A stretch of 64,000 bases of DNA. It comes from Candidatus Cloacimonadota bacterium. GTDB lineage: Bacteria; Cloacimonadota; Cloacimonadia; JGIOTU-2. Shown here one piece after another: positions 1 through 64,000 of this stretch. Position numbers and translations under genes: made by a program. The DNA lies in contig JAUWMT010000010.1 of NCBI GenBank assembly GCA_030613025.1, forward strand, positions 1-64,000. The letters are read 5' to 3'. The stretch's first letter is position 1. The number at the start of each line of letters is the position of its first letter. Below the pieces are notes generated by a model. The model saw only the letters and a list, made by a program, of their open reading frames with translations. It was not told where the DNA came from and ran no database searches.

Positions 1-2
1 CT

Positions 3-104
3 GAATTAAAGCAAAGAATCATACAATATATTAATGAAATAAATCAAATGCCAACCATTTTCAGGTGGAAATGGAAAATGGATGAAATTACAGTTTCGAA
101 ATAG
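3..104 (+). pseudogene. C-terminal fragment of IS630-family transposase
   Basis: Frame 3 reads ELKQRIIQYINEINQMPTIFRWKWKMDEITVSK*, typical of IS630-type transposase C-termini (IxxYIxxxNxxPxxFRWxWK). Window begins inside the gene. Confidence 0.75.
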
Positions 105-128
105 TTCTCATTGTAAGGTTAACTTGGA

Positions 129-1123
129 ATCTAAATACTAGTAATATTATAATAAATTATGATAATTTAACCTATGCAGGTGACTTAACTAAATTTAATA
201 AAATAAATTCCAATGTTAATTATCAATTTATTAAAGGGGATATTTGTAATAGAGACGCAGTATCAGAATGTTTAGCTGAGATTAAACCAGATGCCATTGT
301 TCATTTTGCTGCTGAATCACATGTGGATAGATCAATCGAAGGACCTTCTGCTTTTATACAGACAAACATTGTTGGAACTTCTATATTATTAGAAGAAACA
401 AATAAGTACTATAAACAACTGGAAGGCAATAAGAAGGAAAAATTTAGATTTCTACATATATCAACCGATGAGGTTTTTGGGGAATTGGGGAAAGCGGGTA
501 AATTTAATGAAAGCACTCCTTATAATCCCAGTTCTCCTTATTCTGCTTCAAAAGCATCTTCAGATCATCTGGTTAGAGCATGGCATAGAACTTATGGACT
601 CCCAATATTGATTACTAATTGTTCAAATAATTATGGTCCATTTCAATTTCCTGAAAAACTAATACCATTAATAATAATAAATGCGATCTCTGGTAAAGAT
701 CTACCTGTATATGGAAAAGGAAATAACATACGTGATTGGCTCTATGTTGAAGATCATTGCGATGCGATTTATGAAGTACTAAATAAAGGTAGTATAGGAG
801 AAACTTATAATATCGGTGGCAATTGTGAGAAGACTAATTTGGAAGTTGTAGAAAATATTTGTGTTATACTTGATGAAATAAAACCTAATAATAACGGAAG
901 ATCATACAAAGAACAAATAATCTTTGTGAAAGATCGACCAGGACATGATTTCCGTTATGCAATGGATATCACAAAAATCAATAAAGAACTGAACTGGCAT
1001 CCTAAAGAATCCTTTATAACAGGCATAGGAAAAACTATTAAATGGTATCTTTACAATGAAAAATGGTGGTTAGAAATACAAAAGAAAAAATATAATCAGG
1101 AAAGATTAGGGCTTATAACATGA
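129..1123 (+). pseudogene. rfbB: dTDP-glucose 4,6-dehydratase, 5'-truncated
   Basis: In-frame homology continues upstream of the listed ORF (NTSNIIINYDNLTYAGDLTKF...IVHFAAESHVDRSIEGP), but the N-terminal GxxGxxG Rossmann motif is absent and IS630 sequence abuts. Confidence 0.8.
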
Positions 1124-1731
1124 AAGGAATAATTCTCGCCGGTGGTGCGGGTTCTCGTCTTCATCCACTAACTTTTAGTAGCTCAAAACAATTATTACCA
1201 ATATATAATAAACCTATGATTTATTACCCTCTTTCAATTTTGATGCTTTCAGGGATTAGAAAAATATTAATAATTTCAACTCCTTATGACCTTCCGAGCT
1301 TTGAAAAACTTCTCGGCTCTGGTGAAGACATTGGGATGAAATTTGATTATGCTGAACAGCCGAGTCCTGATGGATTAGCACAAGCTTTTATTATTGGTGA
1401 AAAATTTATTGGTAATGATTCTGTGTGTTTGATTTTAGGAGATAATATCTTCTATGGTCAAGAATTACCAAGAATTATAAGGAAAGCAGCTTCATTAAAA
1501 AATGGAGCGAATATTTTTGGCTATTATGTGCATGATCCGGAAAGATATGGGGTCGCAGAATTTAAAAAAGATAAAATAACACATATATACTTTAATAAAC
1601 CAATAATGGAAGAATATGTGAAAGATTGGCAAAATGGGCAGCATAGTGTTATCTTAGAAGGAATGAACAATAACATATTAATTTTTGAGAATCAATCAGA
1701 TGAGCAATATTTATATAAAATCAATTACTGA
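1120..1731 (+). CDS. rfbA: Glucose-1-phosphate thymidylyltransferase, C-terminally truncated
   Basis: [42 protein letters not shown]...[10 protein letters not shown]. Homology is lost after YGVAEF; about 203 aa instead of about 290. Confidence 0.8.
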
Positions 1732-1760
1732 ATTTAAAAAATTGGAGACAGAAAATAATA

Positions 1761-2462
1761 ATGAAAGCAGTAATATTAGCAGGCGGTTTAGGAACAAGGC
1801 TAAGACCTTTCACAGAAGTTATACCAAAACCGCTTCTTCCAATTGGTGAAAAGGCGATTTTGGAAATACAAATAGAACATCTAAAGAAATATGGATTTGA
1901 CGAGATATTTTTAGCAACAAACTATAAATCAGAATACATAAAAAACTTCTTCGGTGATGGCTCGAAATATGGTGTGAAGTTGAAAATCAGCAAAGAAGAT
2001 AATCCGCTTGGAACAGTAGGCCCTTTATCGCTTCTCAAAGAAGAACTCTCTGTCGAGCCTTTCCTAGTTATGAACGGAGATATTCTTACTAAATGTAATT
2101 ATTCAAAATTGTATCAATTTGGTTCTAAAATAGATGCTGATTTAACTGTAAGTATAAAAAAATTTATCACACCGTTCCGATTTGGCAATATCCATTTCAA
2201 TGGAGATTATGTTACAGGGATTGAGGAAAAACCAAATATAAAAACTAATATTCTCGCAGGTATTTATATAATGAAACAAGCCATTTTTAAATATATACCA
2301 TACAATGTACCACTTAGCATGGATAAATTGATAGACAAGATGCTTGAAGATAATTCACCAATTGCAAAATATATGATAAATGAATACTGGTTGGATATCG
2401 GTGTAGTTGATGATTATAAAGAGGTTCAGGAAGTTTATAATAACCACTTTAAGGATAAATAA
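1761..2462 (+). CDS. Sugar-phosphate nucleotidyltransferase
   Basis: MKAVILAGGLGTRLRPFTEVIPKPLLPIGEKAILEIQIEHLKKYG; NTP_transferase signature. Confidence 0.9.
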   Translation: MKAVILAGGLGTRLRPFTEVIPKPLLPIGEKAILEIQIEHLKKYGFDEIFLATNYKSEYIKNFFGDGSKYGVKLKISKEDNPLGTVGPLSLLKEELSVEPFLVMNGDILTKCNYSKLYQFGSKIDADLTVSIKKFITPFRFGNIHFNGDYVTGIEEKPNIKTNILAGIYIMKQAIFKYIPYNVPLSMDKLIDKMLEDNSPIAKYMINEYWLDIGVVDDYKEVQEVYNNHFKDK

Positions 2463-3449
2463 ATGAAAAAGATTTTAGTTACAGGTGCTGATGGATTTAT
2501 TGGAAGTCATCTTACAGAAGAATTAGTAAAACAGGGCTACAGTGTTAAAGCGTTTGTATATTATAACTCATTTAATTCCTGGGGTTGGATTGATACTTTT
2601 CCAAAAGAATTAAAAGATAAAATTGAAATATTTGCTGGAGATATTCGTGATCCTAACGGAGTTAGAGAAGCAATGAAAGGATGCGATATAGTTTTTCATC
2701 TTGCTGCTTTGATTGGCATACCGTTTAGTTATCATTCGCCAGATAGTTATATAGATACTAACATAAAAGGAGCATTAAACATTTTACAAGCAACAAGGTT
2801 ATTAAAAACAGAAAGAGTTCTGGTTACTTCAACTTCCGAAGTTTATGGCACAGCTCAATATGTTCCGATTGATGAAAAACATCCTTATCAAGGTCAATCT
2901 CCTTATAGTGCAACAAAAATTGGAGCAGATAGACTTGCTGAATCTTTTTATCGTTCTTTTGAGCTTCCAGTTACGATTGTAAGACCTTTTAACACATATG
3001 GTCCGAGACAGTCAGCTCGTGCGGTAATACCAACAATTATTATACAGCTTCTTAAAGGATATAAAGAAATAAAACTAGGTGATCTTTTACCAACAAGAGA
3101 TCTGGTTTTCGTTAAGGACGTCGTTAATGGATTCATTGAAATAGCAAAATCAGATAAAACCGTTGGAGAAGAAATTAATATTGCTACACAATCGGAAATA
3201 TCTATTGGAGATTTAGCAAGAAAATTAATTAAAATGATTAATCCGGAAGCGAAAATAAAACAAGATAAGAACCGAATTAGACCTGAAAAAAGCGAAGTGT
3301 ATAGATTATTTGGATCTAATAAAAAACTGATAAAGCTAACAAACTGGAAACAGAAATATTCACTCGATGAGGGATTATTGAAAACCATTGAATGGTTTAA
3401 AAAACCAGACAACTTAAAAGGATACAAACCAGAGATTTATAATGTATAA
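2463..3449 (+). CDS. NAD-dependent 4,6-dehydratase, LegB-like
   Basis: VTGADGFIGSHL, STSEVYGTAQYVPIDEKHPYQGQSPYSATK, VRPFNTYGPRQSARAVIPT; followed by a LegC-type aminotransferase. Confidence 0.8.
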   Translation: MKKILVTGADGFIGSHLTEELVKQGYSVKAFVYYNSFNSWGWIDTFPKELKDKIEIFAGDIRDPNGVREAMKGCDIVFHLAALIGIPFSYHSPDSYIDTNIKGALNILQATRLLKTERVLVTSTSEVYGTAQYVPIDEKHPYQGQSPYSATKIGADRLAESFYRSFELPVTIVRPFNTYGPRQSARAVIPTIIIQLLKGYKEIKLGDLLPTRDLVFVKDVVNGFIEIAKSDKTVGEEINIATQSEISIGDLARKLIKMINPEAKIKQDKNRIRPEKSEVYRLFGSNKKLIKLTNWKQKYSLDEGLLKTIEWFKKPDNLKGYKPEIYNV

Positions 3450-3480
3450 TCGTGAGTCGTGATTTGTAATTTGATAATTA
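3446..3480 (+). repeat. Left short-word arm of four-helix-bundle element 1
   Basis: ataatcgtgagtcgtgatttgtaatttgataatta; approximately complementary to 3854-3890. Confidence 0.6.
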
Positions 3481-3495
3481 AACAGAAGGTTTGTT

Positions 3496-3855
3496 TTGAA
3501 AACACATAAAGATTTAGATGTTTGGAAGAAGAGTATAGATTTTGTTACTAAAGTATATAACCTTACAGACAAGTTTCCAAACAATGAAAAATTTGGTATT
3601 GTAAGTCAGATTAGGAGAGCAGCAGTCTCTATTCCTTCGAATATTGCAGAGGGTTCTGCACGAAATTCTAAAAAAGAACTAGTACAATTTTTATATGTTT
3701 CTTTAGGTTCTGCTGCTGAATTAGAAACACAGCTAATAATTTCAGAAAAATTGAAATACATAGATAATTTGGATGTTTTAAATGATCTAAACGATATACA
3801 AAAAATGATAATGGGATTAATAAAATATTTACGTAATAAAGAATTTAAAAAATGA
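3496..3855 (+). CDS. Four-helix-bundle protein (23S rRNA-IVP / Avd-like), copy 1
   Basis: DLDVWKKSIDFVTKVYNLTDKFPNNEKFGIVSQIRRAAVSIPSNIAEGSARNSKKELVQFL; IVP family hallmarks. Confidence 0.93.
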   Translation: MKTHKDLDVWKKSIDFVTKVYNLTDKFPNNEKFGIVSQIRRAAVSIPSNIAEGSARNSKKELVQFLYVSLGSAAELETQLIISEKLKYIDNLDVLNDLNDIQKMIMGLIKYLRNKEFKK

Positions 3856-5042
3856 TTAATCACAAATTACGAATTACCAATTACGATTTTATTCCTCTTT
3901 CTGTTCCCTCAATTCAGGGCAACGAATGGAAATACATAAAAGAATGTCTTGATACAGAGTGGGTATCATCAGCAGGAAAGTATGTTGCTCTTTTTGAGCA
4001 GAAAATTTGCGAATTTACAGGAGCAAAATATGCTGTTGCTTGTGTAAACGGAACTGCTGCCCTTCATATTTCTTTATTATTAGCAGGCGTAAAACCTGAT
4101 GACGAAGTAATTGTTCCAACTCTAACTTTTATCTCTCCAATAAATGTTGTACGATATTGTAACGCATATCCAGTTTTTATGGATGCTGATGATTTTTATA
4201 ATATAGATGAAGAAAAAACGATTCAGTTTATCGAAAAAGAGACAATATTTAGGAATGGATTTACTTATAATAAAAAAACAAATAGGAAAATTTCCGCAAT
4301 TATTCCTGTGCATATTTTTGGTAATGCCTGTAACTTGGAAAAGCTTGTTCCAATTTGTAAAGAACGAAATATTAAAATAATAGAGGACGCCACAGAAAGT
4401 CTCGGAACAAAATATACCAAAGGTAAATTCTCCGGAAAACACACTGGTACAATTGGAGATTTGGGCTGTTTATCTTTTAATGGAAATAAAATCATTACCA
4501 CCGGTGGTGGGGGAATGATTCTAACAGATAATGAAGATTATGCAAAAAAAGCAAAATATTTAACTACCCAGGCAAAAGACGATGAAATTAGATATGTTCA
4601 CAATGAAATTGGTTATAACTACCGATTAACAAATATACAGGCTGCAATGGGAGTAGCCCAACTTGAACAACTACCTGAATATTTGAATATAAAGAAAAAT
4701 AATTATAATTTATATAAAGATGAAATTGACATAATTCCCGGATTACATATTGTGGAAACACCGGATTATGCAAATAATAATCATTGGATGTATCCACTTA
4801 AGATTGATCAAAATGTATATAACAAAGATAGAGAAGAATTAATGAGTTTCCTATCTGAAAAGAAAATCCAAACGCGACATGTTTGGTATCTTAATCATCT
4901 ACAAAAACCCTATAAAGACTGTCAGAAATATAAAATTGAAAATGCTATCAAATTATGGGAAAAGACATTGAATATACCCTGTTCGGTGAATTTAAATGAA
5001 AATGAAATTAAAAAAGTTTGTGAGGTATTAAATGAAAGATAG
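3852..5042 (+). CDS. LegC-family PLP aminotransferase
   Basis: FIPLSVPSIQGNEWKYIKECLDTEWVSSAGKYVALFE...SFNGNKIITTGGGGMI with PLP lysine; N-terminal leader MINHKLRITNYD is encoded by the repeat arm. Confidence 0.88.
   Translation: MINHKLRITNYDFIPLSVPSIQGNEWKYIKECLDTEWVSSAGKYVALFEQKICEFTGAKYAVACVNGTAALHISLLLAGVKPDDEVIVPTLTFISPINVVRYCNAYPVFMDADDFYNIDEEKTIQFIEKETIFRNGFTYNKKTNRKISAIIPVHIFGNACNLEKLVPICKERNIKIIEDATESLGTKYTKGKFSGKHTGTIGDLGCLSFNGNKIITTGGGGMILTDNEDYAKKAKYLTTQAKDDEIRYVHNEIGYNYRLTNIQAAMGVAQLEQLPEYLNIKKNNYNLYKDEIDIIPGLHIVETPDYANNNHWMYPLKIDQNVYNKDREELMSFLSEKKIQTRHVWYLNHLQKPYKDCQKYKIENAIKLWEKTLNIPCSVNLNENEIKKVCEVLNER
3854..3890 (+). repeat. Right short-word arm of four-helix-bundle element 1
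   Basis: gattaatcacaaattacgaattaccaattacgatttt; reverse complement resembles 3446-3480. Confidence 0.6.
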
Positions 5043-5580
5043 AATAAAACTCAGAGCATTAACATACAATGACATAGAAAAAACACTGAAATGGCATAAT
5101 CAAGAAGAAGTAAAATATTTTTATAGTGGACATCCTTTTCCAGTTAATATTGAAAACGAGAAAGAATGGTATGAAAAGATATTAAAATCAAATATACCAA
5201 CTAGTGTATTTGGTGTTGAGCATATCGAGGATAAAAAGCTGATAGGATTTACAATCTTAAAAAAAATTAATCTGATAAATAGGAATGCTGAGTTTGGTAA
5301 AGTTCTTGGAGAAAAAAAATATCAAGGAATAGGGGTCGGTACAGAAATGACATTAAAAACCCTGAAATTCGGTTTTCATGAATTAGGATTAAAAAGGATA
5401 TATGCCTATCAATTACATGATAACTTCGGATCGATAAAGGTTAACGAGAAATGTGGTTTTATTAAAGAAGGAATATTACGTTCAGCAGTTTTTAAAAATA
5501 ATAAATTTATAGATGAACAAATAATGAGTATACTGAAAGAAGATTTCGATAAAATCTGGAAAGAAAAATATGGGATATAA
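5032..5580 (+). CDS. GNAT acetyltransferase (RimJ/PseH-like)
   Basis: MKDRIKLRALTYNDIEKTLKWHN...KYQGIGVGTEMTLKTLKFGFHELGLKRIYAYQLHDNFGSIKVNEKCGF. Confidence 0.85.
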   Translation: MKDRIKLRALTYNDIEKTLKWHNQEEVKYFYSGHPFPVNIENEKEWYEKILKSNIPTSVFGVEHIEDKKLIGFTILKKINLINRNAEFGKVLGEKKYQGIGVGTEMTLKTLKFGFHELGLKRIYAYQLHDNFGSIKVNEKCGFIKEGILRSAVFKNNKFIDEQIMSILKEDFDKIWKEKYGI

Positions 5581-6652
5581 GTTATTGGACCTTTCGAATA
5601 AGAAAGAATGGTCTAAATATATATCGAAATTACATGAATTACAACAAGACATCTATTTTACTCCTGAATATTACTCTCTCTATGAAAAAAATGGAGATGG
5701 AAAAGCACAGTGTTTTGTTTTTGAAGATAATGGTGAAATAGCTTTATATCCGTTTCTTATTAATTCGGTTAACAAATTAGGATATAAATTAGATAAGCAA
5801 TATTTTGATATTCAAGGAGCTTATGGATACAATGGCCCCGCTGTATCCTCTAAAAATGAAAATTTCATTTTATCATTTAGCAAAGAATTCAAAAACTTTT
5901 GTACTTCTCAGAATGTTATTGCAGAATTTATTCGATTTAATCCCGTACTTCAGAATCAGAGATTTATAAACTATATTGATCCTATTTTAATAAATTATAA
6001 TATTATTTTAGACTTAAATATGCAAGATATCTGGATGAATGCGTATGAGCATTCAACAAGGAAGAATGTTAAAAAGGCTTTAAGAAATAATCTTATTGTT
6101 AAGTATTATACCGATTCGAATATTTCTGACTCTGAATTAATGAGTTTTATAAAAATATATTATAAAACAATGGATCGTAATTCCGCTGCTTATGGTTATT
6201 ATCTCTCAGAAGAATTTTTCAGAGAAATTGTTTATAACTTATCGGGGAAAGCACTATTCTTTTTTACTTATAAAGATAATAAAATAATTTCTTGTGAGCT
6301 TGTATTGATTAGTAAAAAAATTGGGTATTCTTTTTTAGGTGGGACACTTTCTGAATTCTATGAATTTAGGCCAAATGACTTACTGAAACATGAAATTATA
6401 AATTTATTAAAGTTGAAAAAATATGATTACTTTTGTTTTGGAGGTGGGACTAAACCCAATGATGGAATATTTAATTATAAAAAGAAATTTGCAAGAAATG
6501 GAGTTTATGATTTTTATATCGGTAAGAAAATACATAATAAAGAAATCTATAATGAAGTAATAAGGCAATGGGAATATAAGTACCCGGTGTTTTATGATAA
6601 AAATAAAAAAATGTTATTAGGTTATAGAGAAATAACAAAAAATGAAAAATAA
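5570..6652 (+). CDS. FemAB/GNAT-like acyltransferase
   Basis: STRKNVKKALRNNLIVKYYT...ELVLISKKIGYSFLGGTLSEFYEFRPNDLLKHEIINLLKLKKYDYFCFGGG; FemAB-like. Confidence 0.7.
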   Translation: MGYKLLDLSNKKEWSKYISKLHELQQDIYFTPEYYSLYEKNGDGKAQCFVFEDNGEIALYPFLINSVNKLGYKLDKQYFDIQGAYGYNGPAVSSKNENFILSFSKEFKNFCTSQNVIAEFIRFNPVLQNQRFINYIDPILINYNIILDLNMQDIWMNAYEHSTRKNVKKALRNNLIVKYYTDSNISDSELMSFIKIYYKTMDRNSAAYGYYLSEEFFREIVYNLSGKALFFFTYKDNKIISCELVLISKKIGYSFLGGTLSEFYEFRPNDLLKHEIINLLKLKKYDYFCFGGGTKPNDGIFNYKKKFARNGVYDFYIGKKIHNKEIYNEVIRQWEYKYPVFYDKNKKMLLGYREITKNEK

Positions 6653-7868
6653 AATAAAAGTCGCTTGGATCTGTCATTTTACGAATGCACATATCCAAGA
6701 AATAATAAAACCAAGGCGTAGTTTCGCTGAAATGGCTACCTGGGTTACGAGTTTCATAAAAGTATTACAAAATAAAGAAGATATGGATTTACATATCATT
6801 TCACCTCATCGCTGGATTACAAAATACAAAACCTTTATAGAAAATGGGATAACATATCATTTTTTTAATCCGGGGATACCGTTTTATGGAAGGCATTGGC
6901 CATCGTTTTTCCGTTTTGATAGAATGACAAATTATTTTTTTAATAAAAGAAAAGTATCTCGGATAGTCAATAAAATCAAGCCGGATATTATTCATCTTAT
7001 GGGGGCTGAAAATGCTTATTATTCTTCTACTCTTTTGCAGTTTAAGGGTAAGTATCCTTCTTTAGTTACTGTTCAGGGTTTTATTTCACATTCAAATGGT
7101 AATTCAAAAGATGCTTTATATAGAAAAACAGTTGAGAAAAAGATATTAGAAACATTTAAACATTTTGGATATCGTACAGAAACAATGGGTGAATCGATAA
7201 AATCTTTTAATAAACAAGCAATTTTGCATTGGCATCGTTTCCCGATGTTTGTAAGAGAACCATTAAATATTGCTTTTGATCAGAGAGAATATGATTGTGT
7301 TTTTTTTGCCAGAGTATCTAAAGATAAGGGTATAGAAGATTTATTGGAAGCAATAGCTTTACTAAAAAAAATGAAGAATGATATTAAACTATTGGTAATT
7401 GGCTCCTCAGGAAAAAGTTATGCTGATTTTTTGAAAAACAAATGCGTTGAATTAAATATTGCAAATAATATTACTTGGGCAGGTTTTCTTCCTACCCAAG
7501 AAGATGTGTATATTGCAGCATCTCATGCTAAAATATGTGTATTACCTACTTACCATGATATTATCTCAGGAACTATAATTGAAAGTCTTTTTTTGAAAAT
7601 ACCTGTAGTTGCTTATAATGTTGGTAGCATCCATGAGCTTAATAAAGATAAACAACATGTGATTTTGGTAGATAAATTTGATATAAATGGATTAGCAAAA
7701 AATGTTTCCACCTTACTTCATAATGATAAGTTGCTGAATGAAATGGCTGAAAATGGATATAAAATAATTCGACAATGGTTTGATAATTCCAAAGTATATC
7801 CTGTACTTATGAATGTTTACCAAAAGATTATTCAGGATTTTCAGAATAATAGATCAATCCATAACTAA
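6642..7868 (+). CDS. Glycosyltransferase family 4-like
   Basis: YDCVFFARVSKDKGIEDLLEAIALLKK...VLPTYHDIISGTIIESLFLKIPVVAYNVGSIHEL. Confidence 0.9.
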   Translation: MKNKIKVAWICHFTNAHIQEIIKPRRSFAEMATWVTSFIKVLQNKEDMDLHIISPHRWITKYKTFIENGITYHFFNPGIPFYGRHWPSFFRFDRMTNYFFNKRKVSRIVNKIKPDIIHLMGAENAYYSSTLLQFKGKYPSLVTVQGFISHSNGNSKDALYRKTVEKKILETFKHFGYRTETMGESIKSFNKQAILHWHRFPMFVREPLNIAFDQREYDCVFFARVSKDKGIEDLLEAIALLKKMKNDIKLLVIGSSGKSYADFLKNKCVELNIANNITWAGFLPTQEDVYIAASHAKICVLPTYHDIISGTIIESLFLKIPVVAYNVGSIHELNKDKQHVILVDKFDINGLAKNVSTLLHNDKLLNEMAENGYKIIRQWFDNSKVYPVLMNVYQKIIQDFQNNRSIHN

Positions 7869-9252
7869 GAACTTTTATACAATGCTATCCCGGTTAATAT
7901 CAAACTCTTTTATTGTTCGTTTTATTAATAAAGGTCATCCTCGATCTCAGAAGATAAAGAAGAATATAAGTGCTTCCTTTATCCTCAAAGGGATTTCTAT
8001 TATTATAAGTCTGATAAATGTACCTATTTTGCTGTCCTACTTAAATGCTGAAAAATATGGCGTTTGGCTTACAATATCATCAATAGTAATGTGGGTACAA
8101 CATTTTGATCTTGGATTGGGTCATGGCCTACGTAATAGATTTGCCGAAGCTTTAGCCAATAAAGATACAGATAGAGCCAAAGGGTTAGTGAGCACTGCAT
8201 ATTTTTCCATGTCTGTGATGATGTTGACTATTTTAATCATTACTATTCCTCTCGTTATACTATCCAATTGGAATAAAATACTAAATGTGGATACTATAAG
8301 TAATTCGGAGCTTATAAAATCAGTACTATTAGTATTAGTAATTTTTATTCTGAGATTTATTTTTCAATTGATATCAGTTATTCTTAAAGCAGATCAGCGT
8401 CCTGCTATCTCTGAAGCTTACCTGCCGATTGGTAGTAGCATCTCTCTTTTTCTTGTATTATTATTACGTTATTTTGTTCCTGATTCTTTGTTCATTGCTT
8501 GCGCTATAATTGCAGCACCTCAGATGCTTATCCTTGCACTCAGTAATATCTATTTTTTTAAAACTCAATACAAAAAATACCGACCTTCTATAAAATTCTT
8601 TAGTAAGAAATATCTGAAGGATATTTATTCTTTAGGATTAAAGTTTTTTGTTGGTCAATTAGCAGCTTTAATTATGTTCAGTTCTCATAATTTCATTATT
8701 GCAAAGGTAATAAATCCTACAGAAGTAACTATTTTCAATATTGCCAAAAGATTATTTGGTTTGCCATTAATTTATTTTATGATAATTTTAACTCCATATT
8801 GGTCGGCAATCACAGAAGCTTATACAAAGGACGAATTTGGTTGGATAAAATCCAGCATGAACAAGTTATTGAAATTAGGCATTGTTATTTCGCTTGGGAT
8901 TGTTCTTATGTTGATATTTTCTCCCTTTCTTTATAAAATCTGGATCGGAAATAGAGTATCTATTCCATTTAAGCTTTCACTTATTTTTGCTGTATATAAT
9001 ATTGGTGTTGTTTTTTTAGCACCTTTCACGCATTTTATTAATGGAGTGGGTAAATTGAGTTTAGGAATTAGAGTTGTGATTTTCAAGATAGTTGCTTTCC
9101 TGCCGGTATCAATTTTTTTAACAAATAAATTTGGTGCAATGGGTTTGGTTTTGGGAATGCTCATTGTTAACCTGGTACCAAACATTTTTATTTCTACAAT
9201 TCAGTATAAGAAAATTATCAATAGAACAGCTACCGGTATTTGGAATAGATAA
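7813..9252 (+). CDS. Polysaccharide biosynthesis flippase (Wzx-like)
   Basis: Multi-TM MATE/Wzx-like protein: SASFILKGISIIISLINVPILLSYLNAEKYGVWLTISSIVMWVQHFDLGLGHGLRN. Confidence 0.85.
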   Translation: MFTKRLFRIFRIIDQSITKNFYTMLSRLISNSFIVRFINKGHPRSQKIKKNISASFILKGISIIISLINVPILLSYLNAEKYGVWLTISSIVMWVQHFDLGLGHGLRNRFAEALANKDTDRAKGLVSTAYFSMSVMMLTILIITIPLVILSNWNKILNVDTISNSELIKSVLLVLVIFILRFIFQLISVILKADQRPAISEAYLPIGSSISLFLVLLLRYFVPDSLFIACAIIAAPQMLILALSNIYFFKTQYKKYRPSIKFFSKKYLKDIYSLGLKFFVGQLAALIMFSSHNFIIAKVINPTEVTIFNIAKRLFGLPLIYFMIILTPYWSAITEAYTKDEFGWIKSSMNKLLKLGIVISLGIVLMLIFSPFLYKIWIGNRVSIPFKLSLIFAVYNIGVVFLAPFTHFINGVGKLSLGIRVVIFKIVAFLPVSIFLTNKFGAMGLVLGMLIVNLVPNIFISTIQYKKIINRTATGIWNR

Positions 9253-9756
9253 GTTTTTAAAGTGAAAAAAGCATTTAGTATATTTATATGATAATAATAA
9301 CTTATTTTTATTTCATCATTTCCGGGAAAGCATTTGGTACAAGTATTATCTATTTCCATTTAGTTGAATATATAACTATATTCATCTTTTATATTCGTTT
9401 TTTCAAGATAAACGATTCATTAAAATTCGTTTAAAATATACTGCTATTTTGTAATTATGTACAAAAAAAATAAGTCTTTTTAGTATGTTTAAAGTAAATA
9501 TCAATAAAGACATTTATATATCCTTAAATAAAGTTCTTCTTTATTTGGTGCTTTGTGTTATTACTTTATTCTTGTGATAAACGACAAGTACTTTTTTCTG
9601 GCGTCAAGGAATTATAAATTTCGTTAATCAAGAGAATATTAAACAGTTTGAGAAGTTATATGATGCATTATAAAATTTGCACAAAAGATATCACAAATAA
9701 TAATAAAAAAATGTGTACTAATCCGTGTCAATCTTGTGCTGAATAAATAACAAAAT

Positions 9757-11058
9757 ATGTTAACAAAAAGAAATATTTTCCGTATTCTCAGTTTTATGCT
9801 GTTAATTACATCAATACTATATGTTGTTGCCAAAAACATGCCATCACCTTTTGGAAGTTTCCGGTTTTTGTATGGACCTCTTTGGTTAATAGTAGTTACC
9901 TTTTTAAAACCTGAGATATATAAACAAAAATCTGTTCAAGTATTGTTATTATATGGTTTAATATCAATTTTACTTTTAGAAAACATCCTTTGGCTTCATA
10001 TGAACGACTGGTATCAGCACATGATATTAGAAGAGTTTTATGCTTTAATTGTTGTTGTAATGTTAATGTCTTATTTTATCGTAAGTAGAGATTTTAAAGG
10101 ATGGGCTATTCTTAGTAAATGGGCTTTGATTTTTATTGTTATCACAGGTGTAATGACTATTATTGCTACATCAATAATGCCAACAATAGCTAGACAATCA
10201 GCAGCTGGATTTGAAGGATTATCAGGAATGTATGCGCTGTACGATAAAACTGGTTGCGGAGGATATGGCTTTGGACAATCATTATGTCTGCTCTTCCCTA
10301 TATTGATCTATAATATTAAATTCAAAAATCAAACCGTTTTTTCACGTAGAGCCTTGATAATTCTTGTTGTATTTCTCTTTTTTGTAGTAATAAGAATACA
10401 AGCATTTGCAAATATTATTACGGCATCTGTTGCTATTGCAGTATCATTATTAGGAGTAAAACGCATTAAAACTTCAATTGCAATTGTCGTTTTAGTAATT
10501 ATTTTTGCATTTGCAATACCTGCTCAGTTTTATGCAGATATATTGATTTCTGTTAGCAAATATTTTGCTCCAGATTCTGTGAATTATAGTAAGCTTAACG
10601 ACATGGCATTCTTTATTGGTAATCCGGTTTTAGATTTTTCTGCTAGTGGAATTGGTGGACGTGCAGATAGATATCCAATGCTATTTGAAGCATTTTTAAA
10701 AAGCCCATTATTTGGTGATTCTTTTTATAATAGTCCTTACTATTATCTAGTTCTTGCAGGTGGTCATTTGCATTGGATGAGTCGATTAACCGTTTGGGGC
10801 ATATTTGGATTTGCGTTTTACTTATTTATGCTAAAAACAATATTTAAACGGTTATTTTCTTTATTTGATAAGCAATTTGGCTATTATTACGCACTATGCA
10901 TTGTGGCGTTTATCATTCTTGGTTTGTTAAAAACAGTAACTGGACGAGAAAATGTGATTATGTTATTTGTAATTATTCCAGGGTTATATTATCTGCCATT
11001 AATTTCAAAAATGCCTAAAAAGAAAAATTATATTGAACAAGTAAGTAATAAAAATTAA
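9757..11058 (+). CDS. Multi-TM protein, probable O-antigen polymerase/ligase (Wzy-like)
   Basis: About 10 hydrophobic segments within a polysaccharide locus; large loop with SASGIGGRADRYPMLFEAFLKSPLFGDS. Confidence 0.65.
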   Translation: MLTKRNIFRILSFMLLITSILYVVAKNMPSPFGSFRFLYGPLWLIVVTFLKPEIYKQKSVQVLLLYGLISILLLENILWLHMNDWYQHMILEEFYALIVVVMLMSYFIVSRDFKGWAILSKWALIFIVITGVMTIIATSIMPTIARQSAAGFEGLSGMYALYDKTGCGGYGFGQSLCLLFPILIYNIKFKNQTVFSRRALIILVVFLFFVVIRIQAFANIITASVAIAVSLLGVKRIKTSIAIVVLVIIFAFAIPAQFYADILISVSKYFAPDSVNYSKLNDMAFFIGNPVLDFSASGIGGRADRYPMLFEAFLKSPLFGDSFYNSPYYYLVLAGGHLHWMSRLTVWGIFGFAFYLFMLKTIFKRLFSLFDKQFGYYYALCIVAFIILGLLKTVTGRENVIMLFVIIPGLYYLPLISKMPKKKNYIEQVSNKN

Positions 11059-11074
11059 TTTTATTATATATGAT

Positions 11075-11209
11075 TGACGAACTCGTAAAAAAGAAAAAAT
11101 CGGGCTTTTCAACAAAATACCAGTTTTCATAACTGTTAGTATATTACTATGTTACAGATTTTGAAAATTTCCTAAAATATTAATAATCTGACTTTTTACG
11201 AGTTCGTCA
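11075..11209. mobile_element. MITE with 17-bp perfect terminal inverted repeats
   Basis: TGACGAACTCGTAAAAA (11075-11091) is the exact reverse complement of TTTTTACGAGTTCGTCA (11193-11209); 4-bp TGAT direct repeat at 11071-11074 and 11210-11213. Confidence 0.85.
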
Positions 11210-11385
11210 TGATTAACAAAACTCTTCTAATTACTGGTGGCACCGGCTCTTTCGGAAACGCCGTTTTAAAGCGTTTTCTCCATTCAGATGAATTTTCTGA
11301 AATTCGCATATTCAGCCGGGATAAAAAAAACAAGATGATATGCGAAAGAAATTTAATAATCCGAAAGTGAATTTATATATTAATG
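11209..11385 (+). pseudogene. N-terminal fragment of CapD/FnlA-like UDP-sugar dehydratase
   Basis: MINKTLLITGGTGSFGNAVLKRFLHSDEFSEIRIFSRD then frameshift in an A-run; +1 frame continues KKQDDMRKKFNNPKVNLYI and stops. Confidence 0.75.
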
Positions 11386-11405
11386 TTTAAGATAACTTAT
11401 CGTTA

Positions 11406-12374
11406 TTGGTAATTTTAAAAAACAAAATGGAGATAAAAATGAAAGTGTTAGTAACTGGTGGTGCTGGTTTTATCGGTACAAATCTATGTAATGAATTACG
11501 TTCAAGAGGTCATAAAGTAATTGCTTGTGATCTTTATAATACTGAAAGAGATGATTTCATTAGATGTGATGTGAGAAATTACAGACAATTAGAAAAAGTA
11601 TTTGATGAATATGGTCCTTTTGACTATGTTTATCATTTAGCAGCAGAATATGGCAGATGGAATGGTGAAGCCTATTATGAGAATCTTTGGCAGACAAATA
11701 TTATTGGAACTAAACATATAGTACGTCTACAAGAAAAATATAAGTTTCGAATGATATTTTTCTCATCAGCTGAAGTTTATGGTGATTATGAGGGTGAGAT
11801 GAAAGAAGCTGTTATGCAAGAAAATAGTATAAAAGATACTTATCAGATGAATGATTATGCTATTTCTAAATGGGCGGGTGAACTAATGTGCATGAATTCA
11901 GCTAAAATGTTTGGAACTGAAACAGTTAGAGTTAGACCGGTTAATTGTTATGGTCCACATGAAGAATACACTCCCTATCGTGGTTTTATACCAAAATTTA
12001 TTTACCACGCTTTGTTCGATAAACCCTATATTGTTTATAAAGGGCATAAAAGAATTATTGATTTTGTAGAAGATACTTGTAGAACTTTTGCAAATATCAC
12101 AGAAAATTTTTTTTGCGGAGATGTATATAATATAGGTGGTAAAGTTGAATGGGAAAAAGATATCAAAGAATATTCAGATATAATTCTAAAAGCTGTTGGT
12201 AGAGATGATTCAATCATAACTTACAAGGAATCAGAAGGTAACACCACAAAAATTAAAACTATTGATTTCTCAAAATCGATAAAAGATTTAAAGCATGATC
12301 CAAAAATAGATCCTGAAGAAGGAATAAAAAGAACTGTGAAATGGTTTAAGTGGTTTTATAGAATAGAAAAATAA
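11406..12374 (+). CDS. NAD-dependent epimerase/dehydratase
   Basis: MKVLVTGGAGFIGTNLCNELRSRGHKVIACD...SSAEVYGDYEG...YAISKWAGE. Confidence 0.88.
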   Translation: MVILKNKMEIKMKVLVTGGAGFIGTNLCNELRSRGHKVIACDLYNTERDDFIRCDVRNYRQLEKVFDEYGPFDYVYHLAAEYGRWNGEAYYENLWQTNIIGTKHIVRLQEKYKFRMIFFSSAEVYGDYEGEMKEAVMQENSIKDTYQMNDYAISKWAGELMCMNSAKMFGTETVRVRPVNCYGPHEEYTPYRGFIPKFIYHALFDKPYIVYKGHKRIIDFVEDTCRTFANITENFFCGDVYNIGGKVEWEKDIKEYSDIILKAVGRDDSIITYKESEGNTTKIKTIDFSKSIKDLKHDPKIDPEEGIKRTVKWFKWFYRIEK

Positions 12375-12389
12375 ATTAAGGAGAATGAA

Positions 12390-13388
12390 ATGAAAGAAAT
12401 AGAAAAAAAGTATGAAGAAAAGAGAATCTTGGTTACAGGTGGTGCTGGTTGTATTGGCAGTAATCTTATTAAGAAACTTAGTGAATTAGGTGCGAAAGAA
12501 GTAATTATTCTGGATAATTTATCATCTTCATATATATGGAATATACCTCAAGCAAATAATATTATATTTGTTGAGGGTGATATTTTAGATGATGAAATGT
12601 TGAAAAGAGTATTTAAAAGAAAACCAGAATATGTATTTCATCTTGCAGCGCATTTTGCGAATCAAAATTCAGTTGATAATCCCGAGACTGATTTGATGGT
12701 AAATGGTATGGGAATCTTGAAAGTCCTTGAGTATGCCCAGATTAGTGGAATTGAAAGATTTATATTCTCATCTTCGGGTTGTGGTGTATATGGCTTAGAT
12801 TCAAAAATGCCTTTTGAAGAAAATGATATTTCAATTAAATTGCATTCCCCTTATCAAGTTACAAAATTACTCGGTGAATTGTTTACAAACTATTTTAATA
12901 ATCTATATAATTTACCAATTGTTAATGCTCGTTTTTTTAATGTATTTGGACCAGGTGAAGTCCCCGGAAAATACAGAAATGTTATTCCGAATTTTATTTA
13001 TTGGGCTATGCAAGGTAAATCTTTACCTATTACAGGTAATGGTTCAGAAACTCGTGACTGGACTTATGTTGGAGATATTGTAGATGGTCTTTTGGCAATG
13101 GGAGTAAAAAAAGAAGCAATTGGAGAAGCAATTAATCTCGGCTCTGGCAAAGAGACAAAAGTTATTGATATGGCTAATATAGTAAATGACTTAACAGGGA
13201 ATAAAAATGGAATAAGATATATAGAAGCAAGAAATTGGGATGTCAAGAAGAGACTCCTTTCTTCTATTGATAAAGCTAAAAGAATATTGGACTATGAACC
13301 TAAAACGAGCTTCAAATCAGGAGTTGAAGAGGTTTATAAGTGGTTTGTTGATAATTGGGAAAATATAGAAAAGAGCGCAGAATTCTGA
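12390..13388 (+). CDS. NAD-dependent epimerase/dehydratase (UDP-glucose 4-epimerase-like)
   Basis: RILVTGGAGCIGSNLIKKLSELGAKEVIILDNLSSS...SGCGVYGLDSK...SPYQVTKLLGE. Confidence 0.88.
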   Translation: MKEIEKKYEEKRILVTGGAGCIGSNLIKKLSELGAKEVIILDNLSSSYIWNIPQANNIIFVEGDILDDEMLKRVFKRKPEYVFHLAAHFANQNSVDNPETDLMVNGMGILKVLEYAQISGIERFIFSSSGCGVYGLDSKMPFEENDISIKLHSPYQVTKLLGELFTNYFNNLYNLPIVNARFFNVFGPGEVPGKYRNVIPNFIYWAMQGKSLPITGNGSETRDWTYVGDIVDGLLAMGVKKEAIGEAINLGSGKETKVIDMANIVNDLTGNKNGIRYIEARNWDVKKRLLSSIDKAKRILDYEPKTSFKSGVEEVYKWFVDNWENIEKSAEF

Positions 13389-13389
13389 T

Positions 13390-14535
13390 ATGGAGAATAG
13401 AATCAAGGTTCTAATTGTTTTTGGCACCAGACCAGAAGCAATCAAAATGGCTCCTGTTATTAAACAATTTGAATTAAATAAAGACAAATTTGACACCATT
13501 GTTTGTGTAACAGCCCAGCATAGAGAAATGTTGGATCAAGTTCTGAATTTGTTTGATATTAAACCCCAGTATGATTTAGGTTTGATGACAAATAATCAAA
13601 GTTTGCATGATTTAACCTCAAAAGTACTTCTTGGGATAACAGAAGTTATTGAACAAGAAAAGCCTGATTTAGTGTTAGTTCAAGGTGATACTACTACAAC
13701 TTTTGTATCGGCTTTGGCTGCTTACTATTTAAAAATTCCTGTAGCGCATATAGAAGCAGGATTGCGAACTCAAAATAAATATAGTCCATTTCCCGAAGAA
13801 ATTAATAGAAGGATTACAAGTCACATTGCTGATTTCCACTTTGCACCAACTAGCGAAGCAAAGAAAAATTTACTTAATGAAGGAATTCCTGAATCTTCAA
13901 TTTTCGTTACAGGTAACACAGTAATTGATGCATTGAAATGGGTAGTTAACAAACAAAAAGGCGAGTCAAAAAAATGGAATAATTACTTTTTGTCCAAATA
14001 TAATATTTCATTTTCAACTACGATTAGAACAGTTTTAGTCACAGGCCATCGCCGAGAAAGTTTTGGACAAGGATTTAAAAATATTTGTATTGCCATAAAG
14101 CAATTGGCAGAAAATGATTCGAATATACAGATAATATATCCAGTTCATTTAAATCCCAATGTTCAAAAACCAGTGTATTCTATTTTGAACAATATAAGGA
14201 ATGTCTATTTGATACAGCCACTAGATTATGAACCCTTTGTTTTTCTAATGAATAAAAGTTACTTAATTCTAACAGATTCAGGGGGAATTCAAGAAGAAGC
14301 ACCGTCTTTGGGTAAGCCTGTTTTAGTAATGCGTGATACAACAGAAAGACCGGAAGGAATAAAAGCAGGAACTGCAAAATTGGTTGGAACAGATAGTAAA
14401 ACAATAGTAAGTGAAACTGAAAAGTTACTATATGATAAAGTTGAATATGAAAAAATGGCAAGGGCAATAAATCCATATGGTGATGGGAATTCTGCTAGAA
14501 AGATTTTAAAATTTATAAAGGTTATCAATATTTAA
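13390..14535 (+). CDS. wecB: UDP-N-acetylglucosamine 2-epimerase (non-hydrolysing)
   Basis: KVLIVFGTRPEAIKMAPVIKQFE...VQGDTTTTFVSALAAYYLKIPVAHIEAGLRTQNKYSPFPEEINRRITSHIADFHFAPT...LTDSGGIQEEAPSLGKPVLVMRDTTERPEG. Confidence 0.95.
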   Translation: MENRIKVLIVFGTRPEAIKMAPVIKQFELNKDKFDTIVCVTAQHREMLDQVLNLFDIKPQYDLGLMTNNQSLHDLTSKVLLGITEVIEQEKPDLVLVQGDTTTTFVSALAAYYLKIPVAHIEAGLRTQNKYSPFPEEINRRITSHIADFHFAPTSEAKKNLLNEGIPESSIFVTGNTVIDALKWVVNKQKGESKKWNNYFLSKYNISFSTTIRTVLVTGHRRESFGQGFKNICIAIKQLAENDSNIQIIYPVHLNPNVQKPVYSILNNIRNVYLIQPLDYEPFVFLMNKSYLILTDSGGIQEEAPSLGKPVLVMRDTTERPEGIKAGTAKLVGTDSKTIVSETEKLLYDKVEYEKMARAINPYGDGNSARKILKFIKVINI

Positions 14536-14557
14536 CTGAAAACTTAAAAGGAAAAAT

Positions 14558-15751
14558 ATGGCTGATAGGAAACAACATATATATTTTTCAAGATTAACTT
14601 GGTCTGCAAAATGGGGTGCAGCTCAGGCTTTATCAGAAGCATTATCAAAAAATGATGATGTTTTGTTTGTCTCTACTTTTTGTAATTTTTTTAAGAGCTT
14701 TTACTCAAAAAAAGATAGAGATGGGATTATACATTGGTTAAAAGGGGAACATTTTAAAAAAGTTAATAAGAATCTCACTATTTTCTATCCACCCCCGTTA
14801 TTCCATTTTGGACGATCTGATCCAAATATTAAATTTAATGAGATATTAGTAAAATTAAATTTGAAATACTTAGCATGGTCAACAAAAAGATTTGCAGAGA
14901 AAATCGGATTTGAAGAACCCATTATTTGGATTGAGGATTTTTTAGCACATTCTTTTAGAAGCATTTTTAAGAGTAATTTATTAATATACTATATATACGA
15001 TGATTATAGGCATATATCTAATTATAATAAAAAAATAATTGTAAAAAACGAGAAGAAAAATTCACAAATATGTGATTTGATAGTTTGTGTATCTAAAGCA
15101 TTGGAAAAACGATTTAAACAATACGGTGCAAAAATATTATTGACATCAATAGGTGTTTCTTCAGATAATATAATAAAAAATGGAGAAATCCATTCCCCTA
15201 TTTCCAGTATTAATAATCTCAATGGGAGAAAAATTGGATTTTTAGGTATCGCTGATTTTAATGATCATTCTTTGGTTGAAAAAATTGTTAAAAACTTTGA
15301 GAATTCTAAGATAGTTTTTGTAGGTCCTTTAGAAAGAAATAAACGATTTTTAAGATCTTTATATTATAAACATAATGTTAAATGTTTTCCTACGGTTAAT
15401 ATTTCTGATGTGCCAAAAGTTATTGCTGCTTTTGATGTTTGTATTTTACCATTTGAAAAAAATGAATTTACTAAAGGTAGTGACCCAATGAAAATGTATG
15501 ATTATTTAGCAGGTGGAAAACCAGTTGTTGCCATTAAAATTAATGAAGATATGGAAAAGTTTAATGATGTTGCTTATTTATGCGATAATCACAAAGAATT
15601 TTTGGAAGGGATTGAATTTTATTTAAATATAAATATTAATGAGAGTAAAAAATTAAAAAAAAAACAATTAAAATTTATTAAAGAATATACTTGGGAAAGC
15701 ATCGCATTGAAAATATCATGTTTCATAGATGAGAATTTAACTAAATTATGA
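14558..15751 (+). CDS. Glycosyltransferase (GT4/TuaH-like)
   Basis: FDVCILPFEKNEFTKGSDPMKMYDYLAGGKPVVAIKI; GT-B type C-terminal motif. Confidence 0.78.
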   Translation: MADRKQHIYFSRLTWSAKWGAAQALSEALSKNDDVLFVSTFCNFFKSFYSKKDRDGIIHWLKGEHFKKVNKNLTIFYPPPLFHFGRSDPNIKFNEILVKLNLKYLAWSTKRFAEKIGFEEPIIWIEDFLAHSFRSIFKSNLLIYYIYDDYRHISNYNKKIIVKNEKKNSQICDLIVCVSKALEKRFKQYGAKILLTSIGVSSDNIIKNGEIHSPISSINNLNGRKIGFLGIADFNDHSLVEKIVKNFENSKIVFVGPLERNKRFLRSLYYKHNVKCFPTVNISDVPKVIAAFDVCILPFEKNEFTKGSDPMKMYDYLAGGKPVVAIKINEDMEKFNDVAYLCDNHKEFLEGIEFYLNININESKKLKKKQLKFIKEYTWESIALKISCFIDENLTKL

Positions 15752-15948
15752 AGAAAATATTCTTGTTACACTATTTGAAAATGAAATATTAAGTTTATAA
15801 AAAAAGAATCATTATTAATATATTAATTTATTAAGTATATGATAGAATGATAATTTTAGCAAGAGTTTTAGAAAATGAAGATTTATGTAAATAGCGGATA
15901 CAAAAAAAGTTAATACTAATAAATTTAAAAAATATAAAAATAATTCAT

Positions 15949-16503
15949 ATGAACATTTTAATATCACTATCATCTTTCGGACAAAGTGGTTTTGAACCAA
16001 TGAATATTTTAGAACAAAATGGTTTTGAAATTATTCTTTATCCATATGAAAGAAAACTAGCCGAAGATGAAGTAATTGAAATCGCTTCAGATTGTATTGG
16101 TATTGTTACTGGTGTAGAACCATTAAACAAAACCGTGATGGATGCTTTACCTAATTTGAGATGTATTAGCAGAGTTGGAGTTGGTATGGATAGTGTTGAT
16201 CTGGGATATGCAAAAGAAAAAGTAATAACAGTTGTTAACACTCCTGATGGTCCAAAAAGATCAGTAGCAGAAATGACTATTGCTATGACTTTTTCTTTAC
16301 TAAGGAAAAGTCCTCAAGCTGATGATTATATTAAAAATAATCGTCATATTTTCCCGACTATGCCTGAAACAAATGCAATATCTGAAGCTTTAAATAAAGC
16401 TCTTAATTCTGAAGTGAACAATAATTCTGATATTGAAATAGAAGGACTAAGTAAATGTACTTTGGATTCATGTTTTGGAAAAATTGCAAATTTAATTCTA
16501 TAA
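15949..16503 (+). pseudogene. D-2-hydroxyacid/3-phosphoglycerate dehydrogenase, truncated
   Basis: N-terminal half (MNILISLSSFGQSGFEPMNILEQNGFEIIL...RVGVGMDSVDLGYAKEKVITVVNTPDGPKRSVAEMTIAMTFSLLRK) is good; NAD-binding GxGxxG domain missing, unrelated C-terminus. Confidence 0.65.
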
Positions 16504-16520
16504 AAAACTTGAGATTATAA

Positions 16521-17219
16521 ATGATGAAATACACAGCAGAAATCCCTGTACGGCTTGGAAGTAAAAGAGTTCCTAAGAAGAATTTAAGGTTAATTAACGG
16601 TAAACCAATGGTGGCATACGCTATAGATGCCTGCAAAAAATCGAAAAAGATTCAGGAAGTATATATAAATTCTGAATCAACAATACTAAAAAAATTATCT
16701 ATTGAATATGGAGTAAATTTCTACCTAAGAAAACCAGAATTAGCAAAAGAGGATGTTACACAAGATCAATTCAATTATGATTTTCTATGTAATGTGGAAA
16801 CAGAAAACCTGGTTTTGGTTAATCCTGTTTCACCTTTGGTTCTTCCCGAAGATATTGATAATGCTATTGCATATTATGAGAACAACAAACTTGACACCCT
16901 AATATCTATAAGGGAAGAAAAGCTTCAATCGTTTTATGAGAATAAACCTTTAAATTTTTCCGTAAATGACTTATTGCCAATGACACAACATTTAAAACCA
17001 ATACAACTTTGTGCCTGGACTGTATGTATCTGGAATGCAAAAAAATTCATGGAGTTTTATAAAAAGAATGGCTTTGCTGTATTCGTTGGTAATTATGGTC
17101 TTTATCCCTTTGATCCAATTAGATCATTGAAAATTAGTACTGAAAATGATTTCAAATTAGCAGAATTGTATATTTCGTCTAGAAATAATCCGATACAAGG
17201 AATTAAATATTATGAATAA
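16521..17219 (+). CDS. Acylneuraminate cytidylyltransferase-like
   Basis: YTAEIPVRLGSKRVPKKNLRLINGKPMVAYAIDACKKSKKIQEVYINSES. Confidence 0.85.
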   Translation: MMKYTAEIPVRLGSKRVPKKNLRLINGKPMVAYAIDACKKSKKIQEVYINSESTILKKLSIEYGVNFYLRKPELAKEDVTQDQFNYDFLCNVETENLVLVNPVSPLVLPEDIDNAIAYYENNKLDTLISIREEKLQSFYENKPLNFSVNDLLPMTQHLKPIQLCAWTVCIWNAKKFMEFYKKNGFAVFVGNYGLYPFDPIRSLKISTENDFKLAELYISSRNNPIQGIKYYE

Positions 17220-17292
17220 AATTTTAGTTTCCCCTTCATCGTTTGGGAAATGTGGTGATGAGCCAAAATATATAAGGAGTTTAAGTGCATGA
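17212..17292 (+). pseudogene. N-terminal stub of a second hydroxyacid dehydrogenase
   Basis: MNKILVSPSSFGKCGDEPKYIRSLSA*; parallels MNILISLSSFGQSGFEPMNIL of 15949-16503. Confidence 0.6.
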
Positions 17293-18275
17293 TTAATTTT
17301 GGAATTCTAGGTTATGGTTATATGGGAGAGATAAGAAAAAGGTATATTGATTTTGACATTAACAGTACTACAAAAGCAATTTTTCACACTGAAAAACTTG
17401 ATGGTGATTTTAAGTTTTATAACAAATGGCAAGACGTAATAAAGGATAAATCAATTGATGCAATTTTTATATGCCTTCCAAATTATTTAATAAAAGATAC
17501 AGTAATTATGGGCTTGGAACATGGCAAGCACATTTTTGCTGAAAAACCACCGGGTATTTCTGTTGAAGAAGTTAAAGAAATGATGGTAGTAGAAAAAAAG
17601 ACTGGAAAATTATTAAAATTTGGTTTTAATCACAGATATCATCCTGCTATTATAAAAGCTAAAGAATTAGTTGATTCAAATGAATTTGGAGATATATTGT
17701 GGATGAGGGGAAGGTACGGAAAAAATGTTTCACCTGATTTTGATAATAATTGGCGTTCAAAAAAGAAATATGCTGGTGGCGGAATCCTTATGGATCAGGG
17801 AATCCATATGTTAGATTTATTACTCTACTTTGGAAATGATTTTGACGAAGTTAAGGCATTTACATCAAATCTTTATTGGAAAGGTGATGTTGAAGATAAT
17901 GTTTTTGCAATATTACGAAATAGTAAAGGACTAGTAGCTTCAATACATTCCACTATGACTCAATGGAGATATCTATTTTCTTTAGAAATTTTTCTTGAAA
18001 AAGGATATATTACAATAAATGGATTATTATCAAAAACAGGACGGTATGGCCAGGAAAAACTTGATTGGGCAATAAATCGGGCTCCTACTCCGATGGCTTC
18101 ACATTCTGAAGTAAAATCATTAACATTTAATACAGATCTATCATGGAAACAAGAGCAAGACGAATTTACATCTGCAATCTTAAATAATACGGAAATAAAG
18201 ATAGGAAATACTACCGATGCATTGAAATTAATGACTTTGATAGAAAAGATATATAAAAACGCAAATAATCAATAA
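17289..18275 (+). CDS. Gfo/Idh/MocA-family oxidoreductase
   Basis: INFGILGYGYMGEIRKRYI...HGKHIFAEKPPGISVEEVKEM...GGGILMDQGIHMLDLLLYF. Confidence 0.92.
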   Translation: MINFGILGYGYMGEIRKRYIDFDINSTTKAIFHTEKLDGDFKFYNKWQDVIKDKSIDAIFICLPNYLIKDTVIMGLEHGKHIFAEKPPGISVEEVKEMMVVEKKTGKLLKFGFNHRYHPAIIKAKELVDSNEFGDILWMRGRYGKNVSPDFDNNWRSKKKYAGGGILMDQGIHMLDLLLYFGNDFDEVKAFTSNLYWKGDVEDNVFAILRNSKGLVASIHSTMTQWRYLFSLEIFLEKGYITINGLLSKTGRYGQEKLDWAINRAPTPMASHSEVKSLTFNTDLSWKQEQDEFTSAILNNTEIKIGNTTDALKLMTLIEKIYKNANNQ

Positions 18276-18289
18276 AAAAGGAAAAAACA

Positions 18290-18892
18290 ATGGAATTTAT
18301 TAAACAATATCTTGATGGTGTTCAAGAAATAACAAAAAACTTGGATCATGATTCGATCAAAAACATAGTCGAACTTATTGCTTCCGCTAAGGAAAAAGGC
18401 GGAAGATTATTTATACTTGGTGTTGGCGGGGGTGCCGGACACGCTAGTCATGCTGTTAATGATTTTCGTAAAATTGTACAGATTGAAACGTATGCCCCAA
18501 CCGATAATGTATCTGAATTAACTGCGCGAATAAATGATGAAGGTTGGAATTCATGTTATGCCGAATGGTTAAAAATATCAAAGATAAATTCCAACGATTG
18601 TATTTTGGTGTTTTCAGTTGGAGGAGGTAATCTTGAGCATGGTTTAAGTTTAAATATTGTCGAAGCCCTTCATTTGGCTAAATCTGTAGGTGCATCTATT
18701 TCTGGCATTGTTGGTAGAGATGGCGGAGAAACAGCAAAACTTGCAAATGCCTGTGTAATTGTTCCTGATGTTGATCATGAACTTACAACGGTACTTACTG
18801 AATCATTTCAAGCTGTGATATGGCATTTAATTGTATCACATCCACTGTTATATTCAGCATCAATGAAATGGGAATCAGTAATTAAAAAATAG
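18290..18892 (+). CDS. SIS-domain sugar isomerase (phosphoheptose isomerase-like)
   Basis: GGRLFILGVGGGAGHASHAVNDFRK...CILVFSVGGGNLEHGLSLNIVEAL. Confidence 0.82.
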   Translation: MEFIKQYLDGVQEITKNLDHDSIKNIVELIASAKEKGGRLFILGVGGGAGHASHAVNDFRKIVQIETYAPTDNVSELTARINDEGWNSCYAEWLKISKINSNDCILVFSVGGGNLEHGLSLNIVEALHLAKSVGASISGIVGRDGGETAKLANACVIVPDVDHELTTVLTESFQAVIWHLIVSHPLLYSASMKWESVIKK

Positions 18893-18900
18893 GAGGAATC

Positions 18901-19587
18901 ATGTCAATATTTATAGACTCATCAAGATTAGAAGAAATCAAAAAATATCACAAAATGGGCATAATAAGGGGGGTTACCACTAACCCTACTATTATGGTTA
19001 AAGATGGCGTTACCGGAGGATTGCTAGGAATAAAAGAACAATCCATAAAGATTGCTAAATTAATAGATCCACTTCCTTTGTCCGTAGAGGTGTTATCCAA
19101 CAATAGGGATGAAATGATTGATCAAGCTGTCGAATTTGCTAAATGGGCTCCAAATATTAATGTAAAAATTACAATTCATGGACCAAATGGTGAATTAGAC
19201 AATCTTGAAGTAATTAACATTTTGGAAACACAACATGATGTAAGGATTAATGTAACTGCAATGATGTCAGCACAGCAATGTTATTTAGCAGCTTGTGCCG
19301 GAGCTTCATATGTCTCGATTTTTTGTGGTCGGGTTAACAATATGGGTTATAATTCAATAGAAGAAATAACGAAAACCCGAAAATTATTAGATTTATTTAA
19401 CCTAAAAAGTAAAATCATAGCAGCCTCTACTCGTGAAGTCCTTAATGTGTCTGAATGGCTATTAGCGGGAGCACATATTGTTACAGTTACACCAAAACTA
19501 ATTGAAGGAATGATTATTCATCCTTATACAAAAGAAACAGTTCAAATGTTTTTAAATGATGCTAAAAAATTGTCCAAACTACTTTAA
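18901..19587 (+). CDS. Transaldolase / fructose-6-phosphate aldolase family
   Basis: MSIFIDSSRLEEIKKYHKMGIIRGVTTNPTIMVKDG...NVKITIHGPNGELDNLEVINILETQHDVRINVTAMMSAQQCYLAACAGASYVSIFCGRVNNMG. Confidence 0.92.
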   Translation: MSIFIDSSRLEEIKKYHKMGIIRGVTTNPTIMVKDGVTGGLLGIKEQSIKIAKLIDPLPLSVEVLSNNRDEMIDQAVEFAKWAPNINVKITIHGPNGELDNLEVINILETQHDVRINVTAMMSAQQCYLAACAGASYVSIFCGRVNNMGYNSIEEITKTRKLLDLFNLKSKIIAASTREVLNVSEWLLAGAHIVTVTPKLIEGMIIHPYTKETVQMFLNDAKKLSKLL

Positions 19588-19642
19588 ATTAAGTAAAAGA
19601 GTTTTATAAGGTAGTTTTTATCTACATATTAACTGTTTTTTT

Positions 19643-20317
19643 ATGAATCAAATCTTGAAATTGATTATTACTGATTTTGACGGAGTAATATTGGAATCAG
19701 AATCTGCGAAAGATAATGCGTTTCGTAAGTGTTTTTCAATATTTCCTGAACGTGTTGAAGAATTTATGGTTTACCATCGCACTAATCCTACAACAGACAG
19801 GTATAAGAAATTCGAATACTTTTATGAAAATATTTTAAAATCAGATTATACTATTGATGTTAAGAAATGGATTTCAAAGCGATTTAACGATATTGTTTTC
19901 GAAATGGTAGTTATATCAGCTTTTGTGCCTGGTGCTATAAATTTTTTAAAGACTTACTCTAAATTTGTTCCCATATGGGTTGTGACCGGGACCCCCAAAA
20001 AAGAATTACAGAGGGTTTTAAGAGCTCTAAATCTTGAGCAATATTTTCAAAAGATTTTTAGCACACCACCTCATAAATCGCTTATCCTTGGAAATATCCT
20101 GAAAGAAACAGGTCTGGAACCAGAGAACACAATTTATATCGGGGATATGATAAATGACTTACATGCTGCGAAAGAAAATAATATAAATTTTATTGGAAGA
20201 CGAAATAGGGAAGTCTTTGAAGGACTACAGTGTTGCGAAATTGATGATCTTCGAACCGTCAATAAGTATTTAAAAATTCATAATAGAAATATAGTAATAT
20301 TCAGTAATACAGAATAA
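19643..20317 (+). CDS. HAD-superfamily phosphatase
   Basis: LIITDFDGVILESESAKDNAF...WVVTGTPKKEL...TIYIGDMINDLHAAKENNI. Confidence 0.88.
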   Translation: MNQILKLIITDFDGVILESESAKDNAFRKCFSIFPERVEEFMVYHRTNPTTDRYKKFEYFYENILKSDYTIDVKKWISKRFNDIVFEMVVISAFVPGAINFLKTYSKFVPIWVVTGTPKKELQRVLRALNLEQYFQKIFSTPPHKSLILGNILKETGLEPENTIYIGDMINDLHAAKENNINFIGRRNREVFEGLQCCEIDDLRTVNKYLKIHNRNIVIFSNTE

Positions 20318-20324
20318 TAATACG

Positions 20325-21083
20325 ATGAAAGAAATTAATTTAACAGGTAAAACTGCGCTCATTACTGGAGGAACCAGAGGGATAGGACATGCGATTGCTC
20401 AAAATTTTGTTGACGCTGGTGCTGATATAATTGTAACAGGTACAAAGAAAGGTGGTAAGGATCTTTTATTTAGATCAATAAAAAATGTAAAGAGTAATCA
20501 AAATATTGAATATTTAGTAGTTGACTTTAATAATACGGACCAAGTTTATTCATTTTTAGATATTTTAAAGTTAAAAGATCGTATTGATATTTGCGTTAAT
20601 AATGCTGGGACAAATAAAATTAGAATGATAAAGGATATTTGTTTTGAAGATATCAAAAATCTACATGATGTTAATCTATACGCTCCATTTTTGATACTCT
20701 CAGTTGCTTTAGAAAAAATGAAAAAAAACAGGTGGGGTAGAGTAGTGAATATTGGTTCTCTATGGAGCAAATTAAGTAGGAAGGGACGATCTATATATTC
20801 ATCAAGTAAATATGCCTTGATGGGATTAACAGTAACTGCTGCGTTAGAGTATGCTTCCTATAATGTGTTAGTTAATATGGTCTCACCAGGTTTTGTTTGG
20901 ACAGATCTTTCTAAACAAACACTGACTAGTGAAGAGAAAGTAGACATTGAGAGTAGAATTCCTGTTGGGAAATTTGCTGTTCCTATGGACATCGCAGACA
21001 CTGTCCTATTTCTATGTAGCGAAATGAATAAGTATATTACAGGACAAAATATAATAATAGATGGAGGGTATATTTGTGAATAA
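20325..21083 (+). CDS. SDR-family oxidoreductase
   Basis: LTGKTALITGGTRGIGHAIAQNF...CVNNAGTNK...GRVVNIGS...YSSSKYALMGLT...SPGFVWTDLS. Confidence 0.93.
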   Translation: MKEINLTGKTALITGGTRGIGHAIAQNFVDAGADIIVTGTKKGGKDLLFRSIKNVKSNQNIEYLVVDFNNTDQVYSFLDILKLKDRIDICVNNAGTNKIRMIKDICFEDIKNLHDVNLYAPFLILSVALEKMKKNRWGRVVNIGSLWSKLSRKGRSIYSSSKYALMGLTVTAALEYASYNVLVNMVSPGFVWTDLSKQTLTSEEKVDIESRIPVGKFAVPMDIADTVLFLCSEMNKYITGQNIIIDGGYICE

Positions 21084-22161
21084 TTCAGTGATTTCTGTTA
21101 AATCAATATATCATGATTACAATGTATATTTTGATTCAAATGTTTACAGTATAATTGAAACATTGAGAAAAAAAGTAAAATTCCATGTTATCATTGATTC
21201 AAAAGTTTATAATCTTCATAAAGCTCGTTTATCATGGATTGATTTCGCTTCTACTGTTATCAAAATTGAAGCGACCGAAAGTAATAAAGATATAAAGAGG
21301 GTTCAAAGCATAGCTGAAGAACTATTAAAAAATAATGTTATAAAAAAAGATATCATTTTTGTTATTGGTGGTGGAATCATTCAAGATGTAGGAGCTTTTG
21401 CATCAAATATTTTAAAGCGGGGTATTGAATGGTATTTTATCCCAACAACATTACTAGCTATGTGCGATAGCTGTATTGGTAGTAAAGTTGGAATAAATAT
21501 GTCGGGTTACAAAAACCAATTGGGTGTATTTTGGCCTCCTAAAAATGTTTATATTGACATTGAATATTTAAACACGCTGGATAATATACATATACTTTCT
21601 GGTCTAGGGGAAATAATTAAAGTACACTTAATTGCTGGCAAGAAAGATTTTTACAAGTTAGAAGATAATTACAGAGAAGTCGTTACTGATTTTAAGCTTT
21701 TAAAGTCATTTATTTACAGGAGCCTTGAGATTAAAAAGACAATTATAGAAAAAGATGAATTTGATACTGAATATAGACATATTTTGAACTACGGACATAC
21801 TTTCGGACATGCTATTGAAGCTTATACAAACAATTTTGTTCCACATGGAATAGGTGTATCTATAGGGATGGATATGGCTAACTATATTTCAATGAATAAA
21901 GGATATATTTGTAATAACCTATTTGATCGAATAAGTAATATAATAAGAAAAAATATTCCATATCAGTCTTTAGATTATGGAAACTATAGCAAAATGAAGA
22001 AATTCTTGAAGGGTGATAAAAAATATGATGGATCTATATTGAAGGTAATACTCTGTAAAGGCATAGGTAATATATTTATAGACAAGATGGAAGTGAAAAA
22101 TAGGTTACTGGAATTGATTGATCAATATGCGGTAACATACAATTCTACAAAAAATTTATAG
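21061..22161 (+). CDS. DHQ-synthase superfamily sugar-phosphate cyclase
   Basis: IFVIGGGIIQDVGAFASNILKRGIEWYFIPTTLLAMCDSCIGSKVGINMSGYKNQLGVFWPPKNVYIDI...NYGHTFGHAIEAYTNNFVPHGIGVSIGM. Confidence 0.88.
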   Translation: MEGIFVNNSVISVKSIYHDYNVYFDSNVYSIIETLRKKVKFHVIIDSKVYNLHKARLSWIDFASTVIKIEATESNKDIKRVQSIAEELLKNNVIKKDIIFVIGGGIIQDVGAFASNILKRGIEWYFIPTTLLAMCDSCIGSKVGINMSGYKNQLGVFWPPKNVYIDIEYLNTLDNIHILSGLGEIIKVHLIAGKKDFYKLEDNYREVVTDFKLLKSFIYRSLEIKKTIIEKDEFDTEYRHILNYGHTFGHAIEAYTNNFVPHGIGVSIGMDMANYISMNKGYICNNLFDRISNIIRKNIPYQSLDYGNYSKMKKFLKGDKKYDGSILKVILCKGIGNIFIDKMEVKNRLLELIDQYAVTYNSTKNL

Positions 22162-22183
22162 ATATTTAAAAACAATTAGAATT

Positions 22184-23539
22184 ATGTATCTTGGCATTGA
22201 TATTGGCGCATCTTTCTGCAAAGCTGTGGTAATAGATAAAAATATTAACGTGTTGCAAACTGCCAGAAAGAGGATGCCAAATCCTATCGAAACAGAAAGT
22301 TTTAAATTAGTTGAATATGATATTAATAAGATAATCAATTTAGTCTTTGATTTAATTAAATCAATTAATAACAAATTTACTAAGACAATTGATGGGATTG
22401 GAATAGCTGGTCAAATGCATGGGGTCTTGCTTGTGGACCAATCAAACAAACCGATTACAAATTTTGTAAGTTGGCAAGATCAAAGAACAAATGAATTATT
22501 ACCTAAAAGCCAAACAACATATTTGAATTACTTAAAGGATAATCTGCAGAAATATAGACCAGTAACAGGTACCGACCTTAGATCAGGAATGATGGGTCCT
22601 TTACTTTTTTGGTTTTTAAAAAAAGGATATTTAAATAGTAATGCGAAAGTAAAGGTAACTTTCCTCTCTGACTTTATTGTTTCAGTATTAACTGAAAATG
22701 AACCTTTATGTGATTCAACAAATGCATCAGGATCTGGTATATATAATATTAAGGATAGAGAATGGTTAAATGAATATTTTGAAATAACGGGTATAGATTA
22801 CAATATTTTGCCCAATGTAGTGGAGACAAAGTCATTAGCTGGGAAATTAACTTCTAGTCTATCGAAGGAATTAAATCTAAAACAAGGCTTGCCAGTATAT
22901 GTTTCAATTGGCGATTATCAGGCAGCATTACTATCTTCGAATTTAGGTGATAAGCACATATCAATAAATGTCGGTACGGGTGCACAAGTAAGTTTATTGA
23001 TCAAGCATTATGTTAATACTGAGAATTATGAAATTAGACCATATATTAATAATACATTTTTAAAATGTGTTAGCGGACTACCAGGGGGTCGTTTATTAGG
23101 TGTATTTGAAATATTTATAAAAAATATACTTCGTGAATTCTCTTTTTCTGTTAGGAAGTTAGATATTTTATCTGAATTAGATAACATTTGTTTAAAAACC
23201 ATTAGTGATACTGATATTGTCTGTAACCCTAATTCTTTTAATGACAAAATTGATTCTTATTCTAGTTTTTTAAATATCACAAAATCAAATTTCAATATTA
23301 ATGAGTTATATTTTTCATTAATAAAAGGATGCGTTCAAAAATATTTTGATTCATTTAATAAGATAAAAAAGCAAACAACTAATTGTATAGATTATAAAAT
23401 TTTATTAACTGGTGGTGTAATAAAAAAAAGTCAATTAATGAAAAACCTAATAATAGATAAATTTCATTTTGATGTTTTGTTTTCAGAATATGAAGAAGAG
23501 GCTGCTGTAGGCGCAGCGTTGATTGCTATACAAGACTAA
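22184..23539 (+). CDS. FGGY-family carbohydrate kinase
   Basis: MYLGIDIGASFCKAVVIDKN...GIGIAGQMHGVLLVDQSNKPITNFVSWQDQRT...LLTGGVIKKSQLM. Confidence 0.9.
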   Translation: MYLGIDIGASFCKAVVIDKNINVLQTARKRMPNPIETESFKLVEYDINKIINLVFDLIKSINNKFTKTIDGIGIAGQMHGVLLVDQSNKPITNFVSWQDQRTNELLPKSQTTYLNYLKDNLQKYRPVTGTDLRSGMMGPLLFWFLKKGYLNSNAKVKVTFLSDFIVSVLTENEPLCDSTNASGSGIYNIKDREWLNEYFEITGIDYNILPNVVETKSLAGKLTSSLSKELNLKQGLPVYVSIGDYQAALLSSNLGDKHISINVGTGAQVSLLIKHYVNTENYEIRPYINNTFLKCVSGLPGGRLLGVFEIFIKNILREFSFSVRKLDILSELDNICLKTISDTDIVCNPNSFNDKIDSYSSFLNITKSNFNINELYFSLIKGCVQKYFDSFNKIKKQTTNCIDYKILLTGGVIKKSQLMKNLIIDKFHFDVLFSEYEEEAAVGAALIAIQD

Positions 23540-23632
23540 TTTATGATTGAAAACTATAGATTTAGATGTTGAATTTGAGTTTAGTTTAGAAGAAACATTA
23601 TTAAGTAAAAGACAAAAAAGGAGATATTAAAT

Positions 23633-24565
23633 ATGAAAAAAGTATTAGTATTAAGTTCTCAATTTCTCATAGATTTATATAAATACCAGAATATATTTAT
23701 AGAAAGAGATATCGAAGTAATAAGTATGAGCCGAAAACCAAAAATTACATATGAAGAGTTATACAATGTTGTGGATCAGTATGATGGAATTGTTGTTGGA
23801 GGAACTGATAATTTTAATGAAAAAATGATTAAGAAGGCATCATCCCGTGTTAAAGTTTTAGCCAAGTGGGGAGTCGGCATAAACAATATTGATATGGAAG
23901 CATCTCGAAAATATGGTATTAAGGTTGGTTATTCACCAGGATATCTTGCAGAACCTGTTGCCAACATGGTGATTGCCTATATCATTATGCTCGCAAGACA
24001 ATTGCATACCCAAAACAACGAGATGCACAAAGGTAGATGGACTAAGAAAGTAGGGTTGTCACCTCGGGGACGCACACTTGGGGTAATCGGTCTTGGTGCT
24101 ATTGGGAAAAAAGTTATTGAAAAGGCCACGTTATTAGGCATGAAATTTTTAATAAATGATATTAAGAAAATTGATAATGAATTTCTAAATAGATTCGATT
24201 CTGAATTTGTAAATATAAACGAGCTTTTTAAACGCAGTGATTTTGTATCGTTATGCTGTAGCCAAAATGAAGAAAATTATCATTTGTTGAATGAATCAAC
24301 CTTTGCATTAATGAAAGATGGAGTTTTTATCATTAATACGGCAAGGGGAACATTGATTGATGAAAATGCGCTCGTGCAAGCATTAGAATCAGGTAAAGTT
24401 TCTGGTGCAGCTCTCGATGTTTTCGAGAAAGAACCAATTAATCCATATAATCCTCTTATAAAATTTGATAATCTAATATTAAGTCCCCACAATGGTAATA
24501 GTGAGGATGTAGCAATTTTAAATGTTACTAAAAATACAGTAGATATATTGCTAAGAAACTTGTGA
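23633..24565 (+). CDS. D-2-hydroxyacid / phosphoglycerate dehydrogenase
   Basis: VLAKWGVGINNIDMEASRKYGIKVGYSPGYLAEPVANMVIAYIIMLARQ...RTLGVIGLGAIGKKVIEKATLLGMK...INTARGTLIDENALVQALESGKVSGAALDVFEKEP. Confidence 0.93.
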   Translation: MKKVLVLSSQFLIDLYKYQNIFIERDIEVISMSRKPKITYEELYNVVDQYDGIVVGGTDNFNEKMIKKASSRVKVLAKWGVGINNIDMEASRKYGIKVGYSPGYLAEPVANMVIAYIIMLARQLHTQNNEMHKGRWTKKVGLSPRGRTLGVIGLGAIGKKVIEKATLLGMKFLINDIKKIDNEFLNRFDSEFVNINELFKRSDFVSLCCSQNEENYHLLNESTFALMKDGVFIINTARGTLIDENALVQALESGKVSGAALDVFEKEPINPYNPLIKFDNLILSPHNGNSEDVAILNVTKNTVDILLRNL

Positions 24566-24632
24566 TATAAAATTTTTTTTATTACATGTATTAGATTTTG
24601 ACACACCATCATATGGTAATCGAGATAAGTTT

Positions 24633-25268
24633 TTGATTGAGCAGATTTCTGAGATAAAGCAAGGAAAGTCTGCCAATTCATCAAAATGGACATTCACATC
24701 AAATCATCTTGGAACCCATGTAGATGTACCTAAGCACTTTTTTGACAATGGCAAAACAATTACGGATTATAACCCGCAAGATTGGATATTTAATCAAGTT
24801 CAAGTATTAGATATACCTGTCCATTTTGCTCGATTAATAGAAATAAAAGAAATTGAATCTAAGATTCAAAAAGGTATTGATTTACTTTTGCTTCGCACAG
24901 GATATGAGAAGTTTAGGAAAACAGAAAAATATTGGAATGATAATCCTGGAATAGCACCAGAATTATGTCAATGGCTGAAAAAAGAACATTCGAATATTAG
25001 AGCAATCGGGTTTGATTTTATTTCCTTATCTTCTTGGAAATTTCGAACCGAGGGAAAAGAAGCTCATAAGATATTGTTAGGTAATGAGGATGTAAAGCCC
25101 ATTTTAATAATTGAAGATATGTCTTTTGTCAAATTAAGAAATGATACAATTATTGAACAAGTATTAATAGCCCCAATACTGATAATTAGTAGTAATGGTG
25201 CGCCTGTTACTGTTTTCGCTAATATTAGGTTTAGTAAAACCAAGGTAAAGACAAATGAAAAATATTAG
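24633..25268 (+). CDS. Cyclase / kynurenine formamidase family protein
   Basis: WTFTSNHLGTHVDVPKHFFDNGKTITDY (HxGTHxDxPxHF); homologous frame extends upstream (LDFDTPSYGNRDKF), so the true start may be further 5'. Confidence 0.82.
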   Translation: MIEQISEIKQGKSANSSKWTFTSNHLGTHVDVPKHFFDNGKTITDYNPQDWIFNQVQVLDIPVHFARLIEIKEIESKIQKGIDLLLLRTGYEKFRKTEKYWNDNPGIAPELCQWLKKEHSNIRAIGFDFISLSSWKFRTEGKEAHKILLGNEDVKPILIIEDMSFVKLRNDTIIEQVLIAPILIISSNGAPVTVFANIRFSKTKVKTNEKY

Positions 25269-26064
25269 GTTAAAAGATTACTCAATTATTAGAATACTAA
25301 AGGGTATAAAAAGAAGAATATTTGACATACCTGATATTATTTCCTGGTATTTGCCTACAAAAATTTCGAAAAAGAATAAGGATAAGTTACGCAAATTGCA
25401 TAATAAACATAAAGGAGAAAGATGTTTTATTATTGCAAATGGACCTAGTTTGAAAAAAACTAATCTTTCTCTCCTGAAAGATGAATATACAATTGGTATG
25501 AACCGGATTTATCTTCTTAAAGAGAAAATGGGATTTCTACCGACATATCTTGCTGTTGCAGATATTGAAATTCAATTAAATCAATTTCATGATGAATACG
25601 ATAGCATCGATATTCCAAAGTTTTTTCCTTGGAAATTAAGAAGAAAGTTTAGGAATTCGGAGAATGTTTTTTTTTTTATAATGAAATATAAAACGGATTT
25701 TTCTCCGGTTTTTACAAAATTTATTGGCGCTGGCAAAAGTGTTACTGTTGTATGTTTTCAACTTGCCTATTATTTGGGTTTCTCCGAAGTAATACTTATA
25801 GGGAAAGATCATTCTTATACTCATGAACAAAAGGGTGTACCTGGTACTCGAATTAGAAGTTCAGGTAAAGAAAGTAATCATTTTATTTCTGGATATTATA
25901 AAAAAGGTATGAAATGGACGATTCCTAATTATCTTGAAGAAGAAATTGCCTACAGACATGCAAAGAAAGCTTATGAAAAATATGGAAGAAAGATATTTGA
26001 TGCAACTATCGATGGCAAATTAAATGTATTTGAAAAAGTAAATTATTATGAATTGTTTAAATGA
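25255..26064 (+). CDS. DUF115 / MptE-like family protein
   Basis: KGERCFIIANGPSLKKTNLSLLKDEYTIGMNRIYLLKEKMGFLPTYLAVADIE. Confidence 0.75.
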   Translation: MKNIRLKDYSIIRILKGIKRRIFDIPDIISWYLPTKISKKNKDKLRKLHNKHKGERCFIIANGPSLKKTNLSLLKDEYTIGMNRIYLLKEKMGFLPTYLAVADIEIQLNQFHDEYDSIDIPKFFPWKLRRKFRNSENVFFFIMKYKTDFSPVFTKFIGAGKSVTVVCFQLAYYLGFSEVILIGKDHSYTHEQKGVPGTRIRSSGKESNHFISGYYKKGMKWTIPNYLEEEIAYRHAKKAYEKYGRKIFDATIDGKLNVFEKVNYYELFK

Positions 26065-26101
26065 AAGAATTTGATCATGAAAACATTAAACAATATCTAT
26101 T

Positions 26102-26887
26102 ATGAGTAAAATTAATAATAATAACATTAAAGTTGTGAACCTTTTCGGTCTTGACATTGCTAACGTGACAATGTTGGAATCGTGTCAAATAGCAAATCAG
26201 TTTGCAAAAAAAAGGGATAAGTATCGGGCTATATTTACTCCCAATGCTAATATGATGGTGAAAGAAATTGAGGATAGTAACTTTCGTAAAATTCTTTCTA
26301 GTGCAGATCTTTTGCTTTCCGATGGAATATCTTTGATTATAGCATCAATAATATTCAATAAACCATTAAAAGAAAAAGTTTCTGGTAGTACTTTTTTTAT
26401 TAAAAGTTGTGAGTCTTTTGCAAATAATAATAAAAAGGTTTTTTTTCTTGGAGCAGCAGAAGGAGTGGCCTTAAAAGCTGCTGAAAGTCTTAAAAAGCAC
26501 TTTCCAAAATTAAATGTTATTGGATGTTACTCACCTTCATATGGTTTTGAAAACGATCAAATTGAAAATCAAAAAATAATTGAAATGTTAAAAAACTCTT
26601 CTCCTGATGTGTTATTTGTAGCCATGTCAAATGGAAGAGGTGAAAAATGGATTATTGAAAACAAACAATTTTATCAAATACCCGTAAGCATTCAAGTAGG
26701 TGCTTCATTTGATTTCGCAGCAGGTATAAAAAGAATACCACCAGAATTCATAAAAAAAACAGGTCTTGCTTGGTTATGGCGATTATTGCATGAACCCAAA
26801 CGTTTGTGGCGTCAACGCCTTGTCGAGGATCCGAGGTTTTATTATTATATGTTTAAAAGGATAATTAAGGAAAGGAAAATGATATGA
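26102..26887 (+). CDS. WecG/TagA/CpsF-family glycosyltransferase
   Basis: [18 protein letters not shown]...[12 protein letters not shown]...[38 protein letters not shown]...[19 protein letters not shown]. Confidence 0.93.
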
Positions 26888-27939
26888 AAAAGGCATTGAT
26901 TACTGGAGTTACGGGTCAAGATGGTTCTTATCTTGCCGAGTTATTACTAGATAAAGGATATGAAGTACATGGTATAGTAAGAAGAAGCTCTTCATTTAAT
27001 CGAGGAAGAATTGAACATCTTTACTTAAAAGATTTTATTAAAAATAACCATTTCCATTCTGGTTTTTATCTTCATTATGGTGATATGACGGACTCTAGCA
27101 ATTTGATTAGAATAATAAAGGAAATTGAACCTGAAGAAATTTTTAATCTTGCTGCACAATCTCATGTCAAAGTATCTTTTGATGTTCCTGAGTATACAGC
27201 AGATGTAGATGGTTTAGGAACTTTAAGATTAATGGAGGCAGTTAGATTACTTGGGATGGAAAAGCATACAAAGATCTATCATGCATCTACAAGTGAGTTA
27301 TTCGGAAAAGCACAGGAAATACCACAATCTGAGAATACTCCATTTTATCCTCGCTCTCCTTATGGAGTAGCTAAACTTTATGCATATTGGATTGTAAAAA
27401 ATTATCGAGAAGCCTATGATATGCATGCTTCAAACGGGATACTTTTTAATCATGAATCTGAAAGAAGGGGTGAATCATTTGTTACCAGAAAAATAACATT
27501 GGCAGCAGCGAGAATAAAGCATGGCATTAAAGAGAGATTATCATTGGGAAATTTGAATGCTAAGAGAGACTGGGGATACGCAAAAGATTATGTTGAATGT
27601 ATGTGGAGAATTTTGCAGCAAGATTTACCTGATGATTATATTATAGCCACAGGAGAGAGTCATACTGTTAGAGAATTTGCAACTTTAGCTTTTCATTTTG
27701 CTGGGATTGAGACCAGGTGGGAAGGTGATGGTAAAAATGAAGTTGGAATAGATAGGAAAACAAACAAAATTATTGTTGATGTGGATGAAAATTATTTTCG
27801 CCCGACTGAAGTGGATTTTTTATTGGGGAATCCACAAAAGGCAAAAGATAAATTAAATTGGAATCCCCAAATGACTTCATTTAAAAAGTTAGTAGAGTTA
27901 ATGGTTAAGCATGATTTAGAATATGTATTAGAAAAATAA
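26884..27939 (+). CDS. gmd: GDP-mannose 4,6-dehydratase
   Basis: [46 protein letters not shown]...[19 protein letters not shown]...[18 protein letters not shown]. Confidence 0.97.
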
Positions 27940-27940
27940 T

Positions 27941-28879
27941 ATGAAATATTGGAAAGATAAGAGAATTGTTGTAACGGGTGGTAATGGTTTTTTAGGTAAA
28001 GCTGTTGTTAATAAACTATTATCCAAAGGTGTAGTCAGAAAAGATATTGTAATTCCCAATATTGAAAGTGATGATCTAACTATATATGAGAACTGCTTAA
28101 GAATAACAAAAGGTGCAGATATTGTTATTCATCTTGCTGCTACAGTTGGTGGGATTTTATTTCACAAAAAACATCCGGCTTCTATGCTATTCGACAATGT
28201 TATCATGGGATTCAAACTGATTGAGGCATGTAGAGAAAATAATGTTTCTAAAATAATAAATATTGGTTCAACATCTTCATATCCAGCTGGTATAGAGCCT
28301 CCTTTTATGGAGGAGAAAATATGGGATGGTTATCCAGATCAAGTTACTTCATCTTATGGAATTGCGAAGAAAGTTGTCATGGAACTTGGAATTAAATACA
28401 AAGAAGAATATGATATGAATGCTATCTTTCTTATGCTTGCTAACTTATATGGACCTTGTGATAATTTCACTCAGGAAAATGCCCAGGTTATTCCGGCTTT
28501 AATTGAGCGTATTTATCAAGCGAAACAAAACAACAAACCATCTGTCGAGGTTTGGGGATCTGGTAAGGCTACTAGGGAGTTTATTTTTGTAGAAGACGCT
28601 GCCGAGGCAATTCTATTAGCTACCGAAAAACATAATTCACCTCAGCCAATAAATATAGGAACAGGAACAGAAACACCTATAAAGGAAACTGTGGAAACTA
28701 TTGCCAAAATAATTGAATTTAGTGGTGATATTTGTTGGGATACATCAAAACCCGATGGTACTTTACGAAGATGTGTCGATGTATCTAAGGCAAAGAAATA
28801 TTTTGGTTTCAAAGCAAAAACAACCCTTCAAGAAGGTTTAATCAAAACATATAAATGGTATTGTGATAATGTTATATGA
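27941..28879 (+). CDS. GDP-L-fucose synthase / GDP-colitose synthase-like
   Basis: KRIVVTGGNGFLGKAVVNKLLSKG...NLYGPCDNFTQENAQVIPALIERIYQAKQNNKPSVEVWGSGKATREFIFVEDAAEAI...SKPDGTLRRCVDVSKA. Confidence 0.9.
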   Translation: MKYWKDKRIVVTGGNGFLGKAVVNKLLSKGVVRKDIVIPNIESDDLTIYENCLRITKGADIVIHLAATVGGILFHKKHPASMLFDNVIMGFKLIEACRENNVSKIINIGSTSSYPAGIEPPFMEEKIWDGYPDQVTSSYGIAKKVVMELGIKYKEEYDMNAIFLMLANLYGPCDNFTQENAQVIPALIERIYQAKQNNKPSVEVWGSGKATREFIFVEDAAEAILLATEKHNSPQPINIGTGTETPIKETVETIAKIIEFSGDICWDTSKPDGTLRRCVDVSKAKKYFGFKAKTTLQEGLIKTYKWYCDNVI

Positions 28880-30035
28880 GAAAAGTGTGAATTATAAACT
28901 TAGTGATGATACATGGGATGAAAAAGAAATAGAAGCTATTCATGAAGTAATAAAATCAAATCGCTTTACTATGGGGAAAAAAACTGAAGAATTTGAAATT
29001 AAATTTGCTAATTATTTTGGTTCGAAATTTGCAATAATGGTGAATTCCGGTTCGTCAGCAAATCTTTTGGCAATTGCAAGTTTAGTTTATTCTGGTAAAT
29101 TGCAAAAGGGAGACGAAGTAATTGTACCTGCTGTTTCATGGAGTACAACTTATTATCCCTTATTTCAACACGGTTTAAATCTAAAATTTGTTGATATAGA
29201 TTTAGAAACCTTAAATCTAAATTTAGATAGAATAGAGAATGCAATTTCTTTTAAAACAAAGGCAATATTTGCAGTAAATCTTTTGGGAAATCCAAATAAT
29301 TTTGATAGACTCAATAAAATATGTTTAGAATATAACTTGTTATTAATTGAAGATAATTGTGAATCACTTGGAGCAAAGTATAAAAATAAGTATTGTGGCA
29401 CTTTTGGCCTATTAGGTACTTTTTCGACTTTTTTTTCTCATCATATTTGCACTATGGAAGGTGGTGTTGTTGTTACTAATAATGAAGAACTTTATCACTA
29501 TATGCTTTCAATTCGTGCACATGGTTGGACGAGGAATTTACCTGAAAATAGTAAACTACACAAAAAATCTGTTAATAAATTTTACGAATCTTTTAATTTT
29601 ATTTTACCTGGTTATAATTTACGTCCTTTAGAAATGCAAGCTGCGATTGGCATAATACAGATTGATAAAATTAATAAAATAATTGGAACGAGAAGAAAAA
29701 ATGCTGAATATTTTCAAAAAATATTTGAAAATAAGGAGAACATAATAATTCAAAAAGAAATTGGAATTAGTTCCTGGTTTGGTTTTTCAATGCTATTGAA
29801 GAATGAATTGGAAGGAAAGCGAGAAAAAATTATTAATAATCTTATTTCTAATGATATAGAAGTTCGTCCAATTGTAGCAGGAAATTTTACTAGAAATGAA
29901 GCAATTAAGTTTATGGATTATAAGATTTCTGGGAAATTAGAAAATGCGGATTATATCCATGAAAATGGTTTTTTTGTAGGTAATCATTCAAGATTAATAA
30001 AAAATGAATTGAATAGTTTGTGTGAAATTTTGTAA
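28863..30035 (+). CDS. ColD-like PLP-dependent GDP-4-keto-6-deoxymannose 3-dehydratase (DegT fold)
   Basis: LIEDNCESLGAKYKNKYCGTFGLLGTFSTFFSHHICTMEGGVVVTNNEELYHYMLSIRAHGWTRNLP: His-His at the position normally holding the PLP lysine; gmd/fcl neighbours. Confidence 0.8.
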   Translation: MIMLYEKSVNYKLSDDTWDEKEIEAIHEVIKSNRFTMGKKTEEFEIKFANYFGSKFAIMVNSGSSANLLAIASLVYSGKLQKGDEVIVPAVSWSTTYYPLFQHGLNLKFVDIDLETLNLNLDRIENAISFKTKAIFAVNLLGNPNNFDRLNKICLEYNLLLIEDNCESLGAKYKNKYCGTFGLLGTFSTFFSHHICTMEGGVVVTNNEELYHYMLSIRAHGWTRNLPENSKLHKKSVNKFYESFNFILPGYNLRPLEMQAAIGIIQIDKINKIIGTRRKNAEYFQKIFENKENIIIQKEIGISSWFGFSMLLKNELEGKREKIINNLISNDIEVRPIVAGNFTRNEAIKFMDYKISGKLENADYIHENGFFVGNHSRLIKNELNSLCEIL

Positions 30036-30053
30036 GGATAAAAAATATAATTA

Positions 30054-30551
30054 ATGGGAGAAGATTATTTGAAGGAGTATGATTTTAAATCAGTATTTTT
30101 ATTACCTGTGAATTTATATGGACCAGGTGACAATTTCATAGCAGAAAATGCACATGTAATACAAGCATTAATACAACGATTTATTGAAGATGGAAAAGAG
30201 AATAAACCAAAGATTTCAGTTTGGGGTACTGGTGTTGCCACTAGAGAATTTTTATATATTACTGATGCGGCAAAAGGAATTGTATTAGCTACAGAAAAAT
30301 TAGTAAATTCTGAAATATTAAATTTAGGTTCAGGAATTGAAACTTCTATAAAAAAATTAGTTGAAATAATAAAAGAGTTAACTCATTATAAAGGTGAAAT
30401 TGTCTGGGATTCATCAAAACCAGATGGTACTTTACGCAGATGTGTTGACATTTCAAAGGCAGAGAATCTAATTGGATTTAGAGCTACGATATCTTTGTAT
30501 AACGGTCTTAAAAAATCAATAGATTGGTTTATAGCTGATTATCAATTATAG
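30054..30551 (+). pseudogene. C-terminal half of a second GDP-fucose/colitose synthase-like gene
   Basis: VNLYGPGDNFIAENAHVIQALIQRFIEDGKENKPKISVWGTGVATREFLYITDAAKGI...SSKPDGTLRRCVDISKA closely parallels 27941-28879; Rossmann half missing. Confidence 0.8.
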
Positions 30552-30552
30552 T

Positions 30553-31506
30553 GTGACAAGTAAGATTCTTATAATTGAAAACCATATGAATTATTTATTA
30601 TTAACTAATGATGTAGAAACTCATTCGATTTATTATAACACACTTAGAGATGAAACAGGTTACAAAGTCTATAAGCAAGCGATTCCATATTTACTAGACT
30701 TGTATGAGAAGAACAATATAAAATCAACTTTTTTTATAACTGGGTATATAGCACAATTGTATCCCGGAGTTGTAAAAATGATTGCTGATAATGGACATGA
30801 AGTTGCTTGTCATGGCTTAACCCACGAGGTTGAAAAAGCTTTTGATACGTTGTCCTTAGAAGATCAAATATCTCACTTGAAAGAAGCAAAGAAGATTTTG
30901 GAAGATATTTCTAATCAGGAAGTAATAAGCTTTAGAGCTCCGGCGTTAAGAGTTAATAAAGATACACCAAGAGCATTGGAAGAAGCTGGTTTCAAAATTG
31001 ATAGCTCTATATCTCCCCAAAGATTAGATTTCTTTTTTTCATTTGGTTCTATTGAGAAGATTAAAAGATTGATTTCACCAAGAAAAATATATTTTACTTC
31101 TAATGAGAATTTAGCTAGAAGAGGTAATAGCAAGATTATTGAATTACCTGTTTCATCTTTTAGTTTGCCTTTTGTAGGTAGTTTAATGAGGTATAATAAC
31201 TTATTATTTAGAATATTAAAATCATTTCTTGTAATTGAAGCAAAATATTTTGGGACAGCAATAAATTATTATATGCACCCTACTGAATTTATTGATGAAT
31301 ATTCTAAAGAAAAGATGAAAGTAAATAGAAGATCTAAAAGTTTTTTAAAATACATTTTTGCAGATATTGTTAGAAGAAAAATGAAACTAAAAAATTTGGG
31401 AGCTCCAGCTAAACTCTTATATAAACAATTTATACTAGATATAAATAATAATGGATTTGAAACTGTAACAATTAAAGAATACTGTAAAATTAAAGGATTT
31501 TTATAA
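30553..31506 (+). CDS. Polysaccharide deacetylase family protein
   Basis: LLLTNDVETHSIYYN...GHEVACHGLTHEVEKAFDTLSLEDQISHLKEAKKILEDISNQEVISFRAPALRVN; likely start at internal MNYLLLTNDVE. Confidence 0.9.
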   Translation: MTSKILIIENHMNYLLLTNDVETHSIYYNTLRDETGYKVYKQAIPYLLDLYEKNNIKSTFFITGYIAQLYPGVVKMIADNGHEVACHGLTHEVEKAFDTLSLEDQISHLKEAKKILEDISNQEVISFRAPALRVNKDTPRALEEAGFKIDSSISPQRLDFFFSFGSIEKIKRLISPRKIYFTSNENLARRGNSKIIELPVSSFSLPFVGSLMRYNNLLFRILKSFLVIEAKYFGTAINYYMHPTEFIDEYSKEKMKVNRRSKSFLKYIFADIVRRKMKLKNLGAPAKLLYKQFILDINNNGFETVTIKEYCKIKGFL

Positions 31507-32297
31507 TGAGAATCTTTATAATAGCTATGGATGATCCTTTATACATTAATAATATGTTAAAAGAAATTATTGAAAAACGAAGAGAGGATATTGTTGGTTT
31601 TGCTTATGTAAAAAATAGTGATAGGATGACTATTAATAAAAACAGATCAAAATTTATATATATAATTTCTCTATTGTTGATTATGGGGCCAATTTATTTT
31701 AGTAAAAATGTGTTCATAACTATATTACATAAATTAAAAATTGTATTAAGCAAGAAATTATCATTTGTGAAATCACCTTTAGTTTTAGAATATGCAGTCA
31801 GAAACAATATTGAATCATATACATTAGATTCACCAAACAATAGAGTTTTCCTTAAAGAATTAATAAAGAAAGAACCAGATATTATAATCAATCAAAGCAT
31901 GAACATATTAAAATCAAGATTATTATCTATTCCAAATATTGGAACTCTAAATAGGCATAATGCTTTATTGCCTAAGAATCGTGGAAGATTAACTCCATTT
32001 TGGGTTTTGTATAAAAAAGAAACTGAAACCGGAGTATCGATCCATTTTGTTGATGAAGGAATAGATTCAGGTGATATAATTGTTCAGAAGAAATTTACTG
32101 TAACACCTAATGATAATTTTAACACAATTGTAAAAAAAAATTATAAAATTGCTGGGAAAGCCATGTTAGAAGCTTTGGATTTATTGGAATCCGGTAATTA
32201 TAAATTAACCCCTAATGATGATACTAAGGCTACATATAACACAGTGCCAACTTTAAAGGAAGCATGGGAATTCAGGAAACGTATAAGATTGATTTGA
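31506..32297 (+). CDS. Formyltransferase family protein
   Basis: PNIGTLNRHNALLPKNRGRLTPFWVLYKKETETGVSIHFVDEGIDSGDIIVQKKF; formyl_transf_N-like N/H/D motif. Confidence 0.88.
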   Translation: MRIFIIAMDDPLYINNMLKEIIEKRREDIVGFAYVKNSDRMTINKNRSKFIYIISLLLIMGPIYFSKNVFITILHKLKIVLSKKLSFVKSPLVLEYAVRNNIESYTLDSPNNRVFLKELIKKEPDIIINQSMNILKSRLLSIPNIGTLNRHNALLPKNRGRLTPFWVLYKKETETGVSIHFVDEGIDSGDIIVQKKFTVTPNDNFNTIVKKNYKIAGKAMLEALDLLESGNYKLTPNDDTKATYNTVPTLKEAWEFRKRIRLI

Positions 32298-32357
32298 AAA
32301 ATTCAAAACATACTCCCACAATATAATAAAATATTCCATAATTAAAATCAGAAGCAG

Positions 32358-33917
32358 ATGAAGCGTAAAAATAAAATATTTATCTTTATTATTGATGTGA
32401 CCATTATAATTCTTTCCTTCCTCTTCACTATCTGGCTCAAACCCGCATCACGAAGTATCTATCTCCCACAATATTTGTTGCCCTTTGTGGGCTTTTTTTG
32501 TTTGTGGATAGTAATTTCGTTTGTATTTGATAAATATAATTTTCATAACAGGTATTCTCTTAAACAATATGTATCACCAGTGCTCAAAACAAGTATAACT
32601 GCACTGGCAGCCGTTCTGTTGTTGATCATTCTATTTGGTTTATTTCATTATTCCCGTCTAATAGTTTTAGGGACAATATTACTAGTTACATTTTTGGAAT
32701 TATTCTTTTCAACAATACTGTATTATCATAGAAAGCTTATAGGTGTGCTTGATCTTCCAGTTAAGTTTACTAAACATGCAACAGCAATTCATAATGGTGA
32801 AGTAGATGATCAGGAAATAATACAATACACATTTCCAGATTTAGATGATAAAAAAGATTCTATAAAGGAAGCTCTGTATAGTAAGTATTTATCACATTCT
32901 GAAGAATTATTACAACTCATTGCTTCGAAAATAAATTTAAATGGTATCCATTCTAACAAATCATTAATTCTTAATACTCACACGATCTATAATATTGAAA
33001 ACATTGATCCTGAATCACAGCAGCTTTTTATAAATTTACATAAGACCAATGATATTCGAAGAATAAATCAATTTTTCATTCAGGCAAACAACAATCTTCA
33101 ATTCGGAGGATATTTTGTTGGCTGCGTTGAAACAATTAATGAAAAATATAGAAAATTTAAACAAAGATATCCAATAATTGTTTTTCATATTCTTTATGGA
33201 ATAAATTTTATTTATACAAGAGTTTTTCCTAAAATGCCTATATTAAAGGAAATATATTTTGCTGTGACAAAAGGCAGTAATCGTGCTCTTTCAAAAGCTG
33301 AAGTTCTTGGTCGACTATCATATTGTGGATTAAATATAATTTCTGACAAAGACATCAATAATCTTTTATATTTTATTGTCCAAAAAGTTAAAAAACCTTC
33401 AGAGTATGAATTCCCTTCTTATGGCCATTTAATAAAACTTCAAAGAGTTGGGAAAGAAGGAAAATTAATTTTCATTTATAAATTAAGAACGATGCACCCC
33501 TATTCTGAGTATATACAGGATTATGTATATAGTACAGGGGGGGGTACTATTGATGGTGATGGATTTATGAATGATTTCCGAATTGCCGGGTGGGGTAAAT
33601 TCATGAGGAAGCTCTGGATAGATGAGCTTCCCATGTTTATAAATTTGTTAAGATCGGATATTAAATTTGTTGGTATCAGACCTTTGAGTTGTCATAAATA
33701 TTGTCTTTATTCTGAAAAAATGAGAAAAATGCGAGCAGAATTTAAACCTGGTTTAATTCCTCCTTTTTATGCCGATTTACCAAAAAATTTTGAAGAATTG
33801 GAAGAATCAGAATATAATTATTTAATGAAATATAAAAAGAATCCAATCAAAACAGATTTCAATTATTTTTTTAAGGTTTGGTATAATATTATTTTTAAAG
33901 GAGCGAGAAGTAAATAA
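32358..33917 (+). CDS. Sugar transferase (initiating phosphoglycosyl transferase)
   Basis: N-terminal TM helices; GKLIFIYKLRTMHPYSEY...RIAGWGKFMRKLWIDELPMFINLLRSDIKFVGIRPLS. Confidence 0.9.
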   Translation: MKRKNKIFIFIIDVTIIILSFLFTIWLKPASRSIYLPQYLLPFVGFFCLWIVISFVFDKYNFHNRYSLKQYVSPVLKTSITALAAVLLLIILFGLFHYSRLIVLGTILLVTFLELFFSTILYYHRKLIGVLDLPVKFTKHATAIHNGEVDDQEIIQYTFPDLDDKKDSIKEALYSKYLSHSEELLQLIASKINLNGIHSNKSLILNTHTIYNIENIDPESQQLFINLHKTNDIRRINQFFIQANNNLQFGGYFVGCVETINEKYRKFKQRYPIIVFHILYGINFIYTRVFPKMPILKEIYFAVTKGSNRALSKAEVLGRLSYCGLNIISDKDINNLLYFIVQKVKKPSEYEFPSYGHLIKLQRVGKEGKLIFIYKLRTMHPYSEYIQDYVYSTGGGTIDGDGFMNDFRIAGWGKFMRKLWIDELPMFINLLRSDIKFVGIRPLSCHKYCLYSEKMRKMRAEFKPGLIPPFYADLPKNFEELEESEYNYLMKYKKNPIKTDFNYFFKVWYNIIFKGARSK

Positions 33918-33936
33918 AATGCGGAGCATTTTATTT
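33912..33936 (+). terminator. Hairpin after sugar transferase gene
   Basis: aaataaaatgc-gga-gcattttattt: perfect 11-bp stem immediately downstream; no long U-tract, so the terminator role is tentative. Confidence 0.45.
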
Positions 33937-33984
33937 TAGTAAGTAGTAAAAGATAGTAAGTAGTATGCAGTAGTAAGTAAGTGG
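33937..33984 (+). repeat. Left short-word arm of four-helix-bundle element 2
   Basis: tagtaagtagtaaaagatagtaagtagtatgcagtagtaagtaagtgg. Confidence 0.75.
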
Positions 33985-34379
33985 TGAATAAGATGAGCGA
34001 GAAGACAATATATAGAGGTTTTAGAGATTTACTTGTTTATCAGAAATCTTATAAATTAGTATTGAGGATTTTTGCAATTACTAAAAATTTTCCAATAGAA
34101 GAAAAATACTCCTTAACTGACCAAATTCGCAGATCGTCCAGGTCGGTTCCAGCTAATTTGGCTGAAGCTTGGGCAAAGAGACGTTATGTTAAAGCTTTTG
34201 TGAATAAGCTTAGTGATTGCATGGGAGAAGCTTCAGAAACTGAAGTTTGGATTGATATGTCCTTTGATTTAAAATATATTGATTCAAATGAACATTCAGA
34301 ATTGCTTAATGATTGTATCGAAGTTGAAAAAATGCTCTCAGGTATGATCAAAAATCCAGATAAATTTTGTCATAAATAA
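33981..34379 (+). CDS. Four-helix-bundle protein (IVP / Avd-like), copy 2
   Basis: FRDLLVYQKSYKLVLRIFAITKNFPIEEKYSLTDQIRRSSRSVPANLAEAWAKRRYVKAFVNKLSDCMGEASETEVWIDMSFDLKYID. Confidence 0.94.
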   Translation: MVNKMSEKTIYRGFRDLLVYQKSYKLVLRIFAITKNFPIEEKYSLTDQIRRSSRSVPANLAEAWAKRRYVKAFVNKLSDCMGEASETEVWIDMSFDLKYIDSNEHSELLNDCIEVEKMLSGMIKNPDKFCHK

Positions 34380-34410
34380 CTTTAGTTTTACATAAAACAA
34401 ATAATTGTTT

Positions 34411-34440
34411 CTACTTACTCCCTACTACTTACTCATTACT
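34411..34440 (+). repeat. Right short-word arm of four-helix-bundle element 2
   Basis: ctacttactccctactacttactcattact; reverse complement agtaatgagtaagtagtagggagtaagtag matches the left-arm word. Confidence 0.75.
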
Positions 34441-34448
34441 AAAAAAAA

Positions 34449-35987
34449 ATGAAAAAACTAATTTTACTACTTATCTCATTCCTTTGCACGAGTCTCGCCT
34501 TTGCAGATTTCACTGTACCTATGGATGATGAGGTTTACGATTATCTGCAATCAATGGAAATTTTAGGGAAAATCCCATCAATTGCCATATATCCCAACTA
34601 TTATGATCGTATCGAAAATTACCTTTACGATATTGCTAATGAAGGTATTCCAAGAAGCTATAAAAATCTGAATAAAAAATATTTATCATACATGAAATTA
34701 AGTGATGAAGATGGGTTCCATTCAGAAATATTTCCTTTCAAAGAATTACCATGGAAAATATTTAAACCAAAGAGTGTTGTCCCCTCGAGGTCATCATTCA
34801 TATCTTACAAAAAAAATGATCTGAATTTGTTCTCTTCATTTCTACTTGGAATTGAATATGACACCAAAAATAATGATGAGCAGCAGAATCGCACTTATCA
34901 ATATTATGGTCTGGAATTTGGTGGTAACTTTCAAAAGAATCTGGGGCTATATACACGATATAGAAAAGGTAATTATACGGGTGATTACGACTTCATTCAT
35001 GAAGACCCCTATATCCATCAGAGTGGTGGAATGGATCGTAAAGTAACCGTTTATTCCGAATTTGATTTCAAAAATTCTATACTAAACCTATCAATTGGCT
35101 ACAGCAATTTTGAGATAGGAAAGAACATTACATCATCGGTTATTTTAAATGGAATGACAAATCCTTTTGGGTATTTCAAATACTATAAAAAGATTGGGAG
35201 ATTTAACTTCCTTGCATTTAATTCTCAACTCACAACAGACAGTGTGACAGTTTCATCTGAATTTCCGATTAAATCATTCTCTTTGCAAACACTCTATTAT
35301 CAGGATGATAGATTTTTGCTTGGAATTGGTCAATCGGTCATTTATGGAAACAAGACGATCGATCTTGCCTATTGGACACCTCTTATGGTTTTTAAGCTGA
35401 TAGATTTTAAGAATCATAATCGTGATAATGAATTTGTGTTCGCATATTCAATATGGAGACCTGTAGATGGTTTGATGCACTATTTTAATTTTTTCGTGGA
35501 TGATCTTAAAAAAAGCCAGTTATTGACAAAGGATTGGCTCACTAATTTTGCATTGCAAACAGGATTGATGTATCAGCTATCCTCATTACCTTTAAGATTA
35601 TCTGCGGAATGTACCGCAGTCGGACCCGTAACATATACCCACAGAGATTATGAGCTTGTTTACTCACAAGATAACATGCTTTTGGGATATGTGTACGGCG
35701 CGAATCTCTTAAATTTTGCATTTCAGATAAATTATATGAATCCCTATTTTGTAGCTGAAATTCAGTATGAAAATATGCAACAGGGAAGTAATGGAAGTGA
35801 CCCATTCAGTTGTGATACGGATCCAGCTGAGTTTCTTTCCGGAGAATTCACCCGCACACAAAGATTAAGCGGGAAAATATCATTCTATTTGAATCAGCAC
35901 CTAAAAGCGAAGGTTCAATACGCTCTGATCAATAGGAATAATATAACAACAAATTATCTCTTTTCCGGATTGGAATTTCAATTCTAA
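34449..35987 (+). CDS. Wzi-like capsule-assembly outer-membrane beta-barrel protein
   Basis: Signal peptide MKKLILLLISFLCTSLAFADF, repetitive amphipathic strands, C-terminal aromatic GLEFQF*; end of polysaccharide locus. Confidence 0.7.
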   Translation: MKKLILLLISFLCTSLAFADFTVPMDDEVYDYLQSMEILGKIPSIAIYPNYYDRIENYLYDIANEGIPRSYKNLNKKYLSYMKLSDEDGFHSEIFPFKELPWKIFKPKSVVPSRSSFISYKKNDLNLFSSFLLGIEYDTKNNDEQQNRTYQYYGLEFGGNFQKNLGLYTRYRKGNYTGDYDFIHEDPYIHQSGGMDRKVTVYSEFDFKNSILNLSIGYSNFEIGKNITSSVILNGMTNPFGYFKYYKKIGRFNFLAFNSQLTTDSVTVSSEFPIKSFSLQTLYYQDDRFLLGIGQSVIYGNKTIDLAYWTPLMVFKLIDFKNHNRDNEFVFAYSIWRPVDGLMHYFNFFVDDLKKSQLLTKDWLTNFALQTGLMYQLSSLPLRLSAECTAVGPVTYTHRDYELVYSQDNMLLGYVYGANLLNFAFQINYMNPYFVAEIQYENMQQGSNGSDPFSCDTDPAEFLSGEFTRTQRLSGKISFYLNQHLKAKVQYALINRNNITTNYLFSGLEFQF

Positions 35988-36023
35988 TGGGTACAAGGTA
36001 AAGGGTATTGGGTATTAGGTTTT
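35988..36023 (+). repeat. Left short-word arm of four-helix-bundle element 3
   Basis: tgggtacaaggtaaagggtattgggtattaggtttt; complementary in word content to 36216-36306. Confidence 0.6.
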
Positions 36024-36047
36024 TAATACTCACGATTCTATCATAAT

Positions 36048-36245
36048 ATGGGAAATTTTAGAAAACTTGAAGTTTGGCAATTAGCCATGGATTTGGTTAT
36101 TTACATTTATGAGATAACGAATTCTGGGAAGTTTTCTAGAGACTATGATCTGAGAAGTCAAATAAGGAGGAAAGCAGAAAGCAGAAAGCAGAAAGCAGAA
36201 ATCAGAAAGAGATCAAAAACCCAGCACCTAAAACCCAGCACCTAA
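36048..36245 (+). pseudogene. Four-helix-bundle protein (IVP), copy 3, truncated at QIRR by a repeat array
   Basis: MGNFRKLEVWQLAMDLVIYIYEITNSGKFSRDYDLRSQIRR then KAESRKQKAEIRK encoded by AGCAGAAA repeats. Confidence 0.85.
36170..36210 (+). repeat. AGCAGAAA short tandem array
   Basis: aaagcagaaagcagaaagcagaaagcagaaatcagaaag. Confidence 0.9.
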
Positions 36246-36306
36246 AACCCAAAACCTAAAACCCAAAACCTAAAACCACAGCACCTAAAACCCCAACCCC
36301 AATCCT
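36216..36306 (+). repeat. AAAACCCAGCACCT / AAAACCCAAAACCT short-word array
   Basis: aaaacccagcacctaaaacccagcacctaaaacccaaaacctaaaacccaaaacctaaaacc... Confidence 0.9.
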
Positions 36307-36308
36307 AA

Positions 36309-36725
36309 ATGCCCATTAATAAGAATGTTTTCCGAATTCTCTTCTGGCTTTCCCTTGCAATAATTTCAATTGCTTCAATCATACCTCAATTTTTTCCGCA
36401 ATATGTTAAAGTTTTTCCTGATTTTTCATTCCGCTTAGATTATGTTCTTCATTTTTTCAGTTATTTTTTATTAGCTTCTTTCCTTACAATCTGGAAATTT
36501 TCAAAGGCTAAAAAGTATAAATTTATTTTATTTATCATAATTTATGGAATCATCATGAGTTCAATTTTTGAGATCATCCAATATTTTCTTCAATCCAGAA
36601 CATTCAATCCTTATGATATGCTTAGCAATTTTTCCGGATTCATTATTGGGCTCATGTTGAGTATGGTGCTTTTAATCATGAAAAGAAAAATAAATCACAA
36701 GAATAAATTTGCTGAATTGCAATGA
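36309..36725 (+). CDS. VanZ-like family protein
   Basis: LDYVLHFFSYFLLASFLTIWK...ISSIFEIIQYFLQSRTFNPYDMLSNFSGFIIGLMLSMV pattern (4 TM, VanZ-like). Confidence 0.8.
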   Translation: MPINKNVFRILFWLSLAIISIASIIPQFFPQYVKVFPDFSFRLDYVLHFFSYFLLASFLTIWKFSKAKKYKFILFIIIYGIIMSSIFEIIQYFLQSRTFNPYDMLSNFSGFIIGLMLSMVLLIMKRKINHKNKFAELQ

Positions 36726-36806
36726 AATGATGCATTTTAACTATAAACTTGAAGATTTCATAAACCAATCAATTCCCCATATCTTCTCAAACCACAGCCC
36801 AATACT

Positions 36807-36965
36807 AAATTTTTAGCAGGTGAAATCAGCAGAATACAAAATATTGTAGCTTCGATAAATTATAATTTCACACCCGAATTGCAGTTTCATCTCAGGTATG
36901 AGCATGAGAATAGAGATGGTATGGTGAAGAATTATGTATATTCGGGAATAGAAGTAAAATATTAG
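36807..36965 (+). pseudogene. C-terminal remnant of a second Wzi-like barrel
   Basis: KFLAGEISRIQNIVASINYNFTPELQFHLRYEHENRDGMVKNYVYSGIEVKY* parallels FLSGEFTRTQRLSGKISFYLNQHLKAKVQYALINRNNITTNYLFSGLEFQF* of 34449-35987. Confidence 0.75.
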
Positions 36966-36966
36966 T

Positions 36967-37080
36967 AAAGGGAATAGGTGCTTGGTGATGGGTACAAGGT
37001 ATTGGGTTTTGGGGTAGGACAATAATAGACTGGGAGAGGAGGAGACTGGGAGACTTTGAGAGATTGAGAGAAGATGAGAA
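36967..37080 (+). repeat. Solo short-word arrays (GGGTACAAGGTATTGGG and GACTGGGAGA words)
   Basis: gggaataggtgcttggtgatgggtacaaggtattgggttttgggg followed by gactgggagaggaggagactgggagactttgagagattgagag; first word array recurs at 40144-40200. Confidence 0.8.
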
Positions 37081-37096
37081 ATAATAAAAAAAGGCT

Positions 37097-37251
37097 TGTC
37101 ATCCCAGTTCACCCTGTTAAATCCCCCTACCCTGTGGAATAATACTTTGAATTAAAATCTACGATTTAATTCCAAAGGGTGAAGGAAAATAGGAGATTTT
37201 ATTTAACAGGGTTGAATAGAAAAGAAATATTCAACGGGATAAATTCTTGAG
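37097..37251. repeat. ~155-bp palindromic MITE/REP-like repeat, copy A
   Basis: tgtcatcccagttcaCCCTGTTAAATcccc...tttgaattaaaatctacgatttaattccaaa...ATTTAACAGGGttgaatagaaaagaaatattcaac; near-identical copies at 38111 and 41214. Confidence 0.9.
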
Positions 37252-37325
37252 CACATTCGTTTCACTCAGTAGAAACTCCGTGAAGTTTACAATCCCGATT
37301 TATCGGGGAATCTCACAAAAACTGA

Positions 37326-37430
37326 TTGTCATTCTTGAGGAGCGCAGCGACGAATAATCTCCCGAAAACATTAATCTATCCTCTTTGGAGATTCTTCATC
37401 GGGAATAAATTCACTCTTCGAGGATGACAA
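37326..37430. repeat. TTGTCATTCTTGAGGAGCGCAGCGACGAA...TTCGAGGATGACAA inverted repeat unit
   Basis: TTGTCATTCTTGAGG at the left, TTCGAGGATGACAA at the right; left word repeated at 37459. Confidence 0.8.
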
Positions 37431-37566
37431 CTAAGTGTGAATGATAATAAAAAAAGGATTGTCATTCTTGAGGAGCGCAGCGACGAAGAATCTCACAGAG
37501 TGTGAATCAATTCTTATAGCGAAATCCTTACTATTTCACTGGGATTACAATAAATGATTAAATGAT

Positions 37567-37866
37567 ATGGTACTTACTAAAACCTATTATGTTTACATAA
37601 TGACCAACAATTCAAAAACTCTTTATACGGGTGTAACAAATAATCTTGAAAGAAGAGTGTTTGAACATAAACATGGTTCTGTAAAAGGTTTTACTAAAAA
37701 GTACAACATTGACCAGTTAGTATACTATGATTTCTGTCCTGATATTAATGAGGCGATTAAAAGAGAGAAGCAAATCAAGGGTTGGTTAAGAAATAGAAAG
37801 ATTGAACTCGTTGAAAGAGATAATCCAGAATGGAAAGATCTAAGTGAAGGTTGGTTTGATGAATAG
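37567..37866 (+). CDS. Standalone GIY-YIG nuclease-domain protein
   Basis: TYYVYIMTNNSKTLYTGVTNNLERRVFEHKHGSVKGFTKKYNIDQLVYYDFCPDINEAIKREKQIKGWLRNRKIELV. Confidence 0.95.
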   Translation: MVLTKTYYVYIMTNNSKTLYTGVTNNLERRVFEHKHGSVKGFTKKYNIDQLVYYDFCPDINEAIKREKQIKGWLRNRKIELVERDNPEWKDLSEGWFDE

Positions 37867-38110
37867 CATGATAAATAAGGTTGATTCTCATAAAAAAAAA
37901 TTGTCATCCCAGTTGAATAGAAAAGAAATATTCAACAGGATAAATTCTGGAGGAGCACATTCGTTTTGCTCAGTATAAACTCCGCGAAGTTTACAATCCC
38001 GATTTATCGGGGAATCTCCCGAAAACATTAATTTATCTTACTGGGAGATCCTTCACTCACTTCGTTCGTTCGAGGATGACAAATAAGTGTGAATGATAAT
38101 AAAAAAAAAT

Positions 38111-38251
38111 TGTCATCCCAGTTCACCCTGTTAAATCCCCCTACCCTGTGGAATAATACTTTGAATTAAAATCTACGATTTAATTCCAAAGGGTGAAGGA
38201 AAATAGGAGATTTTATTTAACAGGGTTGAATAGATAAGAAAGATTCAACCC
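38111..38251. repeat. MITE/REP-like palindromic repeat, copy B
   Basis: Near-identical to 37097-37251. Confidence 0.9.
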
Positions 38252-38311
38252 AGATTAAATATAATAAGATTTAACAAGGCAAGCGGGACAAGCGTCAACG
38301 AACAATAAAGA

Positions 38312-38336
38312 ATTAGCAACGAACAAACACTAACAA
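38312..38336 (+). repeat. Direct repeat left of AlbA_2 gene
   Basis: attagcaacgaacaaacactaacaa; 24/25 identical to 40081-40105. Confidence 0.8.
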
Positions 38337-38504
38337 ATAAAAGTAAATTAAAAACAGAATTATCTCCCAGGTATATATTATGTTAAATATTTCAGAAAGA
38401 ATAAAAAAAGGGGAAAATCGCACTCTGGAATTTAAACGAGAAGTGCCGGATTCACTTCATAATATTTTAAAAACCATTGTATCTTTTGCCAATGATGCTG
38501 GTTC

Positions 38505-38535
38505 GGGAGTCGGATGTCGGAAGTCTGAGGTCGGA
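38505..38535 (+). repeat. Left short-word arm of four-helix-bundle element 4 (GTCGGAAGTC word)
   Basis: gggagtcggatgtcggaagtctgaggtcgga. Confidence 0.7.
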
Positions 38536-38559
38536 TAGTGAAGGGAAAGAATTGAGATT

Positions 38560-38925
38560 ATGATAAAGTCAGTAAAAGATTTAAAAGTATATAGAATTTC
38601 ATATAAATTAGCAATGGAGATTTTTGAATTAGCTAAGTGTTTTCCAAAAGAAGAGAAGTATAGTTTAACAGATCAGGTGATAAGATCTTCAAGATCGGTA
38701 GCAATAAATATTCGTGAAGGTTTTGCGAAAAGAAAATATGAAAAATTATTTATAAGACATTTAATTGATTCTTCAGGTTCATCGGATGAAACAAGAGGTT
38801 GGCTTGATTTTTCTTTAGATTGTAAATATATATCTGAGAAAGAACATGAATATTTTGATAAAAATTATGACCATGTAAATGCAATGTTGTATAAATTAAG
38901 TAGTAATTGGCAAAATTTTAAATAA
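38560..38925 (+). CDS. Four-helix-bundle protein (IVP / Avd-like), copy 4
   Basis: VKDLKVYRISYKLAMEIFELAKCFPKEEKYSLTDQVIRSSRSVAINIREGFAKRKYEKLFIRHLIDSSGSSDETRGWLDFSLDCKYIS. Confidence 0.94.
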   Translation: MIKSVKDLKVYRISYKLAMEIFELAKCFPKEEKYSLTDQVIRSSRSVAINIREGFAKRKYEKLFIRHLIDSSGSSDETRGWLDFSLDCKYISEKEHEYFDKNYDHVNAMLYKLSSNWQNFK

Positions 38926-38940
38926 TATGTAACTATCTTT

Positions 38941-38974
38941 TCTCTGTCTTCCGTCTTCCGCCCTCTGTCTTCCC
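38941..38974 (+). repeat. Right short-word arm of four-helix-bundle element 4
   Basis: tctctgtcttccgtcttccgccctctgtcttccc; reverse complement gggaagacagagggcggaagacggaagacagaga resembles the left arm only loosely. Confidence 0.6.
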
Positions 38975-40080
38975 TGGTGTTCAGAAACCTTATTACTTGC
39001 AAAGAGAGGGGTTAGAAAATGGTGTTTATATCCGCATAGGTTCAACTAATAAAAAAGCTGATGCATCCATAATAAGTGAATTACGAAGACAAAACCTCAA
39101 TCTGTCCTATGATGAAAAAGTATATCATCAACAATCTTGTAAATATCTTTCAAAGGAGCTTATAAAGAATTTTGCAAATAAATATGGAGATGCAGAGAGA
39201 GCACCTCTTGATATCCTGATAAGAGATAAATATGTGCAAAAAACAAATAGCAGTTGCTATCCCACCGTTGGTGCTGTATTGTTATTTTCTGAAACATTAC
39301 TACCTGAATTTGAATATGCCTCCATTACTTTAAATCGATATGAGGGTACAGATAGAGCAAATCTGGAATCGACAATTCAGATAACGCATGGGGGTTGTTA
39401 AAGATCGTTCCCATTGTGATCAATGAATTGAAAAATATTCTTTGGATGAATATAAAGATCAAAAAAATTGAGAGAGAGGATCAATTAGAAATACCAGAGC
39501 TTTCAATTAGAGAAGCAGTGATAAATGCAATATGCCATAGAGATTATTCAATCATTGGCTCGTCTACAAAAATTGATATATTTAATGATAGGTTAGAAAT
39601 TATAAGTCCCGGCAATTTACCGGTTGGTATTACTTTGGATGAACTTGGACAAGGTGCTTCAGAGATTCGTAATAAATTAATAGCAAAAGCATTTCGAAGG
39701 TTTGGTTATATGGAAAAATTGGGAACTGGGATTTCCAGAATGTTATCATTGTGTCATAAAGCTGGAGTTCCTCTACCAATTTTTGAAGAACCAGGACGTT
39801 ATTTCAAAGTAACTTTTTTCAGAAGAAAAGATATAAATATCGAGTTTGAAAATAATATTATTGAACAGATTAAAAAATCAAAAGAGATGAAAGCAAAAGA
39901 ACTTTCTAATATTTTGAATGTTCATCCTAATACTATATTAAATTATTTAAGAGTTATGATTGATAATGGGATCATAGAGAAAATCGACAAAGGACCAAAT
40001 GTGAGATACAGATTGAAATTGTGAGATTTGTGAGATTGTGAGATCGATGTGAGATGATAGTTTTTTGAGCAACGAATAAA

Positions 40081-40105
40081 ATTAGCAACGAACAAACACG
40101 AACAA
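40081..40105 (+). repeat. Direct repeat right of AlbA_2 gene
   Basis: attagcaacgaacaaacacgaacaa. Confidence 0.8.
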
Positions 40106-40143
40106 TGAAAATAAGAAGAAAAAGAGAAGTTAAATATTAAAAG

Positions 40144-40200
40144 AGGGAATAGGTGCTTGGTTATGGGTACAAGGTATTAGGTTTTGGGTGATGGGTATAT
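40144..40200 (+). repeat. Solo short-word array (GGGTACAAGGTATTAGG)
   Basis: agggaataggtgcttggttatgggtacaaggtattaggttttgggtgatgggtata; near-copy of 36967-37011. Confidence 0.8.
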
Positions 40201-40364
40201 ATAGAGGGAAAAAGAAACATGCAAAGTTATGGATCTCTTTGATTTTTGGATTGATTCATAGAAATTTGTAGGTATTTATGGGGATTGGTCATGTAGGAAT
40301 ACGACTTTAAATATATTGAATATTTCCATTATGCAGTAAAAATCACGAACAATAGAAACATATC

Positions 40365-40871
40365 ATGAACTATCTTGAATTTAAAAACAAATTCTTTGAA
40401 CTTGGTTGTTTTAATATAAATCAGGTTTATGCATGGCAGCCCGAATTTGATCGAAATAATCTTACCCGCTGGCTTAAAAAGAGACTACTCGTTCATCTCA
40501 GACAAGGATATTATGCCTTTCCTGAGTATAAGCAGAAAGCCGATTATCATTATTATTTTGCTAATAAAATCTATAAACCTTCTTACATCAGTCTGCAGGC
40601 AGCTTTATCCTATTATGAGATCATTCCTGAAACTGTGATTCAAATAACCAGTGTTACAACTTTGAAGACAAATTCCTTTAAAAACGATTTTGGCGATTAT
40701 GAATACAAGTCAATAAAATCAGATTATTTTTTCGGTTTTGATTTCATATCTTTTGCAAATGGGAAAACCTTGCTGCTGGCAATTCCCGAAAAAGCTATTC
40801 TGGATTTTTTCTACTTTTATCCAATTTATAAAACAGAACAAGATTTATCGGGGAATCTCGCAGAATTATGA
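40365..40871 (+). CDS. AbiEi-like antitoxin / transcriptional regulator, C-terminus replaced by repeat
   Basis: NYLEFKNKFFELGCFNINQVYAWQPEFDRNNLTRWLKKRLLVHLRQGYYAF...PSYISLQAALSYYEIIPETVIQITSVTTLKT...IPEKAILDFFYFYPIYKTEQDLSGNLAEL*; last residues come from the GATTTATCGGGGAATCTCGCAGAATTATGA repeat. Confidence 0.78.
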   Translation: MNYLEFKNKFFELGCFNINQVYAWQPEFDRNNLTRWLKKRLLVHLRQGYYAFPEYKQKADYHYYFANKIYKPSYISLQAALSYYEIIPETVIQITSVTTLKTNSFKNDFGDYEYKSIKSDYFFGFDFISFANGKTLLLAIPEKAILDFFYFYPIYKTEQDLSGNLAEL

Positions 40872-41200
40872 TTAATTATCAGATTTGTATCAAATAAGGG
40901 ACTGAAGAAATTCAGTCCCTTTCTTTTTTTGATAATTTTAGCTTCTTGGAAATTGGCCGATGGCTCTTCATCGATTTGGATATTGTGTTCATTTTTGTTT
41001 ACTACTGTCATGTCAAGCTTAAATTGGAAGTGGTAATTGAATTTTAACATTCCTTCATATTGCCTTCTCCTCAACTAGGAGAAGGTTAGTTTACCCCGTG
41101 AAATCAGCTTGCTGAATATTTCACCTGGGGGATGAGGTCTCAAACTTTGTTAAAATTCAATTTACGTCATTTTACAATTGACTTATCACTATGAGTAAAC
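40845..41200 (+). repeat. ~350-bp direct duplication, copy 1
   Basis: gatttatcggggaatctcgcagaattatgattaattatcagatttgtatcaaataagggactgaagaaattcag... repeated from about 41375. Confidence 0.9.
40898..40930 (+). terminator. Rho-independent terminator
   Basis: gggactgaa-gaaa-ttcagtccc followed by tttctttttttt. Confidence 0.85.
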
Positions 41201-41213
41201 GAAAAAAAGTAAT

Positions 41214-41368
41214 TGTCATCCCAGTTCACCCTGTTAAATCCCCCTATCCTGTGGAATAATACTTTGAATTAAAATCTACGATTTAATTCCAAAGGGTGAA
41301 GGAAAATAGGAGATTTTATTTAACAGGGTTGAATAGAAAAGAAATATTCAACGGGATAAATTCTTGAA
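41214..41368. repeat. MITE/REP-like palindromic repeat, copy C, between the two duplicated segments
   Basis: Near-identical to 37097-37251. Confidence 0.9.
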
Positions 41369-41374
41369 CCTGAT

Positions 41375-41720
41375 TTATCGGGGAATCTTGCAGAATTATG
41401 AGTAATTATCAGATTTGTATCAAATAAGGGACTGAAGAAATTCAGCCCCTTTCTTTTTTTGATAATTTTAGCTTCTTGGAAATTGGCCGATGGCACTTCA
41501 TCGATTTGGATATTGAGTTCATTTTTGTTTACTAATTTCATGTCAAGCTTAAATTAGAAGTGGTAATTGAATTTTAACATTCCTTAATATTGCCTTCTCC
41601 TCAACTATGAGAAGGTTAGTTTACCCCGTGAAATCAGCTTGCTGAATATTTCACAGGGGGATGAGGTTTTAAATTTTGTTAAAATTCAATTTACGTCATT
41701 TTACAATTGACTAATCACTT
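41375..41720 (+). repeat. ~350-bp direct duplication, copy 2
   Basis: gatttatcggggaatcttgcagaattatgagtaattatcagatttgtatcaaataagggactgaag... Confidence 0.9.
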
Positions 41721-41871
41721 TCTGCAAAGATTTACCTAAGATGTGTGCTAGTCCGGGAGATTCAGGATTTTCATAAATTCCTTGGATAACTTCTATCATA
41801 TTACGGACATCTTTGTACCGTATAAAATAATTCAAGCTTTCTATGTACACACCTTCCCTCACGCCATTTTT

Positions 41872-42642
41872 TTATCGCAAAACCCTCAAAAATTCCTCAT
41901 GTATATGCCCATTCGTTACAACGATCTCTTTATCAAAAATTGAAAACTCCGAACCGTCAAATTTACTCACCTTCCCGCCTGCTTCTTCAAGAATAACAAT
42001 ACCCGCCGCAGTATCCCAGGGGTAGAGTTCGAGTTCCCAGTATCCATCAAAAATACCGCAGGCAACATAGCAGATATCAATTGCTGCTGCACCGGGACGC
42101 CGTATTCCTCTGCACTTTTTTATCATTTTTGAGAAATACTGTATATTATTTCTCTCGTCATTCAGCATATCATAGGGGAATCCGGTCGCGAGAAGTGATT
42201 TGGAGAAATCCGGATTATTCGATACATGGATATCTTCATCATTTCGAACGCAGCACCTGCCCTTCTCAGCAAAGAAGAGTTCATTCAGGATGGGATTATA
42301 CACAACTCCCACTATACTTTCATTATTTTTCTGCAACGCAATAGAAACGCATACAAAGGGAAATCCGTGCACATAATTGGTAGTGCCGTCCACCGGATCG
42401 ATGACCCAGCAGTATTCCTGATCGGGATTCTGTTTGTGCTCTGTCTCCTCAGTAAGGATATTGTGTTTGGGATAATAGCTTTGGATGGTTTCTATCACTA
42501 CCTTTTCGGCTTCTCGATCAACATTAGTAACAAGATTTATTCTTCCCTTATAATCGATGAGTTTCTTTTTGTGAAAATTTTCTCTGATGATCTCACCGGC
42601 TTTTGTGCCTGCTTCAAGAGCAATATCAAGATATTCTTTCAT
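41872..42642 (-). CDS. suhB: Inositol monophosphatase family protein
   Basis: TEETEHKQNPDQEYCWVIDPVDGTTNYVHGFPFVCVSIAL...WELELYPWDTAAGIVILEEAGGKVS. Confidence 0.95.
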   Translation of the reverse strand: MKEYLDIALEAGTKAGEIIRENFHKKKLIDYKGRINLVTNVDREAEKVVIETIQSYYPKHNILTEETEHKQNPDQEYCWVIDPVDGTTNYVHGFPFVCVSIALQKNNESIVGVVYNPILNELFFAEKGRCCVRNDEDIHVSNNPDFSKSLLATGFPYDMLNDERNNIQYFSKMIKKCRGIRRPGAAAIDICYVACGIFDGYWELELYPWDTAAGIVILEEAGGKVSKFDGSEFSIFDKEIVVTNGHIHEEFLRVLR

Positions 42643-43715
42643 ACATGTTCCTTTGCTGCTCCTTTGAGATTGAGTAGTTTTTTGCCATGCTCAAACACCT
42701 GCTTGAAATTTTGTGGATGAAAAAGCAGATGTTTCTGTGTATAACAACTGCTCCAGCACCCATTACATGAAGTATATTCAACTAAGAGATTCTCATATTT
42801 TTTACTATCCACGATCTCATCGAGGTCTTGCTCAAGCAAATTTCCAATGGCATCACCTTTGCAAAGATGCACTTCGCCATTGTGCATAATAGTAAGGCGC
42901 GTTGCAGTTCGTTTGCCGTCCACAAAGGGACAGAAATCAGGGAAATCATTATTAATGATTCGGGGAATGCCCTCAATGAAGCTATTGAGATTGAGGATCG
43001 CAGGATTGTCTGTAAGGAATTCAATGATTCTCTGTAATGATTCCGCATCGGTGATCTTCATCTCATCATCTTCTTTTGTTGTGTCGAGGAGGGAGTGATA
43101 CAAACCGATCGTAACTTCCCAGCCAGCGTCTTTGCTGGCTTTTATTATTTCAGGAACCTGATCGAGATTTTTTGCACTGAGCACGCAATTTGCATAGGTA
43201 AAGGAAGATGAGCCAAGCTCCTTTTTGAGGGCTGTTATCTTTTTCATATTGCCAAGCACAGTATCAGCATGGTCTTTCACACCCCGAAGATAATCTCCGT
43301 TTCCACCAAGTCCATCCAGCGAAGTTTGAATGTTTATGCCTTTTTTCAAGCAGAATTCAATCACATCCTTGATCTTGTCAAAATCAAAATATAATCCGGA
43401 AACAAGGGATACAGAAATGGGAAATACCTTTTTTGCATGAGCGAGTATTTTTATTATATCCGGATGCAGAAGCGGTTCGCCACCGCTAATCATACCAACA
43501 AGACTTCCATATTTTTGAAGCTTCCGGGCAACCACTCGATATTCAGCATAATCCATGTATGGGGGACCTTCACGGTTTTCATGAATATTGCACTGCCTGC
43601 ACCGCTGGTTGCACAGGCGTGTTACTTTTATCTCGGTAACAGAGTTGATCGGTTTATTTTGAAGGAGGTGTTTCGTTGCTTTCGGAAGGGTTTTGAGCAG
43701 CGTTTTTTTTCTCAT
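42639..43715 (-). CDS. Radical SAM protein
   Basis: EIKVTRLCNQRCRQCNIHENREG (CxxxCxxC), GMISGGEPLLHPDI; C-terminal Cys cluster CNGCWSSC. Confidence 0.93.
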   Translation of the reverse strand: MRKKTLLKTLPKATKHLLQNKPINSVTEIKVTRLCNQRCRQCNIHENREGPPYMDYAEYRVVARKLQKYGSLVGMISGGEPLLHPDIIKILAHAKKVFPISVSLVSGLYFDFDKIKDVIEFCLKKGINIQTSLDGLGGNGDYLRGVKDHADTVLGNMKKITALKKELGSSSFTYANCVLSAKNLDQVPEIIKASKDAGWEVTIGLYHSLLDTTKEDDEMKITDAESLQRIIEFLTDNPAILNLNSFIEGIPRIINNDFPDFCPFVDGKRTATRLTIMHNGEVHLCKGDAIGNLLEQDLDEIVDSKKYENLLVEYTSCNGCWSSCYTQKHLLFHPQNFKQVFEHGKKLLNLKGAAKEHV

Positions 43716-44913
43716 TGATTCTTTCTACATTCTTTTGAGCCAGTTCGAAATTGGGGTCCAATTCCAAAGCTTTTTCCAGGAGCACCAGCGCCTGTTCGAG
43801 CTGTCCGTCATTTTCATAAATAACAGCAAGATTGTTAAGTGTTTTCTTTTCCTCTTTTTGTTCGAGGATCTCCTCATAAAGCTCGCGGGATTTTTCCATA
43901 TTTCCTTCTGCCTGAAATAGGAATGCATAATTATATTTTGCTTCAGTGAATTCCGGTGCTAACTCCATGGCATTGAAAAAATGTTCTTTTGCCTTCTCGA
44001 CCTTTCCTTTTGTTGAGTAATAAATTCCGAAATAATAGTGCAGATCCGCTGAGTCAGGAAAAACTTGCATGTATTTCTTCAGGTCATTATTAGCTTTGTC
44101 AAAATGCTGCTGGGCGTAGTTATAGGCAATTCGCTGGATAAATTCATTTTCTGATAGAACCATACCCGATTCACCGAACACCTTTTCTTTGATAAACCAC
44201 TGAGCATTAATATTTTTTAGTACAATTGAGAGCGAATATTTTCCATTTATTTCAAATTCCACAATTGCCTGATCCTGTTCTTTGCTGAGTGCAGAGCGGA
44301 TAAGATCGAATTCTTTGATGGACTTGAATGCCTTTATAGCAAGATTCCTTTTCAGATAATTTTGCTTGAAATCCTCATTTTTATATACCTCATGATGAAT
44401 TAGAAGCGGAAGCGTTTCTTCATGATCATAGTTGGTGACCAGTTCCATAAATCGGTTTGCAACATCTTCATGAGATTTATTGGTTTTTTCTTTATGAGGA
44501 ATTCCAAGCTGTTCACGAACATAATTATAAGAGAGTGCCCCCTTTAATGCCTGTTCATGCTTCTTCAGAAAGGAATCGATCTTCTTTTTCCCCGCTTCAG
44601 TTTCAGTATAGGATTTGGGGGTTTTGTTTTCAAAAATCGGATTCTCGATCTTGAGCCATTTCTTAAGATGGAGATCGAGAAGTCCCTGTTGTTCTGCAAC
44701 GGATTCGGAGTAGTTGTTCAAGTGAAGTGAGTCTTTATCATGAGTGCTTCTGAGAACGAATTTACAGTCCTTTGGACACTCCAATTTGATGCGGATCTCA
44801 TTACAGCAGTGAAAGCAAATTTGCCGTTGAGTTTTGGGACATTTGCGTGTGGCTTTGTGCTTATTGCAGACCTGGCAGCGTTTGGGCTGGAAAATTCCAA
44901 AATAGGTTTTCAT
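43654..44913 (-). CDS. TPR protein with N-terminal Cys-rich (zinc-ribbon-like) domain
   Basis: RCQVCNKHKATRKCPKTQRQICFHCCNEIRIKLECPKDC; C-terminal TPRs (DLHYYFGIYYSTKGKVEKAKEHFFNAMELAPEFTEAKYNYAFLFQAEGNMEKSRELYEEIL). Confidence 0.85.
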   Translation of the reverse strand: MKTYFGIFQPKRCQVCNKHKATRKCPKTQRQICFHCCNEIRIKLECPKDCKFVLRSTHDKDSLHLNNYSESVAEQQGLLDLHLKKWLKIENPIFENKTPKSYTETEAGKKKIDSFLKKHEQALKGALSYNYVREQLGIPHKEKTNKSHEDVANRFMELVTNYDHEETLPLLIHHEVYKNEDFKQNYLKRNLAIKAFKSIKEFDLIRSALSKEQDQAIVEFEINGKYSLSIVLKNINAQWFIKEKVFGESGMVLSENEFIQRIAYNYAQQHFDKANNDLKKYMQVFPDSADLHYYFGIYYSTKGKVEKAKEHFFNAMELAPEFTEAKYNYAFLFQAEGNMEKSRELYEEILEQKEEKKTLNNLAVIYENDGQLEQALVLLEKALELDPNFELAQKNVERINEKKNAAQNPSESNETPPSK

Positions 44914-44928
44914 AAAATATCTTTCTTG

Positions 44929-45705
44929 TTAAAAGGTGTATGTTTCCGGATTTGGTGGAACAGATTGTTTGAATTGGTTTCTGTTAACAATGGAAATGAT
45001 GTGCTGGACTTGTTCTTGTTTAAATCCCTGTGATAGCAATTCTTTAATCGACGCCATTTCTTCATAAAGAGCATACAGAATTTCATCAGCATCAGGGTAG
45101 GAAAGCCCAAGCTCTACTTCATCGGTTTGACCTTCCCACAGATCGGCGGTAGGGGTTTTATTTATGATGTTCTCGGGAACTCCCATTATTTTTGCGAGTT
45201 TCCAGACTTCAGTTTTATAAAGACATCCGAGGGGTTCAAGTGCGCATGCACCATCACCGAATTGCGTCACATAGCCAAGATAGAGTTCGGTTTTATTACT
45301 TGTTCCAAGAACCAGTGCATGTTCCTTCGCGGCGAGATCGTAGAGAGTGCACATCCGAGCGCGCGCCTTCATATTTCCTTTGCGAAGCCGGTCAGCATTC
45401 GGCTCATAGTCATCAAAATAAGCATCGACCATCGTGGTTATGTCACGAATATTGTATTTAATTCTCAGTGTTTCTGCAATTAGTTTTCCATCATCGAAGC
45501 TATCTTTACTACTTGTCTTATAGGGCATGAGTACGCCGATGACATTCTCTTTGCCAAGCGCTTCAACTGCCAGATAAGCCACCAAAGATGAATCAACTCC
45601 GCCTGAAAGCCCGATGATACCTTTGGAAAAACCTGCGTTTTTGAAATAGGTTTTGATGAAGTTAATGATTTTTGTTTTTTCTAAATTTAAATTAGATTTT
45701 CTCAT
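44929..45705 (-). CDS. nadE: NH3-dependent NAD+ synthetase
   Basis: GFSKGIIGLSGGVDSSLVAYLAVEALGKENVIGVLMPYKTSS...RARMCTLYDLAAKEHALVLGTSNKTELYLGYVTQFGDGACALEPLG. Confidence 0.97.
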   Translation of the reverse strand: MRKSNLNLEKTKIINFIKTYFKNAGFSKGIIGLSGGVDSSLVAYLAVEALGKENVIGVLMPYKTSSKDSFDDGKLIAETLRIKYNIRDITTMVDAYFDDYEPNADRLRKGNMKARARMCTLYDLAAKEHALVLGTSNKTELYLGYVTQFGDGACALEPLGCLYKTEVWKLAKIMGVPENIINKTPTADLWEGQTDEVELGLSYPDADEILYALYEEMASIKELLSQGFKQEQVQHIISIVNRNQFKQSVPPNPETYTF

Positions 45706-45711
45706 AATTAA

Positions 45712-45906
45712 TTAAGAATCATTTTCGACAGTTGTTAAATCTTTTTCACAATATGCCCATTCTTTCGGATTAAAAATTTTACCATCTGAATAGGAATCAT
45801 CAATAAACTCAGTTACAGCCCAAAGCCAATATTTTTTATTATCTTTAGTGGTGATTTCTTTGGGCTCTAGAAATGCCCCTGTTGTAAATATAATCGAATT
45901 TTTCAT
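45712..45906 (-). CDS. Small hypothetical protein
   Basis: MKNSIIFTTGAFLEPKEITTKDNKKYWLWAVTEFIDDSYSDGKIFNPKEWAYCEKDLTTVENDS (internal Met of listed ORF, avoids overlap). Confidence 0.55.
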   Translation of the reverse strand: MKNSIIFTTGAFLEPKEITTKDNKKYWLWAVTEFIDDSYSDGKIFNPKEWAYCEKDLTTVENDS

Positions 45907-45910
45907 ACTA

Positions 45911-46873
45911 TTACCTTTTATCTTGCAAAAAATTATTTTGGATTTTATTAAATTCTTTAACGCTTCTAAAAAAATCATCTAGTTCTGAGTAATCTTTAAA
46001 AATATATGAGTCTTTAATTTTATGAAAGGGCGTTTTTTTTATTTCTTTTTCGTACTTTTTTCTATTACTACTATTGGCAATTATATACATTTTAATTTTT
46101 AATTTATGAACTTGAAAAAGCCTTAAAAGCCCTTTTGTAATATCGGTTGAATGCTCAACTTCAAAAGCATGTGTAGGGAATCCCTCTTCATCAAACCATA
46201 TGACGTCGATATATTTTATAGTATCGATTTGTTTCGGAGGAATATAGTCCTCAGGAATAACTGTTTCTGTACATAGATCTCCTAATAAACCATAAATGCT
46301 GTTCTTTGATCTATCAGGTGTGTAAGTTCTATAATTTAGATAACTCCCTATTAATAAAAGCTTTGCTTGAATATCACTATGAGTGAACTCTCTATCATTC
46401 TCAACCTCAATATTAATAATTTTACTTATTTGTTTGAGTCTCTCTAGATTTTTTGTATATCCTGGATAATGTATCTCACATATTTTATTTAGATAAAGGT
46501 CTTCTATCTCTTCTATATACATCCCGTCTTCGGTTAATACTGTATGAAATTGATAGCCCTTAGATTTTGTTTCGGGTAAATTATATAAGTCTTTTATTAA
46601 TATTGATAACGGACCTGCACATACATCAATTTTTGATCGATATTTTTTTGCTATTATAATTACTCCATCTCTCTTCAAATTTTTCAGCGTTTCAACAATG
46701 TTTTTACTTATCCCATGCCAATTTTCTCTTCCGCCGAAGATTAAATATATCATTCCACTTTCATCTTTGTAGAGTTTTTTAGAGGGTTTTATTTGTACTA
46801 ATTTCGTTTTTTGAATTTTTTCTAATTCATGTAAAATTATTTTTCTGTCTTCGGTATTAAATTTATTCACCAT
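45911..46873 (-). CDS. Hypothetical protein with possible PD-(D/E)xK-like nuclease domain
   Basis: HSDIQAKLLLIGSYLNYRTYTPDRSKNS...IDVIWFDEEGFPTHAFEVEHSTDITKGLLRLFQ; D...ExE arrangement. Confidence 0.6.
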   Translation of the reverse strand: MVNKFNTEDRKIILHELEKIQKTKLVQIKPSKKLYKDESGMIYLIFGGRENWHGISKNIVETLKNLKRDGVIIIAKKYRSKIDVCAGPLSILIKDLYNLPETKSKGYQFHTVLTEDGMYIEEIEDLYLNKICEIHYPGYTKNLERLKQISKIINIEVENDREFTHSDIQAKLLLIGSYLNYRTYTPDRSKNSIYGLLGDLCTETVIPEDYIPPKQIDTIKYIDVIWFDEEGFPTHAFEVEHSTDITKGLLRLFQVHKLKIKMYIIANSSNRKKYEKEIKKTPFHKIKDSYIFKDYSELDDFFRSVKEFNKIQNNFLQDKR

Positions 46874-47677
46874 TCATTTACTCCCTTCGCCTGAACGAAT
46901 TCTATGTAATTCCTTCACCTTAATATTATCAATCGACTGCACAACAAAATCGGCAAAGGGTTCAAGAAGCTCGGCACCATCCTTACCGGAAAGCACTCCG
47001 ATGGAAAGTCCACATCCTGCATTCTTTGCCATCTCCATATCCAGTGTGCTGTCACCCACAACCGCAGTATGTTCGGGTTTGATTTTCAGTATTTCACATA
47101 CATAATGAACCATATCGGGAGCGGGTTTGTCATTGGAGATGCTGTCTGCACCGGAAATTGCATGAACCTGATCGAGCACATCAAAAGCTTCCAGGATTTT
47201 TTCGCATCGTACTGCTAGGTCGGAGGTTGCGACTGCGATTTTGATGTTGTGTTCCAACGCATCTTCAAACAATCCCCTGATATCTCCAAGCGGACTTGCT
47301 ATCTTTCTCAGGTCAACAATGCTGTCCACTTCTCCAAAAATGCGGTGTGTTGTATCGTGAGCTTCATCCTGTTTCAATCCAAACTCTATGAGTTTATGTA
47401 TTACTTTTTTTTCTGTTGTCGGTCGTGAGTCTGTCAGGATCGCAACATCGAGAATATTTGTTGAATAAGGGTCTGCACCCATTGCACGGATGATGTCATC
47501 TACTTTTTCTGTGGGAAGTTCGAAATGTTCTCCAAGCAGACGAGCCCGTTGTTTGATGATCTTTATCCACATATTCAGATCGGAAAGAGTGCCGTCCTTG
47601 TCAAAAATAATTAGCTTTATTTGAGCCGGATCAATATATACAATGCCATTTTGTTTCTTTGCAGCTTTATGCTTCAT
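46874..47677 (-). CDS. HAD-family hydrolase
   Basis: IKLIIFDKDGTLSDLNMW...IAVATSDLAVRCEKIL...SNDKPAPDMVHYVCEILKIKPEHTAVVGDSTLDMEMAKNAG. Confidence 0.93.
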   Translation of the reverse strand: MKHKAAKKQNGIVYIDPAQIKLIIFDKDGTLSDLNMWIKIIKQRARLLGEHFELPTEKVDDIIRAMGADPYSTNILDVAILTDSRPTTEKKVIHKLIEFGLKQDEAHDTTHRIFGEVDSIVDLRKIASPLGDIRGLFEDALEHNIKIAVATSDLAVRCEKILEAFDVLDQVHAISGADSISNDKPAPDMVHYVCEILKIKPEHTAVVGDSTLDMEMAKNAGCGLSIGVLSGKDGAELLEPFADFVVQSIDNIKVKELHRIRSGEGSK

Positions 47678-48165
47678 TATATCCTTTCTATCGCCTGAAG
47701 AACGTCCATCAGCGTGATCTCATCAAGTTTTCTGTTCTTGCCGATCATGCTTGCGAGAAGGGAGAAGAATTGCTCGACTGTCACATCCGCATATTTGTCC
47801 ATGATCAGGTATGAAATGTCGGTGCTGCTCTTTTTGAGAATATCATCCAGTTGAGGTTTTTCGTTTTTCTCTTTAGGTTCCTTGGATTTTTTATCTGCCG
47901 GTGTTTCGGTCTTTTCCTTCTCTTCTTTTGAGATATTGAACACATCTTTTTCATCATCGCTCATGACAAAGGAGCCGATCTCATCATGTGCTTTTCTTGT
48001 TTTTGAGGTGATAATATCTTCGAGATATGTGATCTTTTTCTCGTAGAATTCATCTGTCTTTTTTTCATTTAGCTTTTTATACATGATGAGCGCCATGGCG
48101 TAGTTTCCCTGCTCTTCATACATCTTTGCAAGGGTTGGGGAGGCAACAACTTCCTGAAATTCCAT
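47677..48165 (-). CDS. Hypothetical protein, TPR-like N-terminus
   Basis: SPTLAKMYEEQGNYAMALIMYKKLNEKK; charged linker; conserved-looking C-terminus. Confidence 0.6.
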   Translation of the reverse strand: MEFQEVVASPTLAKMYEEQGNYAMALIMYKKLNEKKTDEFYEKKITYLEDIITSKTRKAHDEIGSFVMSDDEKDVFNISKEEKEKTETPADKKSKEPKEKNEKPQLDDILKKSSTDISYLIMDKYADVTVEQFFSLLASMIGKNRKLDEITLMDVLQAIERI

Positions 48166-48795
48166 TTAAACCTCGATACTATTTTTTATCTTATCGAAGG
48201 TGCCCTGTCCGATACCTTTCACGTTCATGATTTCTTCGATAGTTTCAAATGAGCCAATCTCGTTTCTGTAGTCAATAATTGCTTGTGCTTTTTTCTGACC
48301 GATCCCATACAGATTCTGAAGTTGGTCAACTGAAGCGGTGTTGATATTTATCTTTTCAGTCATTCCTGTAGTAAGCGGAGTGTCCGACGTTGGTGTTTCT
48401 TCTGCAACGAAGGCATACACTTCTGCAGAATCTCCGATCATTTCAAGATAGGGAAGGAGCTTTGCCAGCGTTTTTATGCCGATCCCTTTAATATTTGTAA
48501 GTTCTATCAAAGACTTGAATTCTCCATTTTTTTCACGATAATCAACAATTGCTTGAGATTTTACAGGACCAATTCCTGGAAGTTTTGATAAAGTTTCAAT
48601 ATCTGCTTTGTTAATATCAATTTTTTCAATCTTTTCTGTTCCTTTTTCAACTTTCTCTACACCTTCTTGAAAATCTTCTTTCTTTTGTGAAGTTTGCCTT
48701 AAATTGTTACCTATAATTAGTACAATTACAACTACAACAATTAAAACCAAGATAATAATGGTTCCTTTTGAATTTTTGTTTATTTTCTTATTCAT
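48166..48795 (-). CDS. ComEA-like helix-hairpin-helix protein
   Basis: IDINKADIETLSKLPGIGPVKSQAIVDYREKNGEFKSLIELTNIKGIG; INTASVDQLQNLYGIGQKKAQAIIDYRNEIGSFETIEEIMNVKGIG; start at internal MNKKINKNSKG. Confidence 0.9.
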   Translation of the reverse strand: MNKKINKNSKGTIIILVLIVVVVIVLIIGNNLRQTSQKKEDFQEGVEKVEKGTEKIEKIDINKADIETLSKLPGIGPVKSQAIVDYREKNGEFKSLIELTNIKGIGIKTLAKLLPYLEMIGDSAEVYAFVAEETPTSDTPLTTGMTEKININTASVDQLQNLYGIGQKKAQAIIDYRNEIGSFETIEEIMNVKGIGQGTFDKIKNSIEV

Positions 48796-49492
48796 TTTTT
48801 GTCTCCTTTGATTTTTTGATTTTAATGCTATCCTGAATAATTTCTTTAGTTTCAATACTTTCATTTATATCTTTATTATATACTTTAATTTTTCCCTTTA
48901 TTTTTTGATAAATGCTTTCCCCAATTCCTTTCACATTTTTTATCTCTTCGATAGATTTAAAAGGACCATTAGTTTGGCGATATTCAATTATTGCATTTGC
49001 CTTACCTTCACCAACACCAGTCAAAGACATCAAGTGAGATTTGGGCGCAGAATTAATATTTATCTTTCCAAGAATTTGTTTTGATTCTTCTACGGTCAGG
49101 AAAGCTTGTATTTCTGCAGAATCTCCGATCATTTCAAGAAAGGGAAGGAGCTTTGCCAGCGTTTTTTTGCCGATGCCTTTTATGTTTACCAGCTCGATAA
49201 GAGAAGAAAGAGATTCCTGCCGGGTTCTGTATTCAAAAATGGCTTGTGCTTTTGCAGGTCCGATGCCCGGCAATTCTGCAAGTGTTTCAATATCGGCAAT
49301 GTTGATGTTGATCGACATGGGCTCATGGGATTTTTCCACAACCTTTTTTATGCTGTCTTGAACTGTGCTGGTGGAATCTGCATCAAGAACGGAAGAAATG
49401 TTTTTTACGTTGAGAACGACCAGTCCAATAACAAGGAACACAACAATAAAAATAATAATGTTCCGCTCGTCAGGGGTGAAATACTTATTCAT
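48788..49492 (-). CDS. ComEA-like helix-hairpin-helix protein (tandem paralog)
   Basis: INIADIETLAELPGIGPAKAQAIFEYRTRQESLSSLIELVNIKGIG; INSAPKSHLMSLTGVGEGKANAIIEYRQTNGPFKSIEEIKNVKGIG. Confidence 0.9.
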   Translation of the reverse strand: MNKYFTPDERNIIIFIVVFLVIGLVVLNVKNISSVLDADSTSTVQDSIKKVVEKSHEPMSININIADIETLAELPGIGPAKAQAIFEYRTRQESLSSLIELVNIKGIGKKTLAKLLPFLEMIGDSAEIQAFLTVEESKQILGKININSAPKSHLMSLTGVGEGKANAIIEYRQTNGPFKSIEEIKNVKGIGESIYQKIKGKIKVYNKDINESIETKEIIQDSIKIKKSKETKNE

Positions 49493-50369
49493 AGATCAGA
49501 TGTATCAGGACAGTACCCACGTCTTGCAGACTTTTCGGACTGCATTTATCAGGCGTGTCCTCGATTGTATGCCAGTAAGGATAGTCCATATCGATGATGT
49601 CGATCGCTTCATAACCTGCTTCAAGAAAGGGATAATGGTCATCATAAATATAACTTGTCATTTTTGATGAAAAAGCATTTATGTTATTTTTCCTGGCAAT
49701 GTCCCATACTTTTTTCACCAGCGCAGGTGAAGAATTTTGTGAAAATGATTCTATCAAAATATCAAGATCAGCATCTCCGATCATATCTACAACTATAACG
49801 TACTCGGGTTTTTTTCCTGAATAGTGTTCGACAAAGTATTGTGATCCAAGGCACCAAGTTTCGTTAGTTCCGTAGGTTCCGGCATCTTCGGCATCAAAAA
49901 GGATAAGGTCGATACCATAGATCGGCGGTTCGTTTTTGTATAATATTTCAGCAAGATGAAGGAGTACTGCAACGCCGGATGCTGCGTCATTTGCGCCGAT
50001 AATGGGAATTTCGTGATTGGAAGTGTCTGCATCCCTATCAGCCCAGGGGCGCGTATCCCAGTGTGCTCCGATAAAGATCCGTCTTGGTCTGTTTGGGTAA
50101 TAGGATGCAATAATATTTGTGAATTGATACTCCTGTCCGCGTACTTCAGCGGAAAATTCCTGGGTTTGAACCGATGCACCATGCGTTCTCAAGAAATTTA
50201 CAAAATAGTCTTTGCATTGAGCGTGTCCTTCCGAACCTGGATTTCTGGGACCGAACTCGCATTGTGCTTCAAGGTATTCAAATGCTTTTGCTCCGTTGAA
50301 TTCCGGAATTGTATTCGAGCATCCAAATAGGAACAGCACACACACAAAAAACAAATTTATTTTTTTCAT
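49485..50369 (-). CDS. M28-family peptidase / glutaminyl cyclase-like lipoprotein
   Basis: MKKINLFFVCVLFLFGCSN lipobox; IFIGAHWDTRPWADRD...GANDAASGVAVLLHLAEIL...DLILFDAEDAG. Confidence 0.92.
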   Translation of the reverse strand: MKKINLFFVCVLFLFGCSNTIPEFNGAKAFEYLEAQCEFGPRNPGSEGHAQCKDYFVNFLRTHGASVQTQEFSAEVRGQEYQFTNIIASYYPNRPRRIFIGAHWDTRPWADRDADTSNHEIPIIGANDAASGVAVLLHLAEILYKNEPPIYGIDLILFDAEDAGTYGTNETWCLGSQYFVEHYSGKKPEYVIVVDMIGDADLDILIESFSQNSSPALVKKVWDIARKNNINAFSSKMTSYIYDDHYPFLEAGYEAIDIIDMDYPYWHTIEDTPDKCSPKSLQDVGTVLIHLIYE

Positions 50370-50536
50370 ATGCTATTCTCAGTATTATATGTTTGCACAA
50401 TTTTGAATTTCAGTCCGCATGTATTTGTCTGCGAACAGCCATAACAATGATCACTATCTTTAAATTCCATGTAATCCCTCTCAGGATTTTGATGTTTAAT
50501 ATATTTTATTTTATCAGATTATGTGTCAATTATTTT

Positions 50537-51352
50537 CTATTGGTGAAAATCCCTGGAATAGATAAGCTGAGTGAATTCTTCAGGAAGATCAGCGAGTGTG
50601 AAATCGTGAGGATAAAGCCGCAGGGGATTGATATCAATACCGCCACGGCGAGTATATTTACAGATCAATGCTGATTTTTTAGGTGATAAAACCTGCAGCA
50701 GGTCATAAAGAATTCTCTCGCAGCACTCTTCGTGATATTCATTATGCAATCTATATGAAACAATATATTTGAGTAAGGATTCGGGCTGGATCGTTTTGTT
50801 GTCCGCATGATAATACAGGTACACTGAACCCCAGTCCGGCTGGTTCGTAATGGGACAGTTTGATCTGAGCAAATGTGAGCAAAAATAAAATTCCTGTCCC
50901 GCAGAAGGGCTGGTTTCAAGCAAAGAGGGAGTCGGTTCATAATCTAAAATTTCATCCGGTTCAAGCTCATCCACACAGGTAAAGGTCGAGCTGTTTGAAA
51001 ATATATTTGTGAATGATGAATTCGTTTCATAAGAGAGCTGTAACATGTCGGTTCCCAGTAAGTATTCAAGATCGGTTTTGATGGTATAGAGCACTTCATC
51101 AAAGGAGGTAAAATGTAACATCGAAAAGGAGTTCAGATACAGTTTCAGAGATTTGCTTTCGACAATATTTGGTGAATCCGCATTGTACTCCATCGTGAGA
51201 ATCCCTGCTGTCGGCTTTCCGTTGTTGTGTAGAAAAGAGAATTCATAGGCGTTCCATATATCAGAGCCATGAAAAGGGATCGGCTCTTTCCAGCCAATAG
51301 CATTTCTTCCTTTTGAGCGAGGTATCGGCTTGAGGATGTTTGCATTATACAT
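50537..51352 (-). CDS. queF: NADPH-dependent 7-cyano-7-deazaguanine reductase
   Basis: WNAYEFSFLHNNGKPTAGILTMEYNADSPNIVESKSLKLYLNSFSMLHF...SHLLRSNCPITNQPDWGSVYLYY...FHEECCERI-type motif (NEYHEECCERI). Confidence 0.95.
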   Translation of the reverse strand: MYNANILKPIPRSKGRNAIGWKEPIPFHGSDIWNAYEFSFLHNNGKPTAGILTMEYNADSPNIVESKSLKLYLNSFSMLHFTSFDEVLYTIKTDLEYLLGTDMLQLSYETNSSFTNIFSNSSTFTCVDELEPDEILDYEPTPSLLETSPSAGQEFYFCSHLLRSNCPITNQPDWGSVYLYYHADNKTIQPESLLKYIVSYRLHNEYHEECCERILYDLLQVLSPKKSALICKYTRRGGIDINPLRLYPHDFTLADLPEEFTQLIYSRDFHQ

Positions 51353-51376
51353 GAAAGATTCGGTTCCTTTTATTTA

Positions 51377-51849
51377 TAAGTGGGTCGATATACTTAAAAT
51401 CTGAATATCCAATATCCATCTCCCGTAATAAATGGGACAATTTTGTTGAAGGTTGAATTAGTTGTGCCTTTACTATTATCTTCAACCACAATTCGGTTAC
51501 CTTGTGGATGGTTGAAAACCTCCGCAATGGTAATCCGCTCACAACCATTGCGAAGATCAAGACCATTCGCAAGGTTTCAGAGTGTTTCAGCACTTTGTGC
51601 CTCTCCGTAATTTGCAGCGGGTGAAATTCCGCTTAGTATTTGAGAAAAGATGTGTTTACCTTCTTTTGTTTCAGGTAGCTGTTCAGAAACGTTAATAATT
51701 TTAACCGCATAATCACTAAGACGTTCCTGTAAATCGAACTTCTTTTGATTATTTTCTTTATTCTTTTCTTTTTCACTCATTTTAATTTTTACTTCATCAT
51801 TGGATATTCCGTGTTGGATATTGGATATTATTTCCAACTTACCCACTTA
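51377..51849 (-). mobile_element. Four-helix-bundle element 5 with inverted short-word arms; ORF broken
   Basis: Gene parts: FDLQERLSDYAVKIINVSEQLPETKEGKHIFSQILSGISPAANYGEAQSAE (51577-51846) and ELWLKIIVKAQLIQPSTKLSHLLREMD (51345-51593). Arms GAATATCCAATATCC (51403-51417) vs GGATATTGGATATTA (51816-51830), outer TAAGTGGGT / ACCCACTTA. Confidence 0.82.
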
Positions 51850-51965
51850 ATTCTTCAAATAGTCAAAGATTTTTTATCCATTCTCATATCCTCGTTTCAT
51901 TTCTTCGAAACTCTGATTTGGTGAACTCATAGTAGTTTTTATGTGTACAACACTACTTTGAGCTG

Positions 51966-53225
51966 TCAAAATGCTTCTCCGGTTGAGATTGAAAAATTCC
52001 AATCCTCTTCTCCGAATCCGATATCAATTCGCAGGTTAAGCCGATCTTCCATGAAAAAAGAGTAGCGCAACCCAAAACCGAAATCGGATCGGGCATTTGC
52101 AATCGAGAAGCTCTTTGGTTCATCAGCTACCTGACCGTTTTCAGCAAAAACGACAAATCCCATTCTTTGCAGGAATCCTTTTTCCCAGGGAAAGAAACGA
52201 TATTCTGCTCTGAGCACAGCGATCTGCTTGTCTATATGTAGATTTGGCGTCATCCCACGCATGTGTTTGTCCAAGTGAGGCATGCTGTAAAATGGTGGAT
52301 TATTCGAAGTGAGTGAGATATATCCTTGCAGTGCAAGAACGTGTTTATCAGAAAATGAAAGATATTTCCGAAGATCCAAAGTATATTCACCGAAATTATA
52401 ATCGCTCCCGATGACCTTGTTGTAGTTCATAGAGCGAAAGCTCAATAGCTCGCCTTTTGTCGTGTAGGAATCCGCATTTCGGCTGTCATAGCTGATCTGT
52501 AATCCCAAACCGGAATTAAATCCGCCTTTGCTTCCGGGAATTTCACCTGAGATCAGCATCCCGTCTTTCGCCATTTTTGTGATCTCGTAATGGCTGAAGT
52601 TGTAAATTAATGAGATAGCCCAATTCTTAGGCAGTTTCCTCTTCACATCAAAAGTACATCCGAATTCATTCGGTGTAAAATCTTCTGCAATATCTATTAG
52701 TGTGATATCAAGCGTGTTCTCGTTCCCAAGTCCCTGCTTGGGAGCGCAACAATAATCCAAATCCTGTCTATGTAATACGCCACTCGATGCATGACTTAAC
52801 ACTAGGGAGTTGTTGCCAATACCGTAAAATTTTGAGGGCCATTTTTTAAAATTAATTGTCGAACTGAGTGTATAAAGACCATTTTTTAAGTGAATTTTCG
52901 GCTCAAATTTGATCAGGAATTGTTTCTTTTCACTATATTCCAAGGAGAGATAATAACTATTTGGAGGAACGGATACATCAAAATGTTTTGGGCGGTTGCG
53001 CATATAAACAAGTCCACCTCCGTAAAATCCGGTTTCATTCTCGTAGCCGAAGATAGGGTAGCCGGCGAAGTCCGATTCTGTAAAAATGGGATGACAAAAT
53101 GGTAATGAAATAAGAACCAGAAGAATAAATCTTTTTAAGATCCGCTTGCTGAGAATGAGTTCGATATATTTCATATAAAATATTATGTTGGCTGAACCCT
53201 TATAAAATTTATTGATAAATGACAA
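51966..53225 (-). CDS. BamA/TamA-family outer-membrane barrel protein
   Basis: PIFGYENETGFYGGGLVYMRNRP...GGFNSGLGLQISYDSRNADSYTTKGELLSFRSMNY...GFGLRYSFFMEDRLNLRIDIGFGEEDWNFSISTGEAF*. Confidence 0.82.
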   Translation of the reverse strand: MSFINKFYKGSANIIFYMKYIELILSKRILKRFILLVLISLPFCHPIFTESDFAGYPIFGYENETGFYGGGLVYMRNRPKHFDVSVPPNSYYLSLEYSEKKQFLIKFEPKIHLKNGLYTLSSTINFKKWPSKFYGIGNNSLVLSHASSGVLHRQDLDYCCAPKQGLGNENTLDITLIDIAEDFTPNEFGCTFDVKRKLPKNWAISLIYNFSHYEITKMAKDGMLISGEIPGSKGGFNSGLGLQISYDSRNADSYTTKGELLSFRSMNYNKVIGSDYNFGEYTLDLRKYLSFSDKHVLALQGYISLTSNNPPFYSMPHLDKHMRGMTPNLHIDKQIAVLRAEYRFFPWEKGFLQRMGFVVFAENGQVADEPKSFSIANARSDFGFGLRYSFFMEDRLNLRIDIGFGEEDWNFSISTGEAF

Positions 53226-53258
53226 ACAGCACGATAGAATCTGAATTTCATTATCAAT

Positions 53259-55190
53259 TTAGTCCATGTTGGACATCGTCTTGTTCTGAATTTCTTGAGT
53301 AATTGATGAAATGAAGTCCTTGAGATCAGTTGTTCCGAGATCTCCCCTGAGATGTTTCCTGACAGAGATATTATTATTTTCAATCTCTTTATTGCCGACA
53401 ACGATCATGTATGGTATTTTCTGCTTTTCTGCTTCGCGTATCTTATAGCCGACCTTTTCATTTTGCACATCGATATCAGTGCGGATATTCGCATCTCTCA
53501 ATGCCTGCAAAATTCTTTTTGCATAGTCAACTTGATGTTCGCTTATGGGAATGACCTGTACCTGCACCGGCGCGAGCCATACAGGGAAATTTCCTGCATA
53601 ATGCTCGATAAGCACTCCAAAGAATCGTTCGAGAGAGCCAAGCAAAGCGCGATGGATCATGTATGGACGATGTGCCTCGTTATCCTCGCCGATGTAAGTC
53701 ATATTAAAGCGCTCAGGAAGATTGAAATCAAATTGAATGGTTGTACACTGCCATGAACGGTCAAGGGCATCCTTGATCTTTATATCTATTTTGGGCCCGT
53801 AGAATACACCTTCTCCGAGATCGACTTTGTAGTCCAGTCCGGAAATTTCCAATGCCTCTTTCAGCGATTCTGTAGCTCTTTCCCAATCAATATCTTCTCC
53901 CACATGTTTATCCGGTTTGGTAGAAAGAAAAATATCATATCTGTCGAAGCCGAAGGATTTCAGGAAGAATAGTGAGAAATCAAGCAGTTTTACTACTTCA
54001 CTCACAAGCTGATCAGGGGTACACATGATATGCGCATCATCCTGGGTGAAACCGCGCACTCTCATCAAGCCATGCAAAGCACCGGATCGTTCATAACGAT
54101 ATACTGTGCCAAGTTCAGCATATTTGATAGGTAATTCACGGTAGCTTCGGAGTTTAGATTTATACACCATAATATGGAACGGGCAATTCATGGGTTTGAT
54201 ATAATAATCGATCTCATCGATCTGCATAGGTGCGTACATGCTGTCCTGATAAAAGTCAAGATGACCACTTTTTTCCCACAAAATTGATTTCCCGATGTGA
54301 GGAGTGTAGATTATCTGGTAACCATCTCTGTAGTGTTCCTTTTTCCAGAAATCCTCAATGATATCCCGCATGACTCCGCCTTTTGGGTGCCAGTGAACAA
54401 GCCCGGCGCCGACATCTTCATAAAAACCGAACAGATCGAGTTCTTTGCCAATTTTTCTGTGATCTCTTTTTTCTGCTTCTTCCAATTTTTCAAGATGGGC
54501 ATCCAGTTCTTTCTGAGTGGGGAATGAGATTCCATAAATACGTTGCAGCATCTTCTTTTTCTCATCACCGCGCCAGTATGCACCGGAAAATTTCAGGAGT
54601 TTGAAAGCTTTAACTTGATCGGTTGATTGAATATGAGGTCCGCGGCAGAGGTCCACAAAATCACCGAGTACATATATTGAGATGGTTTCATCTTCGGGCA
54701 TTTCATTGATGAGTTCAATTTTGTATATTTCACCTAAGCTTTTAAATATTTCAAGCGCTTCTTCGCGGCTTAATACCTTTCTTTCAAAGAAGAATTTTTC
54801 ATCAATGATTCGTTGCATTTCTTCTTCAATAAGCAGCAGATCATCTTCTGTGAACGGGATTTCTTTATCAAAATCATAGTAGAAGCCATGCTCAATGGCT
54901 GGACCGATCGCAACTTTCACATCCGGGAAGAGCCGTTTCACCGCCTGCGCCATTATGTGCGAGCTGCTGTGCCAGTAAACTTCTTTTCCTTTTTCGGCGG
55001 AAAATTTATAAAAAAGAATGGAACCGTCTTCCTCTATGGGGTGTGTCACATCAACCGCAGTGTCATTGAATTGTGCACAGAGAGCTTCTTTCGCAAGCCC
55101 TTTGCTTATTCCTTTTGCGATCTCAAGGGGAGTGATCCATTTTGGAAATTCCTTTTCGGAACCGTCCGGAAATATTATTTTGATATTCAT
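53259..55190 (-). CDS. thrS: Threonyl-tRNA synthetase
   Basis: HSSSHIMAQAVKRLFPDVKVAIGPAIEHGFYYDF...MNCPFHIMVYKSKLRSYRELPIKYAELGTVYRYERSGALHGLMRVRGFTQDDAHIMC. Confidence 0.98.
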   Translation of the reverse strand: MNIKIIFPDGSEKEFPKWITPLEIAKGISKGLAKEALCAQFNDTAVDVTHPIEEDGSILFYKFSAEKGKEVYWHSSSHIMAQAVKRLFPDVKVAIGPAIEHGFYYDFDKEIPFTEDDLLLIEEEMQRIIDEKFFFERKVLSREEALEIFKSLGEIYKIELINEMPEDETISIYVLGDFVDLCRGPHIQSTDQVKAFKLLKFSGAYWRGDEKKKMLQRIYGISFPTQKELDAHLEKLEEAEKRDHRKIGKELDLFGFYEDVGAGLVHWHPKGGVMRDIIEDFWKKEHYRDGYQIIYTPHIGKSILWEKSGHLDFYQDSMYAPMQIDEIDYYIKPMNCPFHIMVYKSKLRSYRELPIKYAELGTVYRYERSGALHGLMRVRGFTQDDAHIMCTPDQLVSEVVKLLDFSLFFLKSFGFDRYDIFLSTKPDKHVGEDIDWERATESLKEALEISGLDYKVDLGEGVFYGPKIDIKIKDALDRSWQCTTIQFDFNLPERFNMTYIGEDNEAHRPYMIHRALLGSLERFFGVLIEHYAGNFPVWLAPVQVQVIPISEHQVDYAKRILQALRDANIRTDIDVQNEKVGYKIREAEKQKIPYMIVVGNKEIENNNISVRKHLRGDLGTTDLKDFISSITQEIQNKTMSNMD

Positions 55191-55282
55191 GAGAAATCCT
55201 TATACAAATATATTTTGAACTTGTAAAATGTCTAACCACTCAAAATGCAGTCAAGAAAATTGGATTTTGAACAGTGAAGAGT

Positions 55283-56233
55283 TTATTCTGTGTAATATTC
55301 CCGATTGGTCAAATAGTGATAATCTGTCCATGTGGAATTTTCGTCAGCCGCTTTTTCTATAAGTGCTGCTGCGCCCGCGACTTGGGCATCAAGATTGTCT
55401 GCATAATGAAGAATTAGCGCCTCTTTTGTTTTTGGGGGAACTGCCGCGCCGTGTTCCCGTTCTCCGTGATGGCTGAGAAGAAGATGCTGAATTTTCATGA
55501 GCAGGTTCTGTGGAAAATTATTGATCTCTTCGCATTTGTCAACAACCATTTTATTGCCGATAACAACGTGTCCAACAAGGCGTCCTTCATCTGTAAAATC
55601 AATAAATGGTGCGAGCGTATATTCCTTTATCTTGCCGATGTCATGCAAGATAGCACAGGTGACGAGCAGATCTCTGTCAATGCTATCATATAAAGTGCTG
55701 ACTGCATCACAAATAGAGGTAACAGTCACTGAATGGTGAAGAAGCCCTCCAACAACATTATGATGCCAGTTCTTGGCAGCGGGTGATTTCGAGAACTTTT
55801 CCAGCAATTCCTTATCGTCAAAGAAAAGATGCAGAAGCTTGGATAAGTATTCATTCTTCACAGAATCGATGAATCCAAAGAGCTTTTCTATGAGTTTGTT
55901 GGTATCTTTTGTTGTAGTTGGAGCAAAATCGGAAATCTGGTATTCGTTTTCTTCTGCTTTTCGTATGTTACTTATGGAGAGCTGCATATTGTTCTCATAG
56001 GTCGTGACAAGAGCTTTTATCTTTACAATATCTCCCACGCCGAAGGTATCCTGAAATTTGGGCACATTATCCCAAATAAAGCCGGTTACCTGACCTGTTC
56101 TATCTATACACATCACGCGTATGAAGAATTTTCCATTTCTGCTTTTTCTTACAGATTTCTCGCTTATCGCAAAAAAATCTGTGATCTCGTTGCCCTCTAA
56201 TGAGCTTAAATCCTGAATAAATATTTTTTTCAT
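55283..56233 (-). CDS. OB-fold/HD-domain 3'-5' exoribonuclease, YhaM-like
   Basis: MKKIFIQDLSSLEGNEITDFFAISEKSVRKSRNGKFFIRVMCIDRTGQVTGFIWD...HHNVVGGLLHHSVTVTSICDAV...CAILHDIGKIKEYT...HLLLSHHGEREHGA. Confidence 0.93.
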   Translation of the reverse strand: MKKIFIQDLSSLEGNEITDFFAISEKSVRKSRNGKFFIRVMCIDRTGQVTGFIWDNVPKFQDTFGVGDIVKIKALVTTYENNMQLSISNIRKAEENEYQISDFAPTTTKDTNKLIEKLFGFIDSVKNEYLSKLLHLFFDDKELLEKFSKSPAAKNWHHNVVGGLLHHSVTVTSICDAVSTLYDSIDRDLLVTCAILHDIGKIKEYTLAPFIDFTDEGRLVGHVVIGNKMVVDKCEEINNFPQNLLMKIQHLLLSHHGEREHGAAVPPKTKEALILHYADNLDAQVAGAAALIEKAADENSTWTDYHYLTNREYYTE

Positions 56234-56267
56234 ACTACTCCTTAATTTTTTTAACCACCCGTCTCCA

Positions 56268-56775
56268 TTTCACTTCAGTCTTCTCCGCCAGCTGGCGGAT
56301 ACGCCCAGACAAGACGCCGTGGCAGGCGAAAACCACAAAAACGAAAACACGGTTAAAGAGAAAATATTCTGTTACATATTATGAGTTCACTCTAAAAAGT
56401 TCAACTTAAGAAATCGAGAAACCGTTGAAACGGTTAATGTATTTTTTTGTTTCATTAACCACCAACTTAAGTTGGTGGTTAATAAGAAGATAGGAACTTT
56501 TAACCGATTCATTTATCCCGTGAAATCCATATTCATTTAACTGGTATCGGTTTCCAAGTATTTGAAAAATTATCTAACATATTTCTAATCATAACCTTTT
56601 TAGAATAAGCTCATATTATTATATTTATAAATCTGTTTATCAAGTCAAATTTCACTATAAATTTTTAGTCACGAAAGTTCACAGTTTTCGTTTCACTTCA
56701 GTCTTTGCTATGCTTCAGGCTTCGTTGCACTACGCCCAGACAGGAAACCTCGACAAGACGCCGTTGCATGCGAAA
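56268..56775. repeat. Two diverged copies of TTTCACTTCAGTC...CGCCCAGACA...GACAAGACGCCGT repeat
   Basis: 56268-56330 and 56691-56775 share TTTCACTTCAGTCTT...ACGCCCAGACA...CAAGACGCCGT(T/G)GCA(T/G)GCGAAAA. Confidence 0.75.
56454..56483. repeat. 30-bp perfect palindrome
   Basis: attaaccaccaactt-aagttggtggttaat; adjacent hairpin aaccgtt-ga-aacggtt at about 56420. Confidence 0.9.
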
Positions 56776-56872
56776 ATTATGAAAATAGAGTTCAGGAGAA
56801 AATATTTTATTAAACATTATTTTAATTATTTCGTGTCTTTCGTGTTTTTCGTGGTTCATAAGATATTTTATT

Positions 56873-57940
56873 TTATACCACATAAATGGGATTCGTGAAA
56901 AGCCATCCTTTGAGCCCGATGAAAACCTCGATCCGATAAAAGCCCTTCTCTATGACCGGAAACGAAATTTTGTTCATGTACTCAGTATGAACTAGATTCC
57001 CATTGTGTATAATTTTTATATGACAATCCTGCTGAAGATAGATAAATAAGTAAAGGTCTTTTTCTTTGAGCGAGATATCTTCACCTGGCAAAGCAAATTT
57101 TTCAGATGATTTTGACTCGATCCCGCAATAGAACATGTGTGGGTCAGCACGAGTATAGTTCACAATGTATGAATTGCCATTTTTCATATACGCAAGGATT
57201 TCCTGAGCCGCATTATCAGAAGATAGAGGTTGCCTGGTCTGGATGTTTGTTCTGATCGTTCCAAATAATTTTCTGTGAGGAAGAAAGCTGATGGAAAAAG
57301 GACCGGCAGAATATTTGTTTTCATGAGAATCAACACTTCCAATCCCAGATTTTTTTAAACCTTTGTTATTTAATTCATCCCATTTTTTCAATACTTTTTT
57401 GTTTGGTCTTTTTATTGATGTATTTGGGAAAAGTATTTTTGGTAATACGTTCCACGGAATGCGTAATCTATCAGTCCATTCTGAGATGTAATTCCATATT
57501 TCAATGCCCTCAAAATCGTGTACGTTCCATGAAGTCCAATTGTAGGTGCGCAAGGTTCTTTTTGATCTTCTTTTTTCAAAGGGATGTGCAATAAAACCGG
57601 CACCTCCCAATTTGCGGGTTTCTTTCACATATTCATCGGCGCTCATAGAAAGGGGGAATACTTCATCGACATTGAAAACGAGGTAATGATTATTCTTTTT
57701 GGCATCATTCATTTCATATCCGATGAGAATATTCACTTCATTCTGAGAAATGGATGAAAGGTCATTCTTAACTTCAATCGAGCGATGATCAGTTATACAT
57801 ATAAAATCAACATTATAATGCTCTGCCGTATGCACTATATCTGCAAGACTTCCATGTCCGTCAAAGGAGTGCTCTGTATGAACATGAATGACTCCGGAAT
57901 ACTCGTATATTTCTTTACCAAATACTGATTTTTTTATCAT
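56873..57940 (-). CDS. PHP-domain protein
   Basis: YSGVIHVHTEHSFDGHGSLADIVHTAEHYNVDFICITDHRSIE...AHPFEKRRSKR. Confidence 0.9.
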   Translation of the reverse strand: MIKKSVFGKEIYEYSGVIHVHTEHSFDGHGSLADIVHTAEHYNVDFICITDHRSIEVKNDLSSISQNEVNILIGYEMNDAKKNNHYLVFNVDEVFPLSMSADEYVKETRKLGGAGFIAHPFEKRRSKRTLRTYNWTSWNVHDFEGIEIWNYISEWTDRLRIPWNVLPKILFPNTSIKRPNKKVLKKWDELNNKGLKKSGIGSVDSHENKYSAGPFSISFLPHRKLFGTIRTNIQTRQPLSSDNAAQEILAYMKNGNSYIVNYTRADPHMFYCGIESKSSEKFALPGEDISLKEKDLYLFIYLQQDCHIKIIHNGNLVHTEYMNKISFPVIEKGFYRIEVFIGLKGWLFTNPIYVV

Positions 57941-58485
57941 ATTAAAATTCCTGTGCTCATTGATAAATGGGGAGCTGAGCTGTCAATAAATTTGGGATTC
58001 ATTCAAAAAGACAGAGCAGAGAGCATTTCTAAAATTGTAGTACTTGAGAATTACTCTCACAAGCTCTGAGACTTGTAAAAAGACATTCATTCTGATTTTG
58101 GGAGTGTATCAAGTCTCCCGATGCTGGAAATATTCCAAATATAAGCCGAAAGAGTCGATTACCCAAAATGAAAAAAACTGTTATTCTTTCGACGATTGGC
58201 AGATCCGGAATCGTGAATCCAGTTTTGGTCAATCGAGCTTTTTATGTTTCTCAAATGCAATTTAAGAAATCCAGACTATCCTATCTCTCATTACTAAAGC
58301 CCCCTTTAATAACGCTTATAGAAAATATGAGATTGAATTGAAAATTTCAAAATTATCCGCTCACAACCTTCCTTTCCCCGTATTCTATACTTTAACATTG
58401 CGATGTCTATGAAAAATTTAGGGGGTATGCAAGATTTATTATGAAATAAAATTGACAATTTTTTTCCAATAGCTTTCAAATAATT

Positions 58486-60360
58486 ATGGCAGAGAAGAAA
58501 TTATTACAAAAAAAACTCAATCTCCTTGATGTTTTCAGTATAGCAACAGGTGCGATGATCAGCTCCGGGCTGTTTATACTGCCCGGACTCGCTTTTGCGA
58601 AAGCCGGTCCGGCAGTCGTTGTGGCATATATTCTGGCTGGGATCATCGTGATACCAAGTATGCTTGCACAGATAGAGCTCGGAACTGCGATGCCCAAAGC
58701 AGGTGGGAGTTACTTTTATATTGAAAGAAGTATGGGACCTGCTGCCGGCACATTAGGGGGATTTGCAAGCTGGTTCAGTCTTGCACTTAAAAGTGCTTTT
58801 GCCCTTATTGGTATCGGGGCATTTGCAAATTTGTTATTCCCGGTTCTTTCTGGAACTCATATAAAAGTAATCGCGATTGGCTTCTGTATTTTCTTTGCTT
58901 TGTTGAATATAAAAAGCGTGAAGCACACAAGCAGATTTCAGGTTTTTCTTGTATTGTCATTGCTCGCTATATTGTTGCTTTATTGCACAGTTGGTATTAC
59001 AAAAATAAATCTACACAATTTCATACCATTTTCTCCCAAAGGATTTGGTGCAGTGATCCCTGTCGTAGGTCTTGTTTTTGTGTCCTTTGGAGGTTTAACG
59101 AAAGTGGCAAGTATTGCAGAAGAAATCAAAAAGCCCAAGAAGAATCTGAAAATGGGTATGTTGATCGCATTTATTGTAGTAATGTTTTTTTATGTTGCAA
59201 CTATATTTGTCACAGTAGGGGTGGTCGATGCAAGTAAACTGGCAAATTCCCTTACACCAATTTCCCTGGGAGGTGAGATCGTACTCGGACGAGTTGGAAT
59301 GATCGTCTTATCTATTGCAGCGTTATTCGCTTTTTTTTCAACAGCAAATGCCGGCATTCTTTCTGCATCCCGATTTCCTCTAGCCATGAGCAGAGATAGG
59401 TTGGTTCCCGAGATTTTCGGAAAAATGGGTAAAAAGAGTCAAACGCCAATTATTTCAATTATACTTACTGCGGCATTTATGATCGTCATGATCGCTTTTC
59501 TGAATTTTGAGAATCTGGTCAAGGCAGCATCAACCATGAAGATCATTCTATTCTTATACACGAACGTTGCGCTGATCGTGATGAGAGAAAGCCGGATAGA
59601 CACCTACCGGCCCTCCTTCAGAGCACCTCTCTATCCGTGGTTACAGATTATTGCGATCATCATATACGCTTTTCTTATTTTTAAGATGGGAACTGTACCT
59701 CTCATCATAACTGCCTTTTTTATCCTGCTTTGTATTGTCTGGTATATTTTTTATGTGCGCATGAGAGTAGAGAGGAAGTCTGCGCTGGTGCATATTGTTG
59801 AACGAATTACTAATAAAAAGATCTCAAGCAGTACCCTTGCAGATGAACTCAAAGATATCCTTATAAAGCGTGATAACATTATTGAGGACAGATTTGATAA
59901 ATTAGTGAAATCTGCAATTTTTCTTGATCTTAAGCAACCCGTGGAAGCAGAGGAATTTTTCAACATTGTGTCAAAAGAACTTTCTCCACGGTTGAACATT
60001 CCGTTTCAGGAACTTCATGATCTCTTTATTGAAAGAGAGAAACAGTCATCGACGATCCTTGAACCCGGTCTGGCGATACCTCATATTATTGTAAAAGGTG
60101 AGAAAAAGTTTGATATACTTATTGTACGCTGCAAGGATGGTATAAATTTTGAAAAGGGCGAACCACCTGTCCATACAGTATTTGTTCTGATTGGTTCGAT
60201 GGATGAACGCAATTTCCATTTACGTGCGCTCATGTCCATAGCTCATATCGTGAAAGAGCATAATTTTGATAAGCTGTGGTTCAATGCAAAAAATAGTGAA
60301 GAATTAAGAAATATAATTTATCTTTCGACAAGAAAGCGAGAGACTCATGAAAGCAAATAA
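58486..60360 (+). CDS. APC-family amino-acid permease with C-terminal PTS EIIA-like domain
   Basis: LNLLDVFSIATGAMISSGLFILPGLAFAKAGPAVVVAYILAGI...; C-terminal FIEREKQSSTILEPGLAIPHIIVKGEKKFDILIVRCKDGINF. Confidence 0.92.
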   Translation: MAEKKLLQKKLNLLDVFSIATGAMISSGLFILPGLAFAKAGPAVVVAYILAGIIVIPSMLAQIELGTAMPKAGGSYFYIERSMGPAAGTLGGFASWFSLALKSAFALIGIGAFANLLFPVLSGTHIKVIAIGFCIFFALLNIKSVKHTSRFQVFLVLSLLAILLLYCTVGITKINLHNFIPFSPKGFGAVIPVVGLVFVSFGGLTKVASIAEEIKKPKKNLKMGMLIAFIVVMFFYVATIFVTVGVVDASKLANSLTPISLGGEIVLGRVGMIVLSIAALFAFFSTANAGILSASRFPLAMSRDRLVPEIFGKMGKKSQTPIISIILTAAFMIVMIAFLNFENLVKAASTMKIILFLYTNVALIVMRESRIDTYRPSFRAPLYPWLQIIAIIIYAFLIFKMGTVPLIITAFFILLCIVWYIFYVRMRVERKSALVHIVERITNKKISSSTLADELKDILIKRDNIIEDRFDKLVKSAIFLDLKQPVEAEEFFNIVSKELSPRLNIPFQELHDLFIEREKQSSTILEPGLAIPHIIVKGEKKFDILIVRCKDGINFEKGEPPVHTVFVLIGSMDERNFHLRALMSIAHIVKEHNFDKLWFNAKNSEELRNIIYLSTRKRETHESK

Positions 60361-60751
60361 AGTTTTATATCGTGATACCAGGAATGGAAAGATTGCAGGT
60401 GTGTGCAGCGGTCTTTCCGAATATCTTAATGTGGATGTTTCTTTGATCCGTTTGATATGGGTCATCTTCACCATCTTTGGCGGCGCAGGAGTTTTCCTTT
60501 ATATTATTGCAGCTTTGATCATACCCCGCAAATTTGAAAATGAAGTTGAGGTCATTGTTGATGAAGAAGATGATAATCGTCTTACAAGAGATATGGATAA
60601 TGCTGTAATTTTTGGTGTGTGTGCAGGAATAGCAAAACATTTTAATATCGATGTAAGCATTGTTAGAATCATATTTTTATTGCTTGGATTATACTTTGCT
60701 GCGGGAATATTCCTCTATATAGTGTTAGCACTTATTTTACCAAAGAATTAG
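60347..60751 (+). CDS. Protein with two PspC domains
   Basis: LYRDTRNGKIAGVCSGLSEYLNVDVSLIRLIWVIFTIFGGAGVFLYIIAALIIPRK and AVIFGVCAGIAKHFNIDVSIVRIIFLLLGLYFAAGIFLYIVLALILPKN. Confidence 0.92.
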   Translation: MKANKVLYRDTRNGKIAGVCSGLSEYLNVDVSLIRLIWVIFTIFGGAGVFLYIIAALIIPRKFENEVEVIVDEEDDNRLTRDMDNAVIFGVCAGIAKHFNIDVSIVRIIFLLLGLYFAAGIFLYIVLALILPKN

Positions 60752-60756
60752 AGGGA

Positions 60757-63700
60757 ATGCACTTTATTCGACCATTCTTCTTTCTGCTGATAATTTTCTG
60801 CCTATGCCACACACTTCATGCAGAAGAATTCTCAATTCTCGATAAGAGCAGTATCATTACAATCGAACTTGAAAAAACAACTTATGAGCTTGGGTACGAT
60901 CATATCATAACTGACTCTGAAAAAGTTAGCTATCAAGATTCAATCCTTAGTAGAGGAAAAGATTATTCCATCGATTATGTGCAGGGAGTTGTTTCATTCT
61001 TAAAAGAGCTCAAATCCGGAGAAAAAGTTAAGATCACCTTCAAGGTCTTCCCCAAAAGTCTGCTCTACTCTTTCCGGCAATATGCTCCACAGGAAAATGT
61101 ATTACTACCGAGATTAAAGGAAAAACAAACCTCAACTCAGAAACAAAAATATGATACTTCTACAAACCTGAACATAACCGGAAGCAAAAGCTTTGCACTT
61201 TCATTGGGCAATAAGCAGGATATGGATCTCGATCAATCTTTGTATTTGCAGGTGGATGGAGAGCTGTCCAAAAATGTTTTCATCAAAGCACAACTTTCTG
61301 ATAATACTACCCCAATTTCCACAGAAGGTACGACAAAAAAGCTCAGCGAGTTTGATAAGATGTTCATCAAGGTATATTCCGGGAATTACAGCTTGCAGTT
61401 CGGAGATTTCTTTGCCCGTTTCGATGATACTTATTATGCAAATTTTGATTACAAATTGGAGGGTGTAACCTTTCAGTGGAATGGACCTCAAAAGGTGAAT
61501 GGTTCCGCAGCAGTTTCAAACGGGGACTTCAAAAGCTATTCTTTTTACGGAACGGAAGGTATTCAGGGACCTTATTATCTGCCTGGAAGGAACAGCTCAA
61601 ATGTGCGTGTGCTTTCCGGAACTGAGAAGATATATATAGACGGAACATTGCTTACTCGCGGTAAGGATTATTTCATTGATTATAATGAGGGTTCGATCAC
61701 TTTTCAGAATAACAACATCATTACTGAGGAATCCTACATCATTGCTGATTATGAGTACACTGCGGAAGAGTATCGAAGTAATTTTTATCTCGGATCAGGC
61801 GATATTGCATTTTTTGATGATGCAGTTGACATCTCTTTGAAAATTCTGAGCAACAATGACGATAAAGAAAATCCGTTGAATTTCAGTCTTACAGAGGAAG
61901 AGAAAGAGATACTGAGAAATGCAGGGAATGACCCTGAGAAGGCGCGCATCAGCGGTGTGGATTCTGTTGCAGTAGGGCAGGGGAACTATATTCTGGCAGA
62001 TTCACATTATGTATATGTGGGTTTTGATTCAACAGGAAATTATCTTGTGAGTTTTTCCTTTGTGGGAGCTGGAAATGGTTCGTATAATAAATCAGGATAC
62101 ATTCAATATGAGTGGGTGGGGGAAGGCAATGGAGAGTATATTCCTGAGATACAGCTTCCTTTCCCGGAAAAGCGTACCAATGTTGACTTCAGAGCAAAGG
62201 TTGCACTTGGAAAATTTAAACTCATCTCAGAAGGAATGTTCACCAGTTTTGACCAAAATAGCTTTTCTACAATCGATGATGACCACAATAACGGCTTTGC
62301 TCATTACCACTCATTAAATCTAAATCTGCCGGTCTTCTCCAAAGGTAAAGTGAAAACATCAGCGTATTATCGGGCACATGATAAATATTTCCATTCTCTG
62401 GCAAGAGTAGAGTCTGCAAAGAAACAGTATCAAACCTCTGATTTTATAGAAACAGATACTGTAGCAGTTTCTGAATATGGCGGCTCAATTGAGTTCTCCT
62501 TTCCGAAATGGGTAACAAACAAAGTGCGGCTTTACGATAAAAAAATGCATGATATTGCACGCCAGCAGACTTTTTCAAATACTTTTTCCTATTTACAAAA
62601 TCCCGCTCTTTTTTTCCTGCCTTCGATCAATTACACCTTTTCAAATATTCATGAAGAAAACGAATCTACTTCGAGCACTGCTGAGGAAGAACTACTTCAA
62701 AGAACGCATTCCCTGGATGGGAATTATAAGATCGGTTTCATGAAAGTGAATGCCGGATTTTCGGATAGGAAATTTACTAATGAAGGAGCGCTTGATTTCG
62801 GCTTCAGTAATGTTAAATATTTTTATGGACTCTCGGCTGCGCTCTGGAACACAGATATAACGCTTGAGTATGAGCAGGAGTTTGTGGATAGTTTAAAGAT
62901 CGACTGGTTTGATTATAAAAAAGCACAACTCTACAAAGCCGGATTTTCTTATCAAAAGGGAACCACGAATTTCAAAGCAGATTATTCTCATAGAACAAAT
63001 CAATATATTACCGGAGAGAGCAACAGCAATTTTGACCTTCTGAACTCGCAGATTTCCTTTAATCTCATTAACAACAGTATTTCTAATCGTGTGAATTACA
63101 AGATCGGGAATATCGAGCTTTATCCCAAAGTGAAGGAGCTTATCTATGTGGGGGACGGACACGGATTGTACGATAGTCTCGGTTTTTATCAGGAGGATGG
63201 GGACTATGACTATGAGATCACTATAGTTGGGACACCGCAGCCGATCACTGAGCTTCAAATGAACTGGAATGTGCAGGTTAATCCATCGAGGGCGATAACG
63301 TTGAAAGACAAAGGCATAAACGAGCTTTTGGACAAGCTTATATTCAGCTCAGATATTGCGATCCAGGAAAAATCTACTACTCCGCATAAGCTGGATCTCT
63401 ATCTTCTCAAGCCAAGTGCTCTGATGAATAAGCAATATACGGATTATGGTTATCAGCGGTATAAGGAGCAGCTCTGGTATAATATTGTTAAGAACAAAAT
63501 CGTGATGCGTCTGCTTTACGAGAAGGTAAAGAAAATTGATAACCGGTACGAAAATGAGTTCGATGAACTGGATCAAGATACATACACTGCTGCGCTAAAT
63601 TTCTATAATGTGAAGCAATGGAATTTTGAGAATGAAATCTCCTATGTTGACATTATCTCAAATTATCAAACTGAGGATTTTCTGCGCTCTGAAGTGTGGG

Positions 63701-64000
63701 GAGTTTCGACAGACATCGCATACAAATTCAGCTATAATATGATCGTTTCCTCATTACTTTCCATAGATATTGAAAATGGTGCAAAGGTCGATGGGACTGA
63801 CGATTATAAGATAACCTCATATACGATCGAGCCGGAATTTGTGTATAATGCAGGTTCGAAATACCATCTGTCGGCAAAGATTCATTTGCAACAGAATGAG
63901 CGGGAAGGATCCGATTACTTTGCGAATATCCTTTACAGCAAACGTGCCGGCTTGAACACAAGAGTAACCCTGCAGTTTGATTATAAATTCAGCAAGTATG
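60757..64000 (+). CDS. Very large secreted/outer-membrane protein, incomplete at window end
   Basis: ATG at 60757, signal peptide MHFIRPFFFLLIIFCLCHTLHAEE; sampled lines from 61201 to 63961 read in one open frame (about 1081 codons) with no stop seen; motifs SRGKDYSIDYVQGVVSFLKEL and TRGKDYFIDYNEGSITFQNN. Absent from the ORF track because it has no stop in the window. Confidence 0.9.
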   Translation, partial: MHFIRPFFFLLIIFCLCHTLHAEEFSILDKSSIITIELEKTTYELGYDHIITDSEKVSYQDSILSRGKDYSIDYVQGVVSFLKELKSGEKVKITFKVFPKSLLYSFRQYAPQENVLLPRLKEKQTSTQKQKYDTSTNLNITGSKSFALSLGNKQDMDLDQSLYLQVDGELSKNVFIKAQLSDNTTPISTEGTTKKLSEFDKMFIKVYSGNYSLQFGDFFARFDDTYYANFDYKLEGVTFQWNGPQKVNGSAAVSNGDFKSYSFYGTEGIQGPYYLPGRNSSNVRVLSGTEKIYIDGTLLTRGKDYFIDYNEGSITFQNNNIITEESYIIADYEYTAEEYRSNFYLGSGDIAFFDDAVDISLKILSNNDDKENPLNFSLTEEEKEILRNAGNDPEKARISGVDSVAVGQGNYILADSHYVYVGFDSTGNYLVSFSFVGAGNGSYNKSGYIQYEWVGEGNGEYIPEIQLPFPEKRTNVDFRAKVALGKFKLISEGMFTSFDQNSFSTIDDDHNNGFAHYHSLNLNLPVFSKGKVKTSAYYRAHDKYFHSLARVESAKKQYQTSDFIETDTVAVSEYGGSIEFSFPKWVTNKVRLYDKKMHDIARQQTFSNTFSYLQNPALFFLPSINYTFSNIHEENESTSSTAEEELLQRTHSLDGNYKIGFMKVNAGFSDRKFTNEGALDFGFSNVKYFYGLSAALWNTDITLEYEQEFVDSLKIDWFDYKKAQLYKAGFSYQKGTTNFKADYSHRTNQYITGESNSNFDLLNSQISFNLINNSISNRVNYKIGNIELYPKVKELIYVGDGHGLYDSLGFYQEDGDYDYEITIVGTPQPITELQMNWNVQVNPSRAITLKDKGINELLDKLIFSSDIAIQEKSTTPHKLDLYLLKPSALMNKQYTDYGYQRYKEQLWYNIVKNKIVMRLLYEKVKKIDNRYENEFDELDQDTYTAALNFYNVKQWNFENEISYVDIISNYQTEDFLRSEVWGVSTDIAYKFSYNMIVSSLLSIDIENGAKVDGTDDYKITSYTIEPEFVYNAGSKYHLSAKIHLQQNEREGSDYFANILYSKRAGLNTRVTLQFDYKFSKY

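Follow-up and report, generated by a model that had tools for sequence, protein, structure and literature searches.

Five loci with genes of the S23/IVP family are present in the 64,000-nt window, the whole stretch of DNA that was analysed (Table 1). The initial annotation had placed the same gene family at all five; each locus exists, but the S23 gene is full only in El.1, El.2 and El.4 and broken in El.3 and El.5. At El.1, an epimerase gene (2463-3449) lies upstream and the 5′ word arm begins at its stop codon; downstream, the 3′ arm supplies, in frame, the opening codons of an aminotransferase ORF. The El.3 gene is truncated after ~43 residues, and the N-terminal half alone remains in El.5. 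El.4 cuts a host gene whose domain we take to be AlbA_2. It stands in for 174 nt that are present in the gene of the relative L215, and is a replacement rather than a simple insertion.

Table 1. Elements, word arms and neighbouring features in the window.
Feature	Position	Strand	Evidence or remark
El.1 5′ word arm atcgtgagtcgtgatttgtaattt	3449-3472	+	pairs with 3864-3887, score 17.0
El.1 S23/IVP gene, intact	3496-3855	+	PF05635 E=1.5e-38; TIGR02436 E=5.9e-38
El.1 3′ word arm	3864-3887	+	sequence
El.2 5′ word arm TAGTAAGTAGT...	33937-33985	+	sequence and pairing
El.2 S23/IVP gene, intact	33981-34379	+	PF05635 E=2.1e-34
El.2 3′ word arm	34411-34439	+	sequence and pairing
El.3 5′ word arm GGGTATTGGGTATTAGG	35989-36023	+	90% complementary
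El.3 S23 gene, 5′ fragment	36048-36182	+	HMM match, profile 1-43
GCAGAAA heptamer array	36169-36209	+	lies where the rest of the El.3 gene would be
El.3 3′ word arm AAAACCCAGCACCTAAAACCC...	36216-36294	+	sequence
Solo word array GGTACAAGGTATTGGGTTTTGGGG, without S23	36991-37018	+	sequence
Interrupted host gene, 5′ piece (AlbA_2-like, ATP-binding type)	38380-38508	+	88% identical to intact gene in L215
El.4 5′ word arm GTCGGATGTCGGAAGTC	38509-38536	+	weak pairing, 9.5
El.4 S23/IVP gene, intact	38560-38925	+	PF05635 E=1.1e-30
El.4 3′ word arm CTGTCTTCCGTCTTCCG	38944-38974	+	sequence
Interrupted host gene, 3′ piece (HATPase_c_4)	38975-40024	+	domain match and comparison with L215
Second solo word array, same family as 36991-37018, without S23	40166-40199	+	sequence
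El.5, AATATCC-family element, S23 broken	51361-51864	-	arms 51798-51829 / 51399-51420
El.5 target duplication AATCTTT	51354-51360, other copy 51865-51871	-	script and sequence

The S23 gene has so far been known mainly from rRNA inserts, and to our knowledge the S23/IVP proteins, though common, have no known function. TIGR02436 matched at 26 places in the host genome, all listed matches being above the curated cut-off, and El.1, El.2 and El.4 exceed the Pfam cut-off of PF05635. The dN/dS ratio of S23 was 0.04-0.23 in 13 of 15 pairs, dS being saturated in the remaining two; judged by these ratios, S23 evolves under purifying selection. No S23 gene lies within 23S rRNA in the host genome, where the 23S gene (C53:426-3385) fits its model end to end. 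Rfam gave no match in 20 S23 loci.

The right flank of each locus had been described as the reverse complement of the left. At 88 S23 loci from the host's class, the 3′ flank was reverse-complemented and scored against the 5′ flank of the same locus. The median score was 17. Mismatched loci gave 8.5, shuffled flanks 9 and a set of 68 other small genes 8.5, so the comparison with shuffled flanks and other small genes favours the element model. The threshold of 16.9, the 99th percentile of mismatched pairs, was exceeded at 51 of the 88 S23 loci and at none of 106 control genes, which bears out the description (p=5e-41, a value that overstates the number of independent events, as the sample includes orthologous sites). 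In a further set, 35/80 S23 loci exceeded the 99th percentile, and flanks are likewise paired at S23 loci from more than 10 phyla, named cyanobacterial plasmids among them. Within the window, El.1 and El.2 (17.5) pass and El.3 (15) is near the threshold. El.4, already singled out by the initial annotation as the weakest pairing, falls below it when scored alone.

Minimum free energy folds were in line with the suggestion that the arms pair with the ORF in the loop. This structure was predicted for 54 of 60 elements, with a median of 83% of the 5′ arm paired to the 3′ arm and a loop of ~400 nt. Complementary ends enclosing an S23 ORF, the mark of an intervening sequence (IVS), are thus found at S23 loci. 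In Coxiella, the 23S IVS is 428-444 nt long with a 28-bp near-perfect repeat as its stem (PMC4990558). The present elements resemble the 23S rRNA IVSs of Coxiella and Leptospira (PMC4990558) in having an S23-family ORF looped by complementary ends, in their size, and in a transcript that tolerates the insert. They differ in lying outside rRNA, between protein-coding genes, and in their arms, which are degenerate, lineage-specific word arrays.

Most elements have entered a gap between two genes, past the stop codon of the first and ahead of the ribosome-binding site or start codon of the second, and are oriented with the operon. Two co-directional genes flank 102 of 143 elements; in most, no more than ~20 nt separate the upstream stop codon from the beginning of the 5′ arm. 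The 5′ arm is G-rich in 115/140 elements and C-rich in 11/140, ten of these 11 coming from the two divergent families around L012 and L018. Empty sites are present in relatives. The trkH/trkA junction is empty in L322 ('taaggagataga'), L335, L352-L355 and L357 and filled in L039 and L356; the decarboxylase junction is empty in L182, L183, L199 and L202 and filled in L036; site K is empty in L222. Within one genus, three or more unrelated S23 elements, each with another word, occupy a single junction. At a DUF1015-type junction, empty in L358 and L362, S23 elements of at least three lineages are present elsewhere, and their words differ. The arms therefore belong to the inserted unit, an outcome of the proposed empty-site check that favours the element model, and the same junction has been entered independently by unrelated elements. 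Such repeated independent insertion, together with the S23-free 23S rRNA of the host, agrees with the earlier view that IVS-like elements have spread outside rRNA. At site K there is a candidate duplication of ~5 bp (TATGA); other ordinary S23 sites are ambiguous, and target duplications are clear only in the El.5 family. Deletion derivatives are frequent, S23 often being lost through internal deletion while the arms are kept.

Taken together, S23 loci are probably mobile elements of the IVS kind that occupy operon junctions and whose two arms arise as a matched pair when the element inserts. That the words differ between inserts suggests an overlooked kind of mobile element. The hairpin could instead be a regulatory or insulating part between operon genes, selected for its effect on gene expression. 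Its exact placement from stop codon to ribosome-binding site, the abundance of stop codons in the 5′ arm and scarcity of start codons in the 3′ arm, and certain sites filled throughout a genus would fit such a role. We consider it very improbable, as presence differs among species of one genus, deletion derivatives abound, arms diverge at shared sites and unrelated words serve the same junction.

The words of the arms are 7-9 nt long and heptad-like, the G-rich strand lying in the 5′ arm; of 58 S23 elements whose period was clear, 39 had 7 as the best period, and, like heptameric repeats, the arrays stand at gene boundaries. A different word had been noted at each locus. El.1-El.4 bear this out; El.5 does not, as at least 10 other copies in the genome have its word AATATCC. 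Below ~60% protein identity the word is unrelated to S23 phylogeny. Recognition of one fixed word by S23 found no support, since proteins 30-60% identical have unrelated words. Copying of the word from the target site, hinted at by the thiC/thiD site, was rejected, one junction having carried several unrelated words. At sites shared by related species, with arm boundaries set by hand, similarity of the same arm across species was 0.67 as compared to 0.51 between the two arms of one element. Since an arm resembles its counterpart in other species more closely than its own partner, pairing is not continuously renewed, and a general rule of continuous homogenisation of the two arms was rejected. 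The stem may be left over from the formation of the element. An informal look at few loci showed no clear difference in arm matching for younger elements.

In the mechanism that we propose for these mobile elements, each unit is ~0.45-0.6 kb long and contains a single S23/IVP gene between two arrays, one G-rich and built of 7-9-nt words, the other C-rich and repeating that word on the opposite strand. Both arms would be made together at insertion from one short word and would later drift by slippage; joint synthesis would explain how the two arms of an element share a word that may differ in close S23 relatives. In the operon mRNA the arms are predicted by folding to pair, so that the S23 gene loops out and the upstream stop rejoins the downstream start. 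The insertion may be tolerated because of this rejoining, much as with the 23S IVS stem. The stem may be a substrate for RNase III or an enzyme like it. The S23 protein, an Avd homologue, may serve the element as its own factor for mobility or for nucleic-acid binding.

Arrays of words, and in some cases paired arms, also exist without S23. The paired arms annotated around S23 genes are thus real, yet not exclusive to them. In G018, S23-free arrays are common, with 81 non-coding arrays per 400 kb (genome-wide counts are estimates from sampled sequence), and GxxExxY genes show the same arm-gene-arm layout with words often near 9 nt. S23 may be cargo, because such arrays and paired arms occur without it and GxxExxY genes share the layout. 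Inverted word arrays would then be primary: a replication or repair process would spread hairpin-forming heptamers, of the kind known in Xanthomonas and Nostoc, at operon junctions, and small genes such as S23 and GxxExxY would be captured in the arrays or move into them. A precedent is offered by the heptamer arrays published for Xanthomonas, in which 70-75 pairs are inverted and the bias in strand near ORFs is the same (PMC4692102). This explanation appears unlikely. Three S23-free relatives (G019, G033, G039; three genomes only) have 0-3.3 non-coding arrays per 100 kb, S23 keeps one strand with respect to arm polarity (115 to 11), and most empty junctions are without pre-existing arrays; the exceptions, L354 and L227, keep short word-like stretches that may be relics. 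Against the element model, in turn, stand G012 and G025, which have many S23 genes yet few free arrays, as well as the replacement at El.4 and the restriction of clear target duplications to the El.5 family.

STRR of heterocystous cyanobacteria were reportedly described by Mazel in 1990 and Vioque in 1997. Heptameric repeats include GGGNATC of Xanthomonas and Nostoc (PMC4692102) and TAACTGA of Beggiatoaceae (PMC4679880), and the main texts of these two papers make no mention of an S23 gene. Like the S23 arms, these repeats are tandem words of 7 nt that lie at gene boundaries, and those of Xanthomonas also form inverted pairs with the same strand preference; but they use one word per genome whereas S23 elements use one word per element. 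REP/RAYT systems likewise tie small palindromic repeats to a small gene; in contrast, S23 is not a Y1 tyrosine transposase and its words are not conserved among elements.

Avd is a homologue of the PF05635 family, which is found together with reverse transcriptases of diversity-generating retroelements (DGRs) (PMC10053308). Both belong to a homologous four-helix-bundle family, and the five chains per entry in the solved S23 relatives 2RLD and 2GSC are compatible with the Avd pentamer. S23 could accordingly partner a reverse transcriptase as Avd does, the arms being cDNA of a DGR-like or telomerase-like reaction; they do resemble repeated copying of one short word, and El.2 also matches bAvd (PF22296, E=3.8e-9), below that model's cut-off. 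S23 elements differ from DGRs in having no adjoining reverse transcriptase and, in the flanks that were read, no visible template or variable repeats, and RVT_1 was not found in two S23-rich genomes, G012 (25 S23 matches) and G009 (33), on which grounds dependence on reverse transcriptase was rejected; past activity or a divergent polymerase would escape such a search. We regard this reading as improbable.

A wider proposal, which we put forward tentatively as possible, is that a class of elements in more than 10 phyla builds hairpin ends by repeated short-word copying, each insertion lineage with its own word, with S23 (and separately GxxExxY) performing or assisting the synthesis and the 23S IVS being a special case. 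If S23 marks an operon-adapted mobile element, then the 23S IVS, cyanobacterial and xanthomonad heptamers and the origin of Avd are joined in one question. Arms that match while their words change raise a further question, by what route two inverted arrays of a new short word arise in one cell; this is open to testing in cultured hosts, Nostoc or Flavobacteria for example.

In the El.5 family the element ends in terminal repeats, and its arm polarity is opposite to that of ordinary elements. IS1595 was rejected as its mobiliser, the host assembly having no PF12762 match. The family resembles MITEs and IS-like elements in its terminal inverted repeats, target duplications of 7-8 bp and ORF-deleted copies, and an empty site was found; in contrast to MITEs, no clear target duplication accompanies ordinary S23 elements, and the assembly is without the IS1595-type transposase. 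Besides AATCTTT in the window, target duplications of the family were detected by script in L015 (ATAAAATA) and L075 (ATACAGAAG), and by eye in L012 (AAATAAAG) and L020 (AAATAATT).

Comparison of filled and empty sites places the word arms within the unit that comes and goes. The empty form of the trkH/trkA junction reads 'GGC taaggagataga ATG', and loci L039 and L356 carry word arms and S23 there. At a decarboxylase junction four genomes are empty, and in L036 the element lies between the stop codon and the ribosome-binding site. At site K, empty in L222 and filled in L004, L037 and L061, both arms are kept in L223–L225 with the S23 gene internally deleted. The site of L012, from the AATATCC family of El.5, is empty in five congeners. 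The arms thus belong to the inserted unit, as proposed in the initial annotation. Target duplications in this family were detected by script (ATAAAATA in L015, AATCTTT in El.5 and ATACAGAAG in L075, the same site as L016) or read by eye (AAATAAAG in L012, AAATAATT in L020). At El.4, 174 nt of an AlbA_2/HATPase gene are replaced, as seen from the intact relative L215.

Flank pairing was scored at 88 S23 loci by comparing each 5′ flank with the reverse-complemented 3′ flank of the same locus. The median score was 17, whereas flanks taken from different loci gave 8.5, dinucleotide shuffles 9 and a set of 68 other small genes 8.5. The score exceeded 16.9 at 51 of the 88 S23 loci, which include orthologous sites and are therefore not all independent, and at none of the 106 control genes, so the claimed complementarity of the flanks is upheld. 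The host genome (2.83 Mb in 98 contigs; the window is on C94) has 26 S23 (TIGR02436) places, and the family was found in 37 of 41 genomes searched. All five loci claimed for the window are present, with the S23 genes of El.3 and El.5 broken. El.1 and El.2 score above the threshold and El.3 just short of it; El.4, already described as the weakest, fails on its own. A different word per locus had been claimed as well, which does not hold for El.5, its word AATATCC being common to a family.

In a wider sample of 80 loci, retrieved from 84,980 species genomes by S23 sequence alone, 35 scored above the 99th percentile for mismatched pairs. Judged by their record titles, these loci include members of Bacteroidota, Geobacter and other Desulfobacterota, Omnitrophota, Gastranaerophilales, Neomarinimicrobiota, Clostridia, Patescibacteria, Planctomycetota, Alphaproteobacteria and Ignavibacteria. 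Of six annotated plasmid loci (two from Nostoc, the others from Calothrix, Pseudanabaena, Geminocystis and Riemerella), five also passed, with arms such as GGGAACAGGGAACAGGG / TGTTCCCTGTTCCCTG. Since paired arms occur in many phyla and on annotated plasmids, an assembly artefact is unlikely.

In elements with clear arms, the best word period is most often 7, then 8 and 9, and is equal in both arms in all 19 elements where both have a clear period. Of 140 elements, 115 have a G-rich 5′ arm and 11 a C-rich one, nine of the latter being AATATCC-family copies and one a member of the divergent L017–L019 family. Both flanking genes are on the strand of S23 in 102 of 143 elements. The 5′ arm starts a median of 2.5 nt from the upstream stop codon, which the word often includes. 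Stop triplets show a twofold excess in the 5′ arm (0.105 per nt, vs 0.047 in the 3′ arm), and start triplets a fourfold depletion in the 3′ arm (0.018 per nt, vs 0.074 in the 5′ arm). At several loci the 3′ arm is read in frame by the downstream ORF (ThiD, a glycosyltransferase, and the aminotransferase after El.1).

The word is independent of the protein. Words are common to elements above about 70% S23 identity and nearly unrelated at 25%–60%. Within one genus, the junction before a DUF1015-type gene carries a GTCGAG element in three genomes (G018, G020, G044), a GCGAGAT element in G041, of which G020 keeps a relic of the left arm, and an element of GTGAAAAGG type in G045 and G035, and is empty in G043. 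In Bacteroidota the sdhA/sdhB junction was entered by several S23 lineages, each with its own words, and for the most part these lineages are not closer among themselves than to elements elsewhere. S23 itself is under selection (dN/dS 0.04–0.23 in the 13 pairs with estimable dS). Homogenisation of an element's two arms was expected and is not borne out by arm similarities: the same arm across species is more alike (0.67) than the two arms within one element (0.51). The most economical interpretation is that the two arms arise together and drift afterwards.

In minimum-energy folds of 60 elements, 54 have at least half of the 5′ arm paired to the 3′ arm, around a loop of about 400 nt. In this predicted stem the S23 gene would be looped out of the mRNA, and the insertion thereby tolerated. 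Both arms may be produced from one short word during insertion, with S23 as a factor of the element's own. We regard the element model as a whole as reasonably probable; the stronger claim, that arms are synthesised by word-copying, is a tentative one. The proposal of IVS-like elements outside rRNA genes stands for layout, location and insertion as a unit, while the stem is a folding prediction and S23 a putative factor. The layout is that of the rRNA intervening sequences, but no S23 lies inside the host's 23S rRNA gene, so by location these are not rRNA IVS. G012 and G009, which have 25 and 33 S23 matches, gave no match to RVT_1.

GxxExxY (PF13366) genes also lie between paired arms (33 loci, median 16 vs 9 for mismatched pairs), with words often of 8–10 nt and near 9 nt (e.g. 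CACGCAGATTTTCGCAGATAAAAAGCGCAGATT). Word arrays occur without S23 as well, 81 non-coding ones in 400 kb of G018. Three S23-free relatives have 0–3.3 such arrays per 100 kb and S23-bearing relatives variable numbers, which hints, in a small sample, at a link with S23 presence. Heptamer repeats with the strand preference of the S23 arms are described in Xanthomonas and Nostoc, and those of Xanthomonas include 70–75 inverted pairs (PMC4692102). S23 is not mentioned in the main text of that paper or of the TAACTGA paper (PMC4679880).

Locations of further features (window unless stated)
Feature	Location	Strand	Remark
Solo GGTATTGGG-type word arrays	36991-37018 and 40166-40199		no S23; similar leader gggaataggtgcttggt
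~165 bp direct repeat around GIY-YIG gene	37071-37235 and 38085-38249		contains palindromes
Small GIY-YIG nuclease gene	37567-37866		between the two repeat copies
CTTGCGAATGGTCTTGA... replacement in S23	51440-51580	-	AATATCC copy
GxxExxY/PDDEXK_3 (PF13366) genes in inverted word arrays	L293-L319; G018 786-828 kb (L236-L238)

The direct repeat and its nuclease gene (37071-38249) may form a REP-like unit that encodes a nuclease of its own. In the AATATCC elements L015, L021 and L026, the word arm itself is interrupted by a hairpin some 44 nt long (CACAGTGTAAT...ATTACACGGGGCAGG), and L023 has other short inserts of this kind; these are a second, smaller class of mobile hairpin. In L021, L023, L026 and the window copy, the common sequence that replaces the second half of S23 holds inverted words of its own. 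At L204 (Nostoc edaphicum plasmid pNe_5), S23 and its arms lie between the two ribonucleotide reductase genes but run opposite to them, against the co-directional rule. L106, L164, L008 and L119 have the order arm, inverted arm, S23 gene, further arm, which looks like a hairpin without a gene placed beside the element, and L076 and L085 carry two or three tandem S23 genes per locus.
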